Of a stretch of DNA of 64,000 nucleotides, positions 1 through 64,000 are shown piece by piece. A program made the position numbers and the translations under genes. The notes below the pieces were generated by a model. That model saw only the letters and a program-made list of their open reading frames with translations. It was not told the DNA's origin and made no database searches. Location: positions 1 through 64,000 of the forward strand of contig JAICUI010000008.1 in NCBI GenBank assembly GCA_025935925.1, given 5' to 3'. Numbering within the stretch: the first letter of the stretch is position 1; every line of letters begins with the position of its first letter. This stretch comes from Chloroflexota bacterium (GTDB lineage Bacteria > Chloroflexota > Limnocylindria > Limnocylindrales > CSP1-4).

Positions 1-111
1 GGGCCCGCCCAACCCGCCCCCCGCCGGCGCCGCTGCCCGGCGCCGAGCGGGCGCCGCTCCCGCCCCCCCCGCGGGGGCGCCCCCCCGCGGGGCGCGCCGC
101 CGGACCCGCGC
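1..111. other. Extremely GC-rich non-coding edge
   Basis: Almost pure G+C sequence with C-runs and a self-complementary CCCCGCGGGGGCG-type core. It follows the 3' end of the minus-strand gene at 112-534. I see no start codon with a ribosome binding site. The inverted G/C runs could act as a terminator hairpin for that gene, but there is no T-tract. Sequencing errors are also more likely in such DNA. Confidence 0.4.
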
Positions 112-534
112 TCAGCCGCCGAGCGCCTGGCCGATGGCATCCAGCATCTGCGTCTCGGCCGGCGCCACACCGCCCTTGGCGTCCGCGACCACCCGCGCGA
201 CACCGGCGACGAGGTCGCGGTAGGGACCCACCTCGTCGGGCGCCTTCGAGCCGAGCAACGCGACCGACGCCCGCAGGGCCGCCTCGGTCTCCGCGCGCAG
301 CTTGTCGGGCGATGTCCCGAACCCGAAGCCGCTGCCCTTCGTCTTGGCCAGCTCCCGCGTCACCTCGGTCGGGGCGGCCAGCTGCTGGGACGCCAGGTGC
401 TTGGCCATCGCGCCGACCTCGCCGAACGTGTCGGTGAAGTCCCGGTCGCTGAGGGACACGAGCATGGCGCTGCCGGTGATGCCCTTCTGGAGCGTCGCCC
501 ATTCCTCGTCGGTGAAGTCGCTGCGGGTCGCCAT
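112..534 (-). CDS. Conserved-looking helical protein, unknown function
   Basis: A 140-aa predicted soluble, mostly alpha-helical protein. It starts with ATG, preceded by a strong AGGAGG Shine-Dalgarno sequence on the minus strand, which supports the start. The N-terminus (DFTDEEWATLQKGI) and the alternating charged and alanine-rich helices resemble small TerB-like or related all-helical proteins of high-GC bacteria, but this is only an impression. There is no signal peptide, membrane segment or catalytic motif. A Gly-rich turn (GSGFGFG) divides it near residue 65-71. It stands alone and is divergent from the small gene at 687. Function unknown. Confidence 0.75.
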   Translation of the reverse strand: MATRSDFTDEEWATLQKGITGSAMLVSLSDRDFTDTFGEVGAMAKHLASQQLAAPTEVTRELAKTKGSGFGFGTSPDKLRAETEAALRASVALLGSKAPDEVGPYRDLVAGVARVVADAKGGVAPAETQMLDAIGQALGG

Positions 535-686
535 GACACCTCCTGTGCGGCCACGGTTCCCGTCGCGGCCCGGTCACATAGCGTACGGGTCCCTGGCGTC
601 CGGGCCGAATCGGCCCTCGCGATGTGACCGACGGCCGGCGCCGCGACCCGGCCGGCGACCGATCGTGTGCCGGAGGAGGTACCGCC

Positions 687-1010
687 ATGACCCACACGCT
701 CCGAAGCCGCCGCGAGCGCCGCGCCGACACCCTGCGCCGCGGGATCGCCACCGAACGCGCCAGGCACGCGCTTGCGCTCGTCCTGTGGGAGGCCGTCGCC
801 GACGGCATCGCGTTCGGGCCGCGCGACCTCGAGGCGCAGTCGGACCGGGAGTGGATCCGCGGCGCCGTCGCGGTTCCCATCCAGGAGACCGCGGAGGTCG
901 CGCTGGACGCGCTCGTGTGGCGCCTCGCCGACGCCCTCGCGCATGCGCCGAACGGCCTCGGCGAGCGGTACGTCGACAGCCACGAGGGCGTGGAGCTCGG
1001 GTGGGACTGA
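687..1010 (+). CDS. Small hypothetical protein
   Basis: A 107-aa protein. The ORF track extends to 624, but I chose the ATG at 687 because GGAGGAGG lies just upstream at normal spacing. The N-terminus is strongly basic (TLRSRRERRADTLRRG). The rest is a soluble helical domain containing GIAFGPRDLEAQSDREW and ending in an acidic tail. It has no cysteines, transmembrane segments or recognisable motif. It lies between a divergent unknown gene and a membrane protein gene. The basic N-terminus could bind nucleic acid or simply be disordered. I do not recognise the family. Confidence 0.65.
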   Translation: MTHTLRSRRERRADTLRRGIATERARHALALVLWEAVADGIAFGPRDLEAQSDREWIRGAVAVPIQETAEVALDALVWRLADALAHAPNGLGERYVDSHEGVELGWD

Positions 1011-1162
1011 CGGCCCGTGACGTTCGGGCCCGACGGGCAGGCCCAACGGACCGGGCTTCGGGCCATTCGACACGCTGGAATGCCGCCCGCCGCGGGCGAC
1101 AGTGACGACAGAGCCAGAACGCCACACGGCAGGCCTTCAACGCCCAGGAAGGAAGCAGTTCG

Positions 1163-1855
1163 ATGATCGGTCGGTTGCGGACACTCGGAATCGTCCTCGC
1201 CGTTTTCAGTCTCGTGTTCATCGCCGCCGGGGCGTTCACCCTCTACAAGGTGAACGACGGCCGTGCCGCGCTGCAGTCGTTCAGCGCCGCTCAGAACGTG
1301 AAGCTCGCGTACAACGACCAGGGGCAGTTCGTCAGCGGCGGCAACGTCGAGGAGGGCACCGCGATCCTCGACTTCCTCCACAACGAGTGGGGCTACAACG
1401 TCGCCCCCTGGGAGATGGACCGGAACGACCCGCTCGTCAACACGCCCAGCGAGTACATGGTCCAGATGGCGACCATCGCGTACCACACGCTCCACAGCAC
1501 GCAGACCGTCGTGCTGCCCGAGGACGTCACGGCGGCTGACGGCACCGTCTACAAGGCGGGCAGCTACGAGTTCCCGGTCGACGGCCGCTACTGGGCCGCC
1601 TTCAACCGCGCGAACCCGATCGAGGCGAAGGCGCGCGAGATGGCCTGGACGGGCACCGCACACGCGCTCATCGCCGAGCTGGGCGTCGGATCCGTCACCG
1701 GCTCGACGCTCCAGATGGGACTCGGCCTCGCGGCCCTGTTCCTCGGGGTGGGCCTGGTGACCTTCACCGCCGGCGCCGGGCTCGTGTGGGCGACCCGGGC
1801 CGCGACCAGGGAGGCGACGGCGAAGGAGCTCACGCTCTCGCCGATGCCGGCCTGA
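1163..1855 (+). CDS. Two-span membrane protein with extracytoplasmic domain
   Basis: A 230-aa protein with a hydrophobic segment at about residues 7-27 and a second at about 185-210. The roughly 150-residue domain between them should lie outside the membrane. That domain is soluble and rich in aromatic residues (LHNEWGYNVAPWEMD, AYHTLHSTQT). The ATG at 1163 is preceded by AGGAAGGAAG. Similar proteins in high-GC genomes often carry the misleading label 'aromatic ring-opening dioxygenase LigA'; I see no metal-binding or dioxygenase motif here and do not use that name. The gene appears monocistronic and is followed by a strong hairpin terminator. Role unknown, perhaps in the cell envelope. Confidence 0.8.
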   Translation: MIGRLRTLGIVLAVFSLVFIAAGAFTLYKVNDGRAALQSFSAAQNVKLAYNDQGQFVSGGNVEEGTAILDFLHNEWGYNVAPWEMDRNDPLVNTPSEYMVQMATIAYHTLHSTQTVVLPEDVTAADGTVYKAGSYEFPVDGRYWAAFNRANPIEAKAREMAWTGTAHALIAELGVGSVTGSTLQMGLGLAALFLGVGLVTFTAGAGLVWATRAATREATAKELTLSPMPA

Positions 1856-1894
1856 CCACACAACGCCGCCCGGCCGTGGGACGGCGCCGCAACC

Positions 1895-1931
1895 AGCGAG
1901 GGTCCGACTTCGGTCGGGCCCTCGCTTGATT
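1895..1931 (+). terminator. Stem-loop terminator with TTCG tetraloop
   Basis: AGCGAGGGTCCGAC, loop TTCG, then GTCGGGCCCTCGCT form a 14-bp stem with a single G-T wobble. The UUCG tetraloop is exceptionally stable in RNA. TGATT follows. It sits 40 nt after the stop of the membrane protein gene and just before the doxX-like gene, so it should insulate the two. Confidence 0.85.
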
Positions 1932-1980
1932 CCACGTCTACCATCGGCGGCATCGCGCTCACGGAACGAGGGATGCCGCC

Positions 1981-2559
1981 ATGCTCGACCAGCTCATCCA
2001 TCCGCCCCGGACGCCGGACGAGTTCCGGGAGCCCCGCTGGGCGCGGTTCCTGTTCGCGAGCACGACGGCCGCGTGGCTGTGGCTCGTCGTGCGGCTGTAC
2101 ATGGCGTACGTCTTCCTGCCGGCCGGCTGGGGAAAGATCACCAGCGGCGCGTGGCTGTTCGGCGACGGCGCACCGATCCAGGGGCTCGTCAGCGGCGCGC
2201 TGAGCTCCGAGGGCACGCCCGGCTGGTACGCCTGGTTCCTGCAGAACGTCGTACAGCCGAACGCGGGGCTGTTCGCCACGCTCGTCGCCCTGGGGGAGTT
2301 CGCGGTCGGGCTGGGGCTGCTCGTCGGCCTGCTGACCGGCATCGCGGCGTTCGGCGGCGTGTTCCTCAACGCGAACTTCATCCTCGCCGGCGTCCTCGGT
2401 CAGAACCCCGCGCTCGTGGTCCTCGGGACGCTCCTCGTCGTGGCGTGGCGCAATGCCGGCTGGATCGGGCTGGACCGCTGGTTCATCCCGTGGACCCACC
2501 GCGCGCTGTTCGCGAAGCCGACGGGCGACGGCACCGGGGAGCCCGCAGCCTCGACCTGA
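1981..2559 (+). CDS. DoxX-family membrane protein
   Basis: A 192-aa integral membrane protein with about four hydrophobic segments (around residues 30-52, 95-115, 117-140 and 142-160). The first helix carries the family-like stretch RLYMAYVFLPAGWGKI. The conserved order of short loops and the position of the aromatic loop (GWYAWFLQNVVQPNA) match DoxX/DoxD-type proteins, the membrane subunits of thiosulfate:quinone oxidoreductases. Many family members have no known substrate, so sulfur oxidation should not be assumed; no DoxA partner lies nearby. A TACCAT -10-like box at 1939 and CGAGGGATG before the ATG support transcription and start. It is convergent with the unknown gene at 2603. Confidence 0.85.
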   Translation: MLDQLIHPPRTPDEFREPRWARFLFASTTAAWLWLVVRLYMAYVFLPAGWGKITSGAWLFGDGAPIQGLVSGALSSEGTPGWYAWFLQNVVQPNAGLFATLVALGEFAVGLGLLVGLLTGIAAFGGVFLNANFILAGVLGQNPALVVLGTLLVVAWRNAGWIGLDRWFIPWTHRALFAKPTGDGTGEPAAST

Positions 2560-2602
2560 CGCCGATGCGCGGCCGGCGGGGACCACCCCGCGGCTCGAGC
2601 GG

Positions 2603-2944
2603 TCAGCCGGGGATCCCGCGGGCGCGGATGTCGTCGACGGTCGCGGTCCACACCCGCTCCGCGGCCGGGGCGCGGCGCTCGGCCTCGGTGAGCCGGGCGA
2701 GCAGGCGCTCGGCGGTCCACGGGTCGCTGTCGAACCGCACGAGCCTATGGCCGGCGGAGATGTCGCCGAGCCAGCGCCGGACCTCGTTGCGTGGCGGCCG
2801 GGGCCGGTCGAGCCGCGTGAACTGATCGACGAGGTGTCGCGCGACGGGGTCGCCGCGCCGCTTGCGGTCCGCGGCGAAGGCAGCGACGGCGAAGCACGCC
2901 TCCGCGAGGCCCGCCTCGCCGCCGGTTGGGCGCTCGACCGTCAT
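2603..2944 (-). CDS. Small hypothetical protein downstream of AlbA_2 gene
   Basis: A 113-aa soluble protein on the minus strand, starting 34 nt after the stop of the AlbA_2 gene (2979-3617), so the two probably share a transcript. It is rich in Arg and acidic residues and contains HLVDQFTRLDRP and an ending LRARGIPG-like tail (VDDIRARGIPG). There is no signal peptide or membrane segment. I do not recognise the family. Because it accompanies an AlbA_2/Schlafen-like nucleic-acid-binding protein, a linked role in regulation or defence is possible but unsupported by any motif. Confidence 0.6.
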   Translation of the reverse strand: MTVERPTGGEAGLAEACFAVAAFAADRKRRGDPVARHLVDQFTRLDRPRPPRNEVRRWLGDISAGHRLVRFDSDPWTAERLLARLTEAERRAPAAERVWTATVDDIRARGIPG

Positions 2945-2978
2945 CGGCGCAGTGTCGTCGATCGCGACGAATGGCGCT

Positions 2979-3617
2979 TCACGGCCATCGCCGGCGCTCG
3001 TACTCGAGCGCCTCGTCCGTCAGCAGGCGCCGGGTCGCGTTGCCGGTCCGGACGTGGAAGTCGGCGGCCCGGGCGCCGCCCGTCGAGCCGACGAACACCG
3101 GCCGTGCCGCCGGCGCCACGTCGACCCGACAGACCGTCCTGCCGTCGACGTCCTCGAACGCGATCGCGGCATCGGCCGTCACCGCGCGACCGAGCCGCTC
3201 GGCCAGCATCGACCGGAGCCACAGCTCGAGGCCGTCGCGGTTGTGCCCGGGCGCCATCGCGAGGTCCTCATCGAGGCCACGCACCGTGCCGTCGTCGTCG
3301 ACGCCGAGCAGCAGCGTGCCACCGGCCGCGTTCATGAACCCCGCGACGGTGATCGCGACCTCGTCCTCCATCCGCGCGTCGCGAGCGCCGGACCGGGTGT
3401 TCCAGCGTGCCGTCGCCTTGAACTCGACCCGCTCGCCTTCGCCGAGGGCGATCAGTTGCTCGACCGTCGCGTCCGGGGCGCCTCGCGCGCGCCGCCGCTG
3501 ATACGCGAGCAGCACCGGGCCGGACCATCGCCGCGAGGGGTCCGGTGCGGCGGCGCACATGCAGCACGCGTCGTAGGACCACCGGGTGGGTACCCCGCCG
3601 TCCGGGAGCCGGTACAC
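2979..3617 (-). CDS. AlbA_2 / Schlafen-like putative DNA-binding protein
   Basis: A 212-aa protein. The core EGERVEFKATARWN, then AGFMNAAGGTLLLGVDDDG and a C-terminal FHVRTGNATRRL are the hallmarks of the AlbA_2 (Schlafen AlbA) family: glutamate/lysine-rich strand, asparagine-glycine turn, GVDDDG loop and the R-x-G-N-(S/T) motif. Members bind DNA or RNA and occur in transcription regulators and defence proteins. The annotated GTG start has a weak ribosome binding site, and the roughly 45 N-terminal residues (with CCMC) lie outside the conserved domain, so the start may be internal. It is followed closely by a small unknown gene. No helicase or ATPase C-terminal domain is present; it is an AlbA_2-only protein. 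Confidence 0.8.
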   Translation of the reverse strand: MYRLPDGGVPTRWSYDACCMCAAAPDPSRRWSGPVLLAYQRRRARGAPDATVEQLIALGEGERVEFKATARWNTRSGARDARMEDEVAITVAGFMNAAGGTLLLGVDDDGTVRGLDEDLAMAPGHNRDGLELWLRSMLAERLGRAVTADAAIAFEDVDGRTVCRVDVAPAARPVFVGSTGGARAADFHVRTGNATRRLLTDEALEYERRRWP

Positions 3618-3689
3618 CTCTGGTCACGACGAGCACCCGTCCACCGGCAGCCGCGCCGGTCCCCCCGGCAGGAGGTTCGAACCCGCACC

Positions 3690-5015
3690 GTGCGCCTGAC
3701 CTTCGCGGGACGGCCGTCCGGCACCGCCGGGCTTGCGCTCGCCCTTCCGCGCCGCGCCGCGCTGCTCGCGGCGTACACCGGGGGCACGATCGTCGTCGGG
3801 TTCGGGGCGGTGCTCGCCGCGACCGCCGCCGCGGCGGCGTCGGGCGGACCGCTGGTCAACCCGGCCATCGCGATCCCGGGCGTCGACCCGTCGGTCGCCG
3901 GGCTCGCCGGCGTCGGGGTGTGGGTCCTGTTCGCGCTCGCGGGCGGCACGCGGATCCTGCGCGATCCCGGCGGCCACGTCGCGCTGACGTTCCACCTGCC
4001 GTTCATCGCGGCCGCGATGATCCTCGGCGGTCCGATTGCCGGGGCGTGGGTCGCGGTGCTCGGCACCGTCGAGCGCCGGGAGCTGCGCGAGGTGCCGTGG
4101 TACGGGGCGCTCGCCAACCACGCGCTGCTCGCGTTCTGGGCGCTCGTGGGCGGGCTCGCGATGGAGGGCGTGGTGCGGATCGCGGCCGGCGCCGGGGCGA
4201 CGTCGTCGGGCCTCGCCGTCCTGCTGGTTGCCGGAATCGCCGGGACCGTCGTGATGGCGATCGGGACCGCGGCGATGACGGCCGTCACGGTCGTGCTCCG
4301 CGACGGACTCGACGCCCGCGATGCCGTCGCGCTGCTCGACAGCTCGTTCCGGCGCACCGCGGTGGCCGAGACGCTCGTCGGCTGGCTGTTCGTCGTCGTG
4401 TGGGTCACCGTCGGCTGGTGGGCGCCGGCGCTGCTCGCGGGCGTCGTCCTGACCCTGTGGCGGGCCGCCGCCGACGCGCGGGACCTGGACCGCGACGACC
4501 TGACGGGTGTCCTCAGCCGCGCGGCGTTCGCGGTCCGGGCGGCGACGGCCGCGGACCGCGCCCGGCGCGGCATCGAGGGCTCCGCGTACCTGTTCCTCGA
4601 TCTCGACGGGTTCAAAGCGCTCAACGACGGGCCACGCAACCACCTCGTCGGCGACCAGGTCCTCGTCGCCGTCGGCGAGCGGCTCCGGCGGGCCGTGCGC
4701 GTCACCGACGCCGTGGGCCGCTACGGCGGCGACGAGTTCACGGTGCTGTTCGGCGGCGTCACGGACGAGGCGACGGCGCTCCGGCTCGCGGGACGGGTCG
4801 AAGCCGCGCTCACCGCGCCCTACCTGACGGAGGACGGCGAGCGGCGGATCGGCGCGTCGATCGGGGTGTCGCTCGCGATGCCGGGCCGCCGCGACTTCGA
4901 GCCGGACCTCCGCCAGCACGCCGATGCGGCGATGTACGAGGCGAAGGCCGCGGGCGGCGGGATCCGCATCTGGCACGACCCGACGGACGACGAGGTCGAC
5001 GCGGCCGGCGCCTAG
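3690..5015 (+). CDS. Membrane-bound diguanylate cyclase (GGDEF)
   Basis: A 441-aa protein starting at GTG 3690, with AGGAGG 14 nt upstream; the longer ORF in the track runs through antisense of other genes. The first ~250 residues hold about eight hydrophobic segments, a membrane sensor module of unknown ligand. The C-terminal ~170 residues are a GGDEF domain with DDLTGVLSR, FLDLDGFKALND and an intact active site RYGGDEF. RVTD lies five residues before GGDEF, which is the RxxD inhibitory (I) site, so product feedback is expected. It makes c-di-GMP from two GTP. No EAL domain or partner gene is nearby. Its stop codon overlaps the stop of the convergent gene within the palindrome CTAG. Confidence 0.92.
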   Translation: MRLTFAGRPSGTAGLALALPRRAALLAAYTGGTIVVGFGAVLAATAAAAASGGPLVNPAIAIPGVDPSVAGLAGVGVWVLFALAGGTRILRDPGGHVALTFHLPFIAAAMILGGPIAGAWVAVLGTVERRELREVPWYGALANHALLAFWALVGGLAMEGVVRIAAGAGATSSGLAVLLVAGIAGTVVMAIGTAAMTAVTVVLRDGLDARDAVALLDSSFRRTAVAETLVGWLFVVVWVTVGWWAPALLAGVVLTLWRAAADARDLDRDDLTGVLSRAAFAVRAATAADRARRGIEGSAYLFLDLDGFKALNDGPRNHLVGDQVLVAVGERLRRAVRVTDAVGRYGGDEFTVLFGGVTDEATALRLAGRVEAALTAPYLTEDGERRIGASIGVSLAMPGRRDFEPDLRQHADAAMYEAKAAGGGIRIWHDPTDDEVDAAGA

Positions 5016-5347
5016 CTCACGTAGGGGTGCAGCAGCACCAGCACGTTCGAGGTCGCGCCGAGGAGGCCGGCGCCGACACCGAGGGTCGCCACCAGCGCCG
5101 CCGCGGCCGGGTAGCGCCGCGAGCCGAGCAGCACGACGCCGACGACGAGCACGACCACGAGCGCCTTTGCGACCAGCAGCAGCCCGAGCATCCCGGACCC
5201 GGCCAGCGACGCCGCGATCGGGTTCGCCTCGGCCGCGGTGCCGTGCTCCATCAGCAGCCGGACGAAGGTGATGGCGTCAGACGCCTGCGCCGCTCCCACG
5301 CCCAGCAGCACCGCCGCTGCCGCGTGAGGGAGGCGAAGGGAGCGCAT
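5012..5347 (-). CDS. Small DUF5658-like membrane protein
   Basis: About 111 aa from ATG 5347 (an ATG at 5359 would add four residues). The longer ORF in the track begins inside the divergent pntAA gene. There are three to four hydrophobic helices. The pattern D-x-x-T...EANP-x-A...K (SDAITFVRLL, TAAEANPIAASL, VAKALVVV) matches the small membrane proteins grouped as DUF5658, whose function is unknown. The N-terminus looks like a signal or first membrane helix. It ends tail-to-tail with the diguanylate cyclase gene, sharing four bases. Its start lies about 90 nt from the divergent transhydrogenase operon. Confidence 0.7.
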   Translation of the reverse strand: MRSLRLPHAAAAVLLGVGAAQASDAITFVRLLMEHGTAAEANPIAASLAGSGMLGLLLVAKALVVVLVVGVVLLGSRRYPAAAALVATLGVGAGLLGATSNVLVLLHPYVS

Positions 5348-5450
5348 GCCCGGCAGCATGGCACCGACGACATCACGGGAGCATGTGCGGAAGGCCGCCT
5401 CCGGTACTATTCCGCGCGTCCAAGACACATGCCCAACGGATGGTGATGCC

Positions 5451-6599
5451 ATGAAGGTCGGCGTCGCCAGGGAGACGGCGCAAGGTGAGCGCCGGGTTGC
5501 CCTGGTGCCCGAGGAGCTCGGCAAGCTGAAGGCTGCCGGGCTCGAGGTGCTCGTCGAGCAGGGCGCCGGAGCCGGCGCGATGATCCCCGATCAGGCCTAT
5601 GCGGATGCCGGCGCCACGGTGGTCGACACCGCGGGGCTGTACGGCGGAAGCGACGTCGTGCTCCGGGTCCAGAAGCCGTCGCCCGACGAGGCCGGCAAGC
5701 TGCGCAAGGGGCAGGTCGTCATCGGCCTGCTCTCGCCGCTGCTCGATCCAACGCTCATGCAGGCGCTCGCGAGCGCGGGGGTGACGGCGGTCAGCCTCGA
5801 CGCCATCCCGCGAACGCTGTCGCGGGCGCAGGACATGGATGCGCTGTCGTCGCAGGCGAACACCGGCGGCTACAAGGCGGTGCTGATCGCGGCGAACACG
5901 TATGGCCGCTACTTCCCGCTGCTGACGACGGCGGCCGGCACCGCGAAGCCCGCGAACGTGCTGATCCTGGGCATCGGCGTCGCCGGGCTCCAGGCCATCG
6001 GCACGGCGCGCCGGCTGGGCGCGGTCGTGTCGGCGTACGACGTGCGGCCCGAGACCGCGGAGCAGGCGCAGAGCCTGGGCGCGAGGTTCGTCAAGCTCAA
6101 GACGGCGATCGACGCCACGGGGGCCGGCGGCTACGCCCGCGAGCTGACCGCCGAGGAGCGTGCCGCCCAGCAGGCGGAGCTCAACGGCGTCATCGCCAGC
6201 CAGGACGTCGTCATCACGACGGCGCAGGTGCCGGGGCGCAAGCCGCCGGTCCTCGTGACCGCCGACGCCGTCCGGGCCATGCGGCCGGGCTCGGTGATCG
6301 TCGACATGGCGGCGTCCGCGCTGGGCGGCAACTGCGAGCTGTCGGTCGCCGGCGAGACGATCGTCACCGAGAACGGCGTCACGATCGTGTCGCCCGAGAA
6401 CCTGCCGGCGTCGATGCCGTCGTCGGCCTCGCAGTTCTACGCGCGCAACATCTCGAAGCTGCTGCTGAACATGGTCAAGGACGGCAACCTCAACGTCGAC
6501 TTCGGCGAGGAGGTCACGAAGGCGACCGTGATCACGCACGACGGGAACGTCGTCAGCGAGGCCGTCGCGAAGCTGCTCAACGCCGGAGGTGCCGCGTGA
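5451..6599 (+). CDS. pntAA: NAD(P) transhydrogenase subunit alpha part 1
   Basis: A 382-aa soluble NAD(H)-binding subunit (domain I) of the proton-translocating transhydrogenase, which couples hydride transfer from NADH to NADP+ to proton movement. The start MKVGVARETAQGERRVAL is the classic AlaDH/PNT N-terminal motif. The Rossmann segment NVLILGIGVAGLQAIGTARRLGA and the RPETAEQAQSLGA region are also diagnostic. Length matches the three-subunit type known from Rhodospirillum rubrum. The ATG at 5451 is chosen from the protein start; a TACTAT -10 box lies at 5405-5410. The stop overlaps the next start as GTGA, so translation is coupled to pntAB. Confidence 0.97.
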   Translation: MKVGVARETAQGERRVALVPEELGKLKAAGLEVLVEQGAGAGAMIPDQAYADAGATVVDTAGLYGGSDVVLRVQKPSPDEAGKLRKGQVVIGLLSPLLDPTLMQALASAGVTAVSLDAIPRTLSRAQDMDALSSQANTGGYKAVLIAANTYGRYFPLLTTAAGTAKPANVLILGIGVAGLQAIGTARRLGAVVSAYDVRPETAEQAQSLGARFVKLKTAIDATGAGGYARELTAEERAAQQAELNGVIASQDVVITTAQVPGRKPPVLVTADAVRAMRPGSVIVDMAASALGGNCELSVAGETIVTENGVTIVSPENLPASMPSSASQFYARNISKLLLNMVKDGNLNVDFGEEVTKATVITHDGNVVSEAVAKLLNAGGAA

Positions 6600-6934
6600 T
6601 CCCGCAGGACGTGCTGGACCTCCTCAACAACCTGACGATCTTCACGCTCGCGATCCTCGTCGGCTTCGCCGTCATCTCGAAGGTGCCGGCGACGCTGCAC
6701 ACCCCGCTGATGTCGGGCGCCAACTCGATCCACGGCATCGTGCTCGTGGGCGCGATGCTGATCGCGGCCGAGGTCGACGACCCGATCGGCTACCTCCTCG
6801 CGTTCGTCGCCGTCGCGTTCGCGACCATGAACGTGGTCGGCGGCTACGTCGTGACCGACCGGATGCTCCAGATGTTCAGGAAGAAGCCCGCGGCCCGCAA
6901 GCCCGCCGAGGCGGACGCGGAGGCCCAGGCCTAG
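6596..6934 (+). CDS. pntAB: NAD(P) transhydrogenase subunit alpha part 2
   Basis: A 112-aa membrane subunit starting with GTG that overlaps the pntAA stop by four bases. It has three hydrophobic helices with the family segments FTLAILVGFAVISKVPATLHTPLMSG and NVVGGYVVTDRMLQMF. It forms the first part of the membrane proton channel (domain II) together with PntB. A short alanine/lysine-rich tail follows. The next gene begins directly after its TAG stop, which shows tight coupling in the operon. Confidence 0.96.
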   Translation: MIPQDVLDLLNNLTIFTLAILVGFAVISKVPATLHTPLMSGANSIHGIVLVGAMLIAAEVDDPIGYLLAFVAVAFATMNVVGGYVVTDRMLQMFRKKPAARKPAEADAEAQA

Positions 6935-8368
6935 ATGGACACGCTCGGCGTCATCGAAGTCCTCGTCCGGGTCCTGTGGATCGCGGGCGCCGTCTGCTTC
7001 GTGCTCGGCCTGGTGCGGATGAACTCCCCCGCCACGGCGCGCAACGGCAACCTGCTCTCGGCCGGCGGTATGGCCGTCGCGATCGGCGCGACGGTCGTGC
7101 TCATCCTCGCCCGGCAGGCGCTGGGCGACGGGTTCAGCGCGGTCGGCTGGATCATCATCGTCCTCGGCGTCGCCCTCGGCGGCGGGCTCGGGCTGTACAC
7201 CGCCCGCAGCGTGAAGATGACCGCGATGCCGCAGCTGGTGTCGCTGTTCAACGCGGTGGGCGGCGGCGCGGCCGCGCTGATCGCGATCGAGGACTACCTC
7301 AACCTCGCGGGCGCGAACGCGGCGGTCCCGCTGTCGACCAACGTGTTCATCGTCCTCGACATCATCATCGGCTCGATCACGTTCACCGGGTCGCTCATCG
7401 CCTCGGGCAAGCTCCAGGGGATGATCCCGGGCAAGCCGATCATGGTCCCGGGCGGGCAGCTCGTCACCCTGGCGCTCGCGGCCGTCACGGTGATCGCCGC
7501 GGTCATCCTGTTCGTGACCGGCACGCCGAACGTCGCGCTGATGCTTGTCATCCTCGCCGCGGCGCTGATCTTCGGGGTCACGATGACGCTGCCGATCGGC
7601 GGCGCGGACATGCCGGTCGTCATCTCGCTGCTCAACTCGTTCACCGGCACCGCGGTCGCGATGGCGGGCTTCGTCATCGACAACCCGGTCCTCATCATCG
7701 CCGGCGCCCTCGTCGGCGCCTCGGGCGCGATCCTGACCAAGCTCATGGCCGACGCGATGAACCGCTCCGTGATCAACATCATGATCGGCGGCTTCGGCGG
7801 CGGCGAGGGCACGGTCGGGGCGGTCGCCGGGGCCGGCGGCTCGGTGCGCGATGTGTCGGTCGACGACGCGGCGATCCAGCTGGCGTACGCGGAGCGCGTG
7901 ATCGTGGTTCCGGGCTACGGCCTCGCCGTCGCGCAGGCCCAGCACGGGGTCCGCGAGCTCGCGGAGCTGCTCGAGGCGCGCGGCGTCGACGTGAAGTACG
8001 CGATCCATCCGGTGGCCGGTCGCATGCCCGGGCACATGAACGTGCTCCTGGCCGAGGCCAACGTCCCGTATCCCCAGCTCAAGGAGATGGACGACATCAA
8101 CCCGGAGTTCCCGCGCGCCGACGTCGCCCTCGTCATCGGCGCGAACGACGTCACGAACCCGGCCGCCCGGCGGCCCGGGTCGCCGGTGTCGGGGATGCCG
8201 ATCCTCGACGTCGACCACGCGAAGAACGTCATCGTCATGAAGCGCTCGATGGGCCGCGGCTACGCGGGGATCGACAACGAGCTCTACACGCTCCCGCAGA
8301 CCGGGATGCTGTTCCGGGACGCGAAGGAGGGGCTGTCGGAGCTGGTGGCCGCCGTCAAGGCGCTGTAG
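6935..8368 (+). CDS. pntB: NAD(P) transhydrogenase subunit beta
   Basis: A 477-aa protein: an N-terminal membrane part of eight or nine helices (rest of domain II) and, from about residue 300, the NADP(H)-binding domain III. Diagnostic segments include VPGYGLAVAQAQH, HPVAGRMPGHMNVLLAEA, GANDVTNPAA and KRSMGRGYAG. Together with PntAA and PntAB it makes the complete enzyme in the inner membrane, supplying NADPH for biosynthesis. The glutamate synthase at the far end of the window is one possible NADPH consumer, but no regulatory link is visible. Translation starts at the base after the pntAB stop. A perfect hairpin terminator follows 33 nt after the stop. Confidence 0.97.
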   Translation: MDTLGVIEVLVRVLWIAGAVCFVLGLVRMNSPATARNGNLLSAGGMAVAIGATVVLILARQALGDGFSAVGWIIIVLGVALGGGLGLYTARSVKMTAMPQLVSLFNAVGGGAAALIAIEDYLNLAGANAAVPLSTNVFIVLDIIIGSITFTGSLIASGKLQGMIPGKPIMVPGGQLVTLALAAVTVIAAVILFVTGTPNVALMLVILAAALIFGVTMTLPIGGADMPVVISLLNSFTGTAVAMAGFVIDNPVLIIAGALVGASGAILTKLMADAMNRSVINIMIGGFGGGEGTVGAVAGAGGSVRDVSVDDAAIQLAYAERVIVVPGYGLAVAQAQHGVRELAELLEARGVDVKYAIHPVAGRMPGHMNVLLAEANVPYPQLKEMDDINPEFPRADVALVIGANDVTNPAARRPGSPVSGMPILDVDHAKNVIVMKRSMGRGYAGIDNELYTLPQTGMLFRDAKEGLSELVAAVKAL

Positions 8369-8401
8369 CTCCGGCGCGTCGTCGCCGTTCCGCATCGCTC
8401 A

Positions 8402-8427
8402 CGGCCCCGGCACCGCCGGGGCCGTTT
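8402..8427 (+). terminator. Hairpin terminator of the pnt operon
   Basis: CGGCCCCGGC, loop ACC, GCCGGGGCCG: a perfect 10-bp G/C stem followed by TTT. It lies 33 nt downstream of pntB, the expected place for an intrinsic terminator in GC-rich DNA. Confidence 0.9.
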
Positions 8428-8473
8428 CGATTCGGGTGCCGGGGAGCGGCCGGCGGCCCGGGACGGCCCGGCC

Positions 8474-8574
8474 GCGCGGCGACCGCCTCCGGTGCCGCCA
8501 CCGTGCGCGGCGACCGCCTCCCGTGCCGCCACCGCGCGCGGCGAGCGCCTCCCGTGCCGCCACCGCGCGCGGCG
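8474..8574. repeat. 31-bp tandem repeat, about 3.3 copies
   Basis: Three successive 31-bp units begin with GCGCGGCGACCGCCTCC and end with GTGCCGCCACCG(T/C); a fourth is broken after about 8 bases. The units differ at only one to three positions. The repeat lies in the roughly 400-bp non-coding space between pntB and the LLM oxidoreductase gene (8369-8773), in which I see no gene. There are no spacers, so it is not CRISPR-like. Confidence 0.85.
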
Positions 8575-8773
8575 TCGCGGCGTCGGGTCGCCACCCCTTG
8601 CCGCGTAGCGTCTGCGCCTCGCGACTGTCGGTCGCTGCGGTGCGGTGCTGGCCGCGCCGCCGGCCGCGCATCGCGCGCCTCCGACCGCCCAGGACGTGCC
8701 AGCGGGCAGGATTCCCGACTCCGGGTCGCGTCGAGAGCGTGAGCGCCGCCGTGGTCGCCCGTCGTGCCGGCGT

Positions 8774-9604
8774 TCAGCGACTCACGGTCGCGTCGCCGGC
8801 GCCGCGTGCCGACCGGTTCCGCTCGTCCCGCCAGGCGAGGAAGTCACGGCCCGCGTCCACGCTCCAGTCCGGCCCGTTGAACCCGAGCGTGAACTGCGTG
8901 AAGCCCATCTCCAGGTACGTCGCGGCGTCCCGGACGAGGAACCGGTGGATGTCGCCGGGCTCGACGCCGACGCCCCACTCGATCTCCGCGGGATCCCGCC
9001 CGATCTCCGCGCACCAGCCGCGCAGCGCCGCCACCGGCCCCTCGAGGTCCTCGGGCCGCTCCGGAAACGCCGCGTGCCAGGCGTCGGCGTGGCGCGCGAC
9101 GAGGCGCGTCGTCCGCCTGACGCCCGTGCCCGCGATGAGGACCGGGATCCGCCGCAGCGGCGGCGGGTTGAGCCGGCCGAGCCGCGCGTCGATGCGCGGA
9201 AGCGCCTCCCCGAGCGCCTCGAGCCGCGAGCCTCGGGTTCCGAACGGATAACCGTACGCGTCGTAGTCGCGACGGAACCAGCCGGAGCCGAGGCCCAGGA
9301 TCAGCCGCCCGCGCGAGACATGGTCGACGGTCCGTGCCATGTCGGCGAGCAGCTCCGGGTTGCGGTACGAGTTGCATGTCACCAGCGCGCCGATCTCGAT
9401 CCGTGACGTCGCCTCCGCCCACGCGCCGAGCGTCGTCCAGCACTCGAGCGACGGGCCGTCCGGATCGCCGTAGAGCGGGAAGAAGTGGTCCCACGTGTAG
9501 GCGATGTCGTAGCCCAGGGCCTCGGCGCGGAGGACGGCGGCGCGGAGGTCGGGCCAGGCGCCGTGCTGCGGGTGAAGCTGCGCCGCGATGCGGATCGGAT
9601 GCAT
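8774..9604 (-). CDS. LLM-class flavin/F420-dependent oxidoreductase
   Basis: A 276-aa luciferase-like monooxygenase family protein (TIM barrel). Supporting segments are AWPDLRAAVLRAEALGYDIAYTWDHF near the start, ALVTCNSYRNPELLADMARTVDHVSRGR, the nucleotide-binding LGLGSGWFRRDYDAYG, and IPVLIAGTG. These match the F420-dependent subgroup of actinobacteria and Chloroflexota; the substrate is unknown and FMN is an alternative cofactor. ATG 9604 lies exactly six bases after a CAGCAT -10 box, so its mRNA is probably leaderless. The promoter carries a MerR-type long spacer, and the divergent MerR regulator gene probably controls it. Confidence 0.9.
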   Translation of the reverse strand: MHPIRIAAQLHPQHGAWPDLRAAVLRAEALGYDIAYTWDHFFPLYGDPDGPSLECWTTLGAWAEATSRIEIGALVTCNSYRNPELLADMARTVDHVSRGRLILGLGSGWFRRDYDAYGYPFGTRGSRLEALGEALPRIDARLGRLNPPPLRRIPVLIAGTGVRRTTRLVARHADAWHAAFPERPEDLEGPVAALRGWCAEIGRDPAEIEWGVGVEPGDIHRFLVRDAATYLEMGFTQFTLGFNGPDWSVDAGRDFLAWRDERNRSARGAGDATVSR

Positions 9605-9610
9605 GCGCCG

Positions 9611-9651
9611 ATGCTGAACCTTCCTGCCGTGGGAAGGTCAAGCCCTAGAAT
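9611..9651. promoter_or_regulatory. Divergent promoter with MerR-type operator
   Basis: On the minus strand TTGACC (9641-9636) and CAGCAT (9616-9611) are separated by 19 bp, the over-long spacer typical of MerR-activated promoters. The spacer is filled by the dyad ACCTTCC-N7-GGAAGGT (9618-9638), close to the CueR/HmrR-type operator sequence. On the plus strand TAGAAT (9646-9651) ends six bases before the merR GTG. One operator can therefore serve both genes, giving autoregulation and control of the oxidoreductase. Confidence 0.85.
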
Positions 9652-9657
9652 CCGAGC

Positions 9658-10443
9658 GTGTTCCGGATTGCCGAGTTCTCGACCATCGCGGGGGTCTCGG
9701 CGAGGACGCTCCGCAACTGGGACGCGCTCGGCCTGTTCCGGCCCGCGTGGGTCGACGCGCAGACGGGGTACCGCGCCTACTCACCCGCGCAGCTCCCGGA
9801 GCTCCGGCGGATCGTCGCGCTGCGCGACCTCGGCATGCCGCTGGCCGAGATCCACGCGCTGCGCGATGGCGACGACCTCCGCCGCGCGCTCGCGCGACGG
9901 CGGGACGAGCTCGAGCGGCAGCAGCGCGCCGCGGAGCGCCGGCTGCAGGCGCTCGACATCCGCGTGACGCTCGCCGCGGACGGGACGCCGGACGTCGTCG
10001 TGCGACCGGTGGCGGCCGAGCGCGTGGCGATCCGCCCGGTCCAACCGGGCGAGGACGCGGGCGACGCGTTCTACGAGCTCGAGGCCGCGGTCCGCGGCGC
10101 GCGCCGGCGCCGAGGCGCTCCGCCCGGCTCGACGCGACTCGACGGCGTCGACGTCGTCTTCGTCCCGATCACCCGCTCGATCGTGCCCGCCGGTGCCGTC
10201 GCGCCGGCGATGCTCCCGGCCGCCACGGTCGCATCCATGATCCACCGCGGTCCGTACGCCGGGCTCGCCAGAGCCGAGCGGGCGCTCGCCGCCTGGGTCG
10301 CCGCGGCCGGATACGAGAGGGCGGGCGCGACCCGGGTGCTGTACCTGCAGTTCGGCGCCGAGGCCGAGCTCGGCGTGCCGCGCCGGTACCTCGTCGAGCG
10401 GGACGCCGACCTGGTCACGGAGCTCCAGGTCCCGGTCCGCTGA
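9658..10443 (+). CDS. MerR-family regulator with GyrI-like effector domain
   Basis: A 261-aa protein. The N-terminal ~70 residues are a MerR winged helix (FRIAEFSTIAGVSARTLRNWDALGLFRP, then TGYRAYSPAQLPEL), followed by a dimerising coiled coil (residues ~75-115). The C-terminal ~140 residues resemble the GyrI-like/BmrR-type multidrug-sensing fold (VRPVAAERVAI at its start, MIHRGPYAGLARAERALAAWV in the middle). Such proteins bind bulky hydrophobic or cationic ligands and activate promoters with 19-bp spacers. GTG 9658 is six bases after a TAGAAT box, so the mRNA is probably leaderless. Despite the CueR-like operator, no metal-binding cysteines are present, which argues against copper sensing. 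Confidence 0.9.
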   Translation: MFRIAEFSTIAGVSARTLRNWDALGLFRPAWVDAQTGYRAYSPAQLPELRRIVALRDLGMPLAEIHALRDGDDLRRALARRRDELERQQRAAERRLQALDIRVTLAADGTPDVVVRPVAAERVAIRPVQPGEDAGDAFYELEAAVRGARRRRGAPPGSTRLDGVDVVFVPITRSIVPAGAVAPAMLPAATVASMIHRGPYAGLARAERALAAWVAAAGYERAGATRVLYLQFGAEAELGVPRRYLVERDADLVTELQVPVR

Positions 10444-10522
10444 CCCGGCGCGATGACCCGGCGCGATGACCCTGGCGCGATGACCTGGCGCTCATGACCC
10501 GGCGCTCATGACCCGGGGCTCG
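10441..10522. repeat. Short degenerate tandem repeat between merR and P-loop gene
   Basis: Five imperfect copies of a 14-15-bp unit of the form TGACCCGGCGC(G/T)(A/C) follow the merR stop. They differ by single substitutions and one-base indels. The unit includes TGA, so the merR stop codon is repeated in several frames. No gene is visible; the next promoter box (TACCCT at 10545) follows shortly after. Confidence 0.75.
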
Positions 10523-10557
10523 TCGTACCGGCTGCGCTCGGCCGTACCCTGTCCCCC

Positions 10558-11193
10558 ATGCCCAGCACGACCCCTCCGACCGCTGCGGGGCCGGCCGCCG
10601 CGTGGCCGCGCCATGCGAAGGTCGCCTTCATCGGGTCGCACGGCATCCGCAAGACGACGGCCCTGCTCGCATTCGCGGCCGAGGTCCAGCGCGCGGGGCG
10701 ATCGGTCGAGCTCGGTCGGGAGGTCGTCCGCGACAACCCGCTGGGCATCAACGAGGGCGCGACCGGCGAGGCGCAGCTGTGGGTGCTCGTGTCCCAGATC
10801 CGCCAGGAGCTTGAGCTCGCCCGGAAGGCCGACGTGCTCGTCACGGACCGGGGTGTGATGGACAACTTCGCCTACTACCTCCGCGCGTGCGGTGGCAGCG
10901 ACGCCTTCGAGGTCGAGCCGCTCGTCCGCCGCTGGTCGGAGACCTACGACCTCGTCGTCCGGCTGCTGCCCGACGTCGCGCTCCAGGCGGACGGCGTGCG
11001 GTCGACCAACGACGCCTTCCGTGACGAGGTGGAGGCGATCCTCGACCGGGTGATCCCCGGGCTCGTGCCGGCGGATCGCCTCGTGACGCTGCGCGCGTCG
11101 GAGGTCACGAGCCGCACCGACTGGTTCGCGATCCTCGAGCGGCTGGCGGCGTCCGTCGGCGCGACCGTCGCCGCACCCGACCTCTGGCGCTGA
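10558..11193 (+). CDS. P-loop NTPase, nucleotide-kinase-like, atypical Walker A
   Basis: A 211-aa predicted cytoplasmic protein. The P-loop region KVAFIGSHGIRKTTALLAF aligns with AAA_28/NadR-like kinases (usually G-x-x-x-T-G-K-T-T), but the Gly before the Lys is Arg (GIRKTT). Downstream are VLVTDRGVMDNFAYY (Walker B-like plus an aspartate-arginine pair) and an Arg-rich lid (VRRWSETYDLVVRLLPD). These fit phosphotransfer on a small molecule, but the substrate is unknown. ATG 10558 follows a TACCCT box by seven bases, suggesting a leaderless mRNA. It is convergent with the serine hydrolase gene (9-bp gap). The altered P-loop may be a subfamily trait, since the rest of the fold looks intact. Confidence 0.75.
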   Translation: MPSTTPPTAAGPAAAWPRHAKVAFIGSHGIRKTTALLAFAAEVQRAGRSVELGREVVRDNPLGINEGATGEAQLWVLVSQIRQELELARKADVLVTDRGVMDNFAYYLRACGGSDAFEVEPLVRRWSETYDLVVRLLPDVALQADGVRSTNDAFRDEVEAILDRVIPGLVPADRLVTLRASEVTSRTDWFAILERLAASVGATVAAPDLWR

Positions 11194-11202
11194 CCGGTCG
11201 CG

Positions 11203-12963
11203 CTACCAGGCCTCGACGCTCGGCGGCCGTTCCGCGGCGCTGACCTCGACCGCGGCCACGATGCCGGTCTCCTTGTCCAGCGCGACCCGCAGCGTTCCGA
11301 CGGCCGGCGACCCCACCTCCCACGTCGCGGACGTCTCGCCGTCGCCGGCGATCACCGGTCCGAGCGGCGGGACGCCATCGCCGTGCCACGCCGCGAGGAC
11401 CCGCAGGCCGCGGAGCACCACGGACCGGTCCACCTCGGCCTTCGCGTCGAGGTCGTCCGGCCAGCCGCCGCCAGCGGACGCGGCCAGGAGCCGCTGCGCG
11501 ACGCCCACCAGGGCGGGCGCCGGGTCGAGCACGGCCGTCACCCGGAGGCCCTGGATCCGTGGCTCCGGCTCGGGATTCAGCAGCATCGCGACCTGCAGCC
11601 AGCCGCGCTCCCCGCGCAGCCACCAGCGGCGATGCGCCGGGGAGCTCGACGCCTCCTCGCGGTCCGGGTCGGCTCGGAGCGGCGCGCCCACCTGCCCGAC
11701 CGCCTTCTCGATCGCCGAACGCCGCGCGTCGCGCGGCTCGTCGAGGTCCATGTTCATCGCGAAGGCGGCATCGGCTGCGGCGTCGTCCCAACGGTCGAGC
11801 AGCGCCGTCACCGTCGCGCGACGCGCCTCGACGACGGGCAGGAGCCGCAACGGACGACGCGGCACGTCGTCGGCGCGCACGAGGTCGACGAGGAGGTTCC
11901 GCGTCAGCTCGTGCACCGGCGCGTAGCGGAGGTTGCCGGCGCCCACGACCCCGACCCCGCTCGACGGGTGCCAGACCATCATCGTCCCGTAGCCCGGGTA
12001 CCCGCCGCCGTGGCCGACGGTGACGCCGATGTCCGGCCGCGAGGTCAGGAACAGCCCGAAGCCGTAGCCGCCGGCCTCCACGGGCGGGACCTGGTGGGCC
12101 GGCGACGCCTCACGGTCGGCCGCGAGCGCTCGCTGCACCTGGGCCATCTCACGCCGGCTCGCGCGGCGCAGCGGGCCGTCGTCGGGGTCGCTGCGCGCGG
12201 GAAACGCGTCGAGGTGGAAGGCGACCCAGCGAGCGAGGTCGCGCACGGTCGAGTACAGCCCGCCCATCGACGCGAGCGCGCCGTACGGGTCGGTGCCCTC
12301 CCGATTGAGGCTGTCGTCGCGCCGGGCATACCCGTGGGCCAGCCGGTCGGGATCGACCTCGGCCTCCTCGTACGCGGAGTCGGTCATGCGCAGCGGGTCC
12401 AGGAGCCGCCGCCGGACCTCGTCCTTGTATTCGAGCCCGGACGCGGCAGTGACGACGCGGCCCAGCACGCCGTAGCCGAGGTTGGAGTAGTCGAACATCG
12501 TGCCGGGGGGCCACGCGAACGTCGGCCCGGCCGCGAGCAGCGCGCGGAACGCGTCGAGCGGCAGGCCCTGCTGCCGATCGCCCCATGGGTCGTCCGTCGG
12601 CAGCCCGGCCGACATCGTGAGCAGGTGCCGGATCGTGATCGCCGGCGCGTCGGCCGCGGGATGGCGCCAGCCGGCGAGCTCCGGGACGTACGCCGCGACC
12701 TCGTCGTCCAGCCGCAGCCGGCCGTCGTCGCGCAGCCCGAGGATCGTCGCGGCCGTGAAGCTCTTGGTCATCGACGCGATGCGGAACACCGTGTCCGCGT
12801 CGGGCGCGCGATCCTCGCCGCCGCGCAGCGTACCCGCGCCGCCCGCGTGGACGAGCTTCCCGTCGCGGACGACGCCCCACGCGACACCCGGGATCCTCCC
12901 CTCGTCGCGTTGCTTGCGGAACTGGTCGTCGACCGAGCGGACGACCTCGTCGAAGGACGACAT
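11203..12963 (-). CDS. Beta-lactamase-family serine hydrolase
   Basis: A 586-aa protein starting at MSSFDEV (12963); the longer ORF adds a low-quality N-terminus. The nucleophile motif is S-x-x-K in IASMTKSF (Ser64, Lys67). A second motif, Y-S-N, lies in FDYSNLGYG, and a third, HGGG, in VGHGGGYPG. This is the class C/penicillin-binding-protein fold shared by esterases, D-aminopeptidases and peptidases. After about residue 385 comes a ~200-aa domain of unknown function. No signal peptide is evident, so it may be cytoplasmic. A CATCAT box lies exactly six bases before the ATG, a weaker example of the leaderless pattern. Substrate unknown; beta-lactam resistance should not be assumed. Confidence 0.88.
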   Translation of the reverse strand: MSSFDEVVRSVDDQFRKQRDEGRIPGVAWGVVRDGKLVHAGGAGTLRGGEDRAPDADTVFRIASMTKSFTAATILGLRDDGRLRLDDEVAAYVPELAGWRHPAADAPAITIRHLLTMSAGLPTDDPWGDRQQGLPLDAFRALLAAGPTFAWPPGTMFDYSNLGYGVLGRVVTAASGLEYKDEVRRRLLDPLRMTDSAYEEAEVDPDRLAHGYARRDDSLNREGTDPYGALASMGGLYSTVRDLARWVAFHLDAFPARSDPDDGPLRRASRREMAQVQRALAADREASPAHQVPPVEAGGYGFGLFLTSRPDIGVTVGHGGGYPGYGTMMVWHPSSGVGVVGAGNLRYAPVHELTRNLLVDLVRADDVPRRPLRLLPVVEARRATVTALLDRWDDAAADAAFAMNMDLDEPRDARRSAIEKAVGQVGAPLRADPDREEASSSPAHRRWWLRGERGWLQVAMLLNPEPEPRIQGLRVTAVLDPAPALVGVAQRLLAASAGGGWPDDLDAKAEVDRSVVLRGLRVLAAWHGDGVPPLGPVIAGDGETSATWEVGSPAVGTLRVALDKETGIVAAVEVSAAERPPSVEAW

Positions 12964-13078
12964 CGCCGGATGATGCCGTATCCGATGACACCCCCGCGCA
13001 TCGCGCGGCCGCGCCGGTGTCCGCCACGTCCTGTTCAAGCACAGGACGCGCAGCCGCCTGGAAGGTCGTGCTCCAGAG

Positions 13079-13831
13079 CTAGGCGGGGTCCACCAGCTCG
13101 AGGCGGATGCGCTTGTTGATGCGGCCCTTCGACTCGTAGCCCGTGACGTGGATCCCGCCGACCTCGCGGGTGTTGGCGACGTGCGTCCCGCCGTCCGCCT
13201 GGAGGTCGAGCCCGACGATCTCGATCGTCCGGATCTCCGCGATGTCCTCCGGCAGCAGGTTGACCTTGGTGCGGATCAGGTCCGGGATCGCGAACGCCTC
13301 GGCGCGCGGAAGGACGTTGACCCGGACGTCGCGCGCGGCGTGCAGCTCGTCGTTGACCTTCGCCTCGATCTCGCCGACGAGGTCGCCGGACATCGTCTCG
13401 AACTCGAAGTCCATCCGGCCGGCCCCGGGCTCCATGTTGCCGCCCGTGACCTGCGCGCCGTAGTCGCGCCACACGACGCCGCACAGCGCGTGGAGCGCCG
13501 TGTGGGTCCGCATCAGCGCGTAGCGGCGCGCCCAGTCGAGGTCGATGCGCACGCGGTCGCCCGCGGCCGGCAGCTCGCCATCCTCCGGCGGCTCCAGCTC
13601 GTGGACGATCTCGCCGCCCATCCGACGGGCGGCGCGCACGACCCACGACCGGCCGTCCGACGTCCGCAGGATCGCGCCGCGGTCCGCGGGCTGGCCGCCG
13701 CCGCCCGGGTAGAACAACGTCGTGTCGAGGACGACGAGCGGCGCCGCGTCCGCCGTGGAGACGTCGAGGACGAGGGCGTCCGTTTCGCGCGCGTACGCGT
13801 CGCGGTATGCGACCTCGTCGACGCGGGTCAC
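13079..13831 (-). CDS. alaX: Alanyl-tRNA editing protein, AlaX type
   Basis: A 250-aa free-standing trans-editing domain related to the editing part of AlaRS, which removes Ser (or Gly) from mischarged tRNA-Ala. Supporting motifs: the N-terminal FYPGGGGQPADRG, the zinc-binding HxxxH in MRTHTALHALCG, and ADGGTHVANTREVG. In the family the last motif is usually C-x-G-T-H with Cys as a zinc ligand; here Asp replaces it. The length and both domains (barrel plus editing) fit AlaX-M/L. The GTG start has only a weak upstream GGCGG. It is 34 bp downstream of the cupredoxin gene on the same strand, so the two may be cotranscribed without a functional link. Confidence 0.88.
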   Translation of the reverse strand: MTRVDEVAYRDAYARETDALVLDVSTADAAPLVVLDTTLFYPGGGGQPADRGAILRTSDGRSWVVRAARRMGGEIVHELEPPEDGELPAAGDRVRIDLDWARRYALMRTHTALHALCGVVWRDYGAQVTGGNMEPGAGRMDFEFETMSGDLVGEIEAKVNDELHAARDVRVNVLPRAEAFAIPDLIRTKVNLLPEDIAEIRTIEIVGLDLQADGGTHVANTREVGGIHVTGYESKGRINKRIRLELVDPA

Positions 13832-13865
13832 GCGATCGCCGCCGGCACGGGGCGCGTCGGACGGG

Positions 13866-14390
13866 TCAGCCGGCGGTCAGCGTCCCCGTCATGTTGGGGT
13901 GGACGTCGCACACGAACGTGTACGAGCCGGCGGTGAGCGCCGGGACCTGGTAGTCGGCGGCGGCCGGGCCGGTCACGAGGTCGCCCTTGAACACCGAGGC
14001 GCCGCTCGCGTCCTTGATGTCGATGTTGTGCGGCTGGCCGGCGTCCTTGTTGTCGAAGTGGATCGTGAACGCGGCCCCGGCGGGCGCCGTCACGGACTGC
14101 TGCTCGAACGCGACGTTCATCGCCGAGATCTGGACGGCCGAGCCGCCGGCGCCACCGCTGGCCGGTGCCGCGGAACCGGGCGCCTGCGAGCCCGGGAGCT
14201 GCGAGCCCGGGACCTGCGATGCCGGCGCCGCGGAGGACGGGGCCCCCGAGCCTGAGGCGGCCGGCTGCGACGGCGGCGGCGACGTCGGGGCCGCGTACGT
14301 CCAGCTCGGGGCGCTGGAGGACGAGCACGCGGCGGCGAGGATCGCGACGAGGGCGAGGGCGAGGGCGAGGGGGATCGGCAGGCGACGCAT
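13866..14390 (-). CDS. Cupredoxin-domain lipoprotein
   Basis: A 174-aa secreted lipoprotein. The signal sequence ends in the lipobox-like LAAAC at about residue 22. A Ser/Pro/Ala-rich linker with repeated GSQ(L/A)PGS units follows (residues ~25-75), then a plastocyanin-like domain. Type-1 copper ligands are visible: His in QPHNIDI and C-x-x-H-x-x-M in FVCDVHPNMTG, near the C-terminus. It probably carries electrons outside the membrane; its partner is not identified, and no oxidase gene is adjacent. ATG 14390 is preceded by GAGG. The much longer ORF in the track is antisense or frame-shifted reading of the LuxR gene upstream. Confidence 0.92.
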   Translation of the reverse strand: MRRLPIPLALALALVAILAAACSSSSAPSWTYAAPTSPPPSQPAASGSGAPSSAAPASQVPGSQLPGSQAPGSAAPASGGAGGSAVQISAMNVAFEQQSVTAPAGAAFTIHFDNKDAGQPHNIDIKDASGASVFKGDLVTGPAAADYQVPALTAGSYTFVCDVHPNMTGTLTAG

Positions 14391-14446
14391 GGGAACCTCG
14401 GGCTGTGGTCCGGTTCGCGGCTGGGCGCGGAAGGAAGGCTTCGAAT

Positions 14447-17400
14447 CTACCGAATGCCCGGCGGTCGCGTCGCCGCCGGGGCCCCCGACTCGAGGCCGAG
14501 CCGGATCGCGACCGCCGCGGCCTCGACCCGGCCCGACACGCCGAGCTTGGCGAGGATGTTGCCCACGTGGACGCCCACGGTCTTCTGGCTGATGAACAAG
14601 CGGTCGCCGATCTCGCGGTTCGTCCGTCCCTGCGCGATCAGGCGCAGCACCTCCAGCTCCCGCTTGGAGAGGCCGAACGTGTCCGACGACGCCGCGGGCC
14701 GGGCGGCAACGGGAGCCGGCGTCGGCGCCGCGTCCTGGACGGGCCCGGGCTCGACCTGGGCGCGCGGCACGCTCGGCGGCGGGGCCGGCGCGTCGAGCAG
14801 CTCGTCGACCTCCGAGGGCAGCGCGATCAGTGCGCGTCCGCCGAGCTCCCGGAGCCGCCGCAGCAGCGGGCGCGCTCGCAACCCGAGCGCGAGGGACACC
14901 GCGGACAGCAGCGGCTCGCGGGCATCGGCGCGCACCAGGCGCGCATCGGTCCGGTCCCGGCCTCCCGGCCCGGCGATCGCGCCACCGAGGATCGCCTCGG
15001 CCTGCCGCCATCGGGCGCGCGCTTCGCGGTAGGGGTCGCCGATGCGGTGCCAGCGCGCCGCGAGGTCCGCCCAGCGCGCGGGATCGTCGCGGCCCGTCAG
15101 CCGGCCGTGGAACGCACGCGCCGTCGCGAGGCTCGCCTCCGGCTCGCCGGTCCCACCGGCGCCTTCCGAGCGCGCCTTCGCGACCGCCGCCTCGGCCTCG
15201 GCGAGGATCCTGCCCGCCCGCTCGCGCGACGCCGCCACGTCGCCGATCCGGCGCCTCTCCAGCGCCTCGCCGACGATCGCGGACTCCACCTCGAGCGCCG
15301 TGGCCGCCATCCGGGCGACGAGGACCCAGTCCTCGGTGCCCTTGAGGCGCGCCCAGCCGCGCTCCGCCGCCCGCCGCGCGTCGGCGAGGTCGCCGGACCA
15401 CATGGCATACGACGCCGTCGCCTGGTACGCCGGGATCGCGAACTGGTTGTCGCCGCCCGTCTCCAGCTCGACGAGGATCCGCCCGAGCAGCCGCCCCGCC
15501 TCCTCGCCCGCCTCGGACTCGATCTCGACGATCACGAGGTTGAGGATCGCGTTCACGAACGGCACCCCGGCCGGGCTCCAGTCGAGCGCCCGCAGGCTCA
15601 GCTCGCGCGCCTCCTTCCAGCGCCCGACGTCGACGAGGATCCCCGCCACGTTGCCCGCGAGCAGGTTGCCGTACACGGCGTCGAGGTCGAGCGCCCGTAC
15701 CTCGCGCATCCCCTCGAACGTGACCTCGACGGCCTCCGCCGGCCGGCCGAGCAGCTCGAGGATCACCGCCTGGTTCGCGATCGCGCGCCACCACTCCTCG
15801 ATCAGCCCAGCGGCGCGGGCGCGCTCGACCGCCTCGTGGAGGAGCGGCAGCGCCGGCTCCGGGTCCTCGCCCCAGCCCGCGACCACCGCGAGCGTCGTGA
15901 CGGCGTGGATCGCCTCGGGCTCGGCATCGTGGCCGACGGCCCTGGCGACGGCCAGCGCCTCCCCGGCGATCCGGTCGGCATCGCGGAACGCGCCCGCGAT
16001 CATCCGCTCCTGCGCGAACAGCGCGAGGATCCTGGCGCGCTCGACCGACGGCTCCTGCGGCGCGACGTCCGCGGCGCGGCGGAGCGCGGCGGTGGCGCCC
16101 GCGGCGTCACCTGCCGCCAGCCGGTACTGGCCCAGCCGCGACTCGAGGACGGCGTGCCGCAGCCGGTCCGTCCGGGGTCCGAGCCCCGCCAGCGCGCTCT
16201 CGGCGTACGCCACGGCGCGCGTCGGGCGAGCGGCCGCGAACGCGGCCTCGGCCGCGAGCTGGGTGAGGTCGACCGCCGCGGGCCCGTCCAGCTCGCGGCC
16301 CGCATCGTCGGCGGCCCCGGCGACGGGCGACGGGAGGTCCAGCCCGCGCTCGAGCACCGCGAGCGCATCCTGCGGCGCCTCGAGCGCGATCGCGAGCCGT
16401 CCCGCCTCGATCGCCGCGGCGCGCGCCTCGTCCAGCCGATGGGCCCGGCGCCAGAACGCGGCCGCGACCGCCGGCGTGCCGGCGAACGCCTGCGCCAGGG
16501 CGGCCTGGTAGCGCGGCCGCTGGGACGGCAGCAGGTCGGCGACGACGGCGGCGGCGACGAGCTCGTGGCGGATCGCGAGACGCCCGGACGACTCGCGGCG
16601 GACGAAGCCGTGCTCCAGCGCCTCCTCGAGGCCCGCGGCGAGATCGGCGTCCAGGTCGTCCGTCCCGCGCCGGGGCAGCGAGCTGGAACGCGGCGGCAGC
16701 CGCGTGTTGCCGTCCGCCTCGAACGCGGCGGCGGCGACGGCGAGCTCCGCCGTGCCGACCGGGCGCTCCGCGGGCGCGAGGAGCCGCAGCAGCCGCCGCG
16801 CTTCCGGCGAGCGGCGCGACAGCCGCGCCGCGACGATGTCCGACAGCGTTCCGGTCAGGGAGGCCGTCCGCAGCTCCCTCCGTGCGGCCACGAGCTCCTC
16901 GACGACGACCGCGGAGCCCGCCGAGCGCTCGGACACGAGGACCACGATCGACGCCGAAGGCCGCTCCCCCTCGATGCCCTCGATGAGCGAGGCGATCTCC
17001 CCGCGCGTGAACGGGGCGAGGTCGATCCGGACCGGCGGGCGCAACCCGGCCTCGATCGTCGCGAGGTTCTCCCGCAGCGGGTGGTCGCGCACGAGCTGGT
17101 CGGGCTGGTACGACAGCACGAGCGTGATCCGCTCCTCCGCGGCGATCCGCGCGACGAACGTCGCGAACGCCCGGGTCGCGGCGTCGGCGACGTGCAGATC
17201 CTCGAGGGACAGCACGATCGGGCGATCGACCGAGCGCCGCCCGAGCCAGCGCATGAGCGACTCGAGGGCACGGGGCTGGCGGCGCTCGGGGTCGGCCAGC
17301 GCGCTCGTGCGCGGCACGGCGAGCCCGCGCGCGAGCGCGGCGAGCTGCGGGACCTGGCGCAGCACCGGGCCGGCGTCGCGGTGCAGCAGCGCGACGAGCT

Positions 17401-17686
17401 CCTCGGAGGGCCGGTCGGCCAGCGCCGGGGCGATCGCCTCGAGCAGCGCCGACCACGGCGGGTCCACCGGTCCGTGCGCGCGGCCGCGCAGGATGACCGG
17501 CGGCTCCGGCGCCGCAGCGGCCCGGTCGAACGCCTCGTCGAGGAAACGGGTGACGCCGATCCCGGCACCGCCGGCGACGAGCACGGTCGTTGCCCGGCCA
17601 CCCGCGGCGGCCCCGATCGTCTGTTCCAGCCGCGCCAGCTCCGGCTCGCGCCCGACGAACCGGCGGCTGACCACCCTTCCCGGCAT
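14447..17686 (-). CDS. LuxR-type (LAL/MalT-like) STAND regulator, degenerate P-loop
   Basis: A 1079-aa regulator: an N-terminal AAA/NACHT-like ATPase (residues ~10-330), a long helical TPR-like array (~400-950), and a C-terminal LuxR DNA-binding helix-turn-helix (~1000-1060, LSKRELEVLRLIAQGRTNREI, ISQKTVGVHVGNILAKLGV). The Walker A site reads GGAGIGVTR where the family has GxxGIGKTR: Val replaces the catalytic Lys. The Walker B-like IVLSLEDLH is kept. Nucleotide binding may thus be lost or altered. ATG 17686 lies six bases after a TACAAT -10 box, so the mRNA is probably leaderless. It is divergent from an orphan DNA methyltransferase gene across 62 bp and lies upstream of the cupredoxin gene. 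Its signal and targets are unknown. Confidence 0.92.
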   Translation of the reverse strand: MPGRVVSRRFVGREPELARLEQTIGAAAGGRATTVLVAGGAGIGVTRFLDEAFDRAAAAPEPPVILRGRAHGPVDPPWSALLEAIAPALADRPSEELVALLHRDAGPVLRQVPQLAALARGLAVPRTSALADPERRQPRALESLMRWLGRRSVDRPIVLSLEDLHVADAATRAFATFVARIAAEERITLVLSYQPDQLVRDHPLRENLATIEAGLRPPVRIDLAPFTRGEIASLIEGIEGERPSASIVVLVSERSAGSAVVVEELVAARRELRTASLTGTLSDIVAARLSRRSPEARRLLRLLAPAERPVGTAELAVAAAAFEADGNTRLPPRSSSLPRRGTDDLDADLAAGLEEALEHGFVRRESSGRLAIRHELVAAAVVADLLPSQRPRYQAALAQAFAGTPAVAAAFWRRAHRLDEARAAAIEAGRLAIALEAPQDALAVLERGLDLPSPVAGAADDAGRELDGPAAVDLTQLAAEAAFAAARPTRAVAYAESALAGLGPRTDRLRHAVLESRLGQYRLAAGDAAGATAALRRAADVAPQEPSVERARILALFAQERMIAGAFRDADRIAGEALAVARAVGHDAEPEAIHAVTTLAVVAGWGEDPEPALPLLHEAVERARAAGLIEEWWRAIANQAVILELLGRPAEAVEVTFEGMREVRALDLDAVYGNLLAGNVAGILVDVGRWKEARELSLRALDWSPAGVPFVNAILNLVIVEIESEAGEEAGRLLGRILVELETGGDNQFAIPAYQATASYAMWSGDLADARRAAERGWARLKGTEDWVLVARMAATALEVESAIVGEALERRRIGDVAASRERAGRILAEAEAAVAKARSEGAGGTGEPEASLATARAFHGRLTGRDDPARWADLAARWHRIGDPYREARARWRQAEAILGGAIAGPGGRDRTDARLVRADAREPLLSAVSLALGLRARPLLRRLRELGGRALIALPSEVDELLDAPAPPPSVPRAQVEPGPVQDAAPTPAPVAARPAASSDTFGLSKRELEVLRLIAQGRTNREIGDRLFISQKTVGVHVGNILAKLGVSGRVEAAAVAIRLGLESGAPAATRPPGIR

Positions 17687-17748
17687 CAGCGCATTGTAGG
17701 GACGGCCACAGGCGCCACGCCGCCGAGCCGGGCCGCTACCCTGCCTGC
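17687..17748. promoter_or_regulatory. Divergent leaderless promoters, LuxR regulator / methyltransferase
   Basis: The 62-bp gap holds two outward-facing -10 boxes: TACAAT (minus, 17698-17693) six bases from the ATG of the LuxR gene, and TACCCT (plus, 17737-17742) six bases from the methyltransferase GTG. Neither start has a Shine-Dalgarno sequence. Both transcripts would begin at the start codon. Confidence 0.8.
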
Positions 17749-18672
17749 GTGGAGCCACGCCGACAGCCGCACCCCGCGAACGAGCTCAACGAGCTGTCCG
17801 GGGAGGAATGGCTGTACTTCACGAAGTCGGTGTGGACCACGGCCTACCCGTCCGAGCTCGGCCACGACCGGCGCCGGGCGCACGGGGCGAACAAGCCGCC
17901 GCGGCTGATGGCGCGGCTGATCGAGTTCTTCACGCGGACCGGGGAGGTCGTGCTCGACCCGTTCGCCGGCGTCGGCGGCACGCTCCTGGGGGCGGCCATC
18001 GCGCGCGGGCCGCGGCGGGCGATCGGCATCGAGCTCGACCCGCGCTGGGCCGCCGTGTACCGCGACACGGTCGCGGCGCTGTGCGCAGAGCGCGGCGGCG
18101 CCGGGCCGCGGCTGGTCGACCTCGGCACGAACGACCCGGGCGGCGAGCGGACGTTCGATCCGGCCGGGATCGAGCTGCGCGAGGGCGACGCCCGCGAGCT
18201 GCTGCCGGCCGTCGCCGCCGAATCCATCGACTTCGTCGCGACGGACCCCCCGTACAACGTGCAGCTGGCGATGACGATGGCGGGCGGCCGGCTCGCCGAG
18301 GCGCACGCCAACCGGCGCACCGACTACGCGATGGTCTCCGACCTCGCCGGCGATCTCGCCAACCTGGCCGACTACCCGGCGTTCCTCGACGCGATGGGCG
18401 CGATCCTGGGCGAGATCGCACGGGTCCTGCGGCCCGGTCGCTACGCGACGCTGATCGTGCGCGACGCGTACCAGGACGGACGCTACGTGTTCACCGCCGC
18501 CGACCTCGCCGCCCGCGCGGACGCCGCCGGCCTCGTCCCCAAGGGCGACATCGCGTGGTACCAGGCCGGCACGCGCCTGCGGCCGTACGGCTACCCGCGC
18601 GCCTACGTGCCCAACATCGCGCACCAGCACATCCTCGTGCTGCGCCGTCCCCCGGCGCGCGGCAAAGCCTGA
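17749..18672 (+). CDS. Orphan site-specific DNA methyltransferase (N4/N6 type)
   Basis: A 307-aa protein. Motif X/I (ANKPPRLMARLIEFF followed by VVLDPFAGVGGTLL) binds S-adenosylmethionine. Motif II is IGIELDPRWAAVY, and the catalytic motif IV is FVATDPPYNVQL. Order I then IV and the DPPY sequence fit an amino-group (N6-adenine or N4-cytosine) methyltransferase; DPPY is commoner for adenine. No restriction enzyme or specificity subunit is nearby, so it is an orphan enzyme that could act in regulation, replication or protection. GTG 17749 is six bases after TACCCT. It is divergent from the LuxR ATPase and convergent with the SH3 protein gene. Confidence 0.9.
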   Translation: MEPRRQPHPANELNELSGEEWLYFTKSVWTTAYPSELGHDRRRAHGANKPPRLMARLIEFFTRTGEVVLDPFAGVGGTLLGAAIARGPRRAIGIELDPRWAAVYRDTVAALCAERGGAGPRLVDLGTNDPGGERTFDPAGIELREGDARELLPAVAAESIDFVATDPPYNVQLAMTMAGGRLAEAHANRRTDYAMVSDLAGDLANLADYPAFLDAMGAILGEIARVLRPGRYATLIVRDAYQDGRYVFTAADLAARADAAGLVPKGDIAWYQAGTRLRPYGYPRAYVPNIAHQHILVLRRPPARGKA

Positions 18673-18691
18673 TGGCGGGAACCGGACCCGA

Positions 18692-20197
18692 CTAGGACGC
18701 CTCGCCGAGCTGCCGCCGTTGCTCGGTGTACGCGCGCAGGATGTCCTCGAAGCTCCCGACCGCCGGGCCGTTGTCGGCGGCGGTCCACGTGTCCGCCTCG
18801 CCGGACGCGATCACGACGTCACCGAGCGTCATCTTGTGCAGCCAGCCCTGCCGGCCGTCCGGGCACAGGACGCGCCAGTAGGTGCCGTGCTTCTCGAGAA
18901 GCACGACCTCGTCGCCCTCGTCGAGCGTGCCGATCTCGGAGCCGCGGACCTCGTCGGGCGAATCGAGGAGGCTCACGAGGCGGTACCGGATCCGGCGCCG
19001 CTCCATGCCGTCGACCGCGATTCCGGCCGCGCCCTCGAACGTCAGCCGGACGCCCGCCGCCACGACGCCCCGTGTCGGGTCGGCCTTGCGTGCCTCCATC
19101 AGGGACGGCCGCCGCCAGCGGGGCAGATGCGCGTCCGCCGCGACCGGTGCGGCGGCGTTGGCCGCCTGGACCGCGGAGACGGCGGCGCTCGCCTCGGGCG
19201 AGACCGGCCCGTTCGCCTGGGGTGCCGCGCCCGGCGGGACGTAGCCGAGACCGGCGGCGGCCGCGGCGGCAAGCTGCTCGTCGTCCTCCGGCTCGTCGTT
19301 GCGGCGGCGCTTGCCGAACAGCGCGAACGCCATCGCCATCGTCAGCCCGCCCGCCGTCACGACCGCGATCGGGAGGGCCTTGAGGAGGGCGCCGAACGGC
19401 GACTCGGCGCCGAGCGTCGAGGACGCTCCGCCGTCGTCGATCGGCCCCCGGCCGCCGCCGGTCCCGCCGTCGCCACCGCCGAGGCCCGGGATCAGGACCG
19501 CGACGCCCGGGTCCGGCGAGGGGCTCGGCGAAGGGCTGGGCGAGCCGTCCGGCGTGGGGCTCGGCTTCGGCTTCGGCTTCGAGCTCGACTTCGTGGGCGT
19601 TGCTGTCGGCTTGGGCGCCGGCTTGGGCGTCGAACGCGGCGCAGGCTTCGGCGTCGGCCTCGGCGTCGGCCTCGGCGTCGGCCGAGGCGTCGGCCGCGGG
19701 GTCGGCTGGGGGGTTGGCTTGGGTGTCGGCTTCGGCGTGGGCTTCGGGGTCGGCTTGGGCGTCGGCGTCGCGGCCGGTGTGATCGTGATCGGCGCACCGG
19801 AGACCGTGGCGTAGTGGAACTGCGTGTCGCGTGCGGTGAACACCGGGGTCCATGTCCCGGCCGGGACCTTGGTCGTGACCCTGAACGCGACGCCCTTCTT
19901 CCAGCTCTCGCTGTCGCCGGCGCGCTGCATGGCGAAGTTGCCGCCGCCCACGGCCAGCCGGACCGACTCCGGGGCCAGCGCCGCGGCGTCCTTGTACGTG
20001 ACGGTGAACGTGATCAAGGTCGCGCTCGTTCCGGCCGCCGGCGTGGCGGTGGGGTTCAGGAGCGCGAGGATCGGCGTCGGTGCCGCGGCCGCCGGCATCG
20101 CGGCAAGGAGGACGACGAGCAGCGCGACGAGCGCCGCGCCGATCAACGGCCGCGTCGCGCTGCGCGAGGACCCGTTCGCTGGGCGAGCGAGGGACAT
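18692..20197 (-). CDS. Secreted/membrane protein with Pro-rich stalk and SH3-like domain
   Basis: A 501-aa protein starting at MSLARP (20197). A signal peptide or first helix ([22 protein letters not shown]) leads to an Ig-like extracytoplasmic domain (residues ~38-135), a Thr/Pro/Lys/Arg repeat stalk ([10 protein letters not shown] type, ~137-210), a Ser/Pro linker, and a transmembrane helix (~265-290, [22 protein letters not shown]) followed by KRRR. The C-terminal 200 residues should be cytoplasmic and end in an SH3b-like domain ([30 protein letters not shown]). SH3b domains usually sit outside the cell, so this arrangement is odd. A TACCAT -10 box lies about 34 bp upstream. Function unknown; perhaps envelope sensing. 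Confidence 0.85.
19600..19775. repeat. In-gene hexamer/dodecamer repeat coding Thr-Pro-Lys/Arg-Pro
   Basis: On the plus strand, GGCGTCGGCCTC- and GGCTTGGGCGTC-like 6/12-bp units recur about 14 times. On the coding (minus) strand they give (TPKP)n/(TPRP)n. Such minisatellites change length by slippage, so stalk length may vary between strains. Confidence 0.85.
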
Positions 20198-20423
20198 GCC
20201 CGGAGCATCGGGATCGCGCGTGGGGGCGGCTATGGTACTGGGGTCCTCGCGCGGCAAGGACCGCGCGGTCGCCGGCCGTGCGCGATCGCCGCCTGCGGTG
20301 ACCCCATGCACCGCGGAGGGTGAGGTCCGGTGCGGTCGGGTGCGGACGGTCGGACCGTCGCCTGTCCCTACGTAGCCGGATCGGCCCATGCGCGTCGCGC
20401 CCGCGAATCGCGAGGATCCCGGC

Positions 20424-21179
20424 ATGCAGGTCATCGCCGTCAGGAACCCGTCGAGCGTCGGGCACCGCGTCGCGGTTGCCCGCAGCCTCTCCGTCGCGAT
20501 CCTGCTGCTCCTCGCCGGCGTCGCGCTCGCGTGGCTGAGCCTCGGCACGCCGCTCGTCAGCGGGTTCATGCCGTACGGCCGGCCCACGCCGCTCCAGGTC
20601 GCGAGCGGCATCGTCGTGTGGGGCTTCGCGATCGTCGTACCCGCGGCGTTCCTGATCATGGGCGTGGCGAGGCTCGCCTCGGTGATCGAGGCGCTCGCCG
20701 GCCAGCGGCCGCGGAAGGTCACGCCGCAGCTCGCGTCGGCCCTCGGCCCGGACCACATCGCCGCCACGGACCTGCTCCTGCCGGGCGGCCGCCGGATCCA
20801 CGAGCTCGTGCTCGGGCCGTTCGGCATCGTCGTCCTGGGCGCGGTCCCGCCGCCATCGTTCAGCCGCCACGTCGGGTCGCGCTGGGAGATCCGCGACGAG
20901 CGCGGCCAGTGGCTGCCGATCGAGGACCCGATCCAGCGGGCGAGCCGGGACGCCGAGCGGGTGCGCGGCTGGCTCGCGACCGACGACCGAGACTTCCTGG
21001 TCCGCGTCTACGCCTTGATCGTCACCGAGGACGAGCGCGTGGAGCGGTCGCCGTCATGCGCCGTCGTCGCCCCGGACGAGCTGTCGGCGTGGCTCGCGGC
21101 GCTGCCGCCGCAGCGCGGTCTCACGCCGGCCCGCCGCGAGCGGCTCGTCGAGCTCATCCGCTCGATCGCGACGCGCTGA
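20424..21179 (+). CDS. Membrane protein with degenerate NERD-like domain
   Basis: A 251-aa protein if started at ATG 20424, which has GAGG at good spacing; ATG 20388 would add 12 residues. Two hydrophobic segments (about residues 18-40 and 60-85 of the shorter form) precede a soluble domain. That domain has the order of a NERD/nuclease-related fold: [19 protein letters not shown], then [36 protein letters not shown] domains are thought to act in DNA processing or signalling, but the usual acidic and lysine catalytic residues are not clear here (LGAVPP replaces the usual Glu-x-Lys strand). It may be a non-catalytic relative. The neighbours give no functional clue. Confidence 0.7.
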
Positions 21180-21214
21180 CGAGCCGGGTTCCGCCCGCAC
21201 GCCGGCCGGAGCGC

Positions 21215-21499
21215 CTAGCCCGGCTCGGCGTCCGGCCGGTCGCGGCGCGCGTCGTCGGCGGCCATGCCGTCGGACGGCGACGGATCGCGGCTCGCGGGGT
21301 CCGCGACCTGCGAGTCCAGCGCGTCGATCGTCTGCCGCCGCACGGGTCGTGGGTCGGGGTCGTCGATCGGCGGGTGCTCGCCGTGGGGCTCGAAGCCCAC
21401 CGTCCCGCCGTCGCGCACGAGCCGCTGGCGCGTCACGTCGCCGTGGCCCTCGGGATCACGACCGCCGGCGTCCGGCCGGTCGGCGCCACGATCCGTCAT
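21215..21499 (-). CDS. Small acidic/charged disordered protein
   Basis: A 94-aa protein with almost no hydrophobic residues; it is rich in Asp, Arg, Pro, Gly and His, so it should be intrinsically disordered. Its ATG overlaps the stop of the upstream disordered protein gene as ATGA, which supports real translation and coupling. A small inverted repeat (GAGCCGGG ... CCCGGCTC) spans its 3' end and may terminate transcription of both convergent genes. Similar highly charged small proteins sometimes act in desiccation or stress tolerance (hydrophilins), which is speculative here. Confidence 0.55.
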   Translation of the reverse strand: MTDRGADRPDAGGRDPEGHGDVTRQRLVRDGGTVGFEPHGEHPPIDDPDPRPVRRQTIDALDSQVADPASRDPSPSDGMAADDARRDRPDAEPG

Positions 21500-21873
21500 C
21501 TCGCCAGCTCGTCGGTCTCGTCGTCGGGCAGATCCTGCGCGCTGCGCAGCCAGTCGGTCTGGGGCCCGGGCCCTGCCTGCTGCTGGACGTCCTCCCCGTC
21601 GGGGGTCCCGCCCGACGACCCGGTCGCGCTGCCGCTGCCGTAGCCGCCACCCGCGCTGCCGAGCTGACCGCCCTGCGGGCCCGACTGGCCCGGATCGAGC
21701 GCCACGACGTTGGCCGGGTCCGAGTCGCCGGCCGGCGATGGGCCGCTCGCCTGGTCCTCGGCCCCGCGGCCCGCCACGCCCTGGCGGAGGCTGGGGATGT
21801 CGGTGTCGTCGCTGCGTGTGGGGTCGCCGAGGCCCGGGCTCCCGCTGATGCGCTCGTCGTCGTGGCTCGTCAT
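21496..21873 (-). CDS. Gly/Ser/Gln-rich disordered protein
   Basis: A 125-aa protein starting at MTSHDDERISG (21873), with GGAGG upstream; the longer ORF in the track extends past the ribosome binding site. Composition is Gly, Ser, Asp, Pro and Gln with no predicted globular core; GGQLGSAGGGYGSGSATGSSGG is typical of disordered linkers. It ends QTDWLRSAQDLPDDETDELAR, a possible short helix that could bind a partner. It is cotranscribed with the overlapping charged protein gene downstream. Like that protein, it could be a hydrophilin-type stress protein; no direct evidence. Confidence 0.6.
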   Translation of the reverse strand: MTSHDDERISGSPGLGDPTRSDDTDIPSLRQGVAGRGAEDQASGPSPAGDSDPANVVALDPGQSGPQGGQLGSAGGGYGSGSATGSSGGTPDGEDVQQQAGPGPQTDWLRSAQDLPDDETDELAR

Positions 21874-22016
21874 GGTGGCGCTCCTCCGTACCGGCCCGGC
21901 TGCGCCGAGATCCAGGCCAGCATCGACGGGCTCGAGGCGCGCGGACGTCATGCCGCCGCGCGACGGTGTGAGAGCCTCGTTGCAGGGCGCGCCGCGGTAC
22001 GCGGATGGCGGAGGGG

Positions 22017-22093
22017 TGGTAGGGGAGCCAGGACTCGAACCTGGAACCGGCGGGATATAAGCCCGCAGCTCTGACCGATTGAGCTACTCCCCC
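22017..22093 (-). tRNA. tRNA-Ile with UAU anticodon, CCA encoded
   Basis: Read on the minus strand, the gene folds as a full cloverleaf: acceptor GGGGGAG/CTCCCCT (one G-T pair), D stem GCTC/GAGC, anticodon stem GCGGG/CCCGC, T arm CCAGG-TTCGAGT-CCTGG, discriminator A and an encoded CCA. The seven-base anticodon loop is CTTATAT, so positions 34-36 are UAU, which pairs with the AUA isoleucine codon. Most bacteria read AUA with tRNA-Ile2 whose CAU anticodon is modified to lysidine by TilS; a UAU-bearing tRNA-Ile is uncommon. AUA should be rare in this GC-rich DNA. The 140 bp upstream of the minus-strand gene pair (21874-22016) hold nothing else. Confidence 0.93.
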
Positions 22094-22117
22094 ACGGGGG
22101 TGGTGCCGGTCGCCAGC

Positions 22118-22402
22118 CTACCGCGCGTGGTGCGAGGAGCCCGGCAGCCGGAGCCGGAGCCTGCGACCGCGGAGCATGCCGCTCTTCCCGTGCACGGCCT
22201 CGCCGGACGCGACCGACGCATACGGGTGCGCCTGCAGGTGCGTGGCAAGGTCGTCCTCCTCGCGCGTGCGGTCGGCCTCGAGCGGAAGGTCGTCGGGATC
22301 GAAGGGGCGCTCGACCGGCGCCACCGGCACGACGGGCGGGCGCGCGTACGCCGGAGCACCGTAGAGCTTGGGCATGGCGACGTGCGCGCGTTCGTCGTTC
22401 AC
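22118..22402 (-). CDS. Small proline-rich hypothetical protein
   Basis: 94 aa from GTG 22402, chosen for its AGGGAG Shine-Dalgarno sequence; ATG 22375 (MPKLYGAPAYARPP) is the alternative. The N-terminal third is Pro/Ala/Tyr-rich with PVVPVAPVERPFDPDDLPLEADRT. The middle is acidic and helical (EEDDLATHLQAH). The end is basic (RGRRLRLRLPGSSHHAR). There is no signal peptide or membrane helix. The acidic-then-basic layout suggests a small binding or disordered protein. A TATCAT -10-like box lies about 40 bp upstream. It is next to, but not cotranscribed with, the tRNA gene. Function unknown. Confidence 0.65.
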   Translation of the reverse strand: MNDERAHVAMPKLYGAPAYARPPVVPVAPVERPFDPDDLPLEADRTREEDDLATHLQAHPYASVASGEAVHGKSGMLRGRRLRLRLPGSSHHAR

Positions 22403-22475
22403 TCGGCTCCCTCGATGCGGCCCGCCTCGGCCGACGACGCGCATGATAACGGCGGCGCGCCGGGACGTCGCTATG

Positions 22476-22907
22476 TCAAACGAGCCATGGACGGACGAGC
22501 TCGTGCAGCACGACGAGCACGAGGTACGCGATCGGGACCGCGGCGAACAGGCCCAGCGCCAGGCTCCACGGATTGCGGTGCCGCGGCGCACCGGACGTCC
22601 CACTGGGCAATGGGACCACCAGCCACGTGATCAGCGCGCCGGCGACCAGCACGATCGCGACGTAGCCGGCGAGGAACGCCAGCCGCAGGTCGCCGCCCGG
22701 GAGGTCGGCGCCTCGCTCGAGCGCGACGTCGTACGCGAGGTACAGGACGCCGAGGACGAGGGCGACCGAGAGGCTGCTCGCGACGGCACGGACGACGGGT
22801 CGCGGCGCGCGGCGGAACTGGCGCCAGCGGACCTCGACGAAGCCGCGCCGCCGGACCTCAGGCCGGGCCACCGGCGCACCGGCGCCGTCAGGAGATCGGC
22901 TGGCCAT
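22476..22907 (-). CDS. Three-span membrane protein
   Basis: A 143-aa protein from ATG 22907, overlapping the 3' end of the aminotransferase gene by 20 bp, so the two are cotranscribed and translationally coupled. A basic N-terminus (PEVRRRGFVEVRWRQFRR) is followed by hydrophobic helices at about residues 30-58, 68-95 and 108-135. No conserved catalytic residues are visible. The last helix contains LHELVRPW. The family is unknown to me. The overlap with a PLP enzyme suggests joint expression rather than a proven complex. Confidence 0.75.
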   Translation of the reverse strand: MASRSPDGAGAPVARPEVRRRGFVEVRWRQFRRAPRPVVRAVASSLSVALVLGVLYLAYDVALERGADLPGGDLRLAFLAGYVAIVLVAGALITWLVVPLPSGTSGAPRHRNPWSLALGLFAAVPIAYLVLVVLHELVRPWLV

Positions 22908-24138
22908 CGCTCCCCAGGATCGCGAGCGTCCGTCGCGGCGGGATCGTGTCGGGCGTGTGCGCCGCGAGCAGCTCCACGGTGCGCGCGAGCGTCTCGAGCT
23001 CGGATTCCGTGTTCCAGAAGCCGACCGAGATCCGGACCGCGTCGACGGGCGGGATGTTGCGCAGGATCGCAAACGCCCGCGACGACAGCTCGCCGGCGGC
23101 CCGTCCCGAGCCCCAGCCGCCGATCCGGAACGTGACGAGCGTCCCGGCGTGGCCGGCTGGGGTGAGCATCGACACGCCGGGGATCGCGGCCAGGCGGTCG
23201 TATGCCAGGGCCGCGAGCCGGCCGGCCCGCTCGGTCGCCCATGGCAGCCCGACGAACATCGACAGCCAGCCGCAGCTCCGGGCGAGCCCGATCACCGACG
23301 GCCGGTGGTATCCCGTGGCCTCGAAGCGCCGGGCGCCCGCGTGGAGCGTCCCGCCCTCCGAGGTGAACGACGAGTAGACGAGGTACCCGGCGGTCGAGGG
23401 CACGGTCGCGTCGGCGAACGAGCGGCGGACCCACAGCGCGCCCATGCCCTCGGGGCCCAGGAGCCACTTCTGGCCGGGCATGGCGTACGCGTCGACGTCG
23501 AGGTCCTCGAGCATGACGGGGATCGCGCCGGCCGCCTGGGCCCCGTCGACGATCGCCTTCGCCCCGGCGTCACGGGCGAGGCGCCCGATGCGGCCGACCG
23601 GCAGGACGGCGCCGGTCGTCCACAGCACGTGGCTTACGACGACGGCGCGCGCGGGCCGCTCGAGCGCCGACCGGAATGCGGCGATCGTCCGCTCGTCGTC
23701 GCCGCCGTTCCCCACGTCGACCTGCTCGACGATGACGCCGAGCCGGTCGCGCAGCGCCTGCAGCGGGCCGAGGACGCCGGGATGCTCGTGGTTCGTCGTC
23801 AGCACGCGATCGCCGGGCGCCCACGCGAGCGACGAGGTCACGAGGTTGAGCCCGTCGGTCGCGGAGTGGGTCAGGGCGATGTCGTCGGGGTCCGCGACCA
23901 TCACCGCCGCGACCGCGGCGCGGGCCTCCGCCATCCGGTCCATGAACGCGAGGAACTGCTCGACCTTCGCCCGCCCGACCGCCAGCTCGTTGGCCGCCTG
24001 GTCGTCCATCGCCTTCTGCGTCTCGGCCGGCATGGGCCCCACCGAGCCCGCATTGAGGTAGATGCCGGCGGCGGTGGCCGGCAGGAGGCGCCGGATCGCC
24101 TCGACCTTCTCGGGATCCGGCATGAACGGGCTCACCAC
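22888..24138 (-). CDS. Class V aminotransferase (PLP), cysteine-desulfurase-like fold
   Basis: A 416-aa PLP enzyme. YLNAGSVGPMP near the start, THSATDGLNLV (cofactor phosphate), TTNHEHPGVLGPL, VDGAQAAGAIPV and PGQKWLLGPEGMGALWV (Lys forming the Schiff base) are the class V signature order. It belongs to the isopenicillin-N-epimerase/cysteine desulfurase-like group; I see no clear mobile-loop Cys for sulfur transfer, so a desulfurase role is uncertain. GTG 24138 lies exactly six bases after TATCAT, giving a leaderless mRNA. It is divergent from a rhodanese-fold gene, which is a suggestive sulfur-related pairing. A small membrane protein gene overlaps its 3' end. Confidence 0.88.
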   Translation of the reverse strand: MVSPFMPDPEKVEAIRRLLPATAAGIYLNAGSVGPMPAETQKAMDDQAANELAVGRAKVEQFLAFMDRMAEARAAVAAVMVADPDDIALTHSATDGLNLVTSSLAWAPGDRVLTTNHEHPGVLGPLQALRDRLGVIVEQVDVGNGGDDERTIAAFRSALERPARAVVVSHVLWTTGAVLPVGRIGRLARDAGAKAIVDGAQAAGAIPVMLEDLDVDAYAMPGQKWLLGPEGMGALWVRRSFADATVPSTAGYLVYSSFTSEGGTLHAGARRFEATGYHRPSVIGLARSCGWLSMFVGLPWATERAGRLAALAYDRLAAIPGVSMLTPAGHAGTLVTFRIGGWGSGRAAGELSSRAFAILRNIPPVDAVRISVGFWNTESELETLARTVELLAAHTPDTIPPRRTLAILGSDGQPIS

Positions 24139-24202
24139 GCCCGTATGATATCGGCGGGGGTAGCCCAACCCGGACCGTCGCCCCCGGGTTCCGGAGGCCC
24201 GC
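24139..24202. promoter_or_regulatory. Overlapping divergent -10 boxes
   Basis: The seven bases TATGATA (24144-24150) contain TATGAT on the plus strand and TATCAT on the minus strand. The minus box ends six bases from the aminotransferase GTG. The plus box could drive the rhodanese gene with a ~47-base leader that ends in CCGGAGG before GTG 24203. Polymerase binding in one direction should exclude the other. Confidence 0.7.
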
Positions 24203-25045
24203 GTGGCGGAGTTCGCCCGACCCGAGCTGATCGCCACGCCGGAGTGGCTCGCAGACCACCTCGATCGCCCCGACCTGCGGGTGGTCGACGTGCGCTGGCG
24301 GCCCGACGGCACCGCCCCGACGCTGTACGCGTCCGGCCACGTCCCGGGCGCGGTGCGCCTCGACTGGCAGGCGTCGGTCGTGGAGCCCGCGGAAGGCAAC
24401 GACGTGCTCGTCCTCGCGTCGCCGCGCCGGATGTCCGAGGCAATGGACGCGGCGGGGATCGGCGACGGGACGTCCGTGGTGCTGTACGACGACACGCTCT
24501 CGTACCACGCGTCGCGTGCCTGGTGGAGCCTCCATGCGTACGGCCACCCGTCGGCGCGGATCCTCGACGGTGGCTACGCGGCGTGGCTCGCGAGCGGCCA
24601 CCCGATCGGCGTCGGCGAGGAGCGTCGGCGCCTCGATCGGTTCACGCCGCGGCTCGAGAACCGGCGGCGGGTCACGACGGGCGACGTGCGGGCGCTGATG
24701 GGCGCCCCGGACGTCGTGCTGATCGATGCGCGGGGACCCGCCGAGTTCCACGGCTGGGAGGGCAACGCGCGGCGGCTGGGCCACATCCCGGGTGCCGTGA
24801 ACGTGCCGGTCGCCGCGATGCACGTGCCGGGCACGCAGCGCCTGCGGGATCCGGCGGAGCTTCGCGCCCTGCTGCTGAAGGCCAACATCACGCGCGCCCG
24901 GCGGTACGTCTGCTACGACCAGTCGGGTCTCGCGGCGTCGAAGCTCGCGTGGGTGCTCACGCTCCTCGGCCACGAGGACGTCGCGGTGTACGAGGGCGGC
25001 TGGGCCGAGTGGGGCGCCCGGATGGACCTGCCGGTCAACCAGTAG
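24203..25045 (+). CDS. Double rhodanese-domain protein lacking catalytic Cys
   Basis: A 280-aa protein with two rhodanese domains (residues ~8-125 and ~150-275), as in SseA/TST-type sulfurtransferases. HVPGAVRLDW and HIPGAVNVPV, and DGGYAAWLASG and EGGWAEWG mark equivalent positions in the two halves. The active-site loop of the C-terminal domain reads YDQSGLAAS, where active enzymes have YCxxGxxAS; Asp occupies the Cys position, and the N-terminal loop (YDDTLSYHASRAWW) also lacks Cys. A Cys two residues upstream (YVCYDQSG) might substitute. It is divergent from the aminotransferase gene. GTG 24203 has GGAGG. It could be a sulfur-binding or non-catalytic protein. Confidence 0.88.
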   Translation: MAEFARPELIATPEWLADHLDRPDLRVVDVRWRPDGTAPTLYASGHVPGAVRLDWQASVVEPAEGNDVLVLASPRRMSEAMDAAGIGDGTSVVLYDDTLSYHASRAWWSLHAYGHPSARILDGGYAAWLASGHPIGVGEERRRLDRFTPRLENRRRVTTGDVRALMGAPDVVLIDARGPAEFHGWEGNARRLGHIPGAVNVPVAAMHVPGTQRLRDPAELRALLLKANITRARRYVCYDQSGLAASKLAWVLTLLGHEDVAVYEGGWAEWGARMDLPVNQ

Positions 25046-25078
25046 GCGACGCCCTCCCGGCGTTCCGGCGTGTGCCGC

Positions 25079-25684
25079 TCAGCCGCTCGGCGGGACCGGG
25101 TCCCAGTCGTCGCCCGCCGTCGCACCGCCCGCGCCCGCGCCGGGCGCGGACCCGCCGAGCCCCGCCCACGGGTCGACCTCCTGGTGCTGGGCCAGGATCT
25201 GCGTCCGGCGGTGGTTGACGGCGACCATGATCGCGGACCGGCGGCCCTCGCCGAGGTGGTCGGACCAGAACGTCGCCTCGGTCACCGGGATGAAGCGGCC
25301 CTCCAGCTCGGACAGCGCCTCGCGCAGCGTCGACTCCCCCGCCAGCAGGTGGATCTTGCCGATGATCCGGAACGGCGGGACCGACACGATCGCGTCGGCG
25401 GCCGTCTTCGGCGTGCGGAGCTCGGGCGACGGCTCGACGGGCGTGTCGGCGACCGCGAACAGGACGGAGTCCAGGTTGATCTGCGCGATGTCGGCACGGA
25501 TGGGAGCGCCGCGATCCCCGTACTCCTCGACCATGACGTCCTCGAGGATCAGGAACGGCTGCTCGGCGAGGTTGAGGATGTCGGTCACGCGGTGCTGCCG
25601 GGTGCGGACCTTCCCGTGGGTGATGAGGGCATCGGTGTAGAGCGTCAGCTCCACGCGGCCCAGCTCCGTGAACGCGGGGTACAT
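25079..25684 (-). CDS. Conserved-type hypothetical protein with repeat-like beta domain
   Basis: A 201-aa soluble protein; ATG 25684 has GGGAGG upstream. Two similar blocks are visible: RVELTLYTDALITHGKVRTRQHRVTDILN (residues ~10-38) and PFRIIGKIHLLAGESTLREALSEL (~100-123), suggesting a duplicated small beta-barrel-like module. The C-terminus is Gly/Ala/Pro-rich and probably disordered. No signal peptide. It resembles uncharacterised proteins found with secretion or motility genes in Chloroflexota, but I cannot name the family with confidence. It is 101 bp downstream of the ligase gene on the same strand. Confidence 0.7.
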   Translation of the reverse strand: MYPAFTELGRVELTLYTDALITHGKVRTRQHRVTDILNLAEQPFLILEDVMVEEYGDRGAPIRADIAQINLDSVLFAVADTPVEPSPELRTPKTAADAIVSVPPFRIIGKIHLLAGESTLREALSELEGRFIPVTEATFWSDHLGEGRRSAIMVAVNHRRTQILAQHQEVDPWAGLGGSAPGAGAGGATAGDDWDPVPPSG

Positions 25685-25785
25685 GCGCTGCCCTCCCGAT
25701 GGCGCACACGCGAGCGCGCCGGCGACTCAGCGCAGGATACGAGGCCGGCCGGCGGCTGGCACGCCGGACGATGGTCCGGGGTCGC

Positions 25786-27489
25786 TCATCGCCGCGAGCG
25801 CGCGCCGGCGGTGACGAGGTGCTCGGCGCCGTGCTGCAGTCCCTCGTACAGGCGTTCCACGGTCGCCAGCGTGTCGATCTCCGCGACGGGCTTGTCCGGG
25901 CGCAGGTTCGCGATCCGGGGGAAGCGCAGCGCGAACCCCGACTTGTGGCGCGCGGATCGCATGATCACGTCGAACGCGACCTCCACCACGATGGCGGGCT
26001 CGACGACGCGGTACCGGCCGTGGACGCGGATCGTGTGCGCCTCGAACCACTTCGTCATGTCGGCGATCTCGGCGTCCGTGAGACCGCTGTACGCCTTGCC
26101 GATCGTGACGAGGTCCCCGCTCGCCTCGTCGCGCACCGCGAACGTGTAGTCGCTCAGGACCCCGTGCCGCTTCCCGTGGCCGACCTCCACGCCGACGACC
26201 ACGCAGTCGAGCGTCGCGAGCGCCTTCTTCATCTTCAGCCAGCCGAGCCCCCGGCGGCCCGGCGAGTACCCGCTCTGCGGGTCCTTGACCATCAGCCCCT
26301 CGTTCCGCCGCGCTCGGGCGTCCGCGAAGGCCGCCTCGAGGCCCTCGACGCTGTCGACCGACACGAGGTGGCTGAGGGCAAACCGGCCGCCCTCCTCCGC
26401 GAGCGGCAGCTGCAGCGCCTCGAGGGCCCGGCGGCGCTCGGTCAGCGGGTGCTCGAGCAACGGCGCGACGACCGCGTCGGCGTCGCGGTCCATGCCCAGC
26501 ACGTCCCACGCGACGTAGACGACGGGGATCCGGGCGCGGATCTCCGGCGACGGGTTCTTCCGGCCCAGCCGCGCCTGGAGCTGCAGGAACGGGAGCACGA
26601 CGCCGTCCTTCCAGGCCAGGAGCTCGCCGTCGAGGATCCCGGCCCACGGCAGGTCGCGCGCGCCGTCGACGACCTCCGGGAACTGGCCGCTGATGTCGTG
26701 CAGGTCGCGCGAGTAGAGGCGGACCTCGGAGCCGGTGCGGTGGAGCTGCGCGCGGATCCCGTCGTACTTGTCCTCGACCCAGACGGTCGGGCCCAGGCGG
26801 GCCATGATCTCGGCGGCGTCCTCGGCGGGCGACGCGAGCATGAACTTGAGCGGGTTGAACAGCGTCATCTCGGCGGTCGCGAGCCGGTCCTCGCGGGCGA
26901 GCGTGGCGGTCCGCCCGATGTCCCCCGTGAGCATGCCCGCGCGCTTGACGTCCTCGAGCGGACGGTCGAAGGCCTTCGCGATCGCCGCCTCGAGCAGGCC
27001 GCCGCGCAGGCCGATGCGCAGCTCGCCGCTCAGCACCTTGACGATGCCGCCCGCCGTCTCAGGCGAGGCGCGTGCGAAGAGGTCCTCGAGAATCGCCGCC
27101 TTGGCGGCGGCGCCCTGCGCCGCGTGCACGCGCTCGAACGCGTCGCGGACCTCGGCGACCGTCGGCTCGCCGGCGGGGTCGGGCGCATGGCCGGCCTCGC
27201 GCAGGACGTCGGTGACGGCCGTGGCGACGTCCGATGACCGATCGTAGGCGCGACCGAGCGCGTCCGGGGCGGCGCCCGCGACGCGCAGGACCACGCCGGT
27301 GAGCCCCGCCCAGCCGATCCCGACGGTGCGCTGATCGGCCTCGGGAAACGGGCGCCCCGTGAGGAACACCGCGGCGACCGGGAGGTCAGCGGGGTCGAGG
27401 GAGGCGAGGTATTCGGCGAGGATCGACGTCTTCTCCGACGTCTTCGTGGTCGCGCCGACCCGCTCGGCGACCTCGCTCCAGCGGCGCAT
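25786..27489 (-). CDS. lig: ATP-dependent DNA ligase, archaeal-like three-domain type
   Basis: 567 aa: an N-terminal DNA-binding domain (residues ~1-200), an adenylation domain and an OB-fold. Motif I is EDKYDGIRAQ with the AMP-binding Lys at about residue 241. Other motifs are YSRDLHDISGQFPEVV, LDGELLAWKDG, NEGLMVKDPQSGYSPGRRGLGWLKMKK. The length fits the archaeal-like/LigB type rather than the short NHEJ LigD/LigC types; no Ku or polymerase is next to it. It probably works in repair beside the essential NAD-dependent LigA. ATG 27489 follows TACCAT by seven bases (leaderless). Its promoter overlaps that of the divergent GNAT gene. Confidence 0.95.
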   Translation of the reverse strand: MRRWSEVAERVGATTKTSEKTSILAEYLASLDPADLPVAAVFLTGRPFPEADQRTVGIGWAGLTGVVLRVAGAAPDALGRAYDRSSDVATAVTDVLREAGHAPDPAGEPTVAEVRDAFERVHAAQGAAAKAAILEDLFARASPETAGGIVKVLSGELRIGLRGGLLEAAIAKAFDRPLEDVKRAGMLTGDIGRTATLAREDRLATAEMTLFNPLKFMLASPAEDAAEIMARLGPTVWVEDKYDGIRAQLHRTGSEVRLYSRDLHDISGQFPEVVDGARDLPWAGILDGELLAWKDGVVLPFLQLQARLGRKNPSPEIRARIPVVYVAWDVLGMDRDADAVVAPLLEHPLTERRRALEALQLPLAEEGGRFALSHLVSVDSVEGLEAAFADARARRNEGLMVKDPQSGYSPGRRGLGWLKMKKALATLDCVVVGVEVGHGKRHGVLSDYTFAVRDEASGDLVTIGKAYSGLTDAEIADMTKWFEAHTIRVHGRYRVVEPAIVVEVAFDVIMRSARHKSGFALRFPRIANLRPDKPVAEIDTLATVERLYEGLQHGAEHLVTAGARSRR

Positions 27490-27515
27490 GGTCGCGATGG
27501 TATAGGGTGGCCGCG
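27490..27515. promoter_or_regulatory. Twelve-base bidirectional -10 element
   Basis: ATGGTATAGGGT (27497-27508) reads TACCAT on the minus strand and TAGGGT on the plus strand. Each ends seven bases from the start codon of its gene (ligase ATG 27489, GNAT ATG 27516). The whole gap between the two start codons is only 26 bp, so both transcripts must be nearly leaderless or start within it. Confidence 0.75.
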
Positions 27516-28154
27516 ATGCTCCACCGGCGCTGGTTTCCGGACCACATCGACGGTACCAAGGTCGTCCTGCGGCGCCACACGCGCGACAACCTGTCGGACT
27601 TCATGCGCTGGTACCAGGATCCCGACGTCGCGCGGCTCACCCGCTATCAGGACGGTCCGATGCGGCCGGACGAGATCGAGCGGTTCTTCACGATGCGGGC
27701 AATGGGCCAGGACTCCCTCGCGATGGGCATCCACATCCGGCCGTCGGGCCAGATCATCGGCTCGTGCGCGTTCTCGCAGCTGGACGCGGACAACGGATCG
27801 GTGCTGTTCCACATCACGATCGGCGAGCACGACGCGTGGGGCCGCGGCTACGGCTCGGAGGCCACGGCGCTGATGGTCGACCATGCGTTCACGTCGCTCG
27901 GGCTGCACCGCGTCGCGCTCTCGGTGTTCGCGTTCAACGAGCGCGCCATCCACGCGTACGAGCGCGTCGGCTTCACGGTCGAGGGCCGCGCGCGGGAGGC
28001 GATCTGGCGCGACGGTCGGTGGTGGGACGAGCTGCACATGAGCGTGCTGGAGCCCGAGTGGCGGTCCGCGCGCTGGCACGCGCGCGCGATCGCCGACGGA
28101 CGCGCGGGGCAGTCGCCCGCGAAGCCACAACCCGCGCCCGCCTCACGGGAGTGA
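27516..28154 (+). CDS. GNAT acetyltransferase (RimJ/RimL-like)
   Basis: A 212-aa N-acetyltransferase. Acetyl-CoA-binding motif A is visible in WGRGYGSEATALMVDHAFTSLGLHRV, with the motif B-like FNERAIHAYERVGFTVEGRAREAIW typical of the RimJ/RimL group. The start region sets out as a standard GNAT (VVLRRHTRDNLSDFMRWYQDPDV). Substrate unknown: ribosomal protein, antibiotic or small amine. I chose ATG 27516 over GTG 27507 from the spacing to the -10 box. The next small gene begins two bases after its stop, so the two form an operon. The Pro/Ala C-terminal tail is probably disordered. Confidence 0.88.
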   Translation: MLHRRWFPDHIDGTKVVLRRHTRDNLSDFMRWYQDPDVARLTRYQDGPMRPDEIERFFTMRAMGQDSLAMGIHIRPSGQIIGSCAFSQLDADNGSVLFHITIGEHDAWGRGYGSEATALMVDHAFTSLGLHRVALSVFAFNERAIHAYERVGFTVEGRAREAIWRDGRWWDELHMSVLEPEWRSARWHARAIADGRAGQSPAKPQPAPASRE

Positions 28155-28156
28155 CG

Positions 28157-28435
28157 ATGCCGTCGTCCGGTCCTGCCGCGGATGCGGCGCGCGCCGCGTT
28201 CCGTGAGCAGATGGAGGCCAAGGGCCACGCGGTCGAGAATGCGCGACTGGCGGTTTCGGGGCTCGAGGCGGCACTTGCCTCCGGAGCCCTGCGCCGGACG
28301 CCGTTGCTGGACCAGCAGCTCGGCGACCTCATGGTCGCCCTGGAGCAGGACGAGGGCCAGCGGCTGGGCGGCAAGAGCGCCGAGGCGGCGCGGTTCATCC
28401 TCCGGGCGATCAGCCGCGAGCTGGACAACGCCTGA
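28157..28435 (+). CDS. Small helical protein cotranscribed with GNAT
   Basis: A 92-aa protein, ATG two bases after the stop of the acetyltransferase gene (translational coupling). It is entirely predicted alpha-helical and soluble: FREQMEAKGHAVENARLAVSGLEAALASGALRR, then LGDLMVALEQDEGQRLGGKSAEAARFILRAISREL. No catalytic residues. It could be a partner or substrate of the acetyltransferase, but nothing in the sequence shows this. The GC-rich codon use is like its neighbours. Confidence 0.65.
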   Translation: MPSSGPAADAARAAFREQMEAKGHAVENARLAVSGLEAALASGALRRTPLLDQQLGDLMVALEQDEGQRLGGKSAEAARFILRAISRELDNA

Positions 28436-28453
28436 CCGGTTCGCGGCCGGGGC

Positions 28454-28490
28454 TTGACTCTCGGGTAGGTCGAGGGTTCAGGATCGCGGC
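28454..28490 (+). promoter_or_regulatory. MerR-type promoter of the second merR gene
   Basis: TTGACT (28454-28459) and CAGGAT (28479-28484) are 19 bp apart, with the dyad ACTCTCG-N7-CGAGGGT (one mismatch) in between. CAGGAT ends six bases before GTG 28491. The architecture is the same as at 9611-9651 with a different operator sequence, which implies autoregulation by this second MerR protein. Confidence 0.75.
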
Positions 28491-29354
28491 GTGGATGACG
28501 ACCTGCTGCCCATCGGGCGGTTCGCGCGGCTGACCGGGCTGACCGTCGGGGCCCTGCGCCACTACGACGACGAGGGCGTCCTCGCCCCGGCCGACGTCGA
28601 CGCGGCGACCGGCTACCGGCGGTACCGCCGGGACCAGCTGGCGACGGCCCGCGCGATCGCCGCGCTCCGGGACCTCGAGCTGTCGCTGCCGGCGATCCGG
28701 TCGCTGCTCGAGTCGGACGATCCGGCCGGTCGGCAGGCCATCCTCGGCGACGAGAAGCGACGCCTCGAGGCGAGGACCGCCCGGCTGCAGCGGGCCCTGC
28801 ATCGGCTCTCGATGCTCGCGAACGACACGACATCGGCCTCGTCGCCCTCCCCGACCCACGATCACGAGGTGCTCACCGTGCCCACGCCGCCCACGCCGCC
28901 CACGCTCGATCCGGCGATCCATCGCCAGCTCGGCGCCGGCCTCTACAACCGCACCTGGGACCTCATGGAGCTCGAGGACCGGACGGCCGACCAGGACGAC
29001 GAGATGGTCGACACCGCCCACGCCTCGGCCTGGCACTGGCGACAGGTGGGCACCGAGGCGAACGCCTCGCGCGCCCACTGGATCCTGTCCCGGGTGTACG
29101 CCGTGCTCGGCCGCGGCCAGGAGGCGCTGTACCACGCCCGCCGCCAGAACGAGATCATCGAGCTCGGCGGCGAGGGCTTCGAGCCGTGGGACGCCCCGTC
29201 GGGCGCCGAGGCCATGGCGCGCGCCCTGGCGCTCGCCGGCGACAAAGCCGGGGCCGCCGAATGGAAGGCCAGGGCGTCCCGGCTCGTGACGGCCATCCCG
29301 GCGGCGGAGGACCGCGCCGTCATCGAGAACGACATCGCGACGATCCCCGTGTGA
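28491..29354 (+). CDS. MerR-family regulator with helical C-terminal domain
   Basis: 287 aa. Residues 1-~75 are a MerR winged helix (LPIGRFARLTGLTVGALRHYDDEGVL, then ATGYRRYRRDQL), then a coiled coil (~80-110), a Ser/Thr/Pro linker (TPPTPPT), and a ~140-residue all-helical domain (residues ~145-285) with TPR-like features: LYNRTWDLMELEDRTADQDDEMVDTAHASAWHW, ASRAHWILSRVYAVLGRGQEAL. The C-terminal block also exists as free-standing small proteins in other bacteria, as I recall; its ligand is unknown. It may sense a protein or small molecule. It lies 57 bp upstream of the osmolyte ABC operon and could control it. Leaderless GTG start. Confidence 0.85.
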   Translation: MDDDLLPIGRFARLTGLTVGALRHYDDEGVLAPADVDAATGYRRYRRDQLATARAIAALRDLELSLPAIRSLLESDDPAGRQAILGDEKRRLEARTARLQRALHRLSMLANDTTSASSPSPTHDHEVLTVPTPPTPPTLDPAIHRQLGAGLYNRTWDLMELEDRTADQDDEMVDTAHASAWHWRQVGTEANASRAHWILSRVYAVLGRGQEALYHARRQNEIIELGGEGFEPWDAPSGAEAMARALALAGDKAGAAEWKARASRLVTAIPAAEDRAVIENDIATIPV

Positions 29355-29411
29355 CCCGGATTGGGCGCCGCGGCGGGCATCGCGTAGCCTCTTGCCATCG
29401 CAGGAGCCCCG

Positions 29412-30629
29412 ATGCCCGACCCGACACCAACCCCCGCCGCGAACGCCTCGTCGTCCACCCCGCACGCGGCGACGGTCGAGTTCGACCACGTCACGAAGAC
29501 GTACGACCCGCGAGCCGCGAAGGCGGGCGCGCCGGGCGCGGTCAACGATCTGTCGCTGTCGATCCCGGCCGGCAGGATCTGCGTCCTCGTCGGCCCGTCG
29601 GGCTGCGGCAAGACGACCTCGCTGAAGATGGTCAACCGGCTCATCGAGCCGACGAAGGGCCGGATCCTCCTCGATGGGGTCGACGTCGCGACGCGCGACG
29701 TCACCGAGCTCCGCCGGGGCATCGGGTACGTCATCCAGCAGACGGGGCTGTTCCCCCACCAGACGATCGAGGACAACGTCGCCACCGTGCCGCGTCTCCT
29801 GGGCTGGCCGAAGGCGCGCCAGAAGGAACGCGCCCAGGAGCTGCTCGGCGTCGTCGGGCTGGATCCGTCGCGCTACGCGCGCCGCTACCCGGCCCAGCTC
29901 TCGGGCGGCGAGCGGCAGCGCGTCGGCGTCGCGCGGGCCCTCGCCGCGGACCCGCCGGTCATGCTCATGGACGAGCCGTTCGGCGCCGTGGACCCGATCG
30001 TCCGCGAGCGCCTCCAGAACGAGTTCCTGCGGCTCCAGGAGCAGCTCGCCAAGACGATCCTGTTCGTCACCCACGACATCGACGAGGCGATCAAGCTCGG
30101 CGACGTGGTCGCGGTGTTCCGCGACGGGGGCATCGTCGAGCAGTTCGCGCCGCCGGCGGAGATCCTCGCCGCGCCGGCGTCGGAGTTCGTCGCCCGGTTC
30201 GTCGGGGCGGACCGCGGCCTCAAGCGGCTGTCGCTGACGAGGGTCAACGACGTGGAGCTGGGTCACGCGCCGACGGCACGTGCGGGCGACGGCGCCGCCG
30301 ACGCCCGCGAGCGGACGCGGCGGAACGAGCTGCCGTACCTGCTGCTGCTCGACGCGGAGGACCGGCCGATCGGCTGGGTCGACGAGGCGCGGCTCCCGGC
30401 CGAGGGGCAGCTCGGCGACCGGCTCGTGAGCGCGACGTCGCCGCTCCTCGACCGTCGCACGACGCTGAAGGACGCGCTCTCGATGCTGCTCGACGCCGAC
30501 GTCCAGATCGGCGTCGTCGTCGATCGCCGGGGCGCGTACCGCGGGATCATCACCGTCGAGCAGATCGCCGGGTTCACGCGCGAGACGGCGCGCGAGGCGC
30601 AGGTCCGCGCCGACGCGGCGACAGGATGA
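29412..30629 (+). CDS. opuCA: Osmoprotectant ABC transporter ATP-binding protein (CBS tail)
   Basis: 405 aa. Walker A is GPSGCGKTTSLKMVNRL, Q-loop YVIQQTGLFPHQTI, signature LSGGERQRVGVARAL, Walker B VMLMDEPFGAVDP, H-loop FVTHDIDEAIKLGD: the ProV/OpuCA subfamily. After residue ~270 a CBS-like region (GAYRGIITVEQIAGF) follows a variable linker; such tails sense ionic strength in OpuA-type importers. The substrate is probably glycine betaine, choline or a related osmolyte. ATG 29412 has AGGAG five to six bases upstream. Its stop overlaps the next ATG as ATGA. Confidence 0.93.
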   Translation: MPDPTPTPAANASSSTPHAATVEFDHVTKTYDPRAAKAGAPGAVNDLSLSIPAGRICVLVGPSGCGKTTSLKMVNRLIEPTKGRILLDGVDVATRDVTELRRGIGYVIQQTGLFPHQTIEDNVATVPRLLGWPKARQKERAQELLGVVGLDPSRYARRYPAQLSGGERQRVGVARALAADPPVMLMDEPFGAVDPIVRERLQNEFLRLQEQLAKTILFVTHDIDEAIKLGDVVAVFRDGGIVEQFAPPAEILAAPASEFVARFVGADRGLKRLSLTRVNDVELGHAPTARAGDGAADARERTRRNELPYLLLLDAEDRPIGWVDEARLPAEGQLGDRLVSATSPLLDRRTTLKDALSMLLDADVQIGVVVDRRGAYRGIITVEQIAGFTRETAREAQVRADAATG

Positions 30630-31330
30630 TCGACTGGGGCTGGGTCGTCGACCACCTCGACGACCTCGCCGGCCGCACGATCCAGCACCTCGGCTTCGCC
30701 GTCGCGGCGCTCGCCATCGGGTTCGCCATCGCGTTCGCGCTGTCGCTGTGGTCGCTGCGGCAGCGGCGTGTCTACGCGCCGATCATCGGCTTCACCGGGA
30801 TCCTGTACACGATTCCCAGCCTCGCGCTGTTCGCGGCGATGGTTCCGATCACGGGGCTGTCCGTCCTCACGGCGATCATCCCGCTCGTCCTGTACACGCT
30901 CCTGATCCTCGTGCGCAACATCGTCGCGGGCTTCGATGCCGTGCCGGCCGACGTCGAGGAGGCGGCGAACGGGATGGGGTACACGCGCCGTGCCCGGCTG
31001 CGGGCCGTGGAGCTGCCGCTCGCCCTGCCACTGATCGTCGCGGGCGTGCGCGTCGCGAGCGTCTCGACGATCGGGCTGGTGACGATCACCGGGGCGCTGG
31101 GCGACCGGTTCGGCGGCCTCGGCTTCTTCATCTTCGAGGGGTATCGCCGCAGCTTCCCGACGGAGATCCTGTTCGGCGCCATCCCGGCCATGGTGCTGGC
31201 CGTTGCGGTGGACCTGGCGCTCGTCGCCGTCCAGGGGCGCTTGACCCCCTGGACGCGCGCCGAGGTTCAGCCCGGGATGAGCTCGCTCGACCCGGTGACC
31301 GCCGACGACGTCGCCCCGAAGGCCGCCTGA
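30626..31330 (+). CDS. opuCB: Osmoprotectant ABC transporter permease 1
   Basis: A 234-aa membrane permease with about six hydrophobic helices and the cytoplasmic coupling (EAA-like) loop EEAANGMGYTRRARLRAVELPLALPLI, which docks on the ATPase. The segment TIPSLALFAAMVPITG is typical of the ProW/OpuCB family. It starts at ATG 30626, overlapping the stop of opuCA, and its own stop overlaps the next start by one base, so the three genes are tightly coupled. Confidence 0.93.
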   Translation: MIDWGWVVDHLDDLAGRTIQHLGFAVAALAIGFAIAFALSLWSLRQRRVYAPIIGFTGILYTIPSLALFAAMVPITGLSVLTAIIPLVLYTLLILVRNIVAGFDAVPADVEEAANGMGYTRRARLRAVELPLALPLIVAGVRVASVSTIGLVTITGALGDRFGGLGFFIFEGYRRSFPTEILFGAIPAMVLAVAVDLALVAVQGRLTPWTRAEVQPGMSSLDPVTADDVAPKAA

Positions 31331-32067
31331 TGGGCATCATCGGCGACGTCATCGCCTGGCTGACCGATCCGGCGCACTGGACCGGGCCGTCCGGAATCCC
31401 GACGCGCGTCGCGGAGCATCTGGCGATCAGCCTCGCAGCGCTGGTGATCGCGTCGCTCATCGCGCTGCCCATCGGGCTGTACGTGGGCCACACGCGGCGC
31501 GGCGGGCAGAGCGCCGTCAACGTCGCCAATCTCGCGCGGGCCATCCCGTCCCTGGCGCTCATCGGCATCGCGGTTCCGATCACCGTGCTGGTCGACCCGC
31601 AGGTCGGGTTCAAGGTCCTGCCGACGCTGATCGCGATGATCGTCCTCGGCATCCCCCCGATCCTCATCAACACGTACACCGGGATCACGGAGGTCGATCG
31701 CGACCTCACCGAGGCCGCGAACGGGATGGGACTCACGTCGCGCCAGGTCCTCACAGGCGTGGAGCTGCCGCTCGCCGCGTCGGTGATCATGGCCGGCATC
31801 GGATCCGCCGCCGTCCAGATCATCGCAACGGCGACGCTGGGGGCGATCTTCGGCTTCGGCGGCCTCGGGTCGTATCTCGTGCAGGGCATCGCGCAGAACG
31901 ACGACGCGATGCTGTTCTCGGGCGTCGTCCTCGTGGCGGCACTCGCCGTGGGCGCCGAGGCGGCCTTCGGGTTCCTCGGCCGGGCCCTCAGGCCGCACGA
32001 GGTTGACACGGCGACGCCGGCGTTGCTCGAACCCAGCCAGCCTGAGGGCACGCCCGCTGTGGGTTGA
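31330..32067 (+). CDS. opuCD: Osmoprotectant ABC transporter permease 2
   Basis: A 245-aa permease paralogous to the previous one. The EAA-like loop is TEAANGMGLTSRQVLTGVELPLAASVI, and the segment ARAIPSLALIGIAVPITVL matches the family. It starts with the ATG of TGATG. Two different permeases (heterodimer) fit the OpuC rather than the OpuA arrangement, in which binding protein and permease are fused. A Glu/Pro-rich tail ends the protein. A 141-bp gap with its own promoter separates it from the binding-protein gene. Confidence 0.92.
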   Translation: MGIIGDVIAWLTDPAHWTGPSGIPTRVAEHLAISLAALVIASLIALPIGLYVGHTRRGGQSAVNVANLARAIPSLALIGIAVPITVLVDPQVGFKVLPTLIAMIVLGIPPILINTYTGITEVDRDLTEAANGMGLTSRQVLTGVELPLAASVIMAGIGSAAVQIIATATLGAIFGFGGLGSYLVQGIAQNDDAMLFSGVVLVAALAVGAEAAFGFLGRALRPHEVDTATPALLEPSQPEGTPAVG

Positions 32068-32141
32068 ACCGCGGCGAACCGCGCTGCGTACCAGTGCTGC
32101 GAGGCAGGCGCGACACCGGTCCGGGGTTCCGGACAGGTTTC

Positions 32142-32161
32142 GGCACGTGCCTTGCTAAGGT
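32142..32161 (+). promoter_or_regulatory. Putative internal promoter before the binding-protein gene
   Basis: The perfect palindrome GGCACGTGCC (32142-32151) lies five bases upstream of a TAAGGT -10-like box (32156-32161). The region is 141 bp, whereas the other gaps in the operon are zero. An extra promoter would raise the amount of binding protein over the membrane parts. No -35 box is convincing. Confidence 0.5.
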
Positions 32162-32208
32162 TCCCCGCGTGGCCGGCGAATCCGGCTGGTATCAGGAGAG
32201 GAGACCCA

Positions 32209-33132
32209 ATGCGGTTTTCCCGCAGGCTCGCCCTCGGGGCGTCGATGCTCGCGCTGGTCATCGTGGCTGCCGCGTGTTCGACGGGTGGGGGCAGCGCCAG
32301 CAAGCCCACGGTCAAGGTTGGATCGGATGGCTTCGACGAAGCCAAGATCATGGCCGAGGCCTACGCCCAGGTCCTCGAGGCGAACGGCTACACCGTCAAT
32401 CGCGACGGCATCGGTCTCGGCGCCCGCAAGGTGACCGCGCCGGCGCTCGAGAGCGGCCAGATCGACCTCAAGCCCGAGTACATCGGGTCCGGCCTGTCCT
32501 ACTACGACCCGACGAAGGCCACCGGTGACCCCAAGAACAACCAGCAGCAGCTGCAGACGATCCTCACCGGCAAGGGCGGCGGGATCACCGTGCTCGACTA
32601 CACGCCGGCGCAGGACCAGAACGCGTTCGTCGTCCGCAAGGACACGGCGGATCAGCTGAAGCTCACGAAGATGAGCGACGTCGCCGCCGTCCAGGGCCAG
32701 CTCAAGCTCGGCCTGGCGACCGACTGCCCGACCAACCCGGTCTGCGGCAAGGCCCTCAAGGACGCCTACGGGATCGACACGAGCGCGGCGACGCTGCTCG
32801 ATGCCTGCTCGACGCCGATGGCCGACGCCCTCAAGGCCAAGACCATCGACCTCGGCGAGCTGTGCTCGACCCAGCCGGACATCATCGTCAACAACTTCGT
32901 CCTGCTCCAGGACGACAAGCAGACCCAGCCGGCCGACAACATCAGCCCGCTGGTTCGCAACGACTTCCTGGCCAAGACCGACAAGGCCGCGTTCAGCAAG
33001 CTGCTCAACGACCTGTCGGCCAAGATCGACACGCCGACGCTCGCCGACCTGTACAAGCAGGTCAGCGTCGACAAGAAGGACATCAAGGACGTCGTCTCGA
33101 CGTTCCTGAAGGCTCAGGGCCTCGTGAAGTAG
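32209..33132 (+). CDS. opuCC: Osmoprotectant ABC transporter binding lipoprotein
   Basis: A 307-aa lipoprotein from ATG 32209 (AGGAGAGGAG upstream). The signal peptide ends with lipobox VAAAC (residue ~23). The mature part KPTVKVGSDGFDEAKIMAEAYAQVLEANGYTV and DLKPEYIGSGLSYYDPT match the OpuAC/ProX-type substrate-binding fold for quaternary amines. Aromatic residues that would form the ligand cage are present (SYYDP). With OpuCA-B-D it forms a complete importer. It is followed by a perfect hairpin terminator. Confidence 0.92.
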   Translation: MRFSRRLALGASMLALVIVAAACSTGGGSASKPTVKVGSDGFDEAKIMAEAYAQVLEANGYTVNRDGIGLGARKVTAPALESGQIDLKPEYIGSGLSYYDPTKATGDPKNNQQQLQTILTGKGGGITVLDYTPAQDQNAFVVRKDTADQLKLTKMSDVAAVQGQLKLGLATDCPTNPVCGKALKDAYGIDTSAATLLDACSTPMADALKAKTIDLGELCSTQPDIIVNNFVLLQDDKQTQPADNISPLVRNDFLAKTDKAAFSKLLNDLSAKIDTPTLADLYKQVSVDKKDIKDVVSTFLKAQGLVK

Positions 33133-33157
33133 GGTCCCGACCCGCTCCGCGACCTCC

Positions 33158-33185
33158 GAGACCCCGGTCGATCGGCCGGGGTCTC
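33158..33185 (+). terminator. Hairpin terminator of the osmolyte operon
   Basis: GAGACCCCGG, loop TCGATCGG, CCGGGGTCTC: a perfect 10-bp stem 25 nt after the stop of the binding-protein gene. No T-run follows, as is common in very GC-rich genomes. Confidence 0.85.
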
Positions 33186-33317
33186 GTCGCGTCCGGCGCT
33201 CGCCTTGGCGTCGCCGGCGCCGGCGCGGGCGTCGCCGGCGTGTCCCCCCGCCGCTCGGAGCGTTCCTCGCGATCCGCCGAGGTTCCGCACGCCCGCCGGG
33301 ACATCACTCCCTCACAC

Positions 33318-33684
33318 GATGACACTCGCGGCATCGCTGCCAAAGCCGTCCGCGCGATCCGGGGGTTGCTCCTCGTCATTTCGGAGGCTGGTGACCGTTG
33401 TCCACGAACCGTGACGACGCCGAGGTCCCGAACCGCCCGAGCGACGGACGTCGAGCGTGGGACACGCTCCGGAAGCTTCGGGGCGGGTGCCCGACACGTT
33501 GCCAACGATCGTGCGACGTGGATACCGGTCGGCAGCTTCGGAACTGGTGGTTGGCGCTCGGCCGCGACGCGCGACCGGCGACCCGCAGTGCGCGACCCGG
33601 GACCGGCGACCCGCGACGCGCGACCGGCGACTCCCGACCCGCGGCGCGCGACCCCGCCCTGCGACCGATGACGCGAGTGTCATC
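33318..33684. repeat. Inverted repeat pair bounding a repeat-rich spacer
   Basis: The 19-base arm GATGACACTCGCGGCATCG (33318-33336) recurs inverted at 33666-33684 with one mismatch (13 bases perfect). The 330 bp between include a stretch rich in CGACCGGCGACCCGC-like repeats (33565-33665). The whole 622-bp gap between the osmolyte operon and the flippase gene holds no convincing gene: all ORFs are Arg/Pro/Ser-rich and lack ribosome binding sites. It could be a small non-autonomous mobile element (MITE-like) or a regulatory RNA region; no flanking target duplication is evident. Confidence 0.6.
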
Positions 33685-33754
33685 ACGTCGACGAGGTGGT
33701 TGCCGACGACCTGCGAGAACCGCGAGATTCGGCGGCGTCCGGGGGCCACCGGGC

Positions 33755-34768
33755 TCACCGATCGGACGCCCGCGCCTCCGCCGGTATCGGGGCCGCATCT
33801 GGCTCGAGGACAGCCGCCCGTTGTCGGCGCGGACCCGCGACGAACGCGACGGCCCCGCCGATCGACGTCACCGCCAGGGTCGCGAGGTGGACCAGGATCG
33901 CGAACGCGAGCGCGGGCTCGCGGTCGATGCCCACGGAGTGCGCGATCGTGACCGCGGCGAGCTCGAACGTCCCGACGTAGCCCGGACCGGCCGGCACCGC
34001 CGTCGCGAGGTTCGTCCCGGCGGCGAGGAGCGCGGCCTGTCCCAGCGTCGGCTCGACGCCGACGGCCTGCGCGGCCGCCGCGAACGCGAGGACCGTGCAC
34101 GACCAGGAGGCCACCGACAGCGCGACCGCGATGAGCATCGGCCGGACGTTGCTCGCCACCGCGAGCCCGTCGCGCAGCCGGACGAGGACGTGCCGGACCC
34201 TCGGCCACCGGCCGAGGAACTCGCGGACCCGTTCGGCGCCCGGCAGCCGGTGCGCGTAGATCCCGACCGCGACGCCGACGACGAGCAGCGAGGTCAACGC
34301 GAACCCGACGAGGACCGCCGAGGCCACGATCCCCCGCACCGACAGGACGAGGATCGCGACGGCCGCGATCGACACGACGACCATCGTGTCGACGATCCGC
34401 TCGATGACGATCGTGCCGAGGATCATCGACCGGGAGAGGCCGGTCCTCGTCCCGAGGTCGTGGCTGCGGACCACCTCCCCGAGCCGCGCCGGCAGCACGT
34501 TGTTGGCGAGATACCCGACGAGCAGCGACGCGAGGGCCGTCCCGTACGGCACCGCCGCGAGCGGCGACAGCAGGACCCGCCAGCGCAGGGCCCGCAGCAG
34601 CACGTCGAGCACCACGAACGCCAGCAGCGCGACGATCCAGCGCGGATCGGCCGTCTTGAGCGTCTCCCACGCCGCGGCGACGTCGACCGACCTGCCGACG
34701 ATGAACAGCGCGACGATCGAGATGGCGACCCCGATCGCCGCCCGGCCGAGCCCGCGGCGGAACCGCAT
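33755..34768 (-). CDS. Lysylphosphatidylglycerol synthase TM region / flippase-like protein
   Basis: A 337-aa membrane protein with about eight helices, of the AglD/LPG-synthase-TM (UPF0104) family. Diagnostic segments: ALRWRVLLSP near residue 60, LVGYLANNVLPARLGEVVRSHDLG, and LAAGTNLATAVPAGPGYVGTFELA. These proteins are thought to flip or extend lipid-linked molecules. It starts two bases after the stop of the GT2 gene, so the pair is translationally coupled; a glycosyltransferase plus a flippase-like protein suggests lipid-linked sugar synthesis and export. Start MRFRRG chosen for the coupling; the longer ORF runs antisense through the GT2 gene region. Confidence 0.85.
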   Translation of the reverse strand: MRFRRGLGRAAIGVAISIVALFIVGRSVDVAAAWETLKTADPRWIVALLAFVVLDVLLRALRWRVLLSPLAAVPYGTALASLLVGYLANNVLPARLGEVVRSHDLGTRTGLSRSMILGTIVIERIVDTMVVVSIAAVAILVLSVRGIVASAVLVGFALTSLLVVGVAVGIYAHRLPGAERVREFLGRWPRVRHVLVRLRDGLAVASNVRPMLIAVALSVASWSCTVLAFAAAAQAVGVEPTLGQAALLAAGTNLATAVPAGPGYVGTFELAAVTIAHSVGIDREPALAFAILVHLATLAVTSIGGAVAFVAGPRRQRAAVLEPDAAPIPAEARASDR

Positions 34769-34770
34769 CG

Positions 34771-35541
34771 TCAGGCGGCTCGGGGCTCGCTCGTCGGGAC
34801 GCGCGGCCGGAGCTGCTCCGAGCGGCGGACGCCCGTCCGATGGAGCAGGTAGCGGAGGACGACGCGCAGCGTCGAGAGCCCGTACACGACGCTCCGCTTG
34901 AAGCCGACCGAGCTTGCCTCCTCGAAGTAGCGCGTCGGGACGGCGATCTCGGCGATCTTCAGGCCCCGCGCCGCCACGACCTGCGCGATGAGGTCCTGGT
35001 CGAACACGAAGTCGTCGGAGTTCAGGCGGTACGGGATCCGCTCCAGGAGGCGCCGGCTGTAGGCCCGCAGCCCCGTGTGGTATTCCGACAGGTGGAGGCC
35101 GAAGACCGCGTTCTCGACGCCCGTCAGGAACCGGTTCGAGACGTACTTCCACTTCGGCATGCCGCCGGCGAGCGGGTCGCCGAGAAACCGGGACCCGAGC
35201 ACCAGGTCGGCCTTGCCGGCGACGATCGGCGCGACGAGGTCTGGGATCCGGGTGGCGTCGTACTGGTAGTCGGGGTGGAGCATGACGACGACGTCGGCGC
35301 CCCACTCGAGCGCCCGGTCGTAGCAAGTCTTCTGGTTGCCGCCGTACCCGAGGTTCTGGCGATGGACGATGACCTCGAGCCCCAGCTTCTGGGCGATCTC
35401 GACGGTCTCGTCGCGCGACACGTCGTCGACCAGGATCACGTGGTCGACGAGGTCGTGCGGGATGTCGGCGTAGGTCCGTTCCAGCGTCTTCGCCGCGTTG
35501 TAGGCGGGCATGACGATCACGACCTTGGGCCTGTCGGGCAT
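34771..35541 (-). CDS. GT2 glycosyltransferase, dolichol-phosphate-mannose-synthase-like
   Basis: A 256-aa cytoplasmic GT-A enzyme. VVIVMPAYNAAKTLERTYADIP at the start, VILVDDVSRDETVEIA (UDP/GDP-sugar), GYGGNQKTCYDRALEWGADVVVMLHPDYQYD (metal-binding D-x-D-like region) and LNSDDFVFDQDLIAQV are the DPM1-like pattern. It transfers a sugar to a polyprenyl phosphate, with no membrane helix of its own. TAGAGT lies seven bases before ATG 35541: a leaderless mRNA is likely. It forms an operon with the flippase-like gene. Donor sugar unknown. Confidence 0.9.
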   Translation of the reverse strand: MPDRPKVVIVMPAYNAAKTLERTYADIPHDLVDHVILVDDVSRDETVEIAQKLGLEVIVHRQNLGYGGNQKTCYDRALEWGADVVVMLHPDYQYDATRIPDLVAPIVAGKADLVLGSRFLGDPLAGGMPKWKYVSNRFLTGVENAVFGLHLSEYHTGLRAYSRRLLERIPYRLNSDDFVFDQDLIAQVVAARGLKIAEIAVPTRYFEEASSVGFKRSVVYGLSTLRVVLRYLLHRTGVRRSEQLRPRVPTSEPRAA

Positions 35542-35652
35542 GCGCGCAACTCTACCCGAAGCCTGTCGCGGCGCAGCCCTCGTGCGCTGGTACGAACGTC
35601 ACCGCGGTGTCACCATCGACCGGTACGGTCGAGGCGAAGCCCAGGAGACACG

Positions 35653-36258
35653 ATGTTCGAGCGACTCTTCGGCGACCGGCGCGGCGACCCCGCCGTCGCC
35701 GACCGCGTTCCCCCCGGCCAGTACGTCACCGAGAAGTTTCCGGTCCTCCACTACGGCTCGGTCCCCAAGGTGGACGTCGCGACGTGGGACCTCCGCGTGT
35801 ATGGCGAGGTCGACAACCCGCTGAAGCTGACGTGGGACGAGTTCAAGGCCCTGCCGCGCAAGCAGGTGACGACCGACATCCACTGCGTGACCCGTTGGTC
35901 GAAGCTGGACACGCACTGGGAGGGCGTCGCCATCCAGACGATCCTCGAGCTGGCGCAGGTCCGGCCGTCGGCGACCCACGTGGTCGGCCATGCGGAGCAG
36001 GGCTACACGGCGAATCTGCCCCTCGGCGTGCTCGACGACGATGACGTCCTCCTCGCCGACACCTTCGACGGCAAGCCGCTCGACGCCGAGCACGGCTTTC
36101 CGATGCGGCTCATCGTCCCGAAGCGCTACTTCTGGAAGGGCCCGAAGTGGCTCCGGAGCCTCGAGTTCCTGAACCACGACGTGCCGGGGTTCTGGGAGCG
36201 CTACGGCTACCACAACGACGCGGACCCCTGGAAGGAAGAGCGATTCAGCTCCGATTGA
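35653..36258 (+). CDS. Sulfite oxidase-like molybdopterin oxidoreductase
   Basis: A 201-aa cytoplasmic protein with the oxidoreductase molybdopterin-binding fold (MsrP/YedY-like core without the C-terminal dimer domain). The Mo-ligand Cys lies in TTDIHCVTRWSKLDTHWEGV. Other conserved stretches are THVVGHAEQGYTANLPLGVLDDDDVLLA and GFPMRLIVPKRYFWKGPKWLRSLEF. No Tat signal is visible, so it may act inside the cell. Such ~200-aa versions are common but unassigned. ATG 35653 has AGGAG upstream, and a TACGGT box is at about 35623. It is convergent with the pirin pseudogene (10 bp gap). Confidence 0.9.
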   Translation: MFERLFGDRRGDPAVADRVPPGQYVTEKFPVLHYGSVPKVDVATWDLRVYGEVDNPLKLTWDEFKALPRKQVTTDIHCVTRWSKLDTHWEGVAIQTILELAQVRPSATHVVGHAEQGYTANLPLGVLDDDDVLLADTFDGKPLDAEHGFPMRLIVPKRYFWKGPKWLRSLEFLNHDVPGFWERYGYHNDADPWKEERFSSD

Positions 36259-36268
36259 GTCGCCTGCG

Positions 36269-37022
36269 TCAGCGCTCGCCGGCCCAGACGCCGACTGGCC
36301 GGAAGTCGAGCGGGACGTCGATCAGGATCAGCTCGGCCGCGAGGTTGGTTCGCGGCGTGAGGTCGGTGGGGTCGGTCACCTTCACGGCGTCGCCCGTCCG
36401 CAGCCGCTCTTCGTCGACCGTCACGCGGCCGTCGATCACGTAGAGGTAGCCGCCGCGCCCTGACGTGAACGCGTGATGCAGCTCGCCGCTGGCGGTCAGG
36501 TGTGCGACCAGTGCTCGTGCGTCCTGGGAGAGCTCGAGTCCCCCGGTGCCGGCCGGGCCCATGACCTGGAGCCATCGATCCGTGCGGTCGGCCAGCGTGT
36601 ACTGGCGCTGCTGGACGCGGGTCTCGAGGCCCGCCGTGCTGGGGAGGATCCAGAACTGGATGAACCGCAGCGGCGTGTCGGGCGACCCGTTCTTCTCCGA
36701 GTGCAGGTCCCCGCGATGCGAGAAGGTCATCACCTGCGCCGCCCCCGCTTCGAGCCGGCCATTGTTGCCTAGCGAGTCCGCGTGCAGGAACTGGCCGGAG
36801 ACGACGTAGGTCAGCGACTCGACGTCCTGGTGAGGATGGCGCGGCCACTCGGCGCCGGCGATGATCCGGTCATCGTTGAAGACCCGCAGCGCCCCGACGC
36901 CCATCTGCTCGGGATCGCGGTAGCGATCGAAGGAGAAGTGCCAGCGGGCGTCAAAACCAGCCGCCCTCCTCGTGCCAGATCGTGTCCGCCTCGCGGATGG
37001 TCGCGCCGGAAACCGTGCTCAT
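36269..37022 (-). pseudogene. Pirin-family protein gene, frameshifted
   Basis: From ATG 37022 (GGGAGG upstream) the frame reads MSTVSGATIREADTIWHEEGGWF and then meets TGA at 36951. Deleting one T from TTTT (plus AAAA, 36953-36956) restores GGWFDARWHFSFDRYRDPEQMGVGALRV, which continues into the 211-residue pirin-like body (36269-36904: RHPHQDVESLTYVVSGQFLHADS, metal-binding His cupin, then SGRGGYLYVIDGRVTVD). Pirins bind a metal in a bicupin fold; some are quercetinases. The break is a single homopolymer indel, so either a true frameshift or a sequencing error. Two decayed genes follow, which favours real decay. Confidence 0.85.
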
Positions 37023-37108
37023 CGTGCCTCCCACCGACTGAGCCCGAGTATGAAGCACGTGGGGATGACGAGCGCTTCTCTTCGGACGGAGGGCATTCGG
37101 TCGGGCGG

Positions 37109-37438
37109 CTAGCCGATCGCGAGTGACAGGGTCGCAGCGGCCAGGTACAGCCCGAGGCCGTACACCGTGTGCGTCCCGAGATTCCGCAGCCTCGTGGCGG
37201 TCGGGTTCGGTGACCGCGATCCCGCGATACCGGCGCCCATCGCCGGCTGCATGACGAGCCATGGTGCGAGGATCGTCACAAGCCCGATGGCCAACGCCGG
37301 CCACACGGAGGGCGCTTCGAGCCAGTCCCATCCAACGAAGGCCAGCAGCACGGCAGCGAACGTGATGCCGATCGCGTAATGCGCGGTCCAGCCGATCAGC
37401 CGTTCCCCTCGGACCTGCGGCGAGGCTCCGATCCGCCG
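37109..37438 (-). pseudogene. DUF2938 membrane protein, N-terminally truncated
   Basis: The frame VRGERLIGWTAHYAIGITFAAVLLAF to THTVYGLGLYLAAATLSLAIG matches the C-terminal two-thirds of DUF2938 proteins (about 160 aa, four helices): the PVRGE-x-x-IGW motif, PWLVMQPAMGAGIA and RLRNLGTHTVYGLGLYLA. The first ~55 residues are missing: upstream of about 37438 the sequence becomes an MFS gene on the opposite strand. No start codon with a ribosome binding site exists at the junction. Function of the family unknown. Confidence 0.8.
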
Positions 37439-37449
37439 ATCGACCGTCG

Positions 37450-38066
37450 TGGTCGCTCCGCGAGTTCGCCACCACGTTCTATGTCGATCCCCGCAGGAAC
37501 CCCGACTTTGGCTGGGCGTTCGCGAGCCGATTCCTGTTCGTGCTGGCGTATGCCTTCCTCGCGAGCTACCTGGCGTACTACCTCCTCGAGCACATCGGCA
37601 GCGCGAACGCCGACGTGCCACAGCAGATCTTCCTCGGCACCCTGCTGCAGTCTGCCTTCCTGATCGCGGCATCACTGACCGGCGGCAAGCTCAGCGACCG
37701 GACTGGTCGGCGAAAGATCTTCGTCTTCTCGGCGTCGATCGTGTACGGCATCGGGCTCTTCGTGCTCGCGATCGCGACGACCTTCAACGGAGCCCTCGTC
37801 GGCATGGCGATCAGCGGCCTCGGCTTCGGGCTGTACTTTGCGGTCGACTTCGCGCTCGTCCTCGACGTGCTACCGAACAAGGACGATGCGGCGAAGGACC
37901 TCGGCGTCTTCAACATGGCGGGCGCCGTGCCGTTCGCGCTCGCACCCGCGATTGCGCCACTGGTCCTGGCGATCGGCGGCGGGAGCTACGGGGTCCTCTA
38001 TGCGGTGGCCGGCCTGTGGCGGTCCTTGGCGCGTTCGCGATCCTGCGCGTCCGGCGAGTTCGATGA
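37450..38066 (+). pseudogene. MFS transporter remnant: N-terminus lost, 3' frameshift
   Basis: The frame begins abruptly at WSLREFATTFYVDPRRNPDFGWAFASRF and runs through six helices of the C-terminal half of a major-facilitator transporter (ASLTGGKLSDRTGRRKIFVFSASIVYGIG is the A-like motif; AKDLGVFNMAGAVPFALAPAIAPL). The N-terminal six helices are absent. Near 38018 (GGCCTGTGGCGGTC) one base is missing: the true ending VLGAFAILRVRRVR* lies in another frame, ending at 38066. The protein cannot be made intact. It abuts the DUF2938 fragment, so one rearrangement truncated both genes. Confidence 0.85.
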
Positions 38067-38199
38067 GCGCGGAACTCGGGGCGGGCCGGCTCACCCCAGC
38101 GTCGCTACCCCGTTCGTTGACGATGACGAGCGCTTCAGGCGAATAGCGCGCCAGGAAGGGCCGGCTGCGCGGCTGCGGGCGCTCAGCTCAAGGCGTTCG

Positions 38200-38234
38200 C
38201 CGTCGCCGCCCGGTACGGACCCGGGCGGCGACGG
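38200..38234. terminator. Perfect 14-bp hairpin after the secreted-protein gene
   Basis: CCGTCGCCGCCCGG, loop TACGGAC, CCGGGCGGCGACGG. It lies 21 bp beyond the stop of the minus-strand gene at 38256 and between it and the MFS remnant, so it can act in both directions. There is no T-run. The stretch 38067-38199 between the MFS remnant and this hairpin shows no gene. Confidence 0.85.
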
Positions 38235-38255
38235 ACCACGTTCGAGCGATCGATA

Positions 38256-39068
38256 TCAGACGAGCGCCGCGCACTGGCCGATCGCCTTGCCGCCGACGTG
38301 GTTGACCTCGCCCGGGATGAACCCACCCGACACGCCGGGCTCGAGGCCCTTGCAGATCAGGTTGCGTGCGACGTGGTTCTCGACGACCGCGACCGTCCGG
38401 CCGGGATCGCCCGGGTCGAGCGACGTGATGTTGGTCAGCACGGCGTTGCCCGAGATCCAGTTGAACTGGGCGCCGAGCCAGTCGGCGGCCACGTTGCTGA
38501 TCGTGAGGTTGCGGCCGATCGTGTTCCCCTTGATCGACCACGGGATCTCGCCGCCGCCGCCGCTCAGCGCGACGTTGCCGTGGATGGTCACCTTCCGGAT
38601 CAGCACGGTGTCCGCGTCCGTGGCGGTGATGTTTCCACCGATCGTGATGGTGGTGTGACCCGCCGGGTCGGCGGCGCATGGCACGCCCGCGAACCTGCCG
38701 ATGGTGTTCGTCGGCTGGCAGCCGAGACCCAGGAGCGAGCCTGCGCCTGCCGTCACGTTGTGACCGACGGTGATCGTCGCCGGTGCGCTCTGGGCATCGA
38801 GCACGCCGGCCGGGGCGACGTTGATGTTGCCGATGACGTTGATCACGGCATCGGGAACGATGTTGCAGACGCCCCTGACGGTGATGCTCGCGTACGTGCC
38901 GGAGGGGATGCTCGTAAAGGTCCCGGAGGCGAAATCGCCACCCGTGCACGTATAGGCGCCGGCGCCGCCGGGTCCGGCGGCCATCGCCGTTCCCGTGGGC
39001 AGTGCCATGGCGGCGGCGACGGCGAGCGACCCGATGATCCTGAGGCGAGCGGCCCTGGTGTGGAGCAC
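38256..39068 (-). CDS. Secreted repeat protein, probable beta-helix
   Basis: 270 aa from GTG 39068, chosen for AGGAG upstream; ATG 39128 is a longer alternative without a clear site. A signal peptide (LRIIGSLAVAAAMALPTGTAMAA) is followed by short repeating strands with N-x-I/V-x-G spacing: VINVIGNINVAPAGV, ATITVGHNVTAG, HTTITIGGNITATDADTVLIRKVTIHGNVAL, GRNLTISN. That pattern suggests a right-handed beta-helix like bactofilin or polysaccharide-lyase stalks. Five Cys residues may form disulfides. No anchor is visible, so it is probably released or wall-associated. Role unknown. The 190-bp region 39129-39319 upstream holds no other gene. Confidence 0.8.
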   Translation of the reverse strand: MLHTRAARLRIIGSLAVAAAMALPTGTAMAAGPGGAGAYTCTGGDFASGTFTSIPSGTYASITVRGVCNIVPDAVINVIGNINVAPAGVLDAQSAPATITVGHNVTAGAGSLLGLGCQPTNTIGRFAGVPCAADPAGHTTITIGGNITATDADTVLIRKVTIHGNVALSGGGGEIPWSIKGNTIGRNLTISNVAADWLGAQFNWISGNAVLTNITSLDPGDPGRTVAVVENHVARNLICKGLEPGVSGGFIPGEVNHVGGKAIGQCAALV

Positions 39069-39319
39069 GGCTGGCTGTCTCCTTCCGGGCGCGGTCGCGC
39101 CCGAGTCGGACGGGGTCGGTCTCGCCATTGGCCCAGCGCGGTGGGTGTGGCGACCGGATCGGTGCGCCGCGCTGGTGGCACCTCCCCCGCGGAGTGCCGC
39201 CTCCCTGCTCGTAGCCGGAGTCTGCCGGACGGTCGCCACGCACGTCCAGCGGGTTCTCCCTGACGTCGGCGCTCCGGCGCGGCGGTTCGTCCCAGCCGCA
39301 GAACCGGCTTCCGCCGGGT

Positions 39320-40252
39320 TCAGGCGGCGCCGATCGGCCGCAGGTCGTTCCGCTTCTCCGCGCCCGGCGGCGCGAAGAGGGCCCGCGCGACGTCGTCGGC
39401 GGGCGTCATCGCGATCGACGGGTGGGCGGCGCGGAGGCGCGGGCCGTCGACCGTCATGTCGCGCTCGTCCATCGCGATCGCCGCTGCGATCTGGGCGCTC
39501 AGGATCGGCTTCGGCAGCCGCATCACGAGCCGGGCCAGCCGCATCATCGGGACGGGCAGGTGCTGGCGTTGCCCATGGGTCCCGGTGGCCCGCTCCACGG
39601 CATCGGCGAGCTCGTCCAGCGTCAGGTTCGCGGGGCCCGGCACCTCGATCGTCGCACCGCGCAGCGACGCGTCGACGACGGCGAGCTCGACGAACCGCGC
39701 GACGTCGCGGGCGGACACGAAGTTCACCGGATTGCGACCGCCGCCGAAGATCCGCGTGCGCCCCGTCGTCACGAGCGGCCCGCCGACCAGCCCGAGCCAG
39801 GTCTCGAGGTATGCGGTCGGTCGCAGGATCGTCGAGTCGAGCCCGCTCGCTCGGAGCGCCTCCTCCGCCGCCCACTTGTCGCGGAACAGCTCCATCGGAT
39901 GGTCGGCGGCCGCATCGTGAATGGAGACGAGGATGACGTGGCCGACGCCGGCGGCGCGGGCCGCATCGATCAACGCGAGGTTGCCCTCCCGGTCGACGGC
40001 TCGTGAACCGAGGGCGTCGCGACCCCCGAACCCGGCCATCGCGGAGACGACCGTCTCGACGCCCTCGAGCGCCCGTCGGACGACGCTGCCGTCGCGCACG
40101 TCGCCGGCGACGTAGTCCGCTCCCGGCGTGACGGCCGCCCGGCCCACGGCATCGTCGTGGCGCGCGAGGAGCCGGACCCGCATCCCGCGGGCGAGCAGGA
40201 TCGGCGCGAGCTGGCGGCCGAGCGTTCCCGTGCCGCCGACGATCAGGATCAT
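39320..40252 (-). CDS. NAD(P)-binding SDR / NmrA-like protein
   Basis: A 310-aa Rossmann-fold protein. MILIVGGTGTLGRQLAPILLARGMRVRLLAR is the NAD(P)-binding GxxGxxG start. VAGDVRDGSVVRRALEG, HVILVSIHDA and RDKWAAEEALRASGLDSTILRPTAYLE fit the atypical SDR (NmrA/complex I NDUFA9-like) group that often lacks the full Tyr-x-x-x-Lys site; here the expected Tyr is not clear. It may be a redox sensor or an oxidoreductase on an isoprenoid or quinone-like substrate. AAGGAG precedes the ATG. It is 12 bp downstream of the SnoaL-like gene and probably cotranscribed, controlled by the divergent TetR. Confidence 0.88.
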   Translation of the reverse strand: MILIVGGTGTLGRQLAPILLARGMRVRLLARHDDAVGRAAVTPGADYVAGDVRDGSVVRRALEGVETVVSAMAGFGGRDALGSRAVDREGNLALIDAARAAGVGHVILVSIHDAAADHPMELFRDKWAAEEALRASGLDSTILRPTAYLETWLGLVGGPLVTTGRTRIFGGGRNPVNFVSARDVARFVELAVVDASLRGATIEVPGPANLTLDELADAVERATGTHGQRQHLPVPMMRLARLVMRLPKPILSAQIAAAIAMDERDMTVDGPRLRAAHPSIAMTPADDVARALFAPPGAEKRNDLRPIGAA

Positions 40253-40264
40253 GTCCCCGCTCCT

Positions 40265-40753
40265 TCAGCCCGCCGTGCGGCCGTTGCCGGCGCCGCCCGT
40301 CCCGGGCGACGTCCCGACGGCGTTCGAGGTGGTTCGCGTGAGCGTGTCCCGGATCGCGGCGTTGACGTCGCCCGTTCCGGGATCCACGGGCTCGAGGTAG
40401 AAGCGGGCCCAGGTCGCCTCCCCGGCCTCGACGCCGAAGATGACCACGCCGCGGATGAGGTGCGGCGCGCCGTCACGTCGCGTGCCGCGCATCTCCCATT
40501 CGCTCCACACCACGTGCGAATCCTCGATCCACGACACCTCGGAGACGAGATCGGGGACCGCCGCCAGGATCTGCTCCCAGTTCCGCCGGACCTGGTCGCG
40601 ACCCGTGAACCCGCGAGCCGGGTGTGCCGGTGTCTCGTTCACGTACCGCTCGCTGAAGCAGCCGACGAGCGCATCCAGGTCATGGGCGCTGGCCGCGGCG
40701 CACAGCCGGTCGACGAGCGAGCCGGGTGACGCCGCGAGAGACGTTGGCTCCAC
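40265..40753 (-). CDS. SnoaL/NTF2-like small cone-fold protein
   Basis: 162 aa from GTG 40753 (AGAGGAG upstream); the 23 residues of the longer ORF lack a site. The domain (residues ~15-135) shows the SnoaL-like pattern: LCAAASAHDLDALVGCFSERYVNETPAHPARGFTGRDQVRRNWEQILAAVPDL, SEWEMRGTRRDGAPHLIRGVVIF. Such folds are cyclases, isomerases, hydrolases or just binding proteins. The C-terminus is a flexible Thr/Gly/Ala tail. It is the first gene of a two-gene operon with the SDR. Function unknown but probably acts on the SDR's substrate. Confidence 0.83.
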   Translation of the reverse strand: MEPTSLAASPGSLVDRLCAAASAHDLDALVGCFSERYVNETPAHPARGFTGRDQVRRNWEQILAAVPDLVSEVSWIEDSHVVWSEWEMRGTRRDGAPHLIRGVVIFGVEAGEATWARFYLEPVDPGTGDVNAAIRDTLTRTTSNAVGTSPGTGGAGNGRTAG

Positions 40754-40805
40754 GGTCGTCTCCTCTGGCGATTCTGATACACTTGATCGTAATGGATACA
40801 ACACT
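40754..40805. promoter_or_regulatory. TetR/SDR divergent promoter region
   Basis: The AT-rich 52-bp gap stands out from its surroundings. It contains TGATACA-N11-TGGATACA, a near-direct repeat around CTTGATCGTAA, a candidate TetR operator. On the minus strand TTGTAT and TATCAG are candidate promoter boxes for the SnoaL-SDR pair. I cannot fix the tetR start site. Confidence 0.5.
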
Positions 40806-41477
40806 ATGGAACTGAATGTCAAGAGGCGCCCCTACGACGCGTCCCGGCGGCGGGAGCGAGCCCAGCGCTCTCGCGACGAGATCCTCGAGGTCGCCAGGAC
40901 GCGGTTCCTCGCGGACGGCTATGCCGCCACGACCGTGGCCCGGATCGCCGGCGATGCGAACGTGTCCGTCGAGACGATCTACAAGGCGTTCGGCAGCAAG
41001 GCGGGACTCGTCCGTGCGATCTGGGAGCGCGCCCTCGAGGGTGTGGGGCCGGTGCCCGCGGAGCGGCGGTCCGACGAGATGCGGTCGCGGGAGGTCGACG
41101 CACGGACGATCTTCGAACGCTGGTCGGTGTTCGTCACGGAGATCGCGCCGCTGGGCGCACCGATCATGCTCCTGGCCCGCGAGGCAGCGGCAAGCGACCC
41201 GGAGCTCGCGGAGCTGGTGCAGCGGGCGGAGGAGGCGCGCGTCGCCCGGATGGAGCACAACGCCTCGGACCTGCTTGAGCGGGGCCTGCTTCGGCCGGGC
41301 ATCACCCTGGACGAAGCGCGCGACGTGCTGTTGACGTACAGCTCGATTGAGCTCTACGGGCTGCTCGTGGTGCGGTACGGCTGGCCGATCGAGCGCTTCG
41401 GTCGCTTCATCGTCTCGGGCATGGTCGCCTGGCTGCTCGGGGATGGCGGGTCGGCCGCAGACGCGTCCACGGGCTGA
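40806..41477 (+). CDS. TetR-family transcriptional regulator
   Basis: 223 aa from ATG 40806. The helix-turn-helix DEILEVARTRFLADGYAATTVARIAGDANVSVETIYKAFGSKAGLVRAIWE occupies residues ~20-70; the remainder is a helical ligand and dimer domain (SFVFVTEI-like WSVFVTEIAPLGAPIMLLAREAA). The start is preceded by an AT-rich gap and no Shine-Dalgarno sequence. It is divergent from the SnoaL-SDR operon, the usual layout for a TetR repressor and its target. Ligand unknown. It lies 76 bp upstream of the LacI gene, which starts an unrelated sugar operon. Confidence 0.92.
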   Translation: MELNVKRRPYDASRRRERAQRSRDEILEVARTRFLADGYAATTVARIAGDANVSVETIYKAFGSKAGLVRAIWERALEGVGPVPAERRSDEMRSREVDARTIFERWSVFVTEIAPLGAPIMLLAREAAASDPELAELVQRAEEARVARMEHNASDLLERGLLRPGITLDEARDVLLTYSSIELYGLLVVRYGWPIERFGRFIVSGMVAWLLGDGGSAADASTG

Positions 41478-41511
41478 CGTGAAGCCGGTCTTGACGCCGC
41501 TGGTACCGTGA

Positions 41512-41539
41512 TGAAACCGGTACCATGTAACCGGTTACA
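41512..41539 (+). promoter_or_regulatory. Twin LacI-type operator half-overlapping a -10 box
   Basis: Two adjacent 14-bp palindromic sites: TGAAACCGGTACCA (41512-41525, imperfect) and TGTAACCGGTTACA (41526-41539, perfect). The central CCGG and flanking AAC/GTT fit LacI/GalR operators. TACCAT (41521-41526), a -10-like box, straddles the junction, so a repressor bound there would block its own promoter. This predicts autoregulation of the lacI gene and the downstream operon. Confidence 0.85.
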
Positions 41540-41553
41540 CCGACGAGGCCGGC

Positions 41554-42588
41554 GTGGCGCGAAAGTCCGTGACCATCCGCGATGTCGCTAGAGAGGCCGG
41601 CGTCAGCGTGGCGACGGCGTCCCGCGTCCTGAACGGCAAGGACATCGTGAAACCGCTCACACGGGACCGGATCCTGTCGGTGATGGCGGAGCTGGGGTTC
41701 AGTCCGAGTCCCGCGGCACGCCGGCTGAGCCTTGGGCGGACGCTCACCATCGGCGTGGTCGTGTCGTTCCTGACGCGGCCGCAGGCCGCCGAGCGGCTTC
41801 GCGGGGTCGATGCCGTCCTCGCGGACAGCGAGTTCGACCTCGTCATCTACAACGTCGAATCGGTGGCGAAGCGCGATCACTACCTCGACACGCTCGCGAC
41901 GTCGCAGCGAGCCGACGGGCTGCTGGTGATGTCGCTGCCGCCGGCGCCCGAAACCGCGGCGGCCTTGAGCGACTCCCCCGTCCCGGTCGTGTTCATCGAC
42001 GTCCACACGCCGTCCGTCGACCACCTGCCGCGCGTGATCGGCGACGACGTCGCGGGCGGCGCGCTGGCGGCGCGGCACCTGCTCGAGCTCGGCCACCGGC
42101 GCATCGCCTTCATCGGCGACGCGCTCGCCGATCCGTTCGGGTTCACGTCCAGCCGCGATCGCGAGCGCGGCTTCCGCGACGAGCTGCGACGCGCCGGCGT
42201 CGACATCCCGGCCGAATGGATCGGCCACGGCGCGCACGGTCGCTACGAGGCGCGCGACCTCGCCCGGCGGATGCTTACGGCTGAGTCGCGGCCCACGGCG
42301 ATCTTCACCGCGAGCGACACGCAGGCGCTGGGCGTCATCGCGGCGGCGCGCGAGCTCGGGCTCCACGTCCCCGACGACCTGTCGGTCGTGGGCTACGACG
42401 ACATCGAGGCCGCCGACTACGTCGGGCTCACGACGGTTCGCCAGCAGCTGTTCGAGTCCGGCCGCCGGGGCGCGGCGATCCTGCTCGCCGAGATCGACAA
42501 CCGGACCGACGGTCCGGCCATCGCGCACCTCACCCCCGAGCTCGTGGTCCGCGTGACCACGTCGCCCCCGAAGGAGGGCCGTGCATGA
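41554..42588 (+). CDS. LacI-family transcriptional regulator
   Basis: 344 aa, GTG start with ACGAGG upstream. The DNA-binding domain VTIRDVAREAGVSVATASRVLNGKDIVKPLTRDRILSVMAELGFSPSPAARRLSLGR (residues ~6-62) includes the hinge helix. The periplasmic-binding-like effector domain follows (TIGVVVSFL, PVVFIDVH, GHRRIAFIGD, PTAIFTASDTQALG, SVVGYDDIEAADYV). It probably binds a sugar or glycoside imported by the next genes and represses them through the twin operator upstream. It is 53 bp upstream of the binding-protein gene and likely cotranscribed with it. Confidence 0.93.
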   Translation: MARKSVTIRDVAREAGVSVATASRVLNGKDIVKPLTRDRILSVMAELGFSPSPAARRLSLGRTLTIGVVVSFLTRPQAAERLRGVDAVLADSEFDLVIYNVESVAKRDHYLDTLATSQRADGLLVMSLPPAPETAAALSDSPVPVVFIDVHTPSVDHLPRVIGDDVAGGALAARHLLELGHRRIAFIGDALADPFGFTSSRDRERGFRDELRRAGVDIPAEWIGHGAHGRYEARDLARRMLTAESRPTAIFTASDTQALGVIAAARELGLHVPDDLSVVGYDDIEAADYVGLTTVRQQLFESGRRGAAILLAEIDNRTDGPAIAHLTPELVVRVTTSPPKEGRA

Positions 42589-42640
42589 CACCAGCGCATT
42601 TGTCCGGAGTGGCTTCGTGAATCGCACAGGAGGAGACTTG

Positions 42641-44077
42641 ATGGTCACAACTGGCATGGACCGCACCCGAGCGCCGCGTCGCGCGGGACCGCTCGCGGTC
42701 CTGGCGCTCCTGGTGGCCGCGTGTGCGTCGCCGGGCGCCGTCACCCAAGCGCCGACCACCGCGCCGACGACGGCGCCCACCACCGCACCGGCATCGGGCG
42801 AGGCCCCGTCGGGCTCGGCGGCGGCGCCGTCCGAGAGCGCCGCGGCGGCGGGACCCAACTGCGGCACCGATCCCGTGACGCTGAACGCCTACTTCGAGAC
42901 GGGCTTCGACCTGCCGTTCAAGCTCTCGGACGAGTTCACCAAGCAGTTCCCCAACGTCAAGTGGGACATCAAGCAGGACCAGTTCACGAACCTGATGTCC
43001 TCGACGCCCCGCCTGCTGTCCGGCGACAACGCGCCGGACCTCATCCGGCTCCCGTCGATGGTCTCGCTCGTGAAGGACGGGCTGCTGAAGAACCTGGACG
43101 AGTACGTCACGGCCTTCGGCTGGGACAAGTTCCCGCCGGCGCAGCTCGCCCAGAACCGCGTCGCCGCCGACGGTACGCGCGGCTCGGGGTCCCTCTACGC
43201 GGCCGGGCTGAACTACAGCCTGACCGGCGTCTTCTACAGCAAGAAGCTGGCGCAGCAGATCGGCATGACGCAGCCGCCGACGACCGTCGACGAGTTCGAG
43301 GCGCTGCTCGCGAAGGCGAAGGCGGCCAACCTCCTGCCGATCATGGCGTGGAACGCCACGGCGAGCGGCGGCGGCCTCGCGTTCCCGCTCCAGAACCTGA
43401 TGGCGGCCTACGGCCCGACCGATCCGATCAACGACTGGATCTTCCAGAAGCCGGGCGCGACGATCGACACGCCCACCAACCTGACCGCTGCGCAGCACCT
43501 GGAGCAGTGGGTCAAGTCCGGCTACTTCCCGAAGGACGTCAACGCCATCGAGTACACCGACGCGAACGCACGCTTCGGCAAGGGCGAGGGCGTGTTCATG
43601 TTCAACGGCGACTGGCAGGACGCCGGGTATGACAAGGACCAGCCCCAGGGCGTCGGGTTCTTCGTCTTCCCGCCGTCGCAGTCCGGTGGCAAGGTCGCCG
43701 CCATGTCCGCGCCGCTGACCTACGGCATCGCCGCCAAGGCCAAGAACGCCGACTGCGCCGCGTCCTTCCTGAACTGGGTCGCCACCAACGAGAAGGCGCG
43801 CGAGATCGATGTCGCCGTCGGCGGCTCGAACCCGGGCGGCCCGCCCGACCTGCCGGTTCCGCCGGCGGCCGCCGGGTCGGTCATCAACGAGACGCTCGCC
43901 GCGGGCGCGCAGGTCGGCAAGGACAACGGGGCGATGGACTTCATCGCCAACGCGACCGGGTCGATCTTCGCGCAGGGCTGGACGCCGGAGCTCCAGAGCC
44001 TCGTCGGCGGCAAGGAGGACGCCGCCGGCCTGCTCAAGGCCGTCCAGGCCGAGTACGAGAAGGAGCTCAGCCGGTGA
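42641..44077 (+). CDS. Sugar ABC transporter substrate-binding lipoprotein
   Basis: 478 aa from ATG 42641 (AGGAGGAG upstream). Lipobox LLVAAC around residue 27, then a Thr/Pro/Ala linker (TAPTTAPTTAP), then a family-1 (CUT1) sugar-binding domain: PVTLNAYFETGFDLPFKLSDEFTKQFPNVKWD, PDLIRLPSMVSLVKDGLLKNLDEYV, TGVFYSKKLAQQIGM, AVFMFNGDWQD-like EGVFMFNGDWQDAGY. It delivers an oligosaccharide or glucoside to the two permeases that follow. Its stop overlaps the next start as GTGA. Sugar not known; sucrose or a glucoside is likely from the GH13 enzyme downstream. Confidence 0.93.
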   Translation: MVTTGMDRTRAPRRAGPLAVLALLVAACASPGAVTQAPTTAPTTAPTTAPASGEAPSGSAAAPSESAAAAGPNCGTDPVTLNAYFETGFDLPFKLSDEFTKQFPNVKWDIKQDQFTNLMSSTPRLLSGDNAPDLIRLPSMVSLVKDGLLKNLDEYVTAFGWDKFPPAQLAQNRVAADGTRGSGSLYAAGLNYSLTGVFYSKKLAQQIGMTQPPTTVDEFEALLAKAKAANLLPIMAWNATASGGGLAFPLQNLMAAYGPTDPINDWIFQKPGATIDTPTNLTAAQHLEQWVKSGYFPKDVNAIEYTDANARFGKGEGVFMFNGDWQDAGYDKDQPQGVGFFVFPPSQSGGKVAAMSAPLTYGIAAKAKNADCAASFLNWVATNEKAREIDVAVGGSNPGGPPDLPVPPAAAGSVINETLAAGAQVGKDNGAMDFIANATGSIFAQGWTPELQSLVGGKEDAAGLLKAVQAEYEKELSR

Positions 44078-45048
44078 CCTACGCCGCCGGCGATGCCGGT
44101 CCGAGACAGGAGGCCTCGGCCTCGCCTGCTCGGACCGATCGCCGGCGGAGCCTTCGACGGGTTCCCTGGATCCAGGGGACCCGTCGACGCCAGGCGATGG
44201 TCGGCTGGCTGTTCGTCGCGCCCGCGCTCGTGATGTACGGGCTGTTCGTGCTCCAGCCGCTCGTCCTCACGGTCCAGTACTCGCTCTACCGCTGGGACGG
44301 CGTCGGCCCTGCGACCTTCGTCGGGCTGGCGAACTACGCGGATGTGGTCAGCGAGCCGCGTTTGATCGAGACGCTGTTCAACGCCTTCCGCCTCGTGATC
44401 TTCTTCTCGCTGATCCCGGTGACCCTCGGGCTCGTCACCGCCGCGATCATCCAGCGCGTCGCGCGTGGCTGGCTCGGGACGGTCTCGCGGACCGTCCTGT
44501 TCCTGCCCCAGGTCATCCCGCTCGTCGCGGCCGGCATCATCTGGGGCCGGCTGCTGTCGCTCCAGGGCCTCGTCAACGAGCTGCTCACCGCGATCGGTCT
44601 GGGCGGCGTCACGCGGGCGTGGCTCGGGGACTTCGACTTCGCGCTGCCGGCGGTCGGCGTGATCGGGATCTGGGTCCTCCTCGGCTTCTGCACGGTGCTG
44701 CTGCTGACGGGCATGGCGAAGGTCGACCCCGCGCTGTACGAGTCCGCGCGGCTCGACGGCGCCGGGTGGTTCGCCGAGTTCCGGTCGATCACGGTGCCCA
44801 GCCTGCGCTACGAGGTCGGCGTGTGCGTGACCGTGACGGTCATCGCCGCGCTCGCCACGTTCGACATCGTCTACGTCTCCACGGGCGGCGGGCCGGGGAA
44901 TGCCACCGCCGTGCCCGGCATCCAGATCTACATCCTCGCGTTCCTCGAGCGGCAGGTCGGGCTCGCCTCGGCGCTCGCGGTCGTGCTGATCGTCCTCGTG
45001 CTGCTCGTCATCCTGCCGATCCAGCGGCTCACGCGCGGGGACGCCTGA
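44074..45048 (+). CDS. Sugar ABC transporter permease 1 (MalF-like)
   Basis: 324 aa with six hydrophobic helices after a ~45-residue Arg-rich cytoplasmic N-terminus. MVGWLFVAPALVMYGLFVLQPLV starts the first helix. The EAA loop ESARLDGAGWFAEFRSITVPSLRYEV docks on the ATPase. FDIVYVSTGGGPGNAT is typical of CUT1 permeases. GTG 44074 overlaps the previous stop. A strong hairpin lies within its first 40 codons. The ATPase subunit is not encoded here; a shared MsiK/UgpC-type ATPase elsewhere would be needed. Confidence 0.93.
   Translation: MTYAAGDAGPRQEASASPARTDRRRSLRRVPWIQGTRRRQAMVGWLFVAPALVMYGLFVLQPLVLTVQYSLYRWDGVGPATFVGLANYADVVSEPRLIETLFNAFRLVIFFSLIPVTLGLVTAAIIQRVARGWLGTVSRTVLFLPQVIPLVAAGIIWGRLLSLQGLVNELLTAIGLGGVTRAWLGDFDFALPAVGVIGIWVLLGFCTVLLLTGMAKVDPALYESARLDGAGWFAEFRSITVPSLRYEVGVCVTVTVIAALATFDIVYVSTGGGPGNATAVPGIQIYILAFLERQVGLASALAVVLIVLVLLVILPIQRLTRGDA
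44154..44187. promoter_or_regulatory. 34-bp near-perfect palindrome inside the permease 5' end
   Basis: CGACGGGTTCCCTGGA followed directly by TCCAGGGGACCCGTCG, extended by one T-A pair: 17-bp arms with one mismatch and no spacer. It codes RRVPWIQGTRRR in the permease. As an mRNA hairpin just after the binding-protein gene it could slow 3' decay or ribosomes and keep binding-protein mRNA more abundant than permease mRNA. Confidence 0.75.
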
Positions 45049-45872
45049 TGCGCGTCAGCCGCAGCGAGCTGTTCGCCGGACGCGCCGTGCTCCTCGTGCT
45101 GGTCGCGATCACGGTCCTCCCGTTCATCAGCATCTTCACGACCGCGCTCCATCCGTCGGGGGACGTGCCGCCCGGGCTCGACTGGCCGGCAGACCCGCAG
45201 TGGGGCAACTTCCTCGAGGCCTTCCGGGTCGCGAACATGACCTCGCTGCTCGTGTCCAGCGTGTTCATCGTCCTCGCCGTCGTGCCGATCTCCCTCGTCA
45301 TCTCGACGATGGCCGGCTTCGGCATCGGCCTGCTCCGGATCCCCGGGGCGCGCTGGCTCCTGCTGCTGTTCATCTTCGGCCTGACCCTGCCCTTCGAGGG
45401 GATCATCACGCCGCTGTACTTCCTCGCGCGGTCCATGGGCATCCTCAACACGCGGCTCGCGATCGTGCTGCCGCTGATCGGGCTGTTCATGCCGTTCGCC
45501 GTGTTCTGGATGCGCGCGCACTTCGTGAACATGCCGAACGAGATCTCCGAGGCCGCGCGCGTCGACGGCGCGAGCACCTGGGACCTGTTCTGGCGGATCC
45601 ACGTGCCGCTCGCGATGGCGCCGATCGCCTCGCTCGGGATCCTGATGTCCGTCTGGGCGTGGAACCAGTTCCTGCTGGCCCTGGTGCTCGTCGAGGACCC
45701 GTCGCAGCGGACGATGGCCGGCGCGCTGGGCGCGTTCCAGGGCCACTACGCGACCGACATCCCGCTCCTGTCGGCCGGCACGATCGTCATCCTGCTGCCC
45801 ACGCTGCTGCTGTTCATCGTCTTCCAGCGACAGGTCATCTCGGCGCTCCTGCAGGGCTCGGTCAAGGGATGA
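45048..45872 (+). CDS. Sugar ABC transporter permease 2 (MalG-like)
   Basis: 274 aa with six helices. VTVLPFISIFTTALHPSGDVPPGL-like start (ITVLPFISIFTTALHPSG) and EAARVDGASTWDLFWRIHVPLAMAPI (EAA loop) are the CUT1 second-permease pattern; WAWNQFLLALVLVEDPSQRTMAGALGAFQG is the typical C-terminal segment. ATG in TGATG overlaps the previous stop by one base; its own stop overlaps the hydrolase start as ATGA. Forms a heterodimer with the first permease in the inner membrane. Confidence 0.93.
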   Translation: MRVSRSELFAGRAVLLVLVAITVLPFISIFTTALHPSGDVPPGLDWPADPQWGNFLEAFRVANMTSLLVSSVFIVLAVVPISLVISTMAGFGIGLLRIPGARWLLLLFIFGLTLPFEGIITPLYFLARSMGILNTRLAIVLPLIGLFMPFAVFWMRAHFVNMPNEISEAARVDGASTWDLFWRIHVPLAMAPIASLGILMSVWAWNQFLLALVLVEDPSQRTMAGALGAFQGHYATDIPLLSAGTIVILLPTLLLFIVFQRQVISALLQGSVKG

Positions 45873-47089
45873 TCGGCCATCCGCCCCCGAACGCCGCCGC
45901 GACGCGAACCCTCGCGGACGGCCGGATGATCCACGGCATCGCCGACGAAGGCTACGGCACGCTCGTGGATGCGTTCGTCACCAACTTCGAGGAGCGATCC
46001 GACCTGGGCGCGGCGTGCACCGTGCACGTCGACGGCCGGGCCGTGGTCGACCTGTGGGGCGGGATCGCCGACGGGCGAACCGGAGCGGCCTGGCAGCGGG
46101 ACACCGCCGCCGTGATCTTCTCGTGCACCAAGGGGCTCCTCGCCATCTGCGCGTACCTGCTCGTGCAGGACGGCCGGCTGGATCTCGACGCGCCCATCGC
46201 CGCGTACTGGCCGGCGTTTGCGCAACACGGCAAGGCCGCGATCACTGTTCGTGACGCGATGGCCCACCGGGCGGGGCTCGCCGCGCTCGACCGCGACCTC
46301 AGCCGCGCCGAGGTGCTCGCCTGGGAGCCCGTGATCGGCGCGATCGAGGCGCAGCCGCCGCGCGATCCGCCGGCCGCGGGCCACCTCTACCATGCGCTGA
46401 CCTATGGCTGGATCGTCGGCGAGGTCATGCGCAGGATCACGGGCCTGATGCCGGGCCAGCTCTTCGCGGCCAAGATCGCCCGGCCCCTGGGCCTCCGGAC
46501 GTGGATCGGCGTCCCGCCCGAGGCACGCCCGACCATCGCCTGGATGGAGGTCCCGCTGCCGGACGAGGACTCCGATGCGGCCCGGGAGGCGAGCCGTCTC
46601 GCCGAGGCCGAGCCGTCCGTCGCGCGCAGCCTGTCGATGGGCGGCGCGTTCGGCTTTCCCGTGGAAGACGGCACCGTGACGTTCAACGATCCCGCGATCC
46701 AGGCCGCCGAGGTGCCGGGCGCGAACGGAATCAGCACGGCGGCGTCGCTCGCGCGCGTCTACGCGTCGTGCGTCAGCACCGCTGACGGCCCGCTGCTGTC
46801 GCCGTCGAGCGTCGCGGACGCGCTGGTCGTCCGGTCCGCGGGCCCGCAGCTCTCGGGGCTGCCCGATGACGGGGCGCGCTGGGGCACCGGGTTCCAGCTC
46901 GCGTCGCCGCCGTCCCAGCCGATGCTCGGGCCGTCGAGCTTCGGGCACGCCGGCGCCGGCGGACAGCTCGGGTTCGCGGATGCCGACCACCGCGTCGGGT
47001 TCGCGTACCTCAGCAACCAGATGGGCGGCTACGGCGATGGGAGGGCACGGGCGCTGACGCTCGCGCTTCGCGACGCCCTCGGTGGGTGA
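45869..47089 (+). CDS. Beta-lactamase-fold esterase/hydrolase in the sugar operon
   Basis: A 406-aa class C beta-lactamase-like enzyme of the EstB/family VIII esterase kind. The S-x-x-K nucleophile motif is FSCTKGLLAICAYLLV (Ser, then Lys three later) at about residue 80. The second motif is Tyr in YHALTYGWIVGEVMRRITG (Y-x-x-x-x-G-W in this group). The third-motif region is FGHAGAGGQLGFADADHRVGFAYLSNQ. No signal peptide, so cytoplasmic. Its ATG overlaps the stop of the second permease, so it belongs to the sugar operon, where it might remove an ester (acyl) group from an imported glycoside. This is inference from context. Confidence 0.88.
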   Translation: MIGHPPPNAAATRTLADGRMIHGIADEGYGTLVDAFVTNFEERSDLGAACTVHVDGRAVVDLWGGIADGRTGAAWQRDTAAVIFSCTKGLLAICAYLLVQDGRLDLDAPIAAYWPAFAQHGKAAITVRDAMAHRAGLAALDRDLSRAEVLAWEPVIGAIEAQPPRDPPAAGHLYHALTYGWIVGEVMRRITGLMPGQLFAAKIARPLGLRTWIGVPPEARPTIAWMEVPLPDEDSDAAREASRLAEAEPSVARSLSMGGAFGFPVEDGTVTFNDPAIQAAEVPGANGISTAASLARVYASCVSTADGPLLSPSSVADALVVRSAGPQLSGLPDDGARWGTGFQLASPPSQPMLGPSSFGHAGAGGQLGFADADHRVGFAYLSNQMGGYGDGRARALTLALRDALGG

Positions 47090-47099
47090 CGGGGCGGCG

Positions 47100-48593
47100 A
47101 TGGCGGACCGGTCGGCGGTCGCGCCGCGGCCGCAGCTGCTGACCTACCCGGACTCCCTCGGCGGCGATCTCGGCAGCCTCGCGGATCTCCTGGACGGACC
47201 GTTCCACGGCCTGTTCCGCGGCGTCCACATCCTGCCGCCGTTCCCGTCGTCCGGCGACCGCGGCTTCGCGCCGGTGACCTACGCGGAGATCGACCCGCGC
47301 TTCGGAACCTGGGACGACGTCCGGCGCATCAGCCGCCGCCACGCCGTGATGCTCGACCTGATGATCAATCACATCTCGAGGCAGAGCCCGGAGTTCCGGG
47401 ACTTCCTGCGCCATGGACGCCGGTCGGCCCACGCGGACCTGTTCATCACGCTCGACAAGATCTGGCCCGCGGGGATCCCGGACCCCGCCGACGTCGCGCG
47501 GATCTTCCTGCGCAAGCCGCACGCTCCGTTCTCCACGGTGACGGTCGGCGACGACGGCGCGCGGGAGCGGATCTGGACGACGTTCGGCACCGCCGACTGG
47601 TCGGAGCAGATCGACCTCGACGTCACGGCGCCCGCGACGAAGACGCTGATCACCGACTGGCTGGGGTCGTTCGCGGCGCGCGGCGTGAGCATCGTGCGGC
47701 TGGACGCGATCGGCTACGTGATCAAGCAACCCGGCACGAGCTGCTTCATGGTCGAGCCGGCGATCTACGAGTTCCTGTCGTGGGTCACGGACGTCGCGGC
47801 GTCGTTCGGCCTGGTCGTGCTGCCCGAGGTCCACGACACGTACCCGACGCACGAACGTCTCTCGGCGCACGGCTTCTGGACCTACGACTTCGTGCTCCCG
47901 GGTCTCGTGCTGCAGACGCTCTCGGGCGGCAAGGCCGCGCGACTCGCGGATCACCTCGCGCGCTCGCCGGCCCGCCAGTTCACGACCCTCGACTGCCACG
48001 ACGGGATCCCCGTCCGCCCCGACCTCGACGGCATCCTCGAGTCCGAGGAGATGCTCGAGCTCGCGGGCCGCGTCCGCGAGCGGGGCGGCAACGTCAACCG
48101 CATCCTGTCCGATGCGCACGCAGGCGGCGTCGACGTGCACCAGCTCAACACCACGTACTACGCGGCGCTCGGCTGCCACGACGAGCGATACGTGGCTGCG
48201 CGGGCGATCCAGCTGTTCGCCCGCGGCGTGCCGCAGATCTACTACGTCGGGCTGCTCGCCGGCGACAACGACGACGCGGCCGTCGCGCGAACGGGCGAGG
48301 GCCGGGCGATCAACCGCCACGACTATTCCGCGGACGAGATCCAGGCGGCGCTCGCGCGGCCCGTGGTCCGGCGCGTCCTGGAGCTCGTCGCGCTCCGCAA
48401 CTCGCATCCGGCATTCGATGGCGACCTGCGCGTGGCGACCGTCGACGACGCGGCGATCACGATGACGTGGACGACACCCGGCGAGGAGATTGCGCTCACG
48501 GTCGACTTCGGAGCGGGACGCGCGCTCGTCGACGTCGCCGGCACGAGCCGGCTCATCGCTTCATGGGAGCCGGCCGCGGCCGAGGCCGGCTGA
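47100..48593 (+). CDS. GH13 sucrose-phosphorylase-like enzyme
   Basis: 497 aa, GH13 subfamily 18 (TIM barrel). GVHILPPFPSSGDRGFAPVTYAEIDPRFGTWDD, RLDAIGYVIKQPGTSCFM (Asp nucleophile), VLPEVHDTYP (Glu acid/base), FTTLDCHDGIPVRPDLDGIL (transition-state Asp) and GLLAGDNDDAAVARTGEGRAINRHDYS are present. Such enzymes split sucrose, sucrose 6'-phosphate, glucosylglycerol or glucosylglycerate with phosphate to glucose 1-phosphate. The loop HDTYPTHERL differs from classical sucrose phosphorylases, so specificity is open. ATG 47100 is chosen; GTG 47082 overlaps the previous stop and is possible. Last gene of the LacI operon: import, possible deacylation, phosphorolysis. Confidence 0.9.
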   Translation: MADRSAVAPRPQLLTYPDSLGGDLGSLADLLDGPFHGLFRGVHILPPFPSSGDRGFAPVTYAEIDPRFGTWDDVRRISRRHAVMLDLMINHISRQSPEFRDFLRHGRRSAHADLFITLDKIWPAGIPDPADVARIFLRKPHAPFSTVTVGDDGARERIWTTFGTADWSEQIDLDVTAPATKTLITDWLGSFAARGVSIVRLDAIGYVIKQPGTSCFMVEPAIYEFLSWVTDVAASFGLVVLPEVHDTYPTHERLSAHGFWTYDFVLPGLVLQTLSGGKAARLADHLARSPARQFTTLDCHDGIPVRPDLDGILESEEMLELAGRVRERGGNVNRILSDAHAGGVDVHQLNTTYYAALGCHDERYVAARAIQLFARGVPQIYYVGLLAGDNDDAAVARTGEGRAINRHDYSADEIQAALARPVVRRVLELVALRNSHPAFDGDLRVATVDDAAITMTWTTPGEEIALTVDFGAGRALVDVAGTSRLIASWEPAAAEAG

Positions 48594-48710
48594 CCGCCGG
48601 CGGCATCCGGGCCGCCCGGACGCGAGTGAGCCGCGGATCCGACGGCGCGCGCCGGATCGTCATCTCGCCCGGACGACGCGCGTCCGATGGGCGGCTGCCA
48701 GACTCGCCCC

Positions 48711-50864
48711 GTGGATGACCTGATCCGCCTGTACCGCACGCAGCTCCGCGTGCTCCGCGAGTGGCGAGGCGGGCCGACGGCGCTCGTGAAGCGCGGCCTG
48801 ATCGTCCTGCTCGTCTCCGTCGTCGCGTTCCTGATCACGGAGTGGGTCGACCCGTTCATCGTGATGCTCCATCCGGTCGGCGCGGTCGAGATCGTCGTCC
48901 TGATGGCGCTCCTCAACGCCGTCGTCCGTCCCGTGCTGCTCGCGTTCGTCGCCCCACGCTCGCTCATCGCCATGGGGATCGCCGTGCTGCTGGCCCAGGT
49001 CGCGGTGTTCTTCGTCGCGGCGAGGCTCGCGCCCAACGTCTACGTCGACACGTTCTTCCACGCGGCCATCGGCTCGTTCATCTACGCGATCGCGAACGTC
49101 GTGCTGACGTCGGTCGTCGGGGTCGACACCTCCGACTCGTTCTACGGGCTGCTCGTCCAGCGGCTGCTCCTCGAGCGCGGCGTCGAGCGCACCGACCGCC
49201 CCGGGCTCGTCGTGATCCAGATCGACGGCCTCGCCTACCCGATCCTCGCGGCCCGGATCCGGGCCGGCTCCGTGAACACGATGGCGCGCTGGCTCCGCGA
49301 CGGCAGCCACGAGCTGTCGCGCTGGGAGGCGCTGCTGCCGTCGATGACCTCGGCGAGCCAGGCCGGGATCCTGCACGGCAACAACGACGGGATCCCGGCC
49401 TTCCGCTGGTACGAGCGGGACCGGCAGCACCTCATGGTGTCCAGCAACCCGCAGGACGCCGCCGAGATCGTGCGCCGCGTGTCCAACGGCGAGGGCCTGC
49501 TGTCGAACGATGGGGTCTCGATCTGCAACCTCGTGACCGGCGATGCCACGCGGTCCTACCTCACGACGGCCGCCCTCGCCGAGGGCTCCAAGGGCATCGG
49601 CGAGAGCAAGGCGTTCCTCGGCTTCTTCTTCAGCCCGACCGGGTATCTCCGGTCGCTCACCCTGTTCATCGGGGAGTTCCTGAAGGAGCAGTACCAGGCG
49701 CGCCGGACCCGTCGCTCCGGGGTGGTCCCCCAGATGAATCGCGGGCTCAAGTACGCCGGCATGCGGGCCGCGAGCAACGTGCTCCTGCGCGACGTCAACG
49801 TCTCGCTCGTGATCGAGGAGATGTACCGCGGCGCGAACGTGATCTACGCCGACTTCACCGACTACGACGAGCTCGCGCACCACTGTGGACCGGAACGCGT
49901 CGAGTCATTCGACGCCCTCGACGGGATCGACCGCGCGCTCGCGGTGCTGGAGAAGGCGGCCGCCAACACCCCGCGTCCGTACCGGTTCGTCGTCCTGTCC
50001 GACCACGGCCAGAGCCTCGGCGCGACGTTCAAGCAGCGCTACGGGCAGACGCTCGGCGACGTCGTCCGCGACCTCATGGGCGGCCGCGCGAGCGTCGTCG
50101 AGACGGAGTCGCGCGCCGAGGACGGCGCCTTCGTGAACAGCTTCCTGACCGAGTTCCGGCAGGCCCGCGGCATCGTCCCGGGCCTCGCTCGCGCGGCGCT
50201 CGCGAGCCGGACGACCGACGACGGCCACGTCCAGGTGGGGGACGGCGACCTCCCGCCGCCGGCCGGCGCCTCGACGATCGCGGTCGTCGGCTCGGGGAAC
50301 CTCGGCCTGATCTGGCTGACGGGCCACGATCACCGGCTGGTCTTCCGCGAGATCGAGGCCATCCACCCCGGCCTGGTCGAGCGGCTCGCGCAGCATCCCG
50401 GCGTCTCGATGCTGCTCGTCGACACCCGCGACGACGGCGGGCTCGTGCTCGGCCACGACGGTGCGCTGTACCTGCGCGACGGCCGCGTCGAAGGCACCGA
50501 CCCGACGGCGCGCTTCGGCCCGCACACGGCCCAGAGCCTCCGGCGGATCCACGAGATGCCCCACGCACCGGACATGCTCGTCATCAGCGAATACAACCCG
50601 GTGCTCGGCGAGGTCGCGGCGTTCGAGGAGCTGATCGGGTCGCACGGCGGCCTCGGCGGTCCACAGACCGAGCCGTTCATCCTGCACCCCGTCGACTGGA
50701 AGCTGGACGAGGACGTGCCGCTCGGCGCGCCGGCGATCTACCGCAACCTCCGGCGATGGCTGGCGGACATCGGCATCGAGCTCGGTCCGCGGCGTGACGG
50801 CGCCACGCGGCCGGTCGAGCCGCCACGGGCGCTGGAACCGGTGCCGACTCCGGTCCGCGGCTGA
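48711..50864 (+). CDS. Membrane phage-holin-like domain fused to alkaline-phosphatase-superfamily domain
   Basis: 717 aa from GTG 48711 (CAGACT six bases upstream, no ribosome binding site). Residues ~25-145 hold four hydrophobic helices of the mycobacterial-type Phage_holin_4_2 family (FLITEWVDPFIVMLHPVGAVEIVVLMALLNAVVRPVLL). The C-terminal ~550 residues are of the alkaline phosphatase/nucleotide pyrophosphatase superfamily: RPGLVVIQIDGLAYPIL (metal Asp), TSASQAGILHGNNDGIPAFRWYE (nucleophile region), YADFTDYDELAHHCGP, RFVVLSDHGQSLGATF (metal Asp-His). It is a cell-membrane enzyme rather than prophage lysis. Similar fusions occur in actinobacteria. Substrate unknown, perhaps a phosphodiester or phosphonate in the wall or membrane. 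Confidence 0.88.
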   Translation: MDDLIRLYRTQLRVLREWRGGPTALVKRGLIVLLVSVVAFLITEWVDPFIVMLHPVGAVEIVVLMALLNAVVRPVLLAFVAPRSLIAMGIAVLLAQVAVFFVAARLAPNVYVDTFFHAAIGSFIYAIANVVLTSVVGVDTSDSFYGLLVQRLLLERGVERTDRPGLVVIQIDGLAYPILAARIRAGSVNTMARWLRDGSHELSRWEALLPSMTSASQAGILHGNNDGIPAFRWYERDRQHLMVSSNPQDAAEIVRRVSNGEGLLSNDGVSICNLVTGDATRSYLTTAALAEGSKGIGESKAFLGFFFSPTGYLRSLTLFIGEFLKEQYQARRTRRSGVVPQMNRGLKYAGMRAASNVLLRDVNVSLVIEEMYRGANVIYADFTDYDELAHHCGPERVESFDALDGIDRALAVLEKAAANTPRPYRFVVLSDHGQSLGATFKQRYGQTLGDVVRDLMGGRASVVETESRAEDGAFVNSFLTEFRQARGIVPGLARAALASRTTDDGHVQVGDGDLPPPAGASTIAVVGSGNLGLIWLTGHDHRLVFREIEAIHPGLVERLAQHPGVSMLLVDTRDDGGLVLGHDGALYLRDGRVEGTDPTARFGPHTAQSLRRIHEMPHAPDMLVISEYNPVLGEVAAFEELIGSHGGLGGPQTEPFILHPVDWKLDEDVPLGAPAIYRNLRRWLADIGIELGPRRDGATRPVEPPRALEPVPTPVRG

Positions 50865-51015
50865 CGAGGTCGCCCGCCGCTGCGTGGATACGGCTTGCTG
50901 CCGTGCACGTTCGTGACCGCAAGGCGCGTGCAACGTTCGAGCGACCGAACGCAACGGCGGCCACCCGCAGACGGACCAACAGTCGAGGGACATCCCCAAC
51001 ACACGGAGGCCTTCG

Positions 51016-51408
51016 ATGCGCCGGTCCACCATCGCGCCCGTCGTCGCCGCCGTCGCCCTCGCATGCGCGGCTGGAACCGCGCTCGGCGACGTCGGCTCCC
51101 CAAACGTCACCACCGGCACCGCGGACTGCGGCAGCGCCGGCATGTTCACGTTCACCGTCGGCGGTAGCCAGGGGAACGGCGAAGCCACGACCTGGAACCC
51201 GGCGTTCGTGAGCGCCACGACGGGGCAGCGCTACCTCTTCATCCCGTCCGAGCTCAACCTGACGTTCACGACGCCGCAGGGCTCGTTCTCCAGCGACGAG
51301 GTCAAGGGCCACGCTCCGGGCGGGGTCACGTGCACCATCGCCAGCACGCCCGATCCGAACTTCAGCCTGTCCGGCACCGTGACCGGGATGCTGATCCCGC
51401 GCGGCTAG
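51016..51408 (+). CDS. Small secreted protein
   Basis: 130 aa; ATG 51016 has CGGAGG upstream. The signal peptide MRRSTIAPVVAAVALACAAGTALG (cleavage around residue 24) is followed by a ~105-residue beta-rich domain with two Cys (TADCGSAGM and VTCTIAS) that probably form a disulfide bridge. No lipobox, anchor or catalytic motif. The 150 bp upstream (50865-51015) contain no other gene. It ends tail to tail with the ornithine cyclodeaminase-like gene (6 bp gap). Function unknown, perhaps a binding or structural protein outside the cell. Confidence 0.75.
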   Translation: MRRSTIAPVVAAVALACAAGTALGDVGSPNVTTGTADCGSAGMFTFTVGGSQGNGEATTWNPAFVSATTGQRYLFIPSELNLTFTTPQGSFSSDEVKGHAPGGVTCTIASTPDPNFSLSGTVTGMLIPRG

Positions 51409-51414
51409 GACCCT

Positions 51415-52434
51415 TCAGAGCTCGAGCGTCAGCCCCACGCCACGGGCCTCCGCGGCGCGGAGCACGAGCATCGCAGCCGCGGCGTCCTGCGCCGCGACGC
51501 CGACCGACTTGTAGAGCGTGATCTCGCCGGCATCGGTCCGACCGCGGGCCATGCCGGCGACCAGCTCGCCGATCTCGGCGCGGGCGTGATCGCGCCCGAT
51601 CAACCCGCGATCGACGGCGCGCGTGAGCTCGATCGCGCCCGTCGGCGGTGGGGCGAAGGCCGCAGAACGCGACTCCACGACGAGCGCCGCGTCGCGGATC
51701 GTCTCCCCGTCCACCTCGCCGTCGCCGGTCGAGTTGAAGCCCACGGACGTGACGTGCGTGCCGGGACGGATCCACGCCCGCCGGACCACGGGGTCCGCGG
51801 CATGCGTGGCGGCGCTCACGACGTCCGCCTCGCGGATCGCGGACTCGACCGACGGCGCAACCTCGACGGACACCCGGCGTCCGACGGGCAGGCCGGCCGG
51901 GCCCGTTCCCTCCAGGTCGCGTCGCACGGCGTCCGCGAGCGACTCGACGGCGTCGACGCGGCGCCCGGCGAGCAGCAACCGGCCGGCGCGCGCGTCGCGT
52001 GCGAGCGCCCGCGCATGCGCACGCGCTTGGGCGCCCGTCCCGATCACGGCGAACGTCCGGGCGTCGTCGCGCGCCAGCAACCGAACCGACAGCGCGGATC
52101 CCGCCGCGGTCCGCGCCTCGGTGATCACGCGGCCGTCCATGACCGCCGCCGGCGTCCCCGTCGCGGGGTCGAACGCGCAGATCAGCGCCTGGTGGGTCGG
52201 CCGGTCGCGGTTCTGCGGAAACAGGCTGACGAGCTTCGTCGTCAGCGCCCCCGCGGACGGCAGGAACGCCGGCATCGCGGCGAGCAGCGCGTCCCGCTCC
52301 GGGACGAGCGCCGCGATCCGCGGTGGCACGGACGCCCGGCCGGCGGACAGGTCGGCCATCGCGGCCGCGACCGCGTCGACCAGCGCATCGAGGTCGAGCA
52401 GCGCCTCGACGTCCGTGGCAGAAAGGAATCGCAT
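51415..52434 (-). CDS. Ornithine cyclodeaminase / mu-crystallin family protein
   Basis: 339 aa from ATG 52434 (GGAGG directly upstream); longer starts lack it. The substrate domain has MRFLSATDVEALLDLDALVDAV and LTTKLVSLFPQNRDRPTHQALICAFDPATGTPAAVMDG. The Rossmann part has TEARTAAGSALSVRLLARDDARTFAVIGTGAQARAHARAL, then THVTSVGFNSTGDGEVDG. The family includes ornithine cyclodeaminase, ketimine and N-methylamino acid reductases and alanine dehydrogenases; the exact substrate is not deducible. Its promoter region is divergent from the GNAT gene, about 58 bp apart. Confidence 0.9.
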   Translation of the reverse strand: MRFLSATDVEALLDLDALVDAVAAAMADLSAGRASVPPRIAALVPERDALLAAMPAFLPSAGALTTKLVSLFPQNRDRPTHQALICAFDPATGTPAAVMDGRVITEARTAAGSALSVRLLARDDARTFAVIGTGAQARAHARALARDARAGRLLLAGRRVDAVESLADAVRRDLEGTGPAGLPVGRRVSVEVAPSVESAIREADVVSAATHAADPVVRRAWIRPGTHVTSVGFNSTGDGEVDGETIRDAALVVESRSAAFAPPPTGAIELTRAVDRGLIGRDHARAEIGELVAGMARGRTDAGEITLYKSVGVAAQDAAAAMLVLRAAEARGVGLTLEL

Positions 52435-52492
52435 GCCTACCTCCGGGGAGATCATGACGGCCTGCGCCCGCCGCCGCCGTAGGATCGATGGC

Positions 52493-53086
52493 ATGGCGAC
52501 CGAATCACGGCCCGAGGTCGTCGCGGCGACGCTCGACCGGTGGGACGACGTCCGCCGGTGCCTCGACGGCGATGGCGAGCTGGGCTGCTGGTGCCAACCC
52601 TGGCGCGGTGACGGGGCGAAGGGCGAGTCGCGCCCGGACGCGCTCCGGCGGCAGCTGGCGGAAGCGACGCCGCCGCCCGGGTTCCTCGCCTACGTCGACG
52701 GCGAGCCCGCCGGCTGGGTCGGCGTGACCGCGCGGTCGATCGCGCCGCGGCTGCGCAACTCGCGGACGATCCCGGCGATCGACGACCGCGACGTGTGGGC
52801 CATCGGCTGCTTCCGGATCCGCACCGGGTTCCGGCGGCGCGGCGTGGCGAGCGCGCTGCTCCACGGTGTGGTGGCCGCGGCGCGCGAGGCCGGGGCGCCG
52901 GGGGTCGAGGCGTATCCGGTCGATCCCGCCGGCAAGCGCATCGACGTCGCGTTCGACTACGTCGGGATCGCGTCGATGTTCGACCGCGCCGGGTTCCGGC
53001 GGGTCACGGAGACCGACGGCCACTCGGCGGGCCTGCCGCGGATCCTCGTGCGGCTCGACCTGCGGCCGAGCGCGACCGGGGACTAG
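52493..53086 (+). CDS. GNAT N-acetyltransferase
   Basis: 197 aa. TAGGAT lies seven bases before ATG 52493: leaderless mRNA. The GNAT core is visible in GFLAYVDGEPAGWVGVTARSIAP, AIGCFRIRTGFRRRGVASALLHGVVAAAREAGAPGVEAYPVDP (acetyl-CoA motif A R-R-x-G-V-A), then FDRAGFRRV. The N-terminus carries DRWDDVRRCLDGDGELGCWCQPWRG, with CWCQ typical of a GNAT subgroup in actinobacteria and Chloroflexota. Substrate unknown. It is divergent from the ornithine cyclodeaminase-like gene. Confidence 0.88.
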   Translation: MATESRPEVVAATLDRWDDVRRCLDGDGELGCWCQPWRGDGAKGESRPDALRRQLAEATPPPGFLAYVDGEPAGWVGVTARSIAPRLRNSRTIPAIDDRDVWAIGCFRIRTGFRRRGVASALLHGVVAAAREAGAPGVEAYPVDPAGKRIDVAFDYVGIASMFDRAGFRRVTETDGHSAGLPRILVRLDLRPSATGD

Positions 53087-53187
53087 CGCCCGCGAACTGC
53101 GCGATCGCGGGCACCAACCGACACAGGAGGACCGCTGGCGTCTGGGGACGCGGCAGCGGTCCAGGGTGGGCGGTGGAGCGACCCGTG

Positions 53188-53676
53188 CTACGGGCGGCCG
53201 GCTCCGTCGGGCGGACCCGGGTTGGCAGGCTTGCCGGGGTCTGCCGGCTTGCCTGCGCCGGCGGGCTTGCCGACGCCGTCCGGCTTGCCGACGTCGCTGG
53301 GCTTGCCCGCCGTGGCCGGCTTTCCAGCCGTCGCAGGCCGGTGGGCGGCGACTGCCGCGGCGCCCTGCTGCTTCGCGACGGCCGACACGTCGGCGCCGTG
53401 GTTCGTCTCGGGCGTCGAGTCGTCGGCCTTCGCGACCGTCGAAACAGCCGCGCCGTGGGACGCGGCTTCGGGCATCTCGGGCAGGTCGGCGGGAGCATTC
53501 ACGACGGGGGCCGAGTCGTGGCCCTGCGCCGACACCACCGGCACGGACTTGCCGGCGTGCTGCGCCGCGATGGTCAAGCCCTTCGTGGCAGCGGCGGGCG
53601 GCGTGGACGCACCGACAACGCCAGCGGACACGACGAGCGCGGCGAGCGCCATGGGAACGGTTTGGAGTCGCTTCAT
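53188..53676 (-). CDS. Secreted protein with GKP pentapeptide repeats
   Basis: 162 aa; GAGG upstream of ATG 53676. Signal peptide (VPMALAALVVSAGVVGAST). The middle is Ala/Val/Asp-rich with low complexity. The C-terminal ~50 residues are a series of five-residue repeats x-x-G-K-P (ATAGKPSDVGKPDGVGKPAGAGKP...), encoded by 15-bp units at 53218-53340 on the plus strand. The basic Lys/Pro tail could bind cell-wall polymers or extend into the wall. No anchor motif. The repeat number may vary between strains. Function unknown. Confidence 0.75.
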   Translation of the reverse strand: MKRLQTVPMALAALVVSAGVVGASTPPAAATKGLTIAAQHAGKSVPVVSAQGHDSAPVVNAPADLPEMPEAASHGAAVSTVAKADDSTPETNHGADVSAVAKQQGAAAVAAHRPATAGKPATAGKPSDVGKPDGVGKPAGAGKPADPGKPANPGPPDGAGRP

Positions 53677-53754
53677 CGACGACCTCGTCTAGGGGAGCGC
53701 GACCCGGCGGCTATGACTGGTAACGACCGAAAATGAGAACCCGTTAGGGGCGGC

Positions 53755-54483
53755 CTAGATCGCCGCAAGGTACCGCAGCAGCGGTGTGCCGATGGCGAAG
53801 GCCTCCGCGAGGGTGTCCGGCAGGCTCGGGCTCAGCGCTTCCTCGTCGGACAGCCGGCGACCGAACGTGACGTTCTTCTTCCGAAGCACGTCCGCTGCCG
53901 GATGGTCGGCAGGGTAGCCGGGCGGGACGCGCTTCAGGGACTCGCCATCGTCGCCGACAGACCCGAATGCCTTGACGAACTCCGGCGCCTCGACGATCGC
54001 CCGGAACTCGGCGGGCTTGGCCACGATCCGGTCCCGGAACCCCTTGAGCCAGGACGGCTCGGGATGCCAGACACCGCCCCCGACGTAGATGTTGCCGGGG
54101 CCGAAGCTGAAGTAGCCGCCCGAGGCATGGACGTTGTCGGAGTGCGATCCGCCAGACGCTTCCGCGCCATCGGGGCCGTCCCCCGCCCAGCGGAAGCTCG
54201 CCGCCGCCGCCGTCTTGTACGGCGACTTGTCCTTCGAGAAGCGCGTGTCGCGGTAGATGCGGAACGGCGATCGCGCCGGATCCGCGTGGAGCGCGATCCC
54301 GCGGCTCCGGAACTGCGCATCGAGCGCGGCGCACAGCTCCTCCATCGGCCGCTTGAGCAGGCGCTCGTAATCGGCCTTGCGCGGCTGGAACCAGTCCCGC
54401 GAGTTGTTCTCGGCGAGCTCCGCGAGGAACTGGATCGCGTCGGGGGAGAACCCGGCAAAGACGGCGGTCGAGCCAGCGACCAT
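53755..54483 (-). CDS. DUF2461 family protein
   Basis: 242 aa with AGGAGG before ATG 54483. The DUF2461/TIGR02453 pattern is clear: FLAELAENNSRDWFQPRKADYERLLKRPMEEL, DPARSPFRIYRDTRFSKDKSPYKTAAAASFRW, YFSFGPGNIYVGGGVWHPEPSWLKGFRDRI, then DEEALSPSLPDTLAEAF. These proteins are widespread and uncharacterised; the basic RDTRFSKDKSPYKT segment suggests a phosphate or nucleic-acid ligand. It is cytoplasmic. The RidA-like gene begins 18 bp upstream on the same strand and may be cotranscribed. Confidence 0.92.
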   Translation of the reverse strand: MVAGSTAVFAGFSPDAIQFLAELAENNSRDWFQPRKADYERLLKRPMEELCAALDAQFRSRGIALHADPARSPFRIYRDTRFSKDKSPYKTAAAASFRWAGDGPDGAEASGGSHSDNVHASGGYFSFGPGNIYVGGGVWHPEPSWLKGFRDRIVAKPAEFRAIVEAPEFVKAFGSVGDDGESLKRVPPGYPADHPAADVLRKKNVTFGRRLSDEEALSPSLPDTLAEAFAIGTPLLRYLAAI

Positions 54484-54501
54484 CGCGAGCCTCCTGTGTG
54501 A

Positions 54502-54879
54502 CTACCCGACGAATGCGGTCATGCGGATCGAGACGAGGACGCCCGGGATCTGGGCGCCGAGCTTCGCGACGGAGCGGGCGGGCGGGTCGGCCGGGAACCA
54601 GGTCGCGTACTCGGCGTTCATGCCCGAGAAGTCCGCGGGGTCCGCCAGGAGGATGCCCACCTCCACCACGTCGTCGAGGGTCGCGTCTGCCGCTTCGAGG
54701 ATCGCCCGGCAGTTCGAGAGCGCCTGCCGCGTCTGGTCCTCGATCGTCGCGCCGGCGAGCATTCCGGTCGTGACCGCGATCCCGACCGTCCCCGAGACGA
54801 AGACGTGACTGCCCGCCTTGACCGCCTGGCTGTACAGCGGCGAGCTCGGAGCGTTGGGCGTGCTGACGGTCTTCCGCAT
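54502..54879 (-). CDS. ridA: RidA-family (YjgF) deaminase-like protein
   Basis: 125 aa from ATG 54879 (GAGG upstream). It is the usual RidA length and trimer fold: SSPLYSQAVKAGSHVFVSGTVGI, IEDQTRQALSNCRAILEAADATLDDVVEVGILLADPADFSGMNAEYATWFP, PARSVAKLGAQIPGVLVSIRMTAFVG. The Arg in PPARSVAKLG corresponds to the conserved active-site Arg. RidA enzymes hydrolyse reactive enamine/imine intermediates made by PLP enzymes. It lies between DUF2461 and a DMT transporter gene; no PLP enzyme is directly adjacent. Confidence 0.92.
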   Translation of the reverse strand: MRKTVSTPNAPSSPLYSQAVKAGSHVFVSGTVGIAVTTGMLAGATIEDQTRQALSNCRAILEAADATLDDVVEVGILLADPADFSGMNAEYATWFPADPPARSVAKLGAQIPGVLVSIRMTAFVG

Positions 54880-54902
54880 CGCCTCAGTGTGCACCCTCGC
54901 GT

Positions 54903-55850
54903 TCAGCCCGGGACGTCGGCCTCCGCCGGGCGGACGCGCCGTGAGCGCGGGGCGCGGACCCGGCCCTGCGAGATCGCCACGCCCAACAGCACGATCGCGC
55001 CGCCGACCGGCTGGTACCACGCGAGCGGCTCACCCAGGACCAGCGCCCCCGCGAGCACCGAGAACAGCGGCGTCAGGTAGCCCACGGAGCTCGCGGTCGT
55101 GGCGCCGGCCTCGATGAGGATCCTCGTGTTCAGGAGGTACGCGACCCCCGAGCCCAGCGCGCCGAGCGCCAGCATGCCGAGGACGGTCGACGACGCGATC
55201 GGCGTGGTCACGGTGCCGTTGCCGGCGAGGGCCGTCCCGGCGACGACGGGCAGCAGGAACAGCGCGCCAAGGAGAACCTGGCCGGTGGCGATCGCGATCG
55301 GCGGCTCACCCGTGGGCGCCAGGTACCGCCGGGTGTATGGGAACGCGACGCCGTAGCAGGTGATCGCCCCGAGGCACGCCAGGGCGCCGTGCGCCTCCCC
55401 AGCTCCGAGCCCGTTCCAGACGCCCAGGACGACGAGCACGGCGACGAACCCGACACCGAGCCCGACGACGCGTTCCGGACCCGGTCGCTGCTCTGGAAAG
55501 GCGGCGAGGACCACGGCCAGCACCATCAGCGGCGTGAACGAGTTGATGATCCCGGCGAGGTTCGACGAGACCTGCGTCTCGCCCCACGCGAACAGCGTGA
55601 ACGGGATGCTGCAGAACAGCAGGCCGACCACCGCGAGGTGGCGCCACGTCGACCGGCGTCTTGGCAGCGGCGTGCCGGTCGCACGAGCGATCAGCAGCAG
55701 GACGGCCGCGCCGATGACCAGCCGGCCGAACGCGACCTGGACCGGCGTGAACGACGCGAGCCCGAGCTTGATGAACAGGAAGGAGCAGCCCCAGATCGCG
55801 CCGAGGGCGACGAACGAGAGCTGCCACGGCGTCGAACGGAGGGCCTGCAT
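54903..55850 (-). CDS. EamA/DMT-superfamily transporter
   Basis: A 315-aa membrane protein with ten predicted helices in two EamA repeats. SFVALGAIWGCSFLFIKLGLASFTPVQVAFGRLVIGA starts repeat one, and SSVGYLTPLFSVLAGALVLGEPLAWYQPVGGAIVLLGV ends repeat two. Such proteins export amino acids, nucleosides or drugs. The basic C-terminal tail faces the cytoplasm. The start ATG has no clear ribosome binding site and no exact leaderless box. It is 23 bp upstream of the ridA-like gene and probably cotranscribed with it, suggesting a metabolite export and detoxification pair. Confidence 0.9.
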   Translation of the reverse strand: MQALRSTPWQLSFVALGAIWGCSFLFIKLGLASFTPVQVAFGRLVIGAAVLLLIARATGTPLPRRRSTWRHLAVVGLLFCSIPFTLFAWGETQVSSNLAGIINSFTPLMVLAVVLAAFPEQRPGPERVVGLGVGFVAVLVVLGVWNGLGAGEAHGALACLGAITCYGVAFPYTRRYLAPTGEPPIAIATGQVLLGALFLLPVVAGTALAGNGTVTTPIASSTVLGMLALGALGSGVAYLLNTRILIEAGATTASSVGYLTPLFSVLAGALVLGEPLAWYQPVGGAIVLLGVAISQGRVRAPRSRRVRPAEADVPG

Positions 55851-55916
55851 GGCACCGGAACCCTGGTCGGTCCGATTCGGTTGCAGGCCCCCCGGCGGCG
55901 GCGAGAGGCGCGGCGA

Positions 55917-56678
55917 TCAGGCCGTCCGGCGGTTGAACGCCCGCGAGGCGACGAAGATCGACAGCAGGGCGAACGCCCCGGTCGTGAGGAGACCGGTGAT
56001 CACGTCGGGCGACGAGAACTGGGCGTTGAACAGCGCGCGGATCGCGAGCGTGGCGTGGTACAGCGGGTTGAAGCTCGCGATCGTCCGCAGCCAGTCCGGC
56101 GCGAACGACATCGGCAGCATCACGCCCGAGAGCAGGAGCAGCGGCAGGGCGATCGCCTGGGTCAGCGGCGCCAGCGCGTCCTCGCTCCCGATGACCAGCG
56201 CCATCGCGTACGACACAGGCCCGAGCATCAGGCCGATCAGCGCCAGCAGCCCGAACGCGACGACGAAGCCGAGCGGGTTGATCGTGAGCCCGAACGGGAT
56301 CGCGAGCGCAACGAGAATGCAGCCCTGGAGCAGGAAGACGACGACGTCGCGGAGGCTCCGACCGAGGACCGTCGCGGTGCGGCTCATCGGCGTGACCCGC
56401 ATCCGCTCGACGACGCCGTGGCGCATCTCGTCGATGAACCCGAAGCCGACGAACGTCGAGCCGAACAGGGCCGTCATGACCAGGAGCCCGGGGACGAAGA
56501 CGTTGAACGCGCCGCCCGGCGGGAAGCCCGGCATGCCCGAGAAGCTGTTGAGGAGCGGGCCGAAGAGGAGCAGGTAGACGAACGGCTGGACGACGCCGGC
56601 GATGAGCCAGGCGGGCTGCCGGAAGGTGAGGCCCAGCGATCGCTTGAACATGAGCCAGGTGTCGGAGAAGAGGCGCAT
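55917..56678 (-). CDS. ABC-2 type exporter permease
   Basis: 253 aa from MRLFSDTWLMFKRSL (56678), with AAAGGA upstream. Six hydrophobic segments. GFGFIDEMRHGVVERMRVTPMSRTATVLGRSLRDV and LSGVMLPMSFAPDWLRTIASFNPLYHATLAIR are characteristic of ABC-2 permeases of the drug/daunorubicin (DrrB) or Nod-factor (NodJ) export group. Works with the ATPase encoded 50 bp upstream. Transport direction is export; the substrate is unknown. Regulated with the ATPase by the divergent MarR fusion. Confidence 0.9.
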   Translation of the reverse strand: MRLFSDTWLMFKRSLGLTFRQPAWLIAGVVQPFVYLLLFGPLLNSFSGMPGFPPGGAFNVFVPGLLVMTALFGSTFVGFGFIDEMRHGVVERMRVTPMSRTATVLGRSLRDVVVFLLQGCILVALAIPFGLTINPLGFVVAFGLLALIGLMLGPVSYAMALVIGSEDALAPLTQAIALPLLLLSGVMLPMSFAPDWLRTIASFNPLYHATLAIRALFNAQFSSPDVITGLLTTGAFALLSIFVASRAFNRRTA

Positions 56679-56728
56679 CTGGAGGGTCCTTTCGGGATCG
56701 AGTCGAAGGTCGGTCGGAGCGAACGCGG

Positions 56729-57682
<954 letters not shown>

Positions 57683-57759
57683 GGCGTTGGGCTCCTTCGT
57701 GCCGCTCGGTTGTCGATGGCCTCCGGCGGCGCTACGCTTGCTGCCGGCATTCGGCTGCG

Positions 57760-57790
57760 CTACTATTTCTCTGCGCTGTGCAGATAGTAG
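57760..57790. promoter_or_regulatory. MarR operator over divergent promoters
   Basis: A 31-bp dyad: outer arms CTACTAT (57760-57766) and ATAGTAG (57784-57790), plus inner TCTGC ... GCAGA. TACTAT on the plus strand and TACTAT on the minus strand are the -10 boxes for the marR fusion and the ABC genes. A dimer bound here would block both, the classic MarR arrangement. Confidence 0.85.
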
Positions 57791-57804
57791 CCTGACAAGG
57801 AGCC

Positions 57805-58959
57805 ATGGTGTCAAGCCCCGAACCTGATCGCCGCCGAGAGGCAATCGACGCGATCCTCGGCGCGACCGACGACCTCGCCGCGGCGCGGCTCGCGCACGGC
57901 GAGCGCGTCGCGCAGCGCCTCGGCCTCGCCCCGACCGACGTCCACGTGCTCCGCCGGCTCGCGGCCGAGGGGTCCATGACCGTTGGGCGCATCGGCGAGG
58001 TGACGGGCCTCACGACCGGCGCGACGACCCGCCTCGTCGACCGGCTCGAGCAGGCCGGGTTCGTCCGCCGGGTCTCGGATCCCGCCGACCGGCGCCGGGT
58101 CGTCGTCGAGGCCGCGGGCGATCGGGCGTCGTCCGTCGCCGACGCGTTCGCGCCGGTGGAGGTCGCGGCGCGAGCCGCCCTCGAGCCGCTCGCCGAGCCG
58201 ACGCTGCGCGCGGTCGCCACCTACCTCGACGCCGCCGCGGCCGCCTACGACACCGACGGCCAGGGGGCCGTCTCCGAGCGCGACGGCGCGCATGCCGTCG
58301 CCGGCGCCCCGATCGTCAACGTCGCGGGTCCGGTCGCGGCCGCTCGCGAGGGCCGCCTCATCGTCGTCACCGGGGCGCCCGCCGTGACCATCAAGGGGTC
58401 CCGAGACCTCGGCGTCGAGCTCTATCGCGCCCGCTTCTCGGGCGCCATCCCGAGCGCGCGCGTCCGCGACGGCGCGGTCACGATCCGCTACCCGAAGCTC
58501 GCCTGGTTCGACTGGCGGGCGCGCATCGGCGACCAGTGGGTCAACGCATCGGCGCACTGGCGCAAGGACCGGACCGACGTGCTCGTCAACGCCGGCGTCC
58601 CGTGGACCATCGTGCTGCGAGGCGGCGCGACGTCCGTGTCCGCCGACCTCCGCCAAGTCTCGCTGGCGAGCTTCGACATCGCGGGCGGCGCAGGATCCGT
58701 GGCGCTCGCGCTGGGCCGGCCATCAGGCGTCGTCCGGATCCGCGTCCGGGGCGGCACGGGCGACGTGACGGTGACGCGCCCGGCCGGCACCGCGGCTGCC
58801 CTGACGATCAAGGGCGGGGCCCGCGGCGCGACGCTCGACGGCCTGCCGGCGAGCGGCTCGTCCGCGCGCGTCTCGACGCCCGGCACGGAGGATGCGGCCG
58901 ACCGGTTCGAGATCGAGCTCCTCGGCGGGGCGAACAAGGTGACCGTTCGCGGCGAGTAG
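57805..58959 (+). CDS. MarR regulator fused to adhesin-like beta domain
   Basis: 384 aa; AAGGAG before ATG 57805. Residues ~20-140 form a MarR winged helix ([63 protein letters not shown]). Residues ~165-384 are a repetitive beta-strand domain of the DUF4097/putative-adhesin type: [81 protein letters not shown]. In other bacteria such beta domains occur in membrane-stress proteins (LiaX/YvlB type). The fusion has no signal peptide or membrane helix, so both halves are cytoplasmic. It probably represses its own gene and the divergent ABC exporter. Confidence 0.88.
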
Positions 58960-59089
58960 GTCACGGCGTCCAGCAGGGCTCGATCCCCAACCGCAACCCA
59001 ACGGCACCGATCGGGGTCCGTGCCCGCCGGGCCCTCGGATGGGTACGGTTCGCCCCCAGCCTCCACCAGGTGCTGCGGAGGGCGGCGCA

Positions 59090-62000
59090 TTGCCACAGAC
59101 CCGGACCCTCTACGAGCCGTCGACCGAGCACGATGCGTGCGGGTTCGGCTTCGTGGCGGATGTCGCGGGCCGGGCGAGCCACGGCATCGTCGCCGACGCG
59201 CTGACCGTTCTCGTCAATCTCGAGCACCGTGGCGCGAGCGGCTCCGAGGCGAACACCGGCGACGGGGCAGGGCTCCTGGTCGCGATCCCCCACCAGTTCC
59301 TTCGAGAGGTCGCGGCCGAGGCGGGCGTGACGCTCCCGGAGCGGGGCTTCGGCGTCGCGATGGTCTTCCTGCCGCGCGACGAGTTGAGCCGCCGCGGCGC
59401 CCGCGACCGGTTCGAGCAGAGCCTCGCCGCCGAGGGCCTCGAGCTGCTCGGCTGGCGCGACGTCCCGGCGAACCCGGATGGCCTCGGCCGAAGCGCGGCG
59501 ACCAGCCAGCCGTCCATCGCCCAGGCGTTCATCGCCCGCCCGGCCGGGATCCCCGAGACGGAGGACGGCGACCTCGCCTTCGACCGCCGGCTGTACGTCG
59601 CCCGCCGCCTCGCCGAGAAGGCCGTCGGCCGCAGCGCGCTCCCGGGGCGCGCCGACTTCTACGTCCCGTCGATGTCGTGCCGGACGATCGTCTACAAGGG
59701 GATGCTCAACGCGCGCCAGCTGCTGACGTTCTACCCCGACATCACCGACGGGCGGCTCGAGAGCGCCATCGCCCTCGTCCACTCCCGGTTCTCGACCAAC
59801 ACGTTCCCGTCGTGGGCGCGCGCGCATCCGTACCGCTACATCAGCCACAACGGCGAGATCAACACGCTGCGCGGGAACGTGAACTGGATGTTCGCCCGGC
59901 AGTCCACGTTCACGTCGTCGGTGTTCGGCGACGACCTGGCGAAGGTGCTGCCGGCCGTCGACGTCGACGGGTCCGACACCGCGATCTTCGACAACGTGCT
60001 CGAGCTGCTCCACCTCTCCGGCCGCAGCCTCGCGCACGTGATGACGATGATGGTCCCCGAGCCGTGGGGCCGCGACGCGCGGATGTCGCCCGAGCGGCGC
60101 GCGTTCTACGAGTACCACTCGTGCCTGATGGAGCCGTGGGACGGGCCCGCGTCACTGGCCTTCACCGACGGCGTGCGCGTCGGTGCGACGCTCGACCGGA
60201 ACGGCCTGCGGCCGGGCCGCTACTGGGTCACGAGCGACGGCCGCGTGGTGATGGCCTCGGAGTCGGGCGTCCTCGACATCCCGGCGAAGGACGTCGTGGC
60301 GAAGGGCCGGCTCCGTCCCGGCCAGATGTTCCTCGTGGACACGGCGCAGAGGCGCATCGTCGGCGACGAGGAGCTCAAGGCGGGGCTGAGTGCCGCGCAA
60401 CCGTACCGCGACTGGGTGCGCGACAGCCTCGTCGCGCTCGACGAGCTGCCGAAGCCGGCGTCGGTCATCGATCCGGACCACGAGACGGTCCTGCAGCGCC
60501 AGCAGGTCTTCGGCTACACGACCGAGGACGTCCGGCTGATCATCGACGAGATGGCGTCGTCCGGCGCCGACCCGATCGGCTCCATGGGCAACGACGCCCC
60601 GCTCGCCGTGCTGTCGCAGCGACCGCAGCTGCTCTACAGCTACTTCAAACAGCTCTTCGCCCAGGTCACGAACCCGCCGGTCGACGCGATCCGCGAGGAG
60701 CTGATCATGGCCACGGACCGCTCGATCGGTCCCGAGGCCAACCTCCTCGAGCCGGGACCCGACGCCGCCCACCAGGTCGCGCTCCCGTCGCCGATCCTCT
60801 CGAACGAGCAGCTGGAGACGATCCGGGCGCTGGACGGCGGCGCGGCGAGCCGCGGCTTCCGGACGATCACCCTGCCGATCCTGTTCAACGTGGCCGACAA
60901 CGGCGCGGGGCTGCGGCGGGCGATCGAGGACCTCCGCCGCGAGGCGTCGGAGGGTATCGCCGAGGGCTACAACCAGATCGTGCTGTCGGACCGCGGCCAC
61001 AACGCGGTCGACGCACCGATCCCCGCGCTCCTCGCCGTGTCGGCCGTCCATCACCACCTCGTCAGGAACGGGACGCGCGGCCGCGTCGGGCTGGTCCTGG
61101 AGTCCGGCGAGCCGCGGGAGGCCCACCACTTCTGCCTGCTGATCGGCTACGGGGCGTCGGCGATCAACCCGTACCTCGTGTTCGAGACCATCGCGGACCA
61201 GGTCGCCGCGGGCTCGATCCGCGGCCCGGTCGAGAAGGCCGAGCAGCGCTACATCAAGGCCGCGACCAAGGGCGTGATCAAGGCGATCAGCCGGATGGGG
61301 ATCAGCACCGTCCACAGCTACCACGGCGCGCAGGTGTTCGAGGCGATCGGGCTCAACCGCGACTTCGTCGACGAGTACTTCACCTGGACGCCGAGCCGGA
61401 TCGGCGGCATCGGCATCGAGGTCGTGAGCCGCGAGGTCAAGCTCCGCCAGGACGTCGCCTACCCGCCGCGGGCGAGCGACGCCCAGGACAGCCTGCCGTC
61501 CGGCGGCCAGTACCAGTACCGCGCCGACGGCGAGCACCACCTGTTCAGCCCGCTCACGGTCCACACGCTGCAGAAGGCGGTCCGGTCGGGGAGCTACCCG
61601 ACGTTCAAGGACTACACGGCGATGGTCGACGACCAGAGCGCGAGGCTCGCCACGCTGCGCGGGCTCCTCGAGCTGCGGCCGGCGCTCCGTCCCGTGCCGA
61701 TCGAGGAGGTCGAGCCGGTCGAGGCCATCGTCCGCCGGTTCAAGACCGGGGCGATGTCCTACGGCTCGATCTCCGCAGAAGCCCACGAGTCGCTCGCGAT
61801 CGCCATGAACCGCCTGGGCGGCAAGTCGAACACGGGCGAGGGCGGCGAGGACCCCGTCCGCTACGAGCTCGAGGCCAACGGCGACTCGAAGAGCTCCGCG
61901 ATCAAGCAGGTCGCGTCCGGGCGGTTCGGCGTCACGTCCGAGTACCTCGTCAACGCCCGCGAGCTCCAGATCAAGATGGCCCAGGGCGCGAAGCCCGGCG

Positions 62001-63697
62001 AGGGCGGCCAGCTGCCGGGGTCGAAGGTGTATCCGTGGATCGCGAAGACCCGGCACTCGACGCCGGGCGTGGGGCTGATCTCCCCGCCGCCGCACCACGA
62101 CATCTACTCGATCGAGGACCTCGCGCAGCTCATCTACGACCTCAAGAACGCGAACCACCACGCCCGGATCAGCGTGAAGCTGGTCGCCGAGGTGGGCGTC
62201 GGGACCGTGGCGGCGGGCGTCGCCAAGGCGCACGCGGACGTCGTCCTCATCTCGGGGCACGACGGCGGCACTGGGGCCTCGCCGCTCAATTCCATCCAGC
62301 ACGCGGGCGTGCCCTGGGAGCTCGGCCTCGCCGAGACGCACCAGGTGCTGCTGATGAACGACCTGCGGTCGCGGATCGTCGTGGAGGTCGACGGGCAGCT
62401 CAAGACCGGGCGCGACGTGGTCATCGGGGCGCTGCTCGGTGCGGAGGAGTTCGGGTTCGCGACGGCGCCGCTCGTGGCGCTGGGCTGCCTCGTCATGCGG
62501 GCCTGCCACCTGAACACGTGCCCGGTCGGCGTGGCGACGCAGGATCCGGAGCTCCGCAAGCGGTTCGCGGGCGACCCGCAGCACGTCGTGAACTTCATGA
62601 CGTTCATCGCCCAGGAGGTGCGCGAGCACATGGCGCGCCTCGGCTTCCGGACGATGGACGAGATGATCGGCCGCTCCGACCGGCTCGAGGTCCGGCCCGC
62701 CATCGACCACTGGAAGGCGCGCGGCCTGGACTTCTCACGGCTCCTCGCGCTGCCCGAGGTCCCGGGAACCTACGAGGGCCGGCAGACGAAGACGCAGGTC
62801 CACGGGATCGAGGGGTCGCTCGACGCGACGACCCTGCTCGCGTTGGCCGAGCCGGCCTTGACCGAGGGCCTCGCCGTCCGCGCCGACCTGGCGATCCGGA
62901 ACGTCAACCGGGCCGTCGGGACGATGCTCGGCTCGGAGATCACCCGTCGCTGGGGCCGCGACGGCCTGCCGGACGACACGATCTCGCTGCGCTTCACGGG
63001 CTCGGCGGGGCAGAGCTTCGGCGCGTTCATCCCGCGCGGCCTCACGCTCACCCTCGAGGGCGACACGAACGACTACGTGGGCAAGGGCCTGTCGGGCGGG
63101 CGGCTCGTGGTGTTCCCGCCCGCCGACGCGCCGTTCGTCGCCCACGAGAACGTCATCGCGGGCAACGTGGCGCTGTACGGGGCGACGGCCGGCGAGCTCT
63201 ATGCGCGGGGCGTGGCCGGCGAACGGTTCGCGGTCCGCAACTCGGGGGCGACCGCGGTCGTCGAGGGCGTCGGCGACCACGGCTGCGAGTACATGACGGG
63301 CGGCCGGGTGCTCGTCCTCGGCAGGACCGGGCGCAACTTCGCCGCCGGCATGTCCGGCGGCATGGCGTGGGTGTTCGACGAGGACGGCGGGTTCACCTCG
63401 CGCTGCAACACGGAGATGGTCGCGCTCGAGGCGCTCGTGCCGGACAGCGAGGAGGCGGCCGAGGTCCACGACCTGTTGGAGCGGCACCTCGAGCTCACGG
63501 GTTCCGAGCGGGCGGCGCAGCTGCTGGCCCGGTGGTGGGAGGTCGTGGCCTGCTTCGTGCGGGTGATCCCGAACGATTACCGGCGGGTCCTCGAGGCGCA
63601 GGCGCGGATGCGCGCGTCGGGGCTCTCGGGCGACGAGGCGGCGATGGCCGCGTTCGAGGAGAACGCGCGCGACCTCGCCCGGGCGGGCGGCGGCTGA
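59090..63697 (+). CDS. gltB: Glutamate synthase large subunit
   Basis: 1535 aa. I chose TTG 59090 because GGAGGG lies seven bases upstream and it leaves a short propeptide before the catalytic Cys in [13 protein letters not shown]; the longer ATG start at 59039 lies before a TACGGT box. Domains: glutaminase (Cys ~17 to ~400), central domain, FMN/glutamate synthase domain (~830-1190: [45 protein letters not shown]), 3Fe-4S Cys cluster [19 protein letters not shown] (~1133-1144), and a C-terminal beta-helix (GXGXG) domain. It makes glutamate from glutamine and 2-oxoglutarate; electrons come through GltD. Confidence 0.97.
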
Positions 63698-63700
63698 CCG

Positions 63701-64000
63701 ATGGGCAACCCGACCGCGTTCATCCAGGTCCAGCGGCGCGCGACCCCGACGCGGCCGCCGCTCGAGCGCATCCACGACTGGAGCGAGACGCATCCGCACC
63801 TCGCGGAGCAGGAGCTCCGCGACCAGGGGTCTCGGTGCATGGACTGCGGGATCCCGTACTGCCACACCGGCGTGCTGATCAGCGGGATGGCGTCGGGCTG
63901 CCCGATCAACAACCTGATCCCCGAGTGGAACGACCTCGTGTACCGGGGCCAGTGGCGGGAGGCCTCCGTCCGGCTGGCCCGCACCAACAACTTCCCGGAG
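63701..64000 (+). CDS. gltD: Glutamate synthase small subunit, partial at window edge
   Basis: The first 100 codons from ATG 63701, three bases after the gltB stop. The frame gives [26 protein letters not shown] and [16 protein letters not shown], then [24 protein letters not shown], which is the N-terminal [4Fe-4S] cluster region of GltD with conserved cysteines. The FAD and NADPH domains lie outside the window. GltD takes electrons from NADPH and passes them to GltB. The ORF runs open to the last base. Confidence 0.96.

Follow-up and report, generated by a model that had tools for sequence, protein, structure and literature searches.

The window, i.e., the whole 64,000-nt stretch of DNA that was analysed, contains a single tRNA gene called by ARAGORN, a tRNA-Ile(tat) on the minus strand (Table 1). 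The Rfam tRNA model RF00005 matches it with 69.5 bits (E 4e-13). The preliminary description of this DNA had given the UAU anticodon and both ends of the gene exactly as ARAGORN, Rfam and the cloverleaf place them, leaving the strand unstated. The order to which the window genome belongs consists of families f1 and f2 in our phylum survey, which covered 301 Chloroflexota genomes at least 85% complete.

Table 1. The tRNA-Ile(UAU) gene and its parts (positions in the window)
Feature	Position	Strand	Basis
tRNA-Ile(UAU) gene (77 nt with its encoded 3' CCA)	22017..22093	-	ARAGORN, Rfam RF00005, homologues in 24/26 order members
Anticodon UAU (positions 34-36), U33 and A37 on either side	22057..22059	-	direct sequence reading; invariant in 19 order sequences
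5' acceptor strand GGGGGAG	22087..22093	-	ARAGORN cloverleaf; partner CUCCCCU at 22021-22027
Discriminator A73	22020	-	ARAGORN cloverleaf
3' CCA	22017-22019	-	ARAGORN cloverleaf

In the ARAGORN cloverleaf, the acceptor stem GGGGGAG/CUCCCCU contains a G1-U72 wobble that also occurs in the genome's elongator tRNA-Met. The anticodon stem GCGGG/CCCGC is paired at all five positions and carries the loop C-U-[UAU]-A-U (CUUAUAU); C32-U33-UAU-A37 is invariant in 19 homologues from the order, while the stem is variable. Considering the complete stem, U33 and A37 in place and the invariant loop, a mis-fold that shifts the anticodon, which had been raised as a possibility, is unlikely. The cloverleaf was not obtained from a thermodynamic fold of the window tRNA alone; this is common for an unmodified tRNA and thus has no weight against the model scores.

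The window genes that flank the tRNA have homologues flanking it in many other f1 loci, so its location is old in f1. The window also holds a c-di-GMP-II-GAG riboswitch match (39105-39194, minus strand), which at 41.5 bits is barely above the 40-bit threshold.

AUA had been expected to be rare, and among the window's likely genes it is very rare, accounting for 6 of 16,603 codons and for 0.9% of the isoleucine codons. In homology-filtered genes its frequency per 1000 codons is 0.30 for f1, 0.99 for f2 and 0.54 for G057, a genome with TilS.

Absence of tilS and of a tRNA-Ile2(CAU)

The preliminary description read the UAU anticodon as a sign of unusual AUA decoding, and considered that an intact tilS together with a tRNA-Ile2(CAU) would make this tRNA redundant. 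Both genes were searched for and both are absent from the window genome and from its order, which, together with the rarity of AUA, supports that reading.

The search for TilS used the models NCBIfam TIGR02432 and Pfam PF01171 with their cut-off. In the genus, family and order (41 genomes), neither model gave a match over cut-off, and all ten bacterial control genomes were positive. Among genomes at least 85% complete, TilS was found in 0/26 members of the order vs 15/15 genomes of other families of the same class. Weak matches of about 20 bits in relatives were rejected as TilS: they are short, N-terminal and far below cut-off, in frames of about 400-580 aa. At some of these places the MnmA model gives a weak match too, which is to be expected since MnmA is another PP-loop enzyme.

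The site that tilS occupied can be located. The TilS-bearing genomes of the same class have the gene order tRNA-Met - tilS - ftsH; in nine sister genomes tilS adjoins tRNA-Met(CAU) or ftsH or sits between both, and in the eight that have both neighbours on the stretch, tilS lies in an interval of 1,033-1,496 nt that separates tRNA-Met from ftsH. In 19 genomes of the order (the window genome and 18 others), the distance from tRNA-Met to the following ftsH is no more than 275 nt, with no tilS; in the window genome the distance is 230 nt, on contig C66. Since the locus is assembled and empty in these 19 genomes, the missing tilS is not an assembly gap. Most genomes of family f42 likewise have tRNA-Met followed by ftsH without tilS. 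Two further members of the order, G066 and G283, have a gap of 1.2-1.3 kb at this place with no similarity to tilS; its content is most plausibly an antisense methyltransferase-like frame.

The tRNA genes agree with this picture, with the reservation that the window genome is a draft (3.3 Mb, 120 contigs, 87% complete). It has 42 tRNAs, two of them with a CAU anticodon, namely the initiator (C1xA72) and the elongator tRNA-Met, the latter nearly identical to that of TilS-bearing relatives; no CAU tRNA of the Ile2 type was found in it. Also missing from the assembly are tRNA-Ile(GAU) and some other tRNAs; as tRNA-Ile(GAU) is present in another member of the order, G015, the tRNA set of the window genome is incomplete. 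The better assembled G015 (20 contigs) has one tRNA-Ile(GAU), one tRNA-Ile(UAU) and two CAU tRNAs. The TilS-bearing G057 (7 contigs), from a sister family of the same class, has one tRNA-Ile(GAU), no UAU tRNA and three CAU tRNAs, the third being Ile2 with the acceptor GGGCCCA..UGGGCCC. The order as a whole has one elongator-type CAU tRNA per genome (23/26) or none (3/26) and never two, so that tRNA-Ile2(CAU) is found in 0/26, whereas two are present in 10/15 genomes of the sister families. Each f42, f69 and f9 genome tested has one.

The probable decoder of AUA and the source of its gene

To our knowledge, TilS is held essential in nearly all bacteria, and AUA is decoded in almost all of them by a modified CAU tRNA. 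We believe that in this genome tRNA-Ile(UAU) is very probably the only decoder of AUA, that it works without lysidine, and that it has replaced tRNA-Ile2(CAU) and TilS throughout the order; the genomic evidence described above points to this. The ancestor would have had the usual bacterial system, in which TilS turns the anticodon of tRNA-Ile2(CAU) into lysidine-AU. AUA would then have passed to a tRNA-Ile whose UAU is encoded in the genome, after which tRNA-Ile2(CAU) and tilS would have been lost, in the case of tilS by a clean loss between tRNA-Met and ftsH. The UAU tRNA would pair with AUA via U34:A, and the resident type-2 IleRS presumably charges it with isoleucine.

As to the source of the tRNA, mean identity per tRNA class was compared in 300 size-matched draws. 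For the UAU tRNA of the order it is 0.718 with elongator tRNA-Met and 0.681 with Ile2. It is tempting to propose that the gene came from Patescibacteria by horizontal transfer rather than by mutation of a resident tRNA, with the decoding mechanism unchanged: UAU tRNA-Ile is widespread there (L142-L258), some of those tRNAs are up to 89% identical to that of the order, and the order member G026 and Uhrbacteria L235 have nearly the whole tRNA body in common outside the acceptor stem. However, the nearest class is elongator tRNA-Met in 198 of the 300 draws vs the Patescibacteria UAU tRNA in 102, these tRNAs being too short to decide the matter, and the IleRS did not come along, as the Patescibacteria IleRS form a separate clade. 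We therefore regard transfer as rather unlikely, and leave the source undecided between a tRNA-Met-like and a Patescibacteria-like sequence. A joint transfer of IleRS and tRNA from Patescibacteria was considered as well and finds no support in the IleRS tree. For f42, f69 and f9 the situation is simpler: in the size-matched draws their UAU tRNAs come closest to Ile2, in keeping with a simple change of C34 to U.

One genome that keeps TilS, G183, has a tRNA(CAU) of Ile2-like sequence and a tRNA(UAU) in tandem on one contig (L544 = G183:C240, 1692-1766 and 1843-1917), about 77 nt apart and with nearly identical anticodon arms. This tandem is possibly a surviving intermediate of replacement.

That the UAU tRNA is a redundant backup, and that tilS and tRNA-Ile2 of a lysidine system were lost to incomplete assembly, could be argued from the 87% completeness of the window genome and its missing tRNAs, as well as from the five TilS-bearing genomes of the phylum that do have a UAU tRNA. 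We consider this most improbable: in the window genome, among others, the assembly spans the tilS locus and shows it to be empty, and the absence of TilS and of a second CAU tRNA from all 26 members of the order cannot be due to chance gaps at about 88-96% completeness.

A reassignment of AUA to methionine, with the UAU tRNA as a recruited elongator tRNA-Met that MetRS charges, a situation found in animal mitochondria, would agree with the similar acceptor stem, its G1-U72 and the place of elongator tRNA-Met among the two nearest classes, but hardly any probability can be given to it, because methionine is the commonest homologue residue at none of the 36 well-aligned AUA sites and makes up 2% of the residues aligned there vs 65% at AUG control sites. 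C34 is a main identity element in known MetRS recognition, which also counts against it. At these sites the commonest residue is I in 15 cases, L in 6, V in 6 and T in 3, so AUA means isoleucine; the sites are few per genome and come mostly from f2, the family with smaller genomes. Overlapping ORFs were filtered out, as antisense ORFs otherwise swamp the counts. The preferred reading remains an isoleucine tRNA that replaced the lysidine system.

Distribution and known systems

A strict UAU-tRNA pattern matches 34 of the 301 phylum genomes, and the reversed pattern, used as a control, matches one. In the order the pattern finds the tRNA in 21/26 genomes, and a covariance-model search raises this to the count in Table 1; it was not seen in G206 and G214 (88-89% complete), where the tilS site is empty as well. 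None of the 15 genomes from other families of the same class has it. TilS is over cut-off in 257/301 genomes of the phylum; the UAU tRNA is present in 32 of the 44 genomes without TilS vs 5 of the 257 with it. Families f42, f69 and f9, which lie outside the class, repeat the pattern, although no UAU tRNA was seen in two genomes of f42 and in one of f9. At least two replacements within the phylum, and probably four, follow from this. In six genomes TilS was not found and the best model matches include no UAU tRNA: G182 (1.0 Mb, 99% complete), G068, G119, G170, G275 and G312; gaps or diverged genes are possible there.

The preliminary description cited Mycoplasma mobile as one of a few bacteria with such a tRNA. 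The example is correct; the word "few" is not, as the tRNA is common in Patescibacteria, occurs in several Chloroflexota families and is found in some Bacteroidota (Pedobacter, Mucilaginibacter, Chitinophaga). A 2014 tRNADB-CE survey lists TAT anticodons in 19 species (PMC4013482). The TilS-independent decoding of AUA in M. mobile and hemoplasmas (Taniguchi 2013, NAR 41:2621) is summarised in PMC4014445, PMC4013482 and PMC4810244; as far as these summaries go, the likeness to the order is close, with tilS lost, the wobble C34 of tRNA-Ile replaced by U34 and AUA still read as isoleucine. M. mobile has a reduced parasite genome, whereas the order has genomes of 1-4 Mb, mostly GC-rich, and the trait is fixed order-wide. 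In Bacillus subtilis a tilS deletion is rescued by recruitment of a tRNA gene (Fabret 2011, as cited in PMC4810244). According to that citation, a UAU tRNA-Ile replaces the lysidine tRNA there too and TilS becomes dispensable, but as a laboratory suppressor, unlike the natural, old and completed replacement proposed here. The lysidine/TilS system, including ava2C (PMC11938285), performs the same task, i.e., AUA is read as isoleucine and AUG is not; it uses a modified C34 on a CAU tRNA, and the order lacks both the enzyme and that tRNA. The formation of ava2C as described still involves TilS (PMC11938285). The UAU tRNA-Ile of Patescibacteria has the same anticodon loop as that of the order, together with an IleRS without the C-terminal zinc finger; the differences are the small genomes (0.5-1.3 Mb) and the separate IleRS clade.

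The literature searched, with most subscription papers outside the search, contained no report on UAU tRNA-Ile or AUA decoding for Chloroflexota or Patescibacteria. The kind of replacement is already known from M. mobile and hemoplasmas; what is new here is how widely it has spread, how cleanly the site has been emptied, and that the IleRS is of type 2 and without the M. mobile switch domain. UAU decoding, previously known from a few reduced parasites, would be the norm in nearly a whole order with full-sized genomes, and the order and its close TilS-bearing relatives offer a natural before/after comparison of a sense codon changing its decoder.

Isoleucyl-tRNA synthetase and the wobble position

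The order has a type-2 IleRS, whose C-terminus matches Pfam DUF5915 and has no zinc finger; among solved structures it comes closest to PDB 8c8w (a bacterial IleRS), to the T. thermophilus enzyme (1ile) and to eukaryotic cytosolic IleRS. The type-2 class is related to eukaryotic cytosolic IleRS, which handles UAU-derived tRNA-Ile. In M. mobile, Taniguchi reportedly found in 2013 that charging of the UAU tRNA is made possible by an Arg in the zinc motif of the C-terminus, where E. coli has Trp905. This switch was rejected as an explanation for the order: its type-2 IleRS lacks the C-terminal zinc domain and with it the site, so that another solution is needed.

No C-terminal zinc finger was found in the IleRS recovered from UAU-bearing Chloroflexota, Patescibacteria and Bacteroidota, some of which are partial sequences; this suggests that type-2 IleRS tolerates U34. 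The phylum gives no contrast here, since TilS-bearing Chloroflexota also have type 2. In the IleRS tree the order stands beside f3, which is TilS-bearing, and f69, with all Patescibacteria in a separate clade, so its IleRS was inherited and not imported; f42, f69 and f9 do not cluster together. A broader proposal, possible though somewhat doubtful at present, is that type-2 IleRS takes U34 without a special substitution, that takeover by a UAU tRNA requires one mutational or transfer step, and that TilS has repeatedly become dispensable. If so, about four Chloroflexota lineages, and perhaps Patescibacteria as well, would each have lost TilS on their own, and the tandem of G183 would be an intermediate. 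Two points become testable, namely the U34 tolerance of type-2 IleRS and the protection of AUG from a UAU tRNA without lysidine.

The second point arises because a U34 tRNA should also tend to read AUG. M. mobile, where IleRS changes were needed and U34 is unmodified, avoids this reading at the ribosome level (PMC4014445). MnmE is over cut-off in 2 of 23 genomes, both from f69, and in none from the order, the sisters, f42 or f9, although MnmA is over cut-off in 22 of the 23. The xm5U34 pathway therefore seems absent from much of these groups, and no wobble modification that restricts reading of AUG can be named.

Several features of the IleRS sequences are recorded for completeness. No alignment column separates 17 TilS-less from 13 TilS-bearing Chloroflexota. 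In the motif EG-x-ARE the order has Asp vs Leu in the sisters (13/13); as a determinant, this is a lead only, since f69 has retained Leu and the residue varies in other UAU lineages. The window genome's own IleRS (L396:955-4287) belongs to a divergent branch (L375-L398) common to the TilS-bearing sisters, in which GWDTHGLP reads GFDCQGLW and KMSKS is unmatched, with MHKSWGN at the expected place. An insertion of about 40-50 residues between WMDWNDP and GSYFTF is present in 13/13 IleRS of the order (L389-L398, L428-L430), whereas the comparison showed none in the IleRS of the sisters or of other groups.
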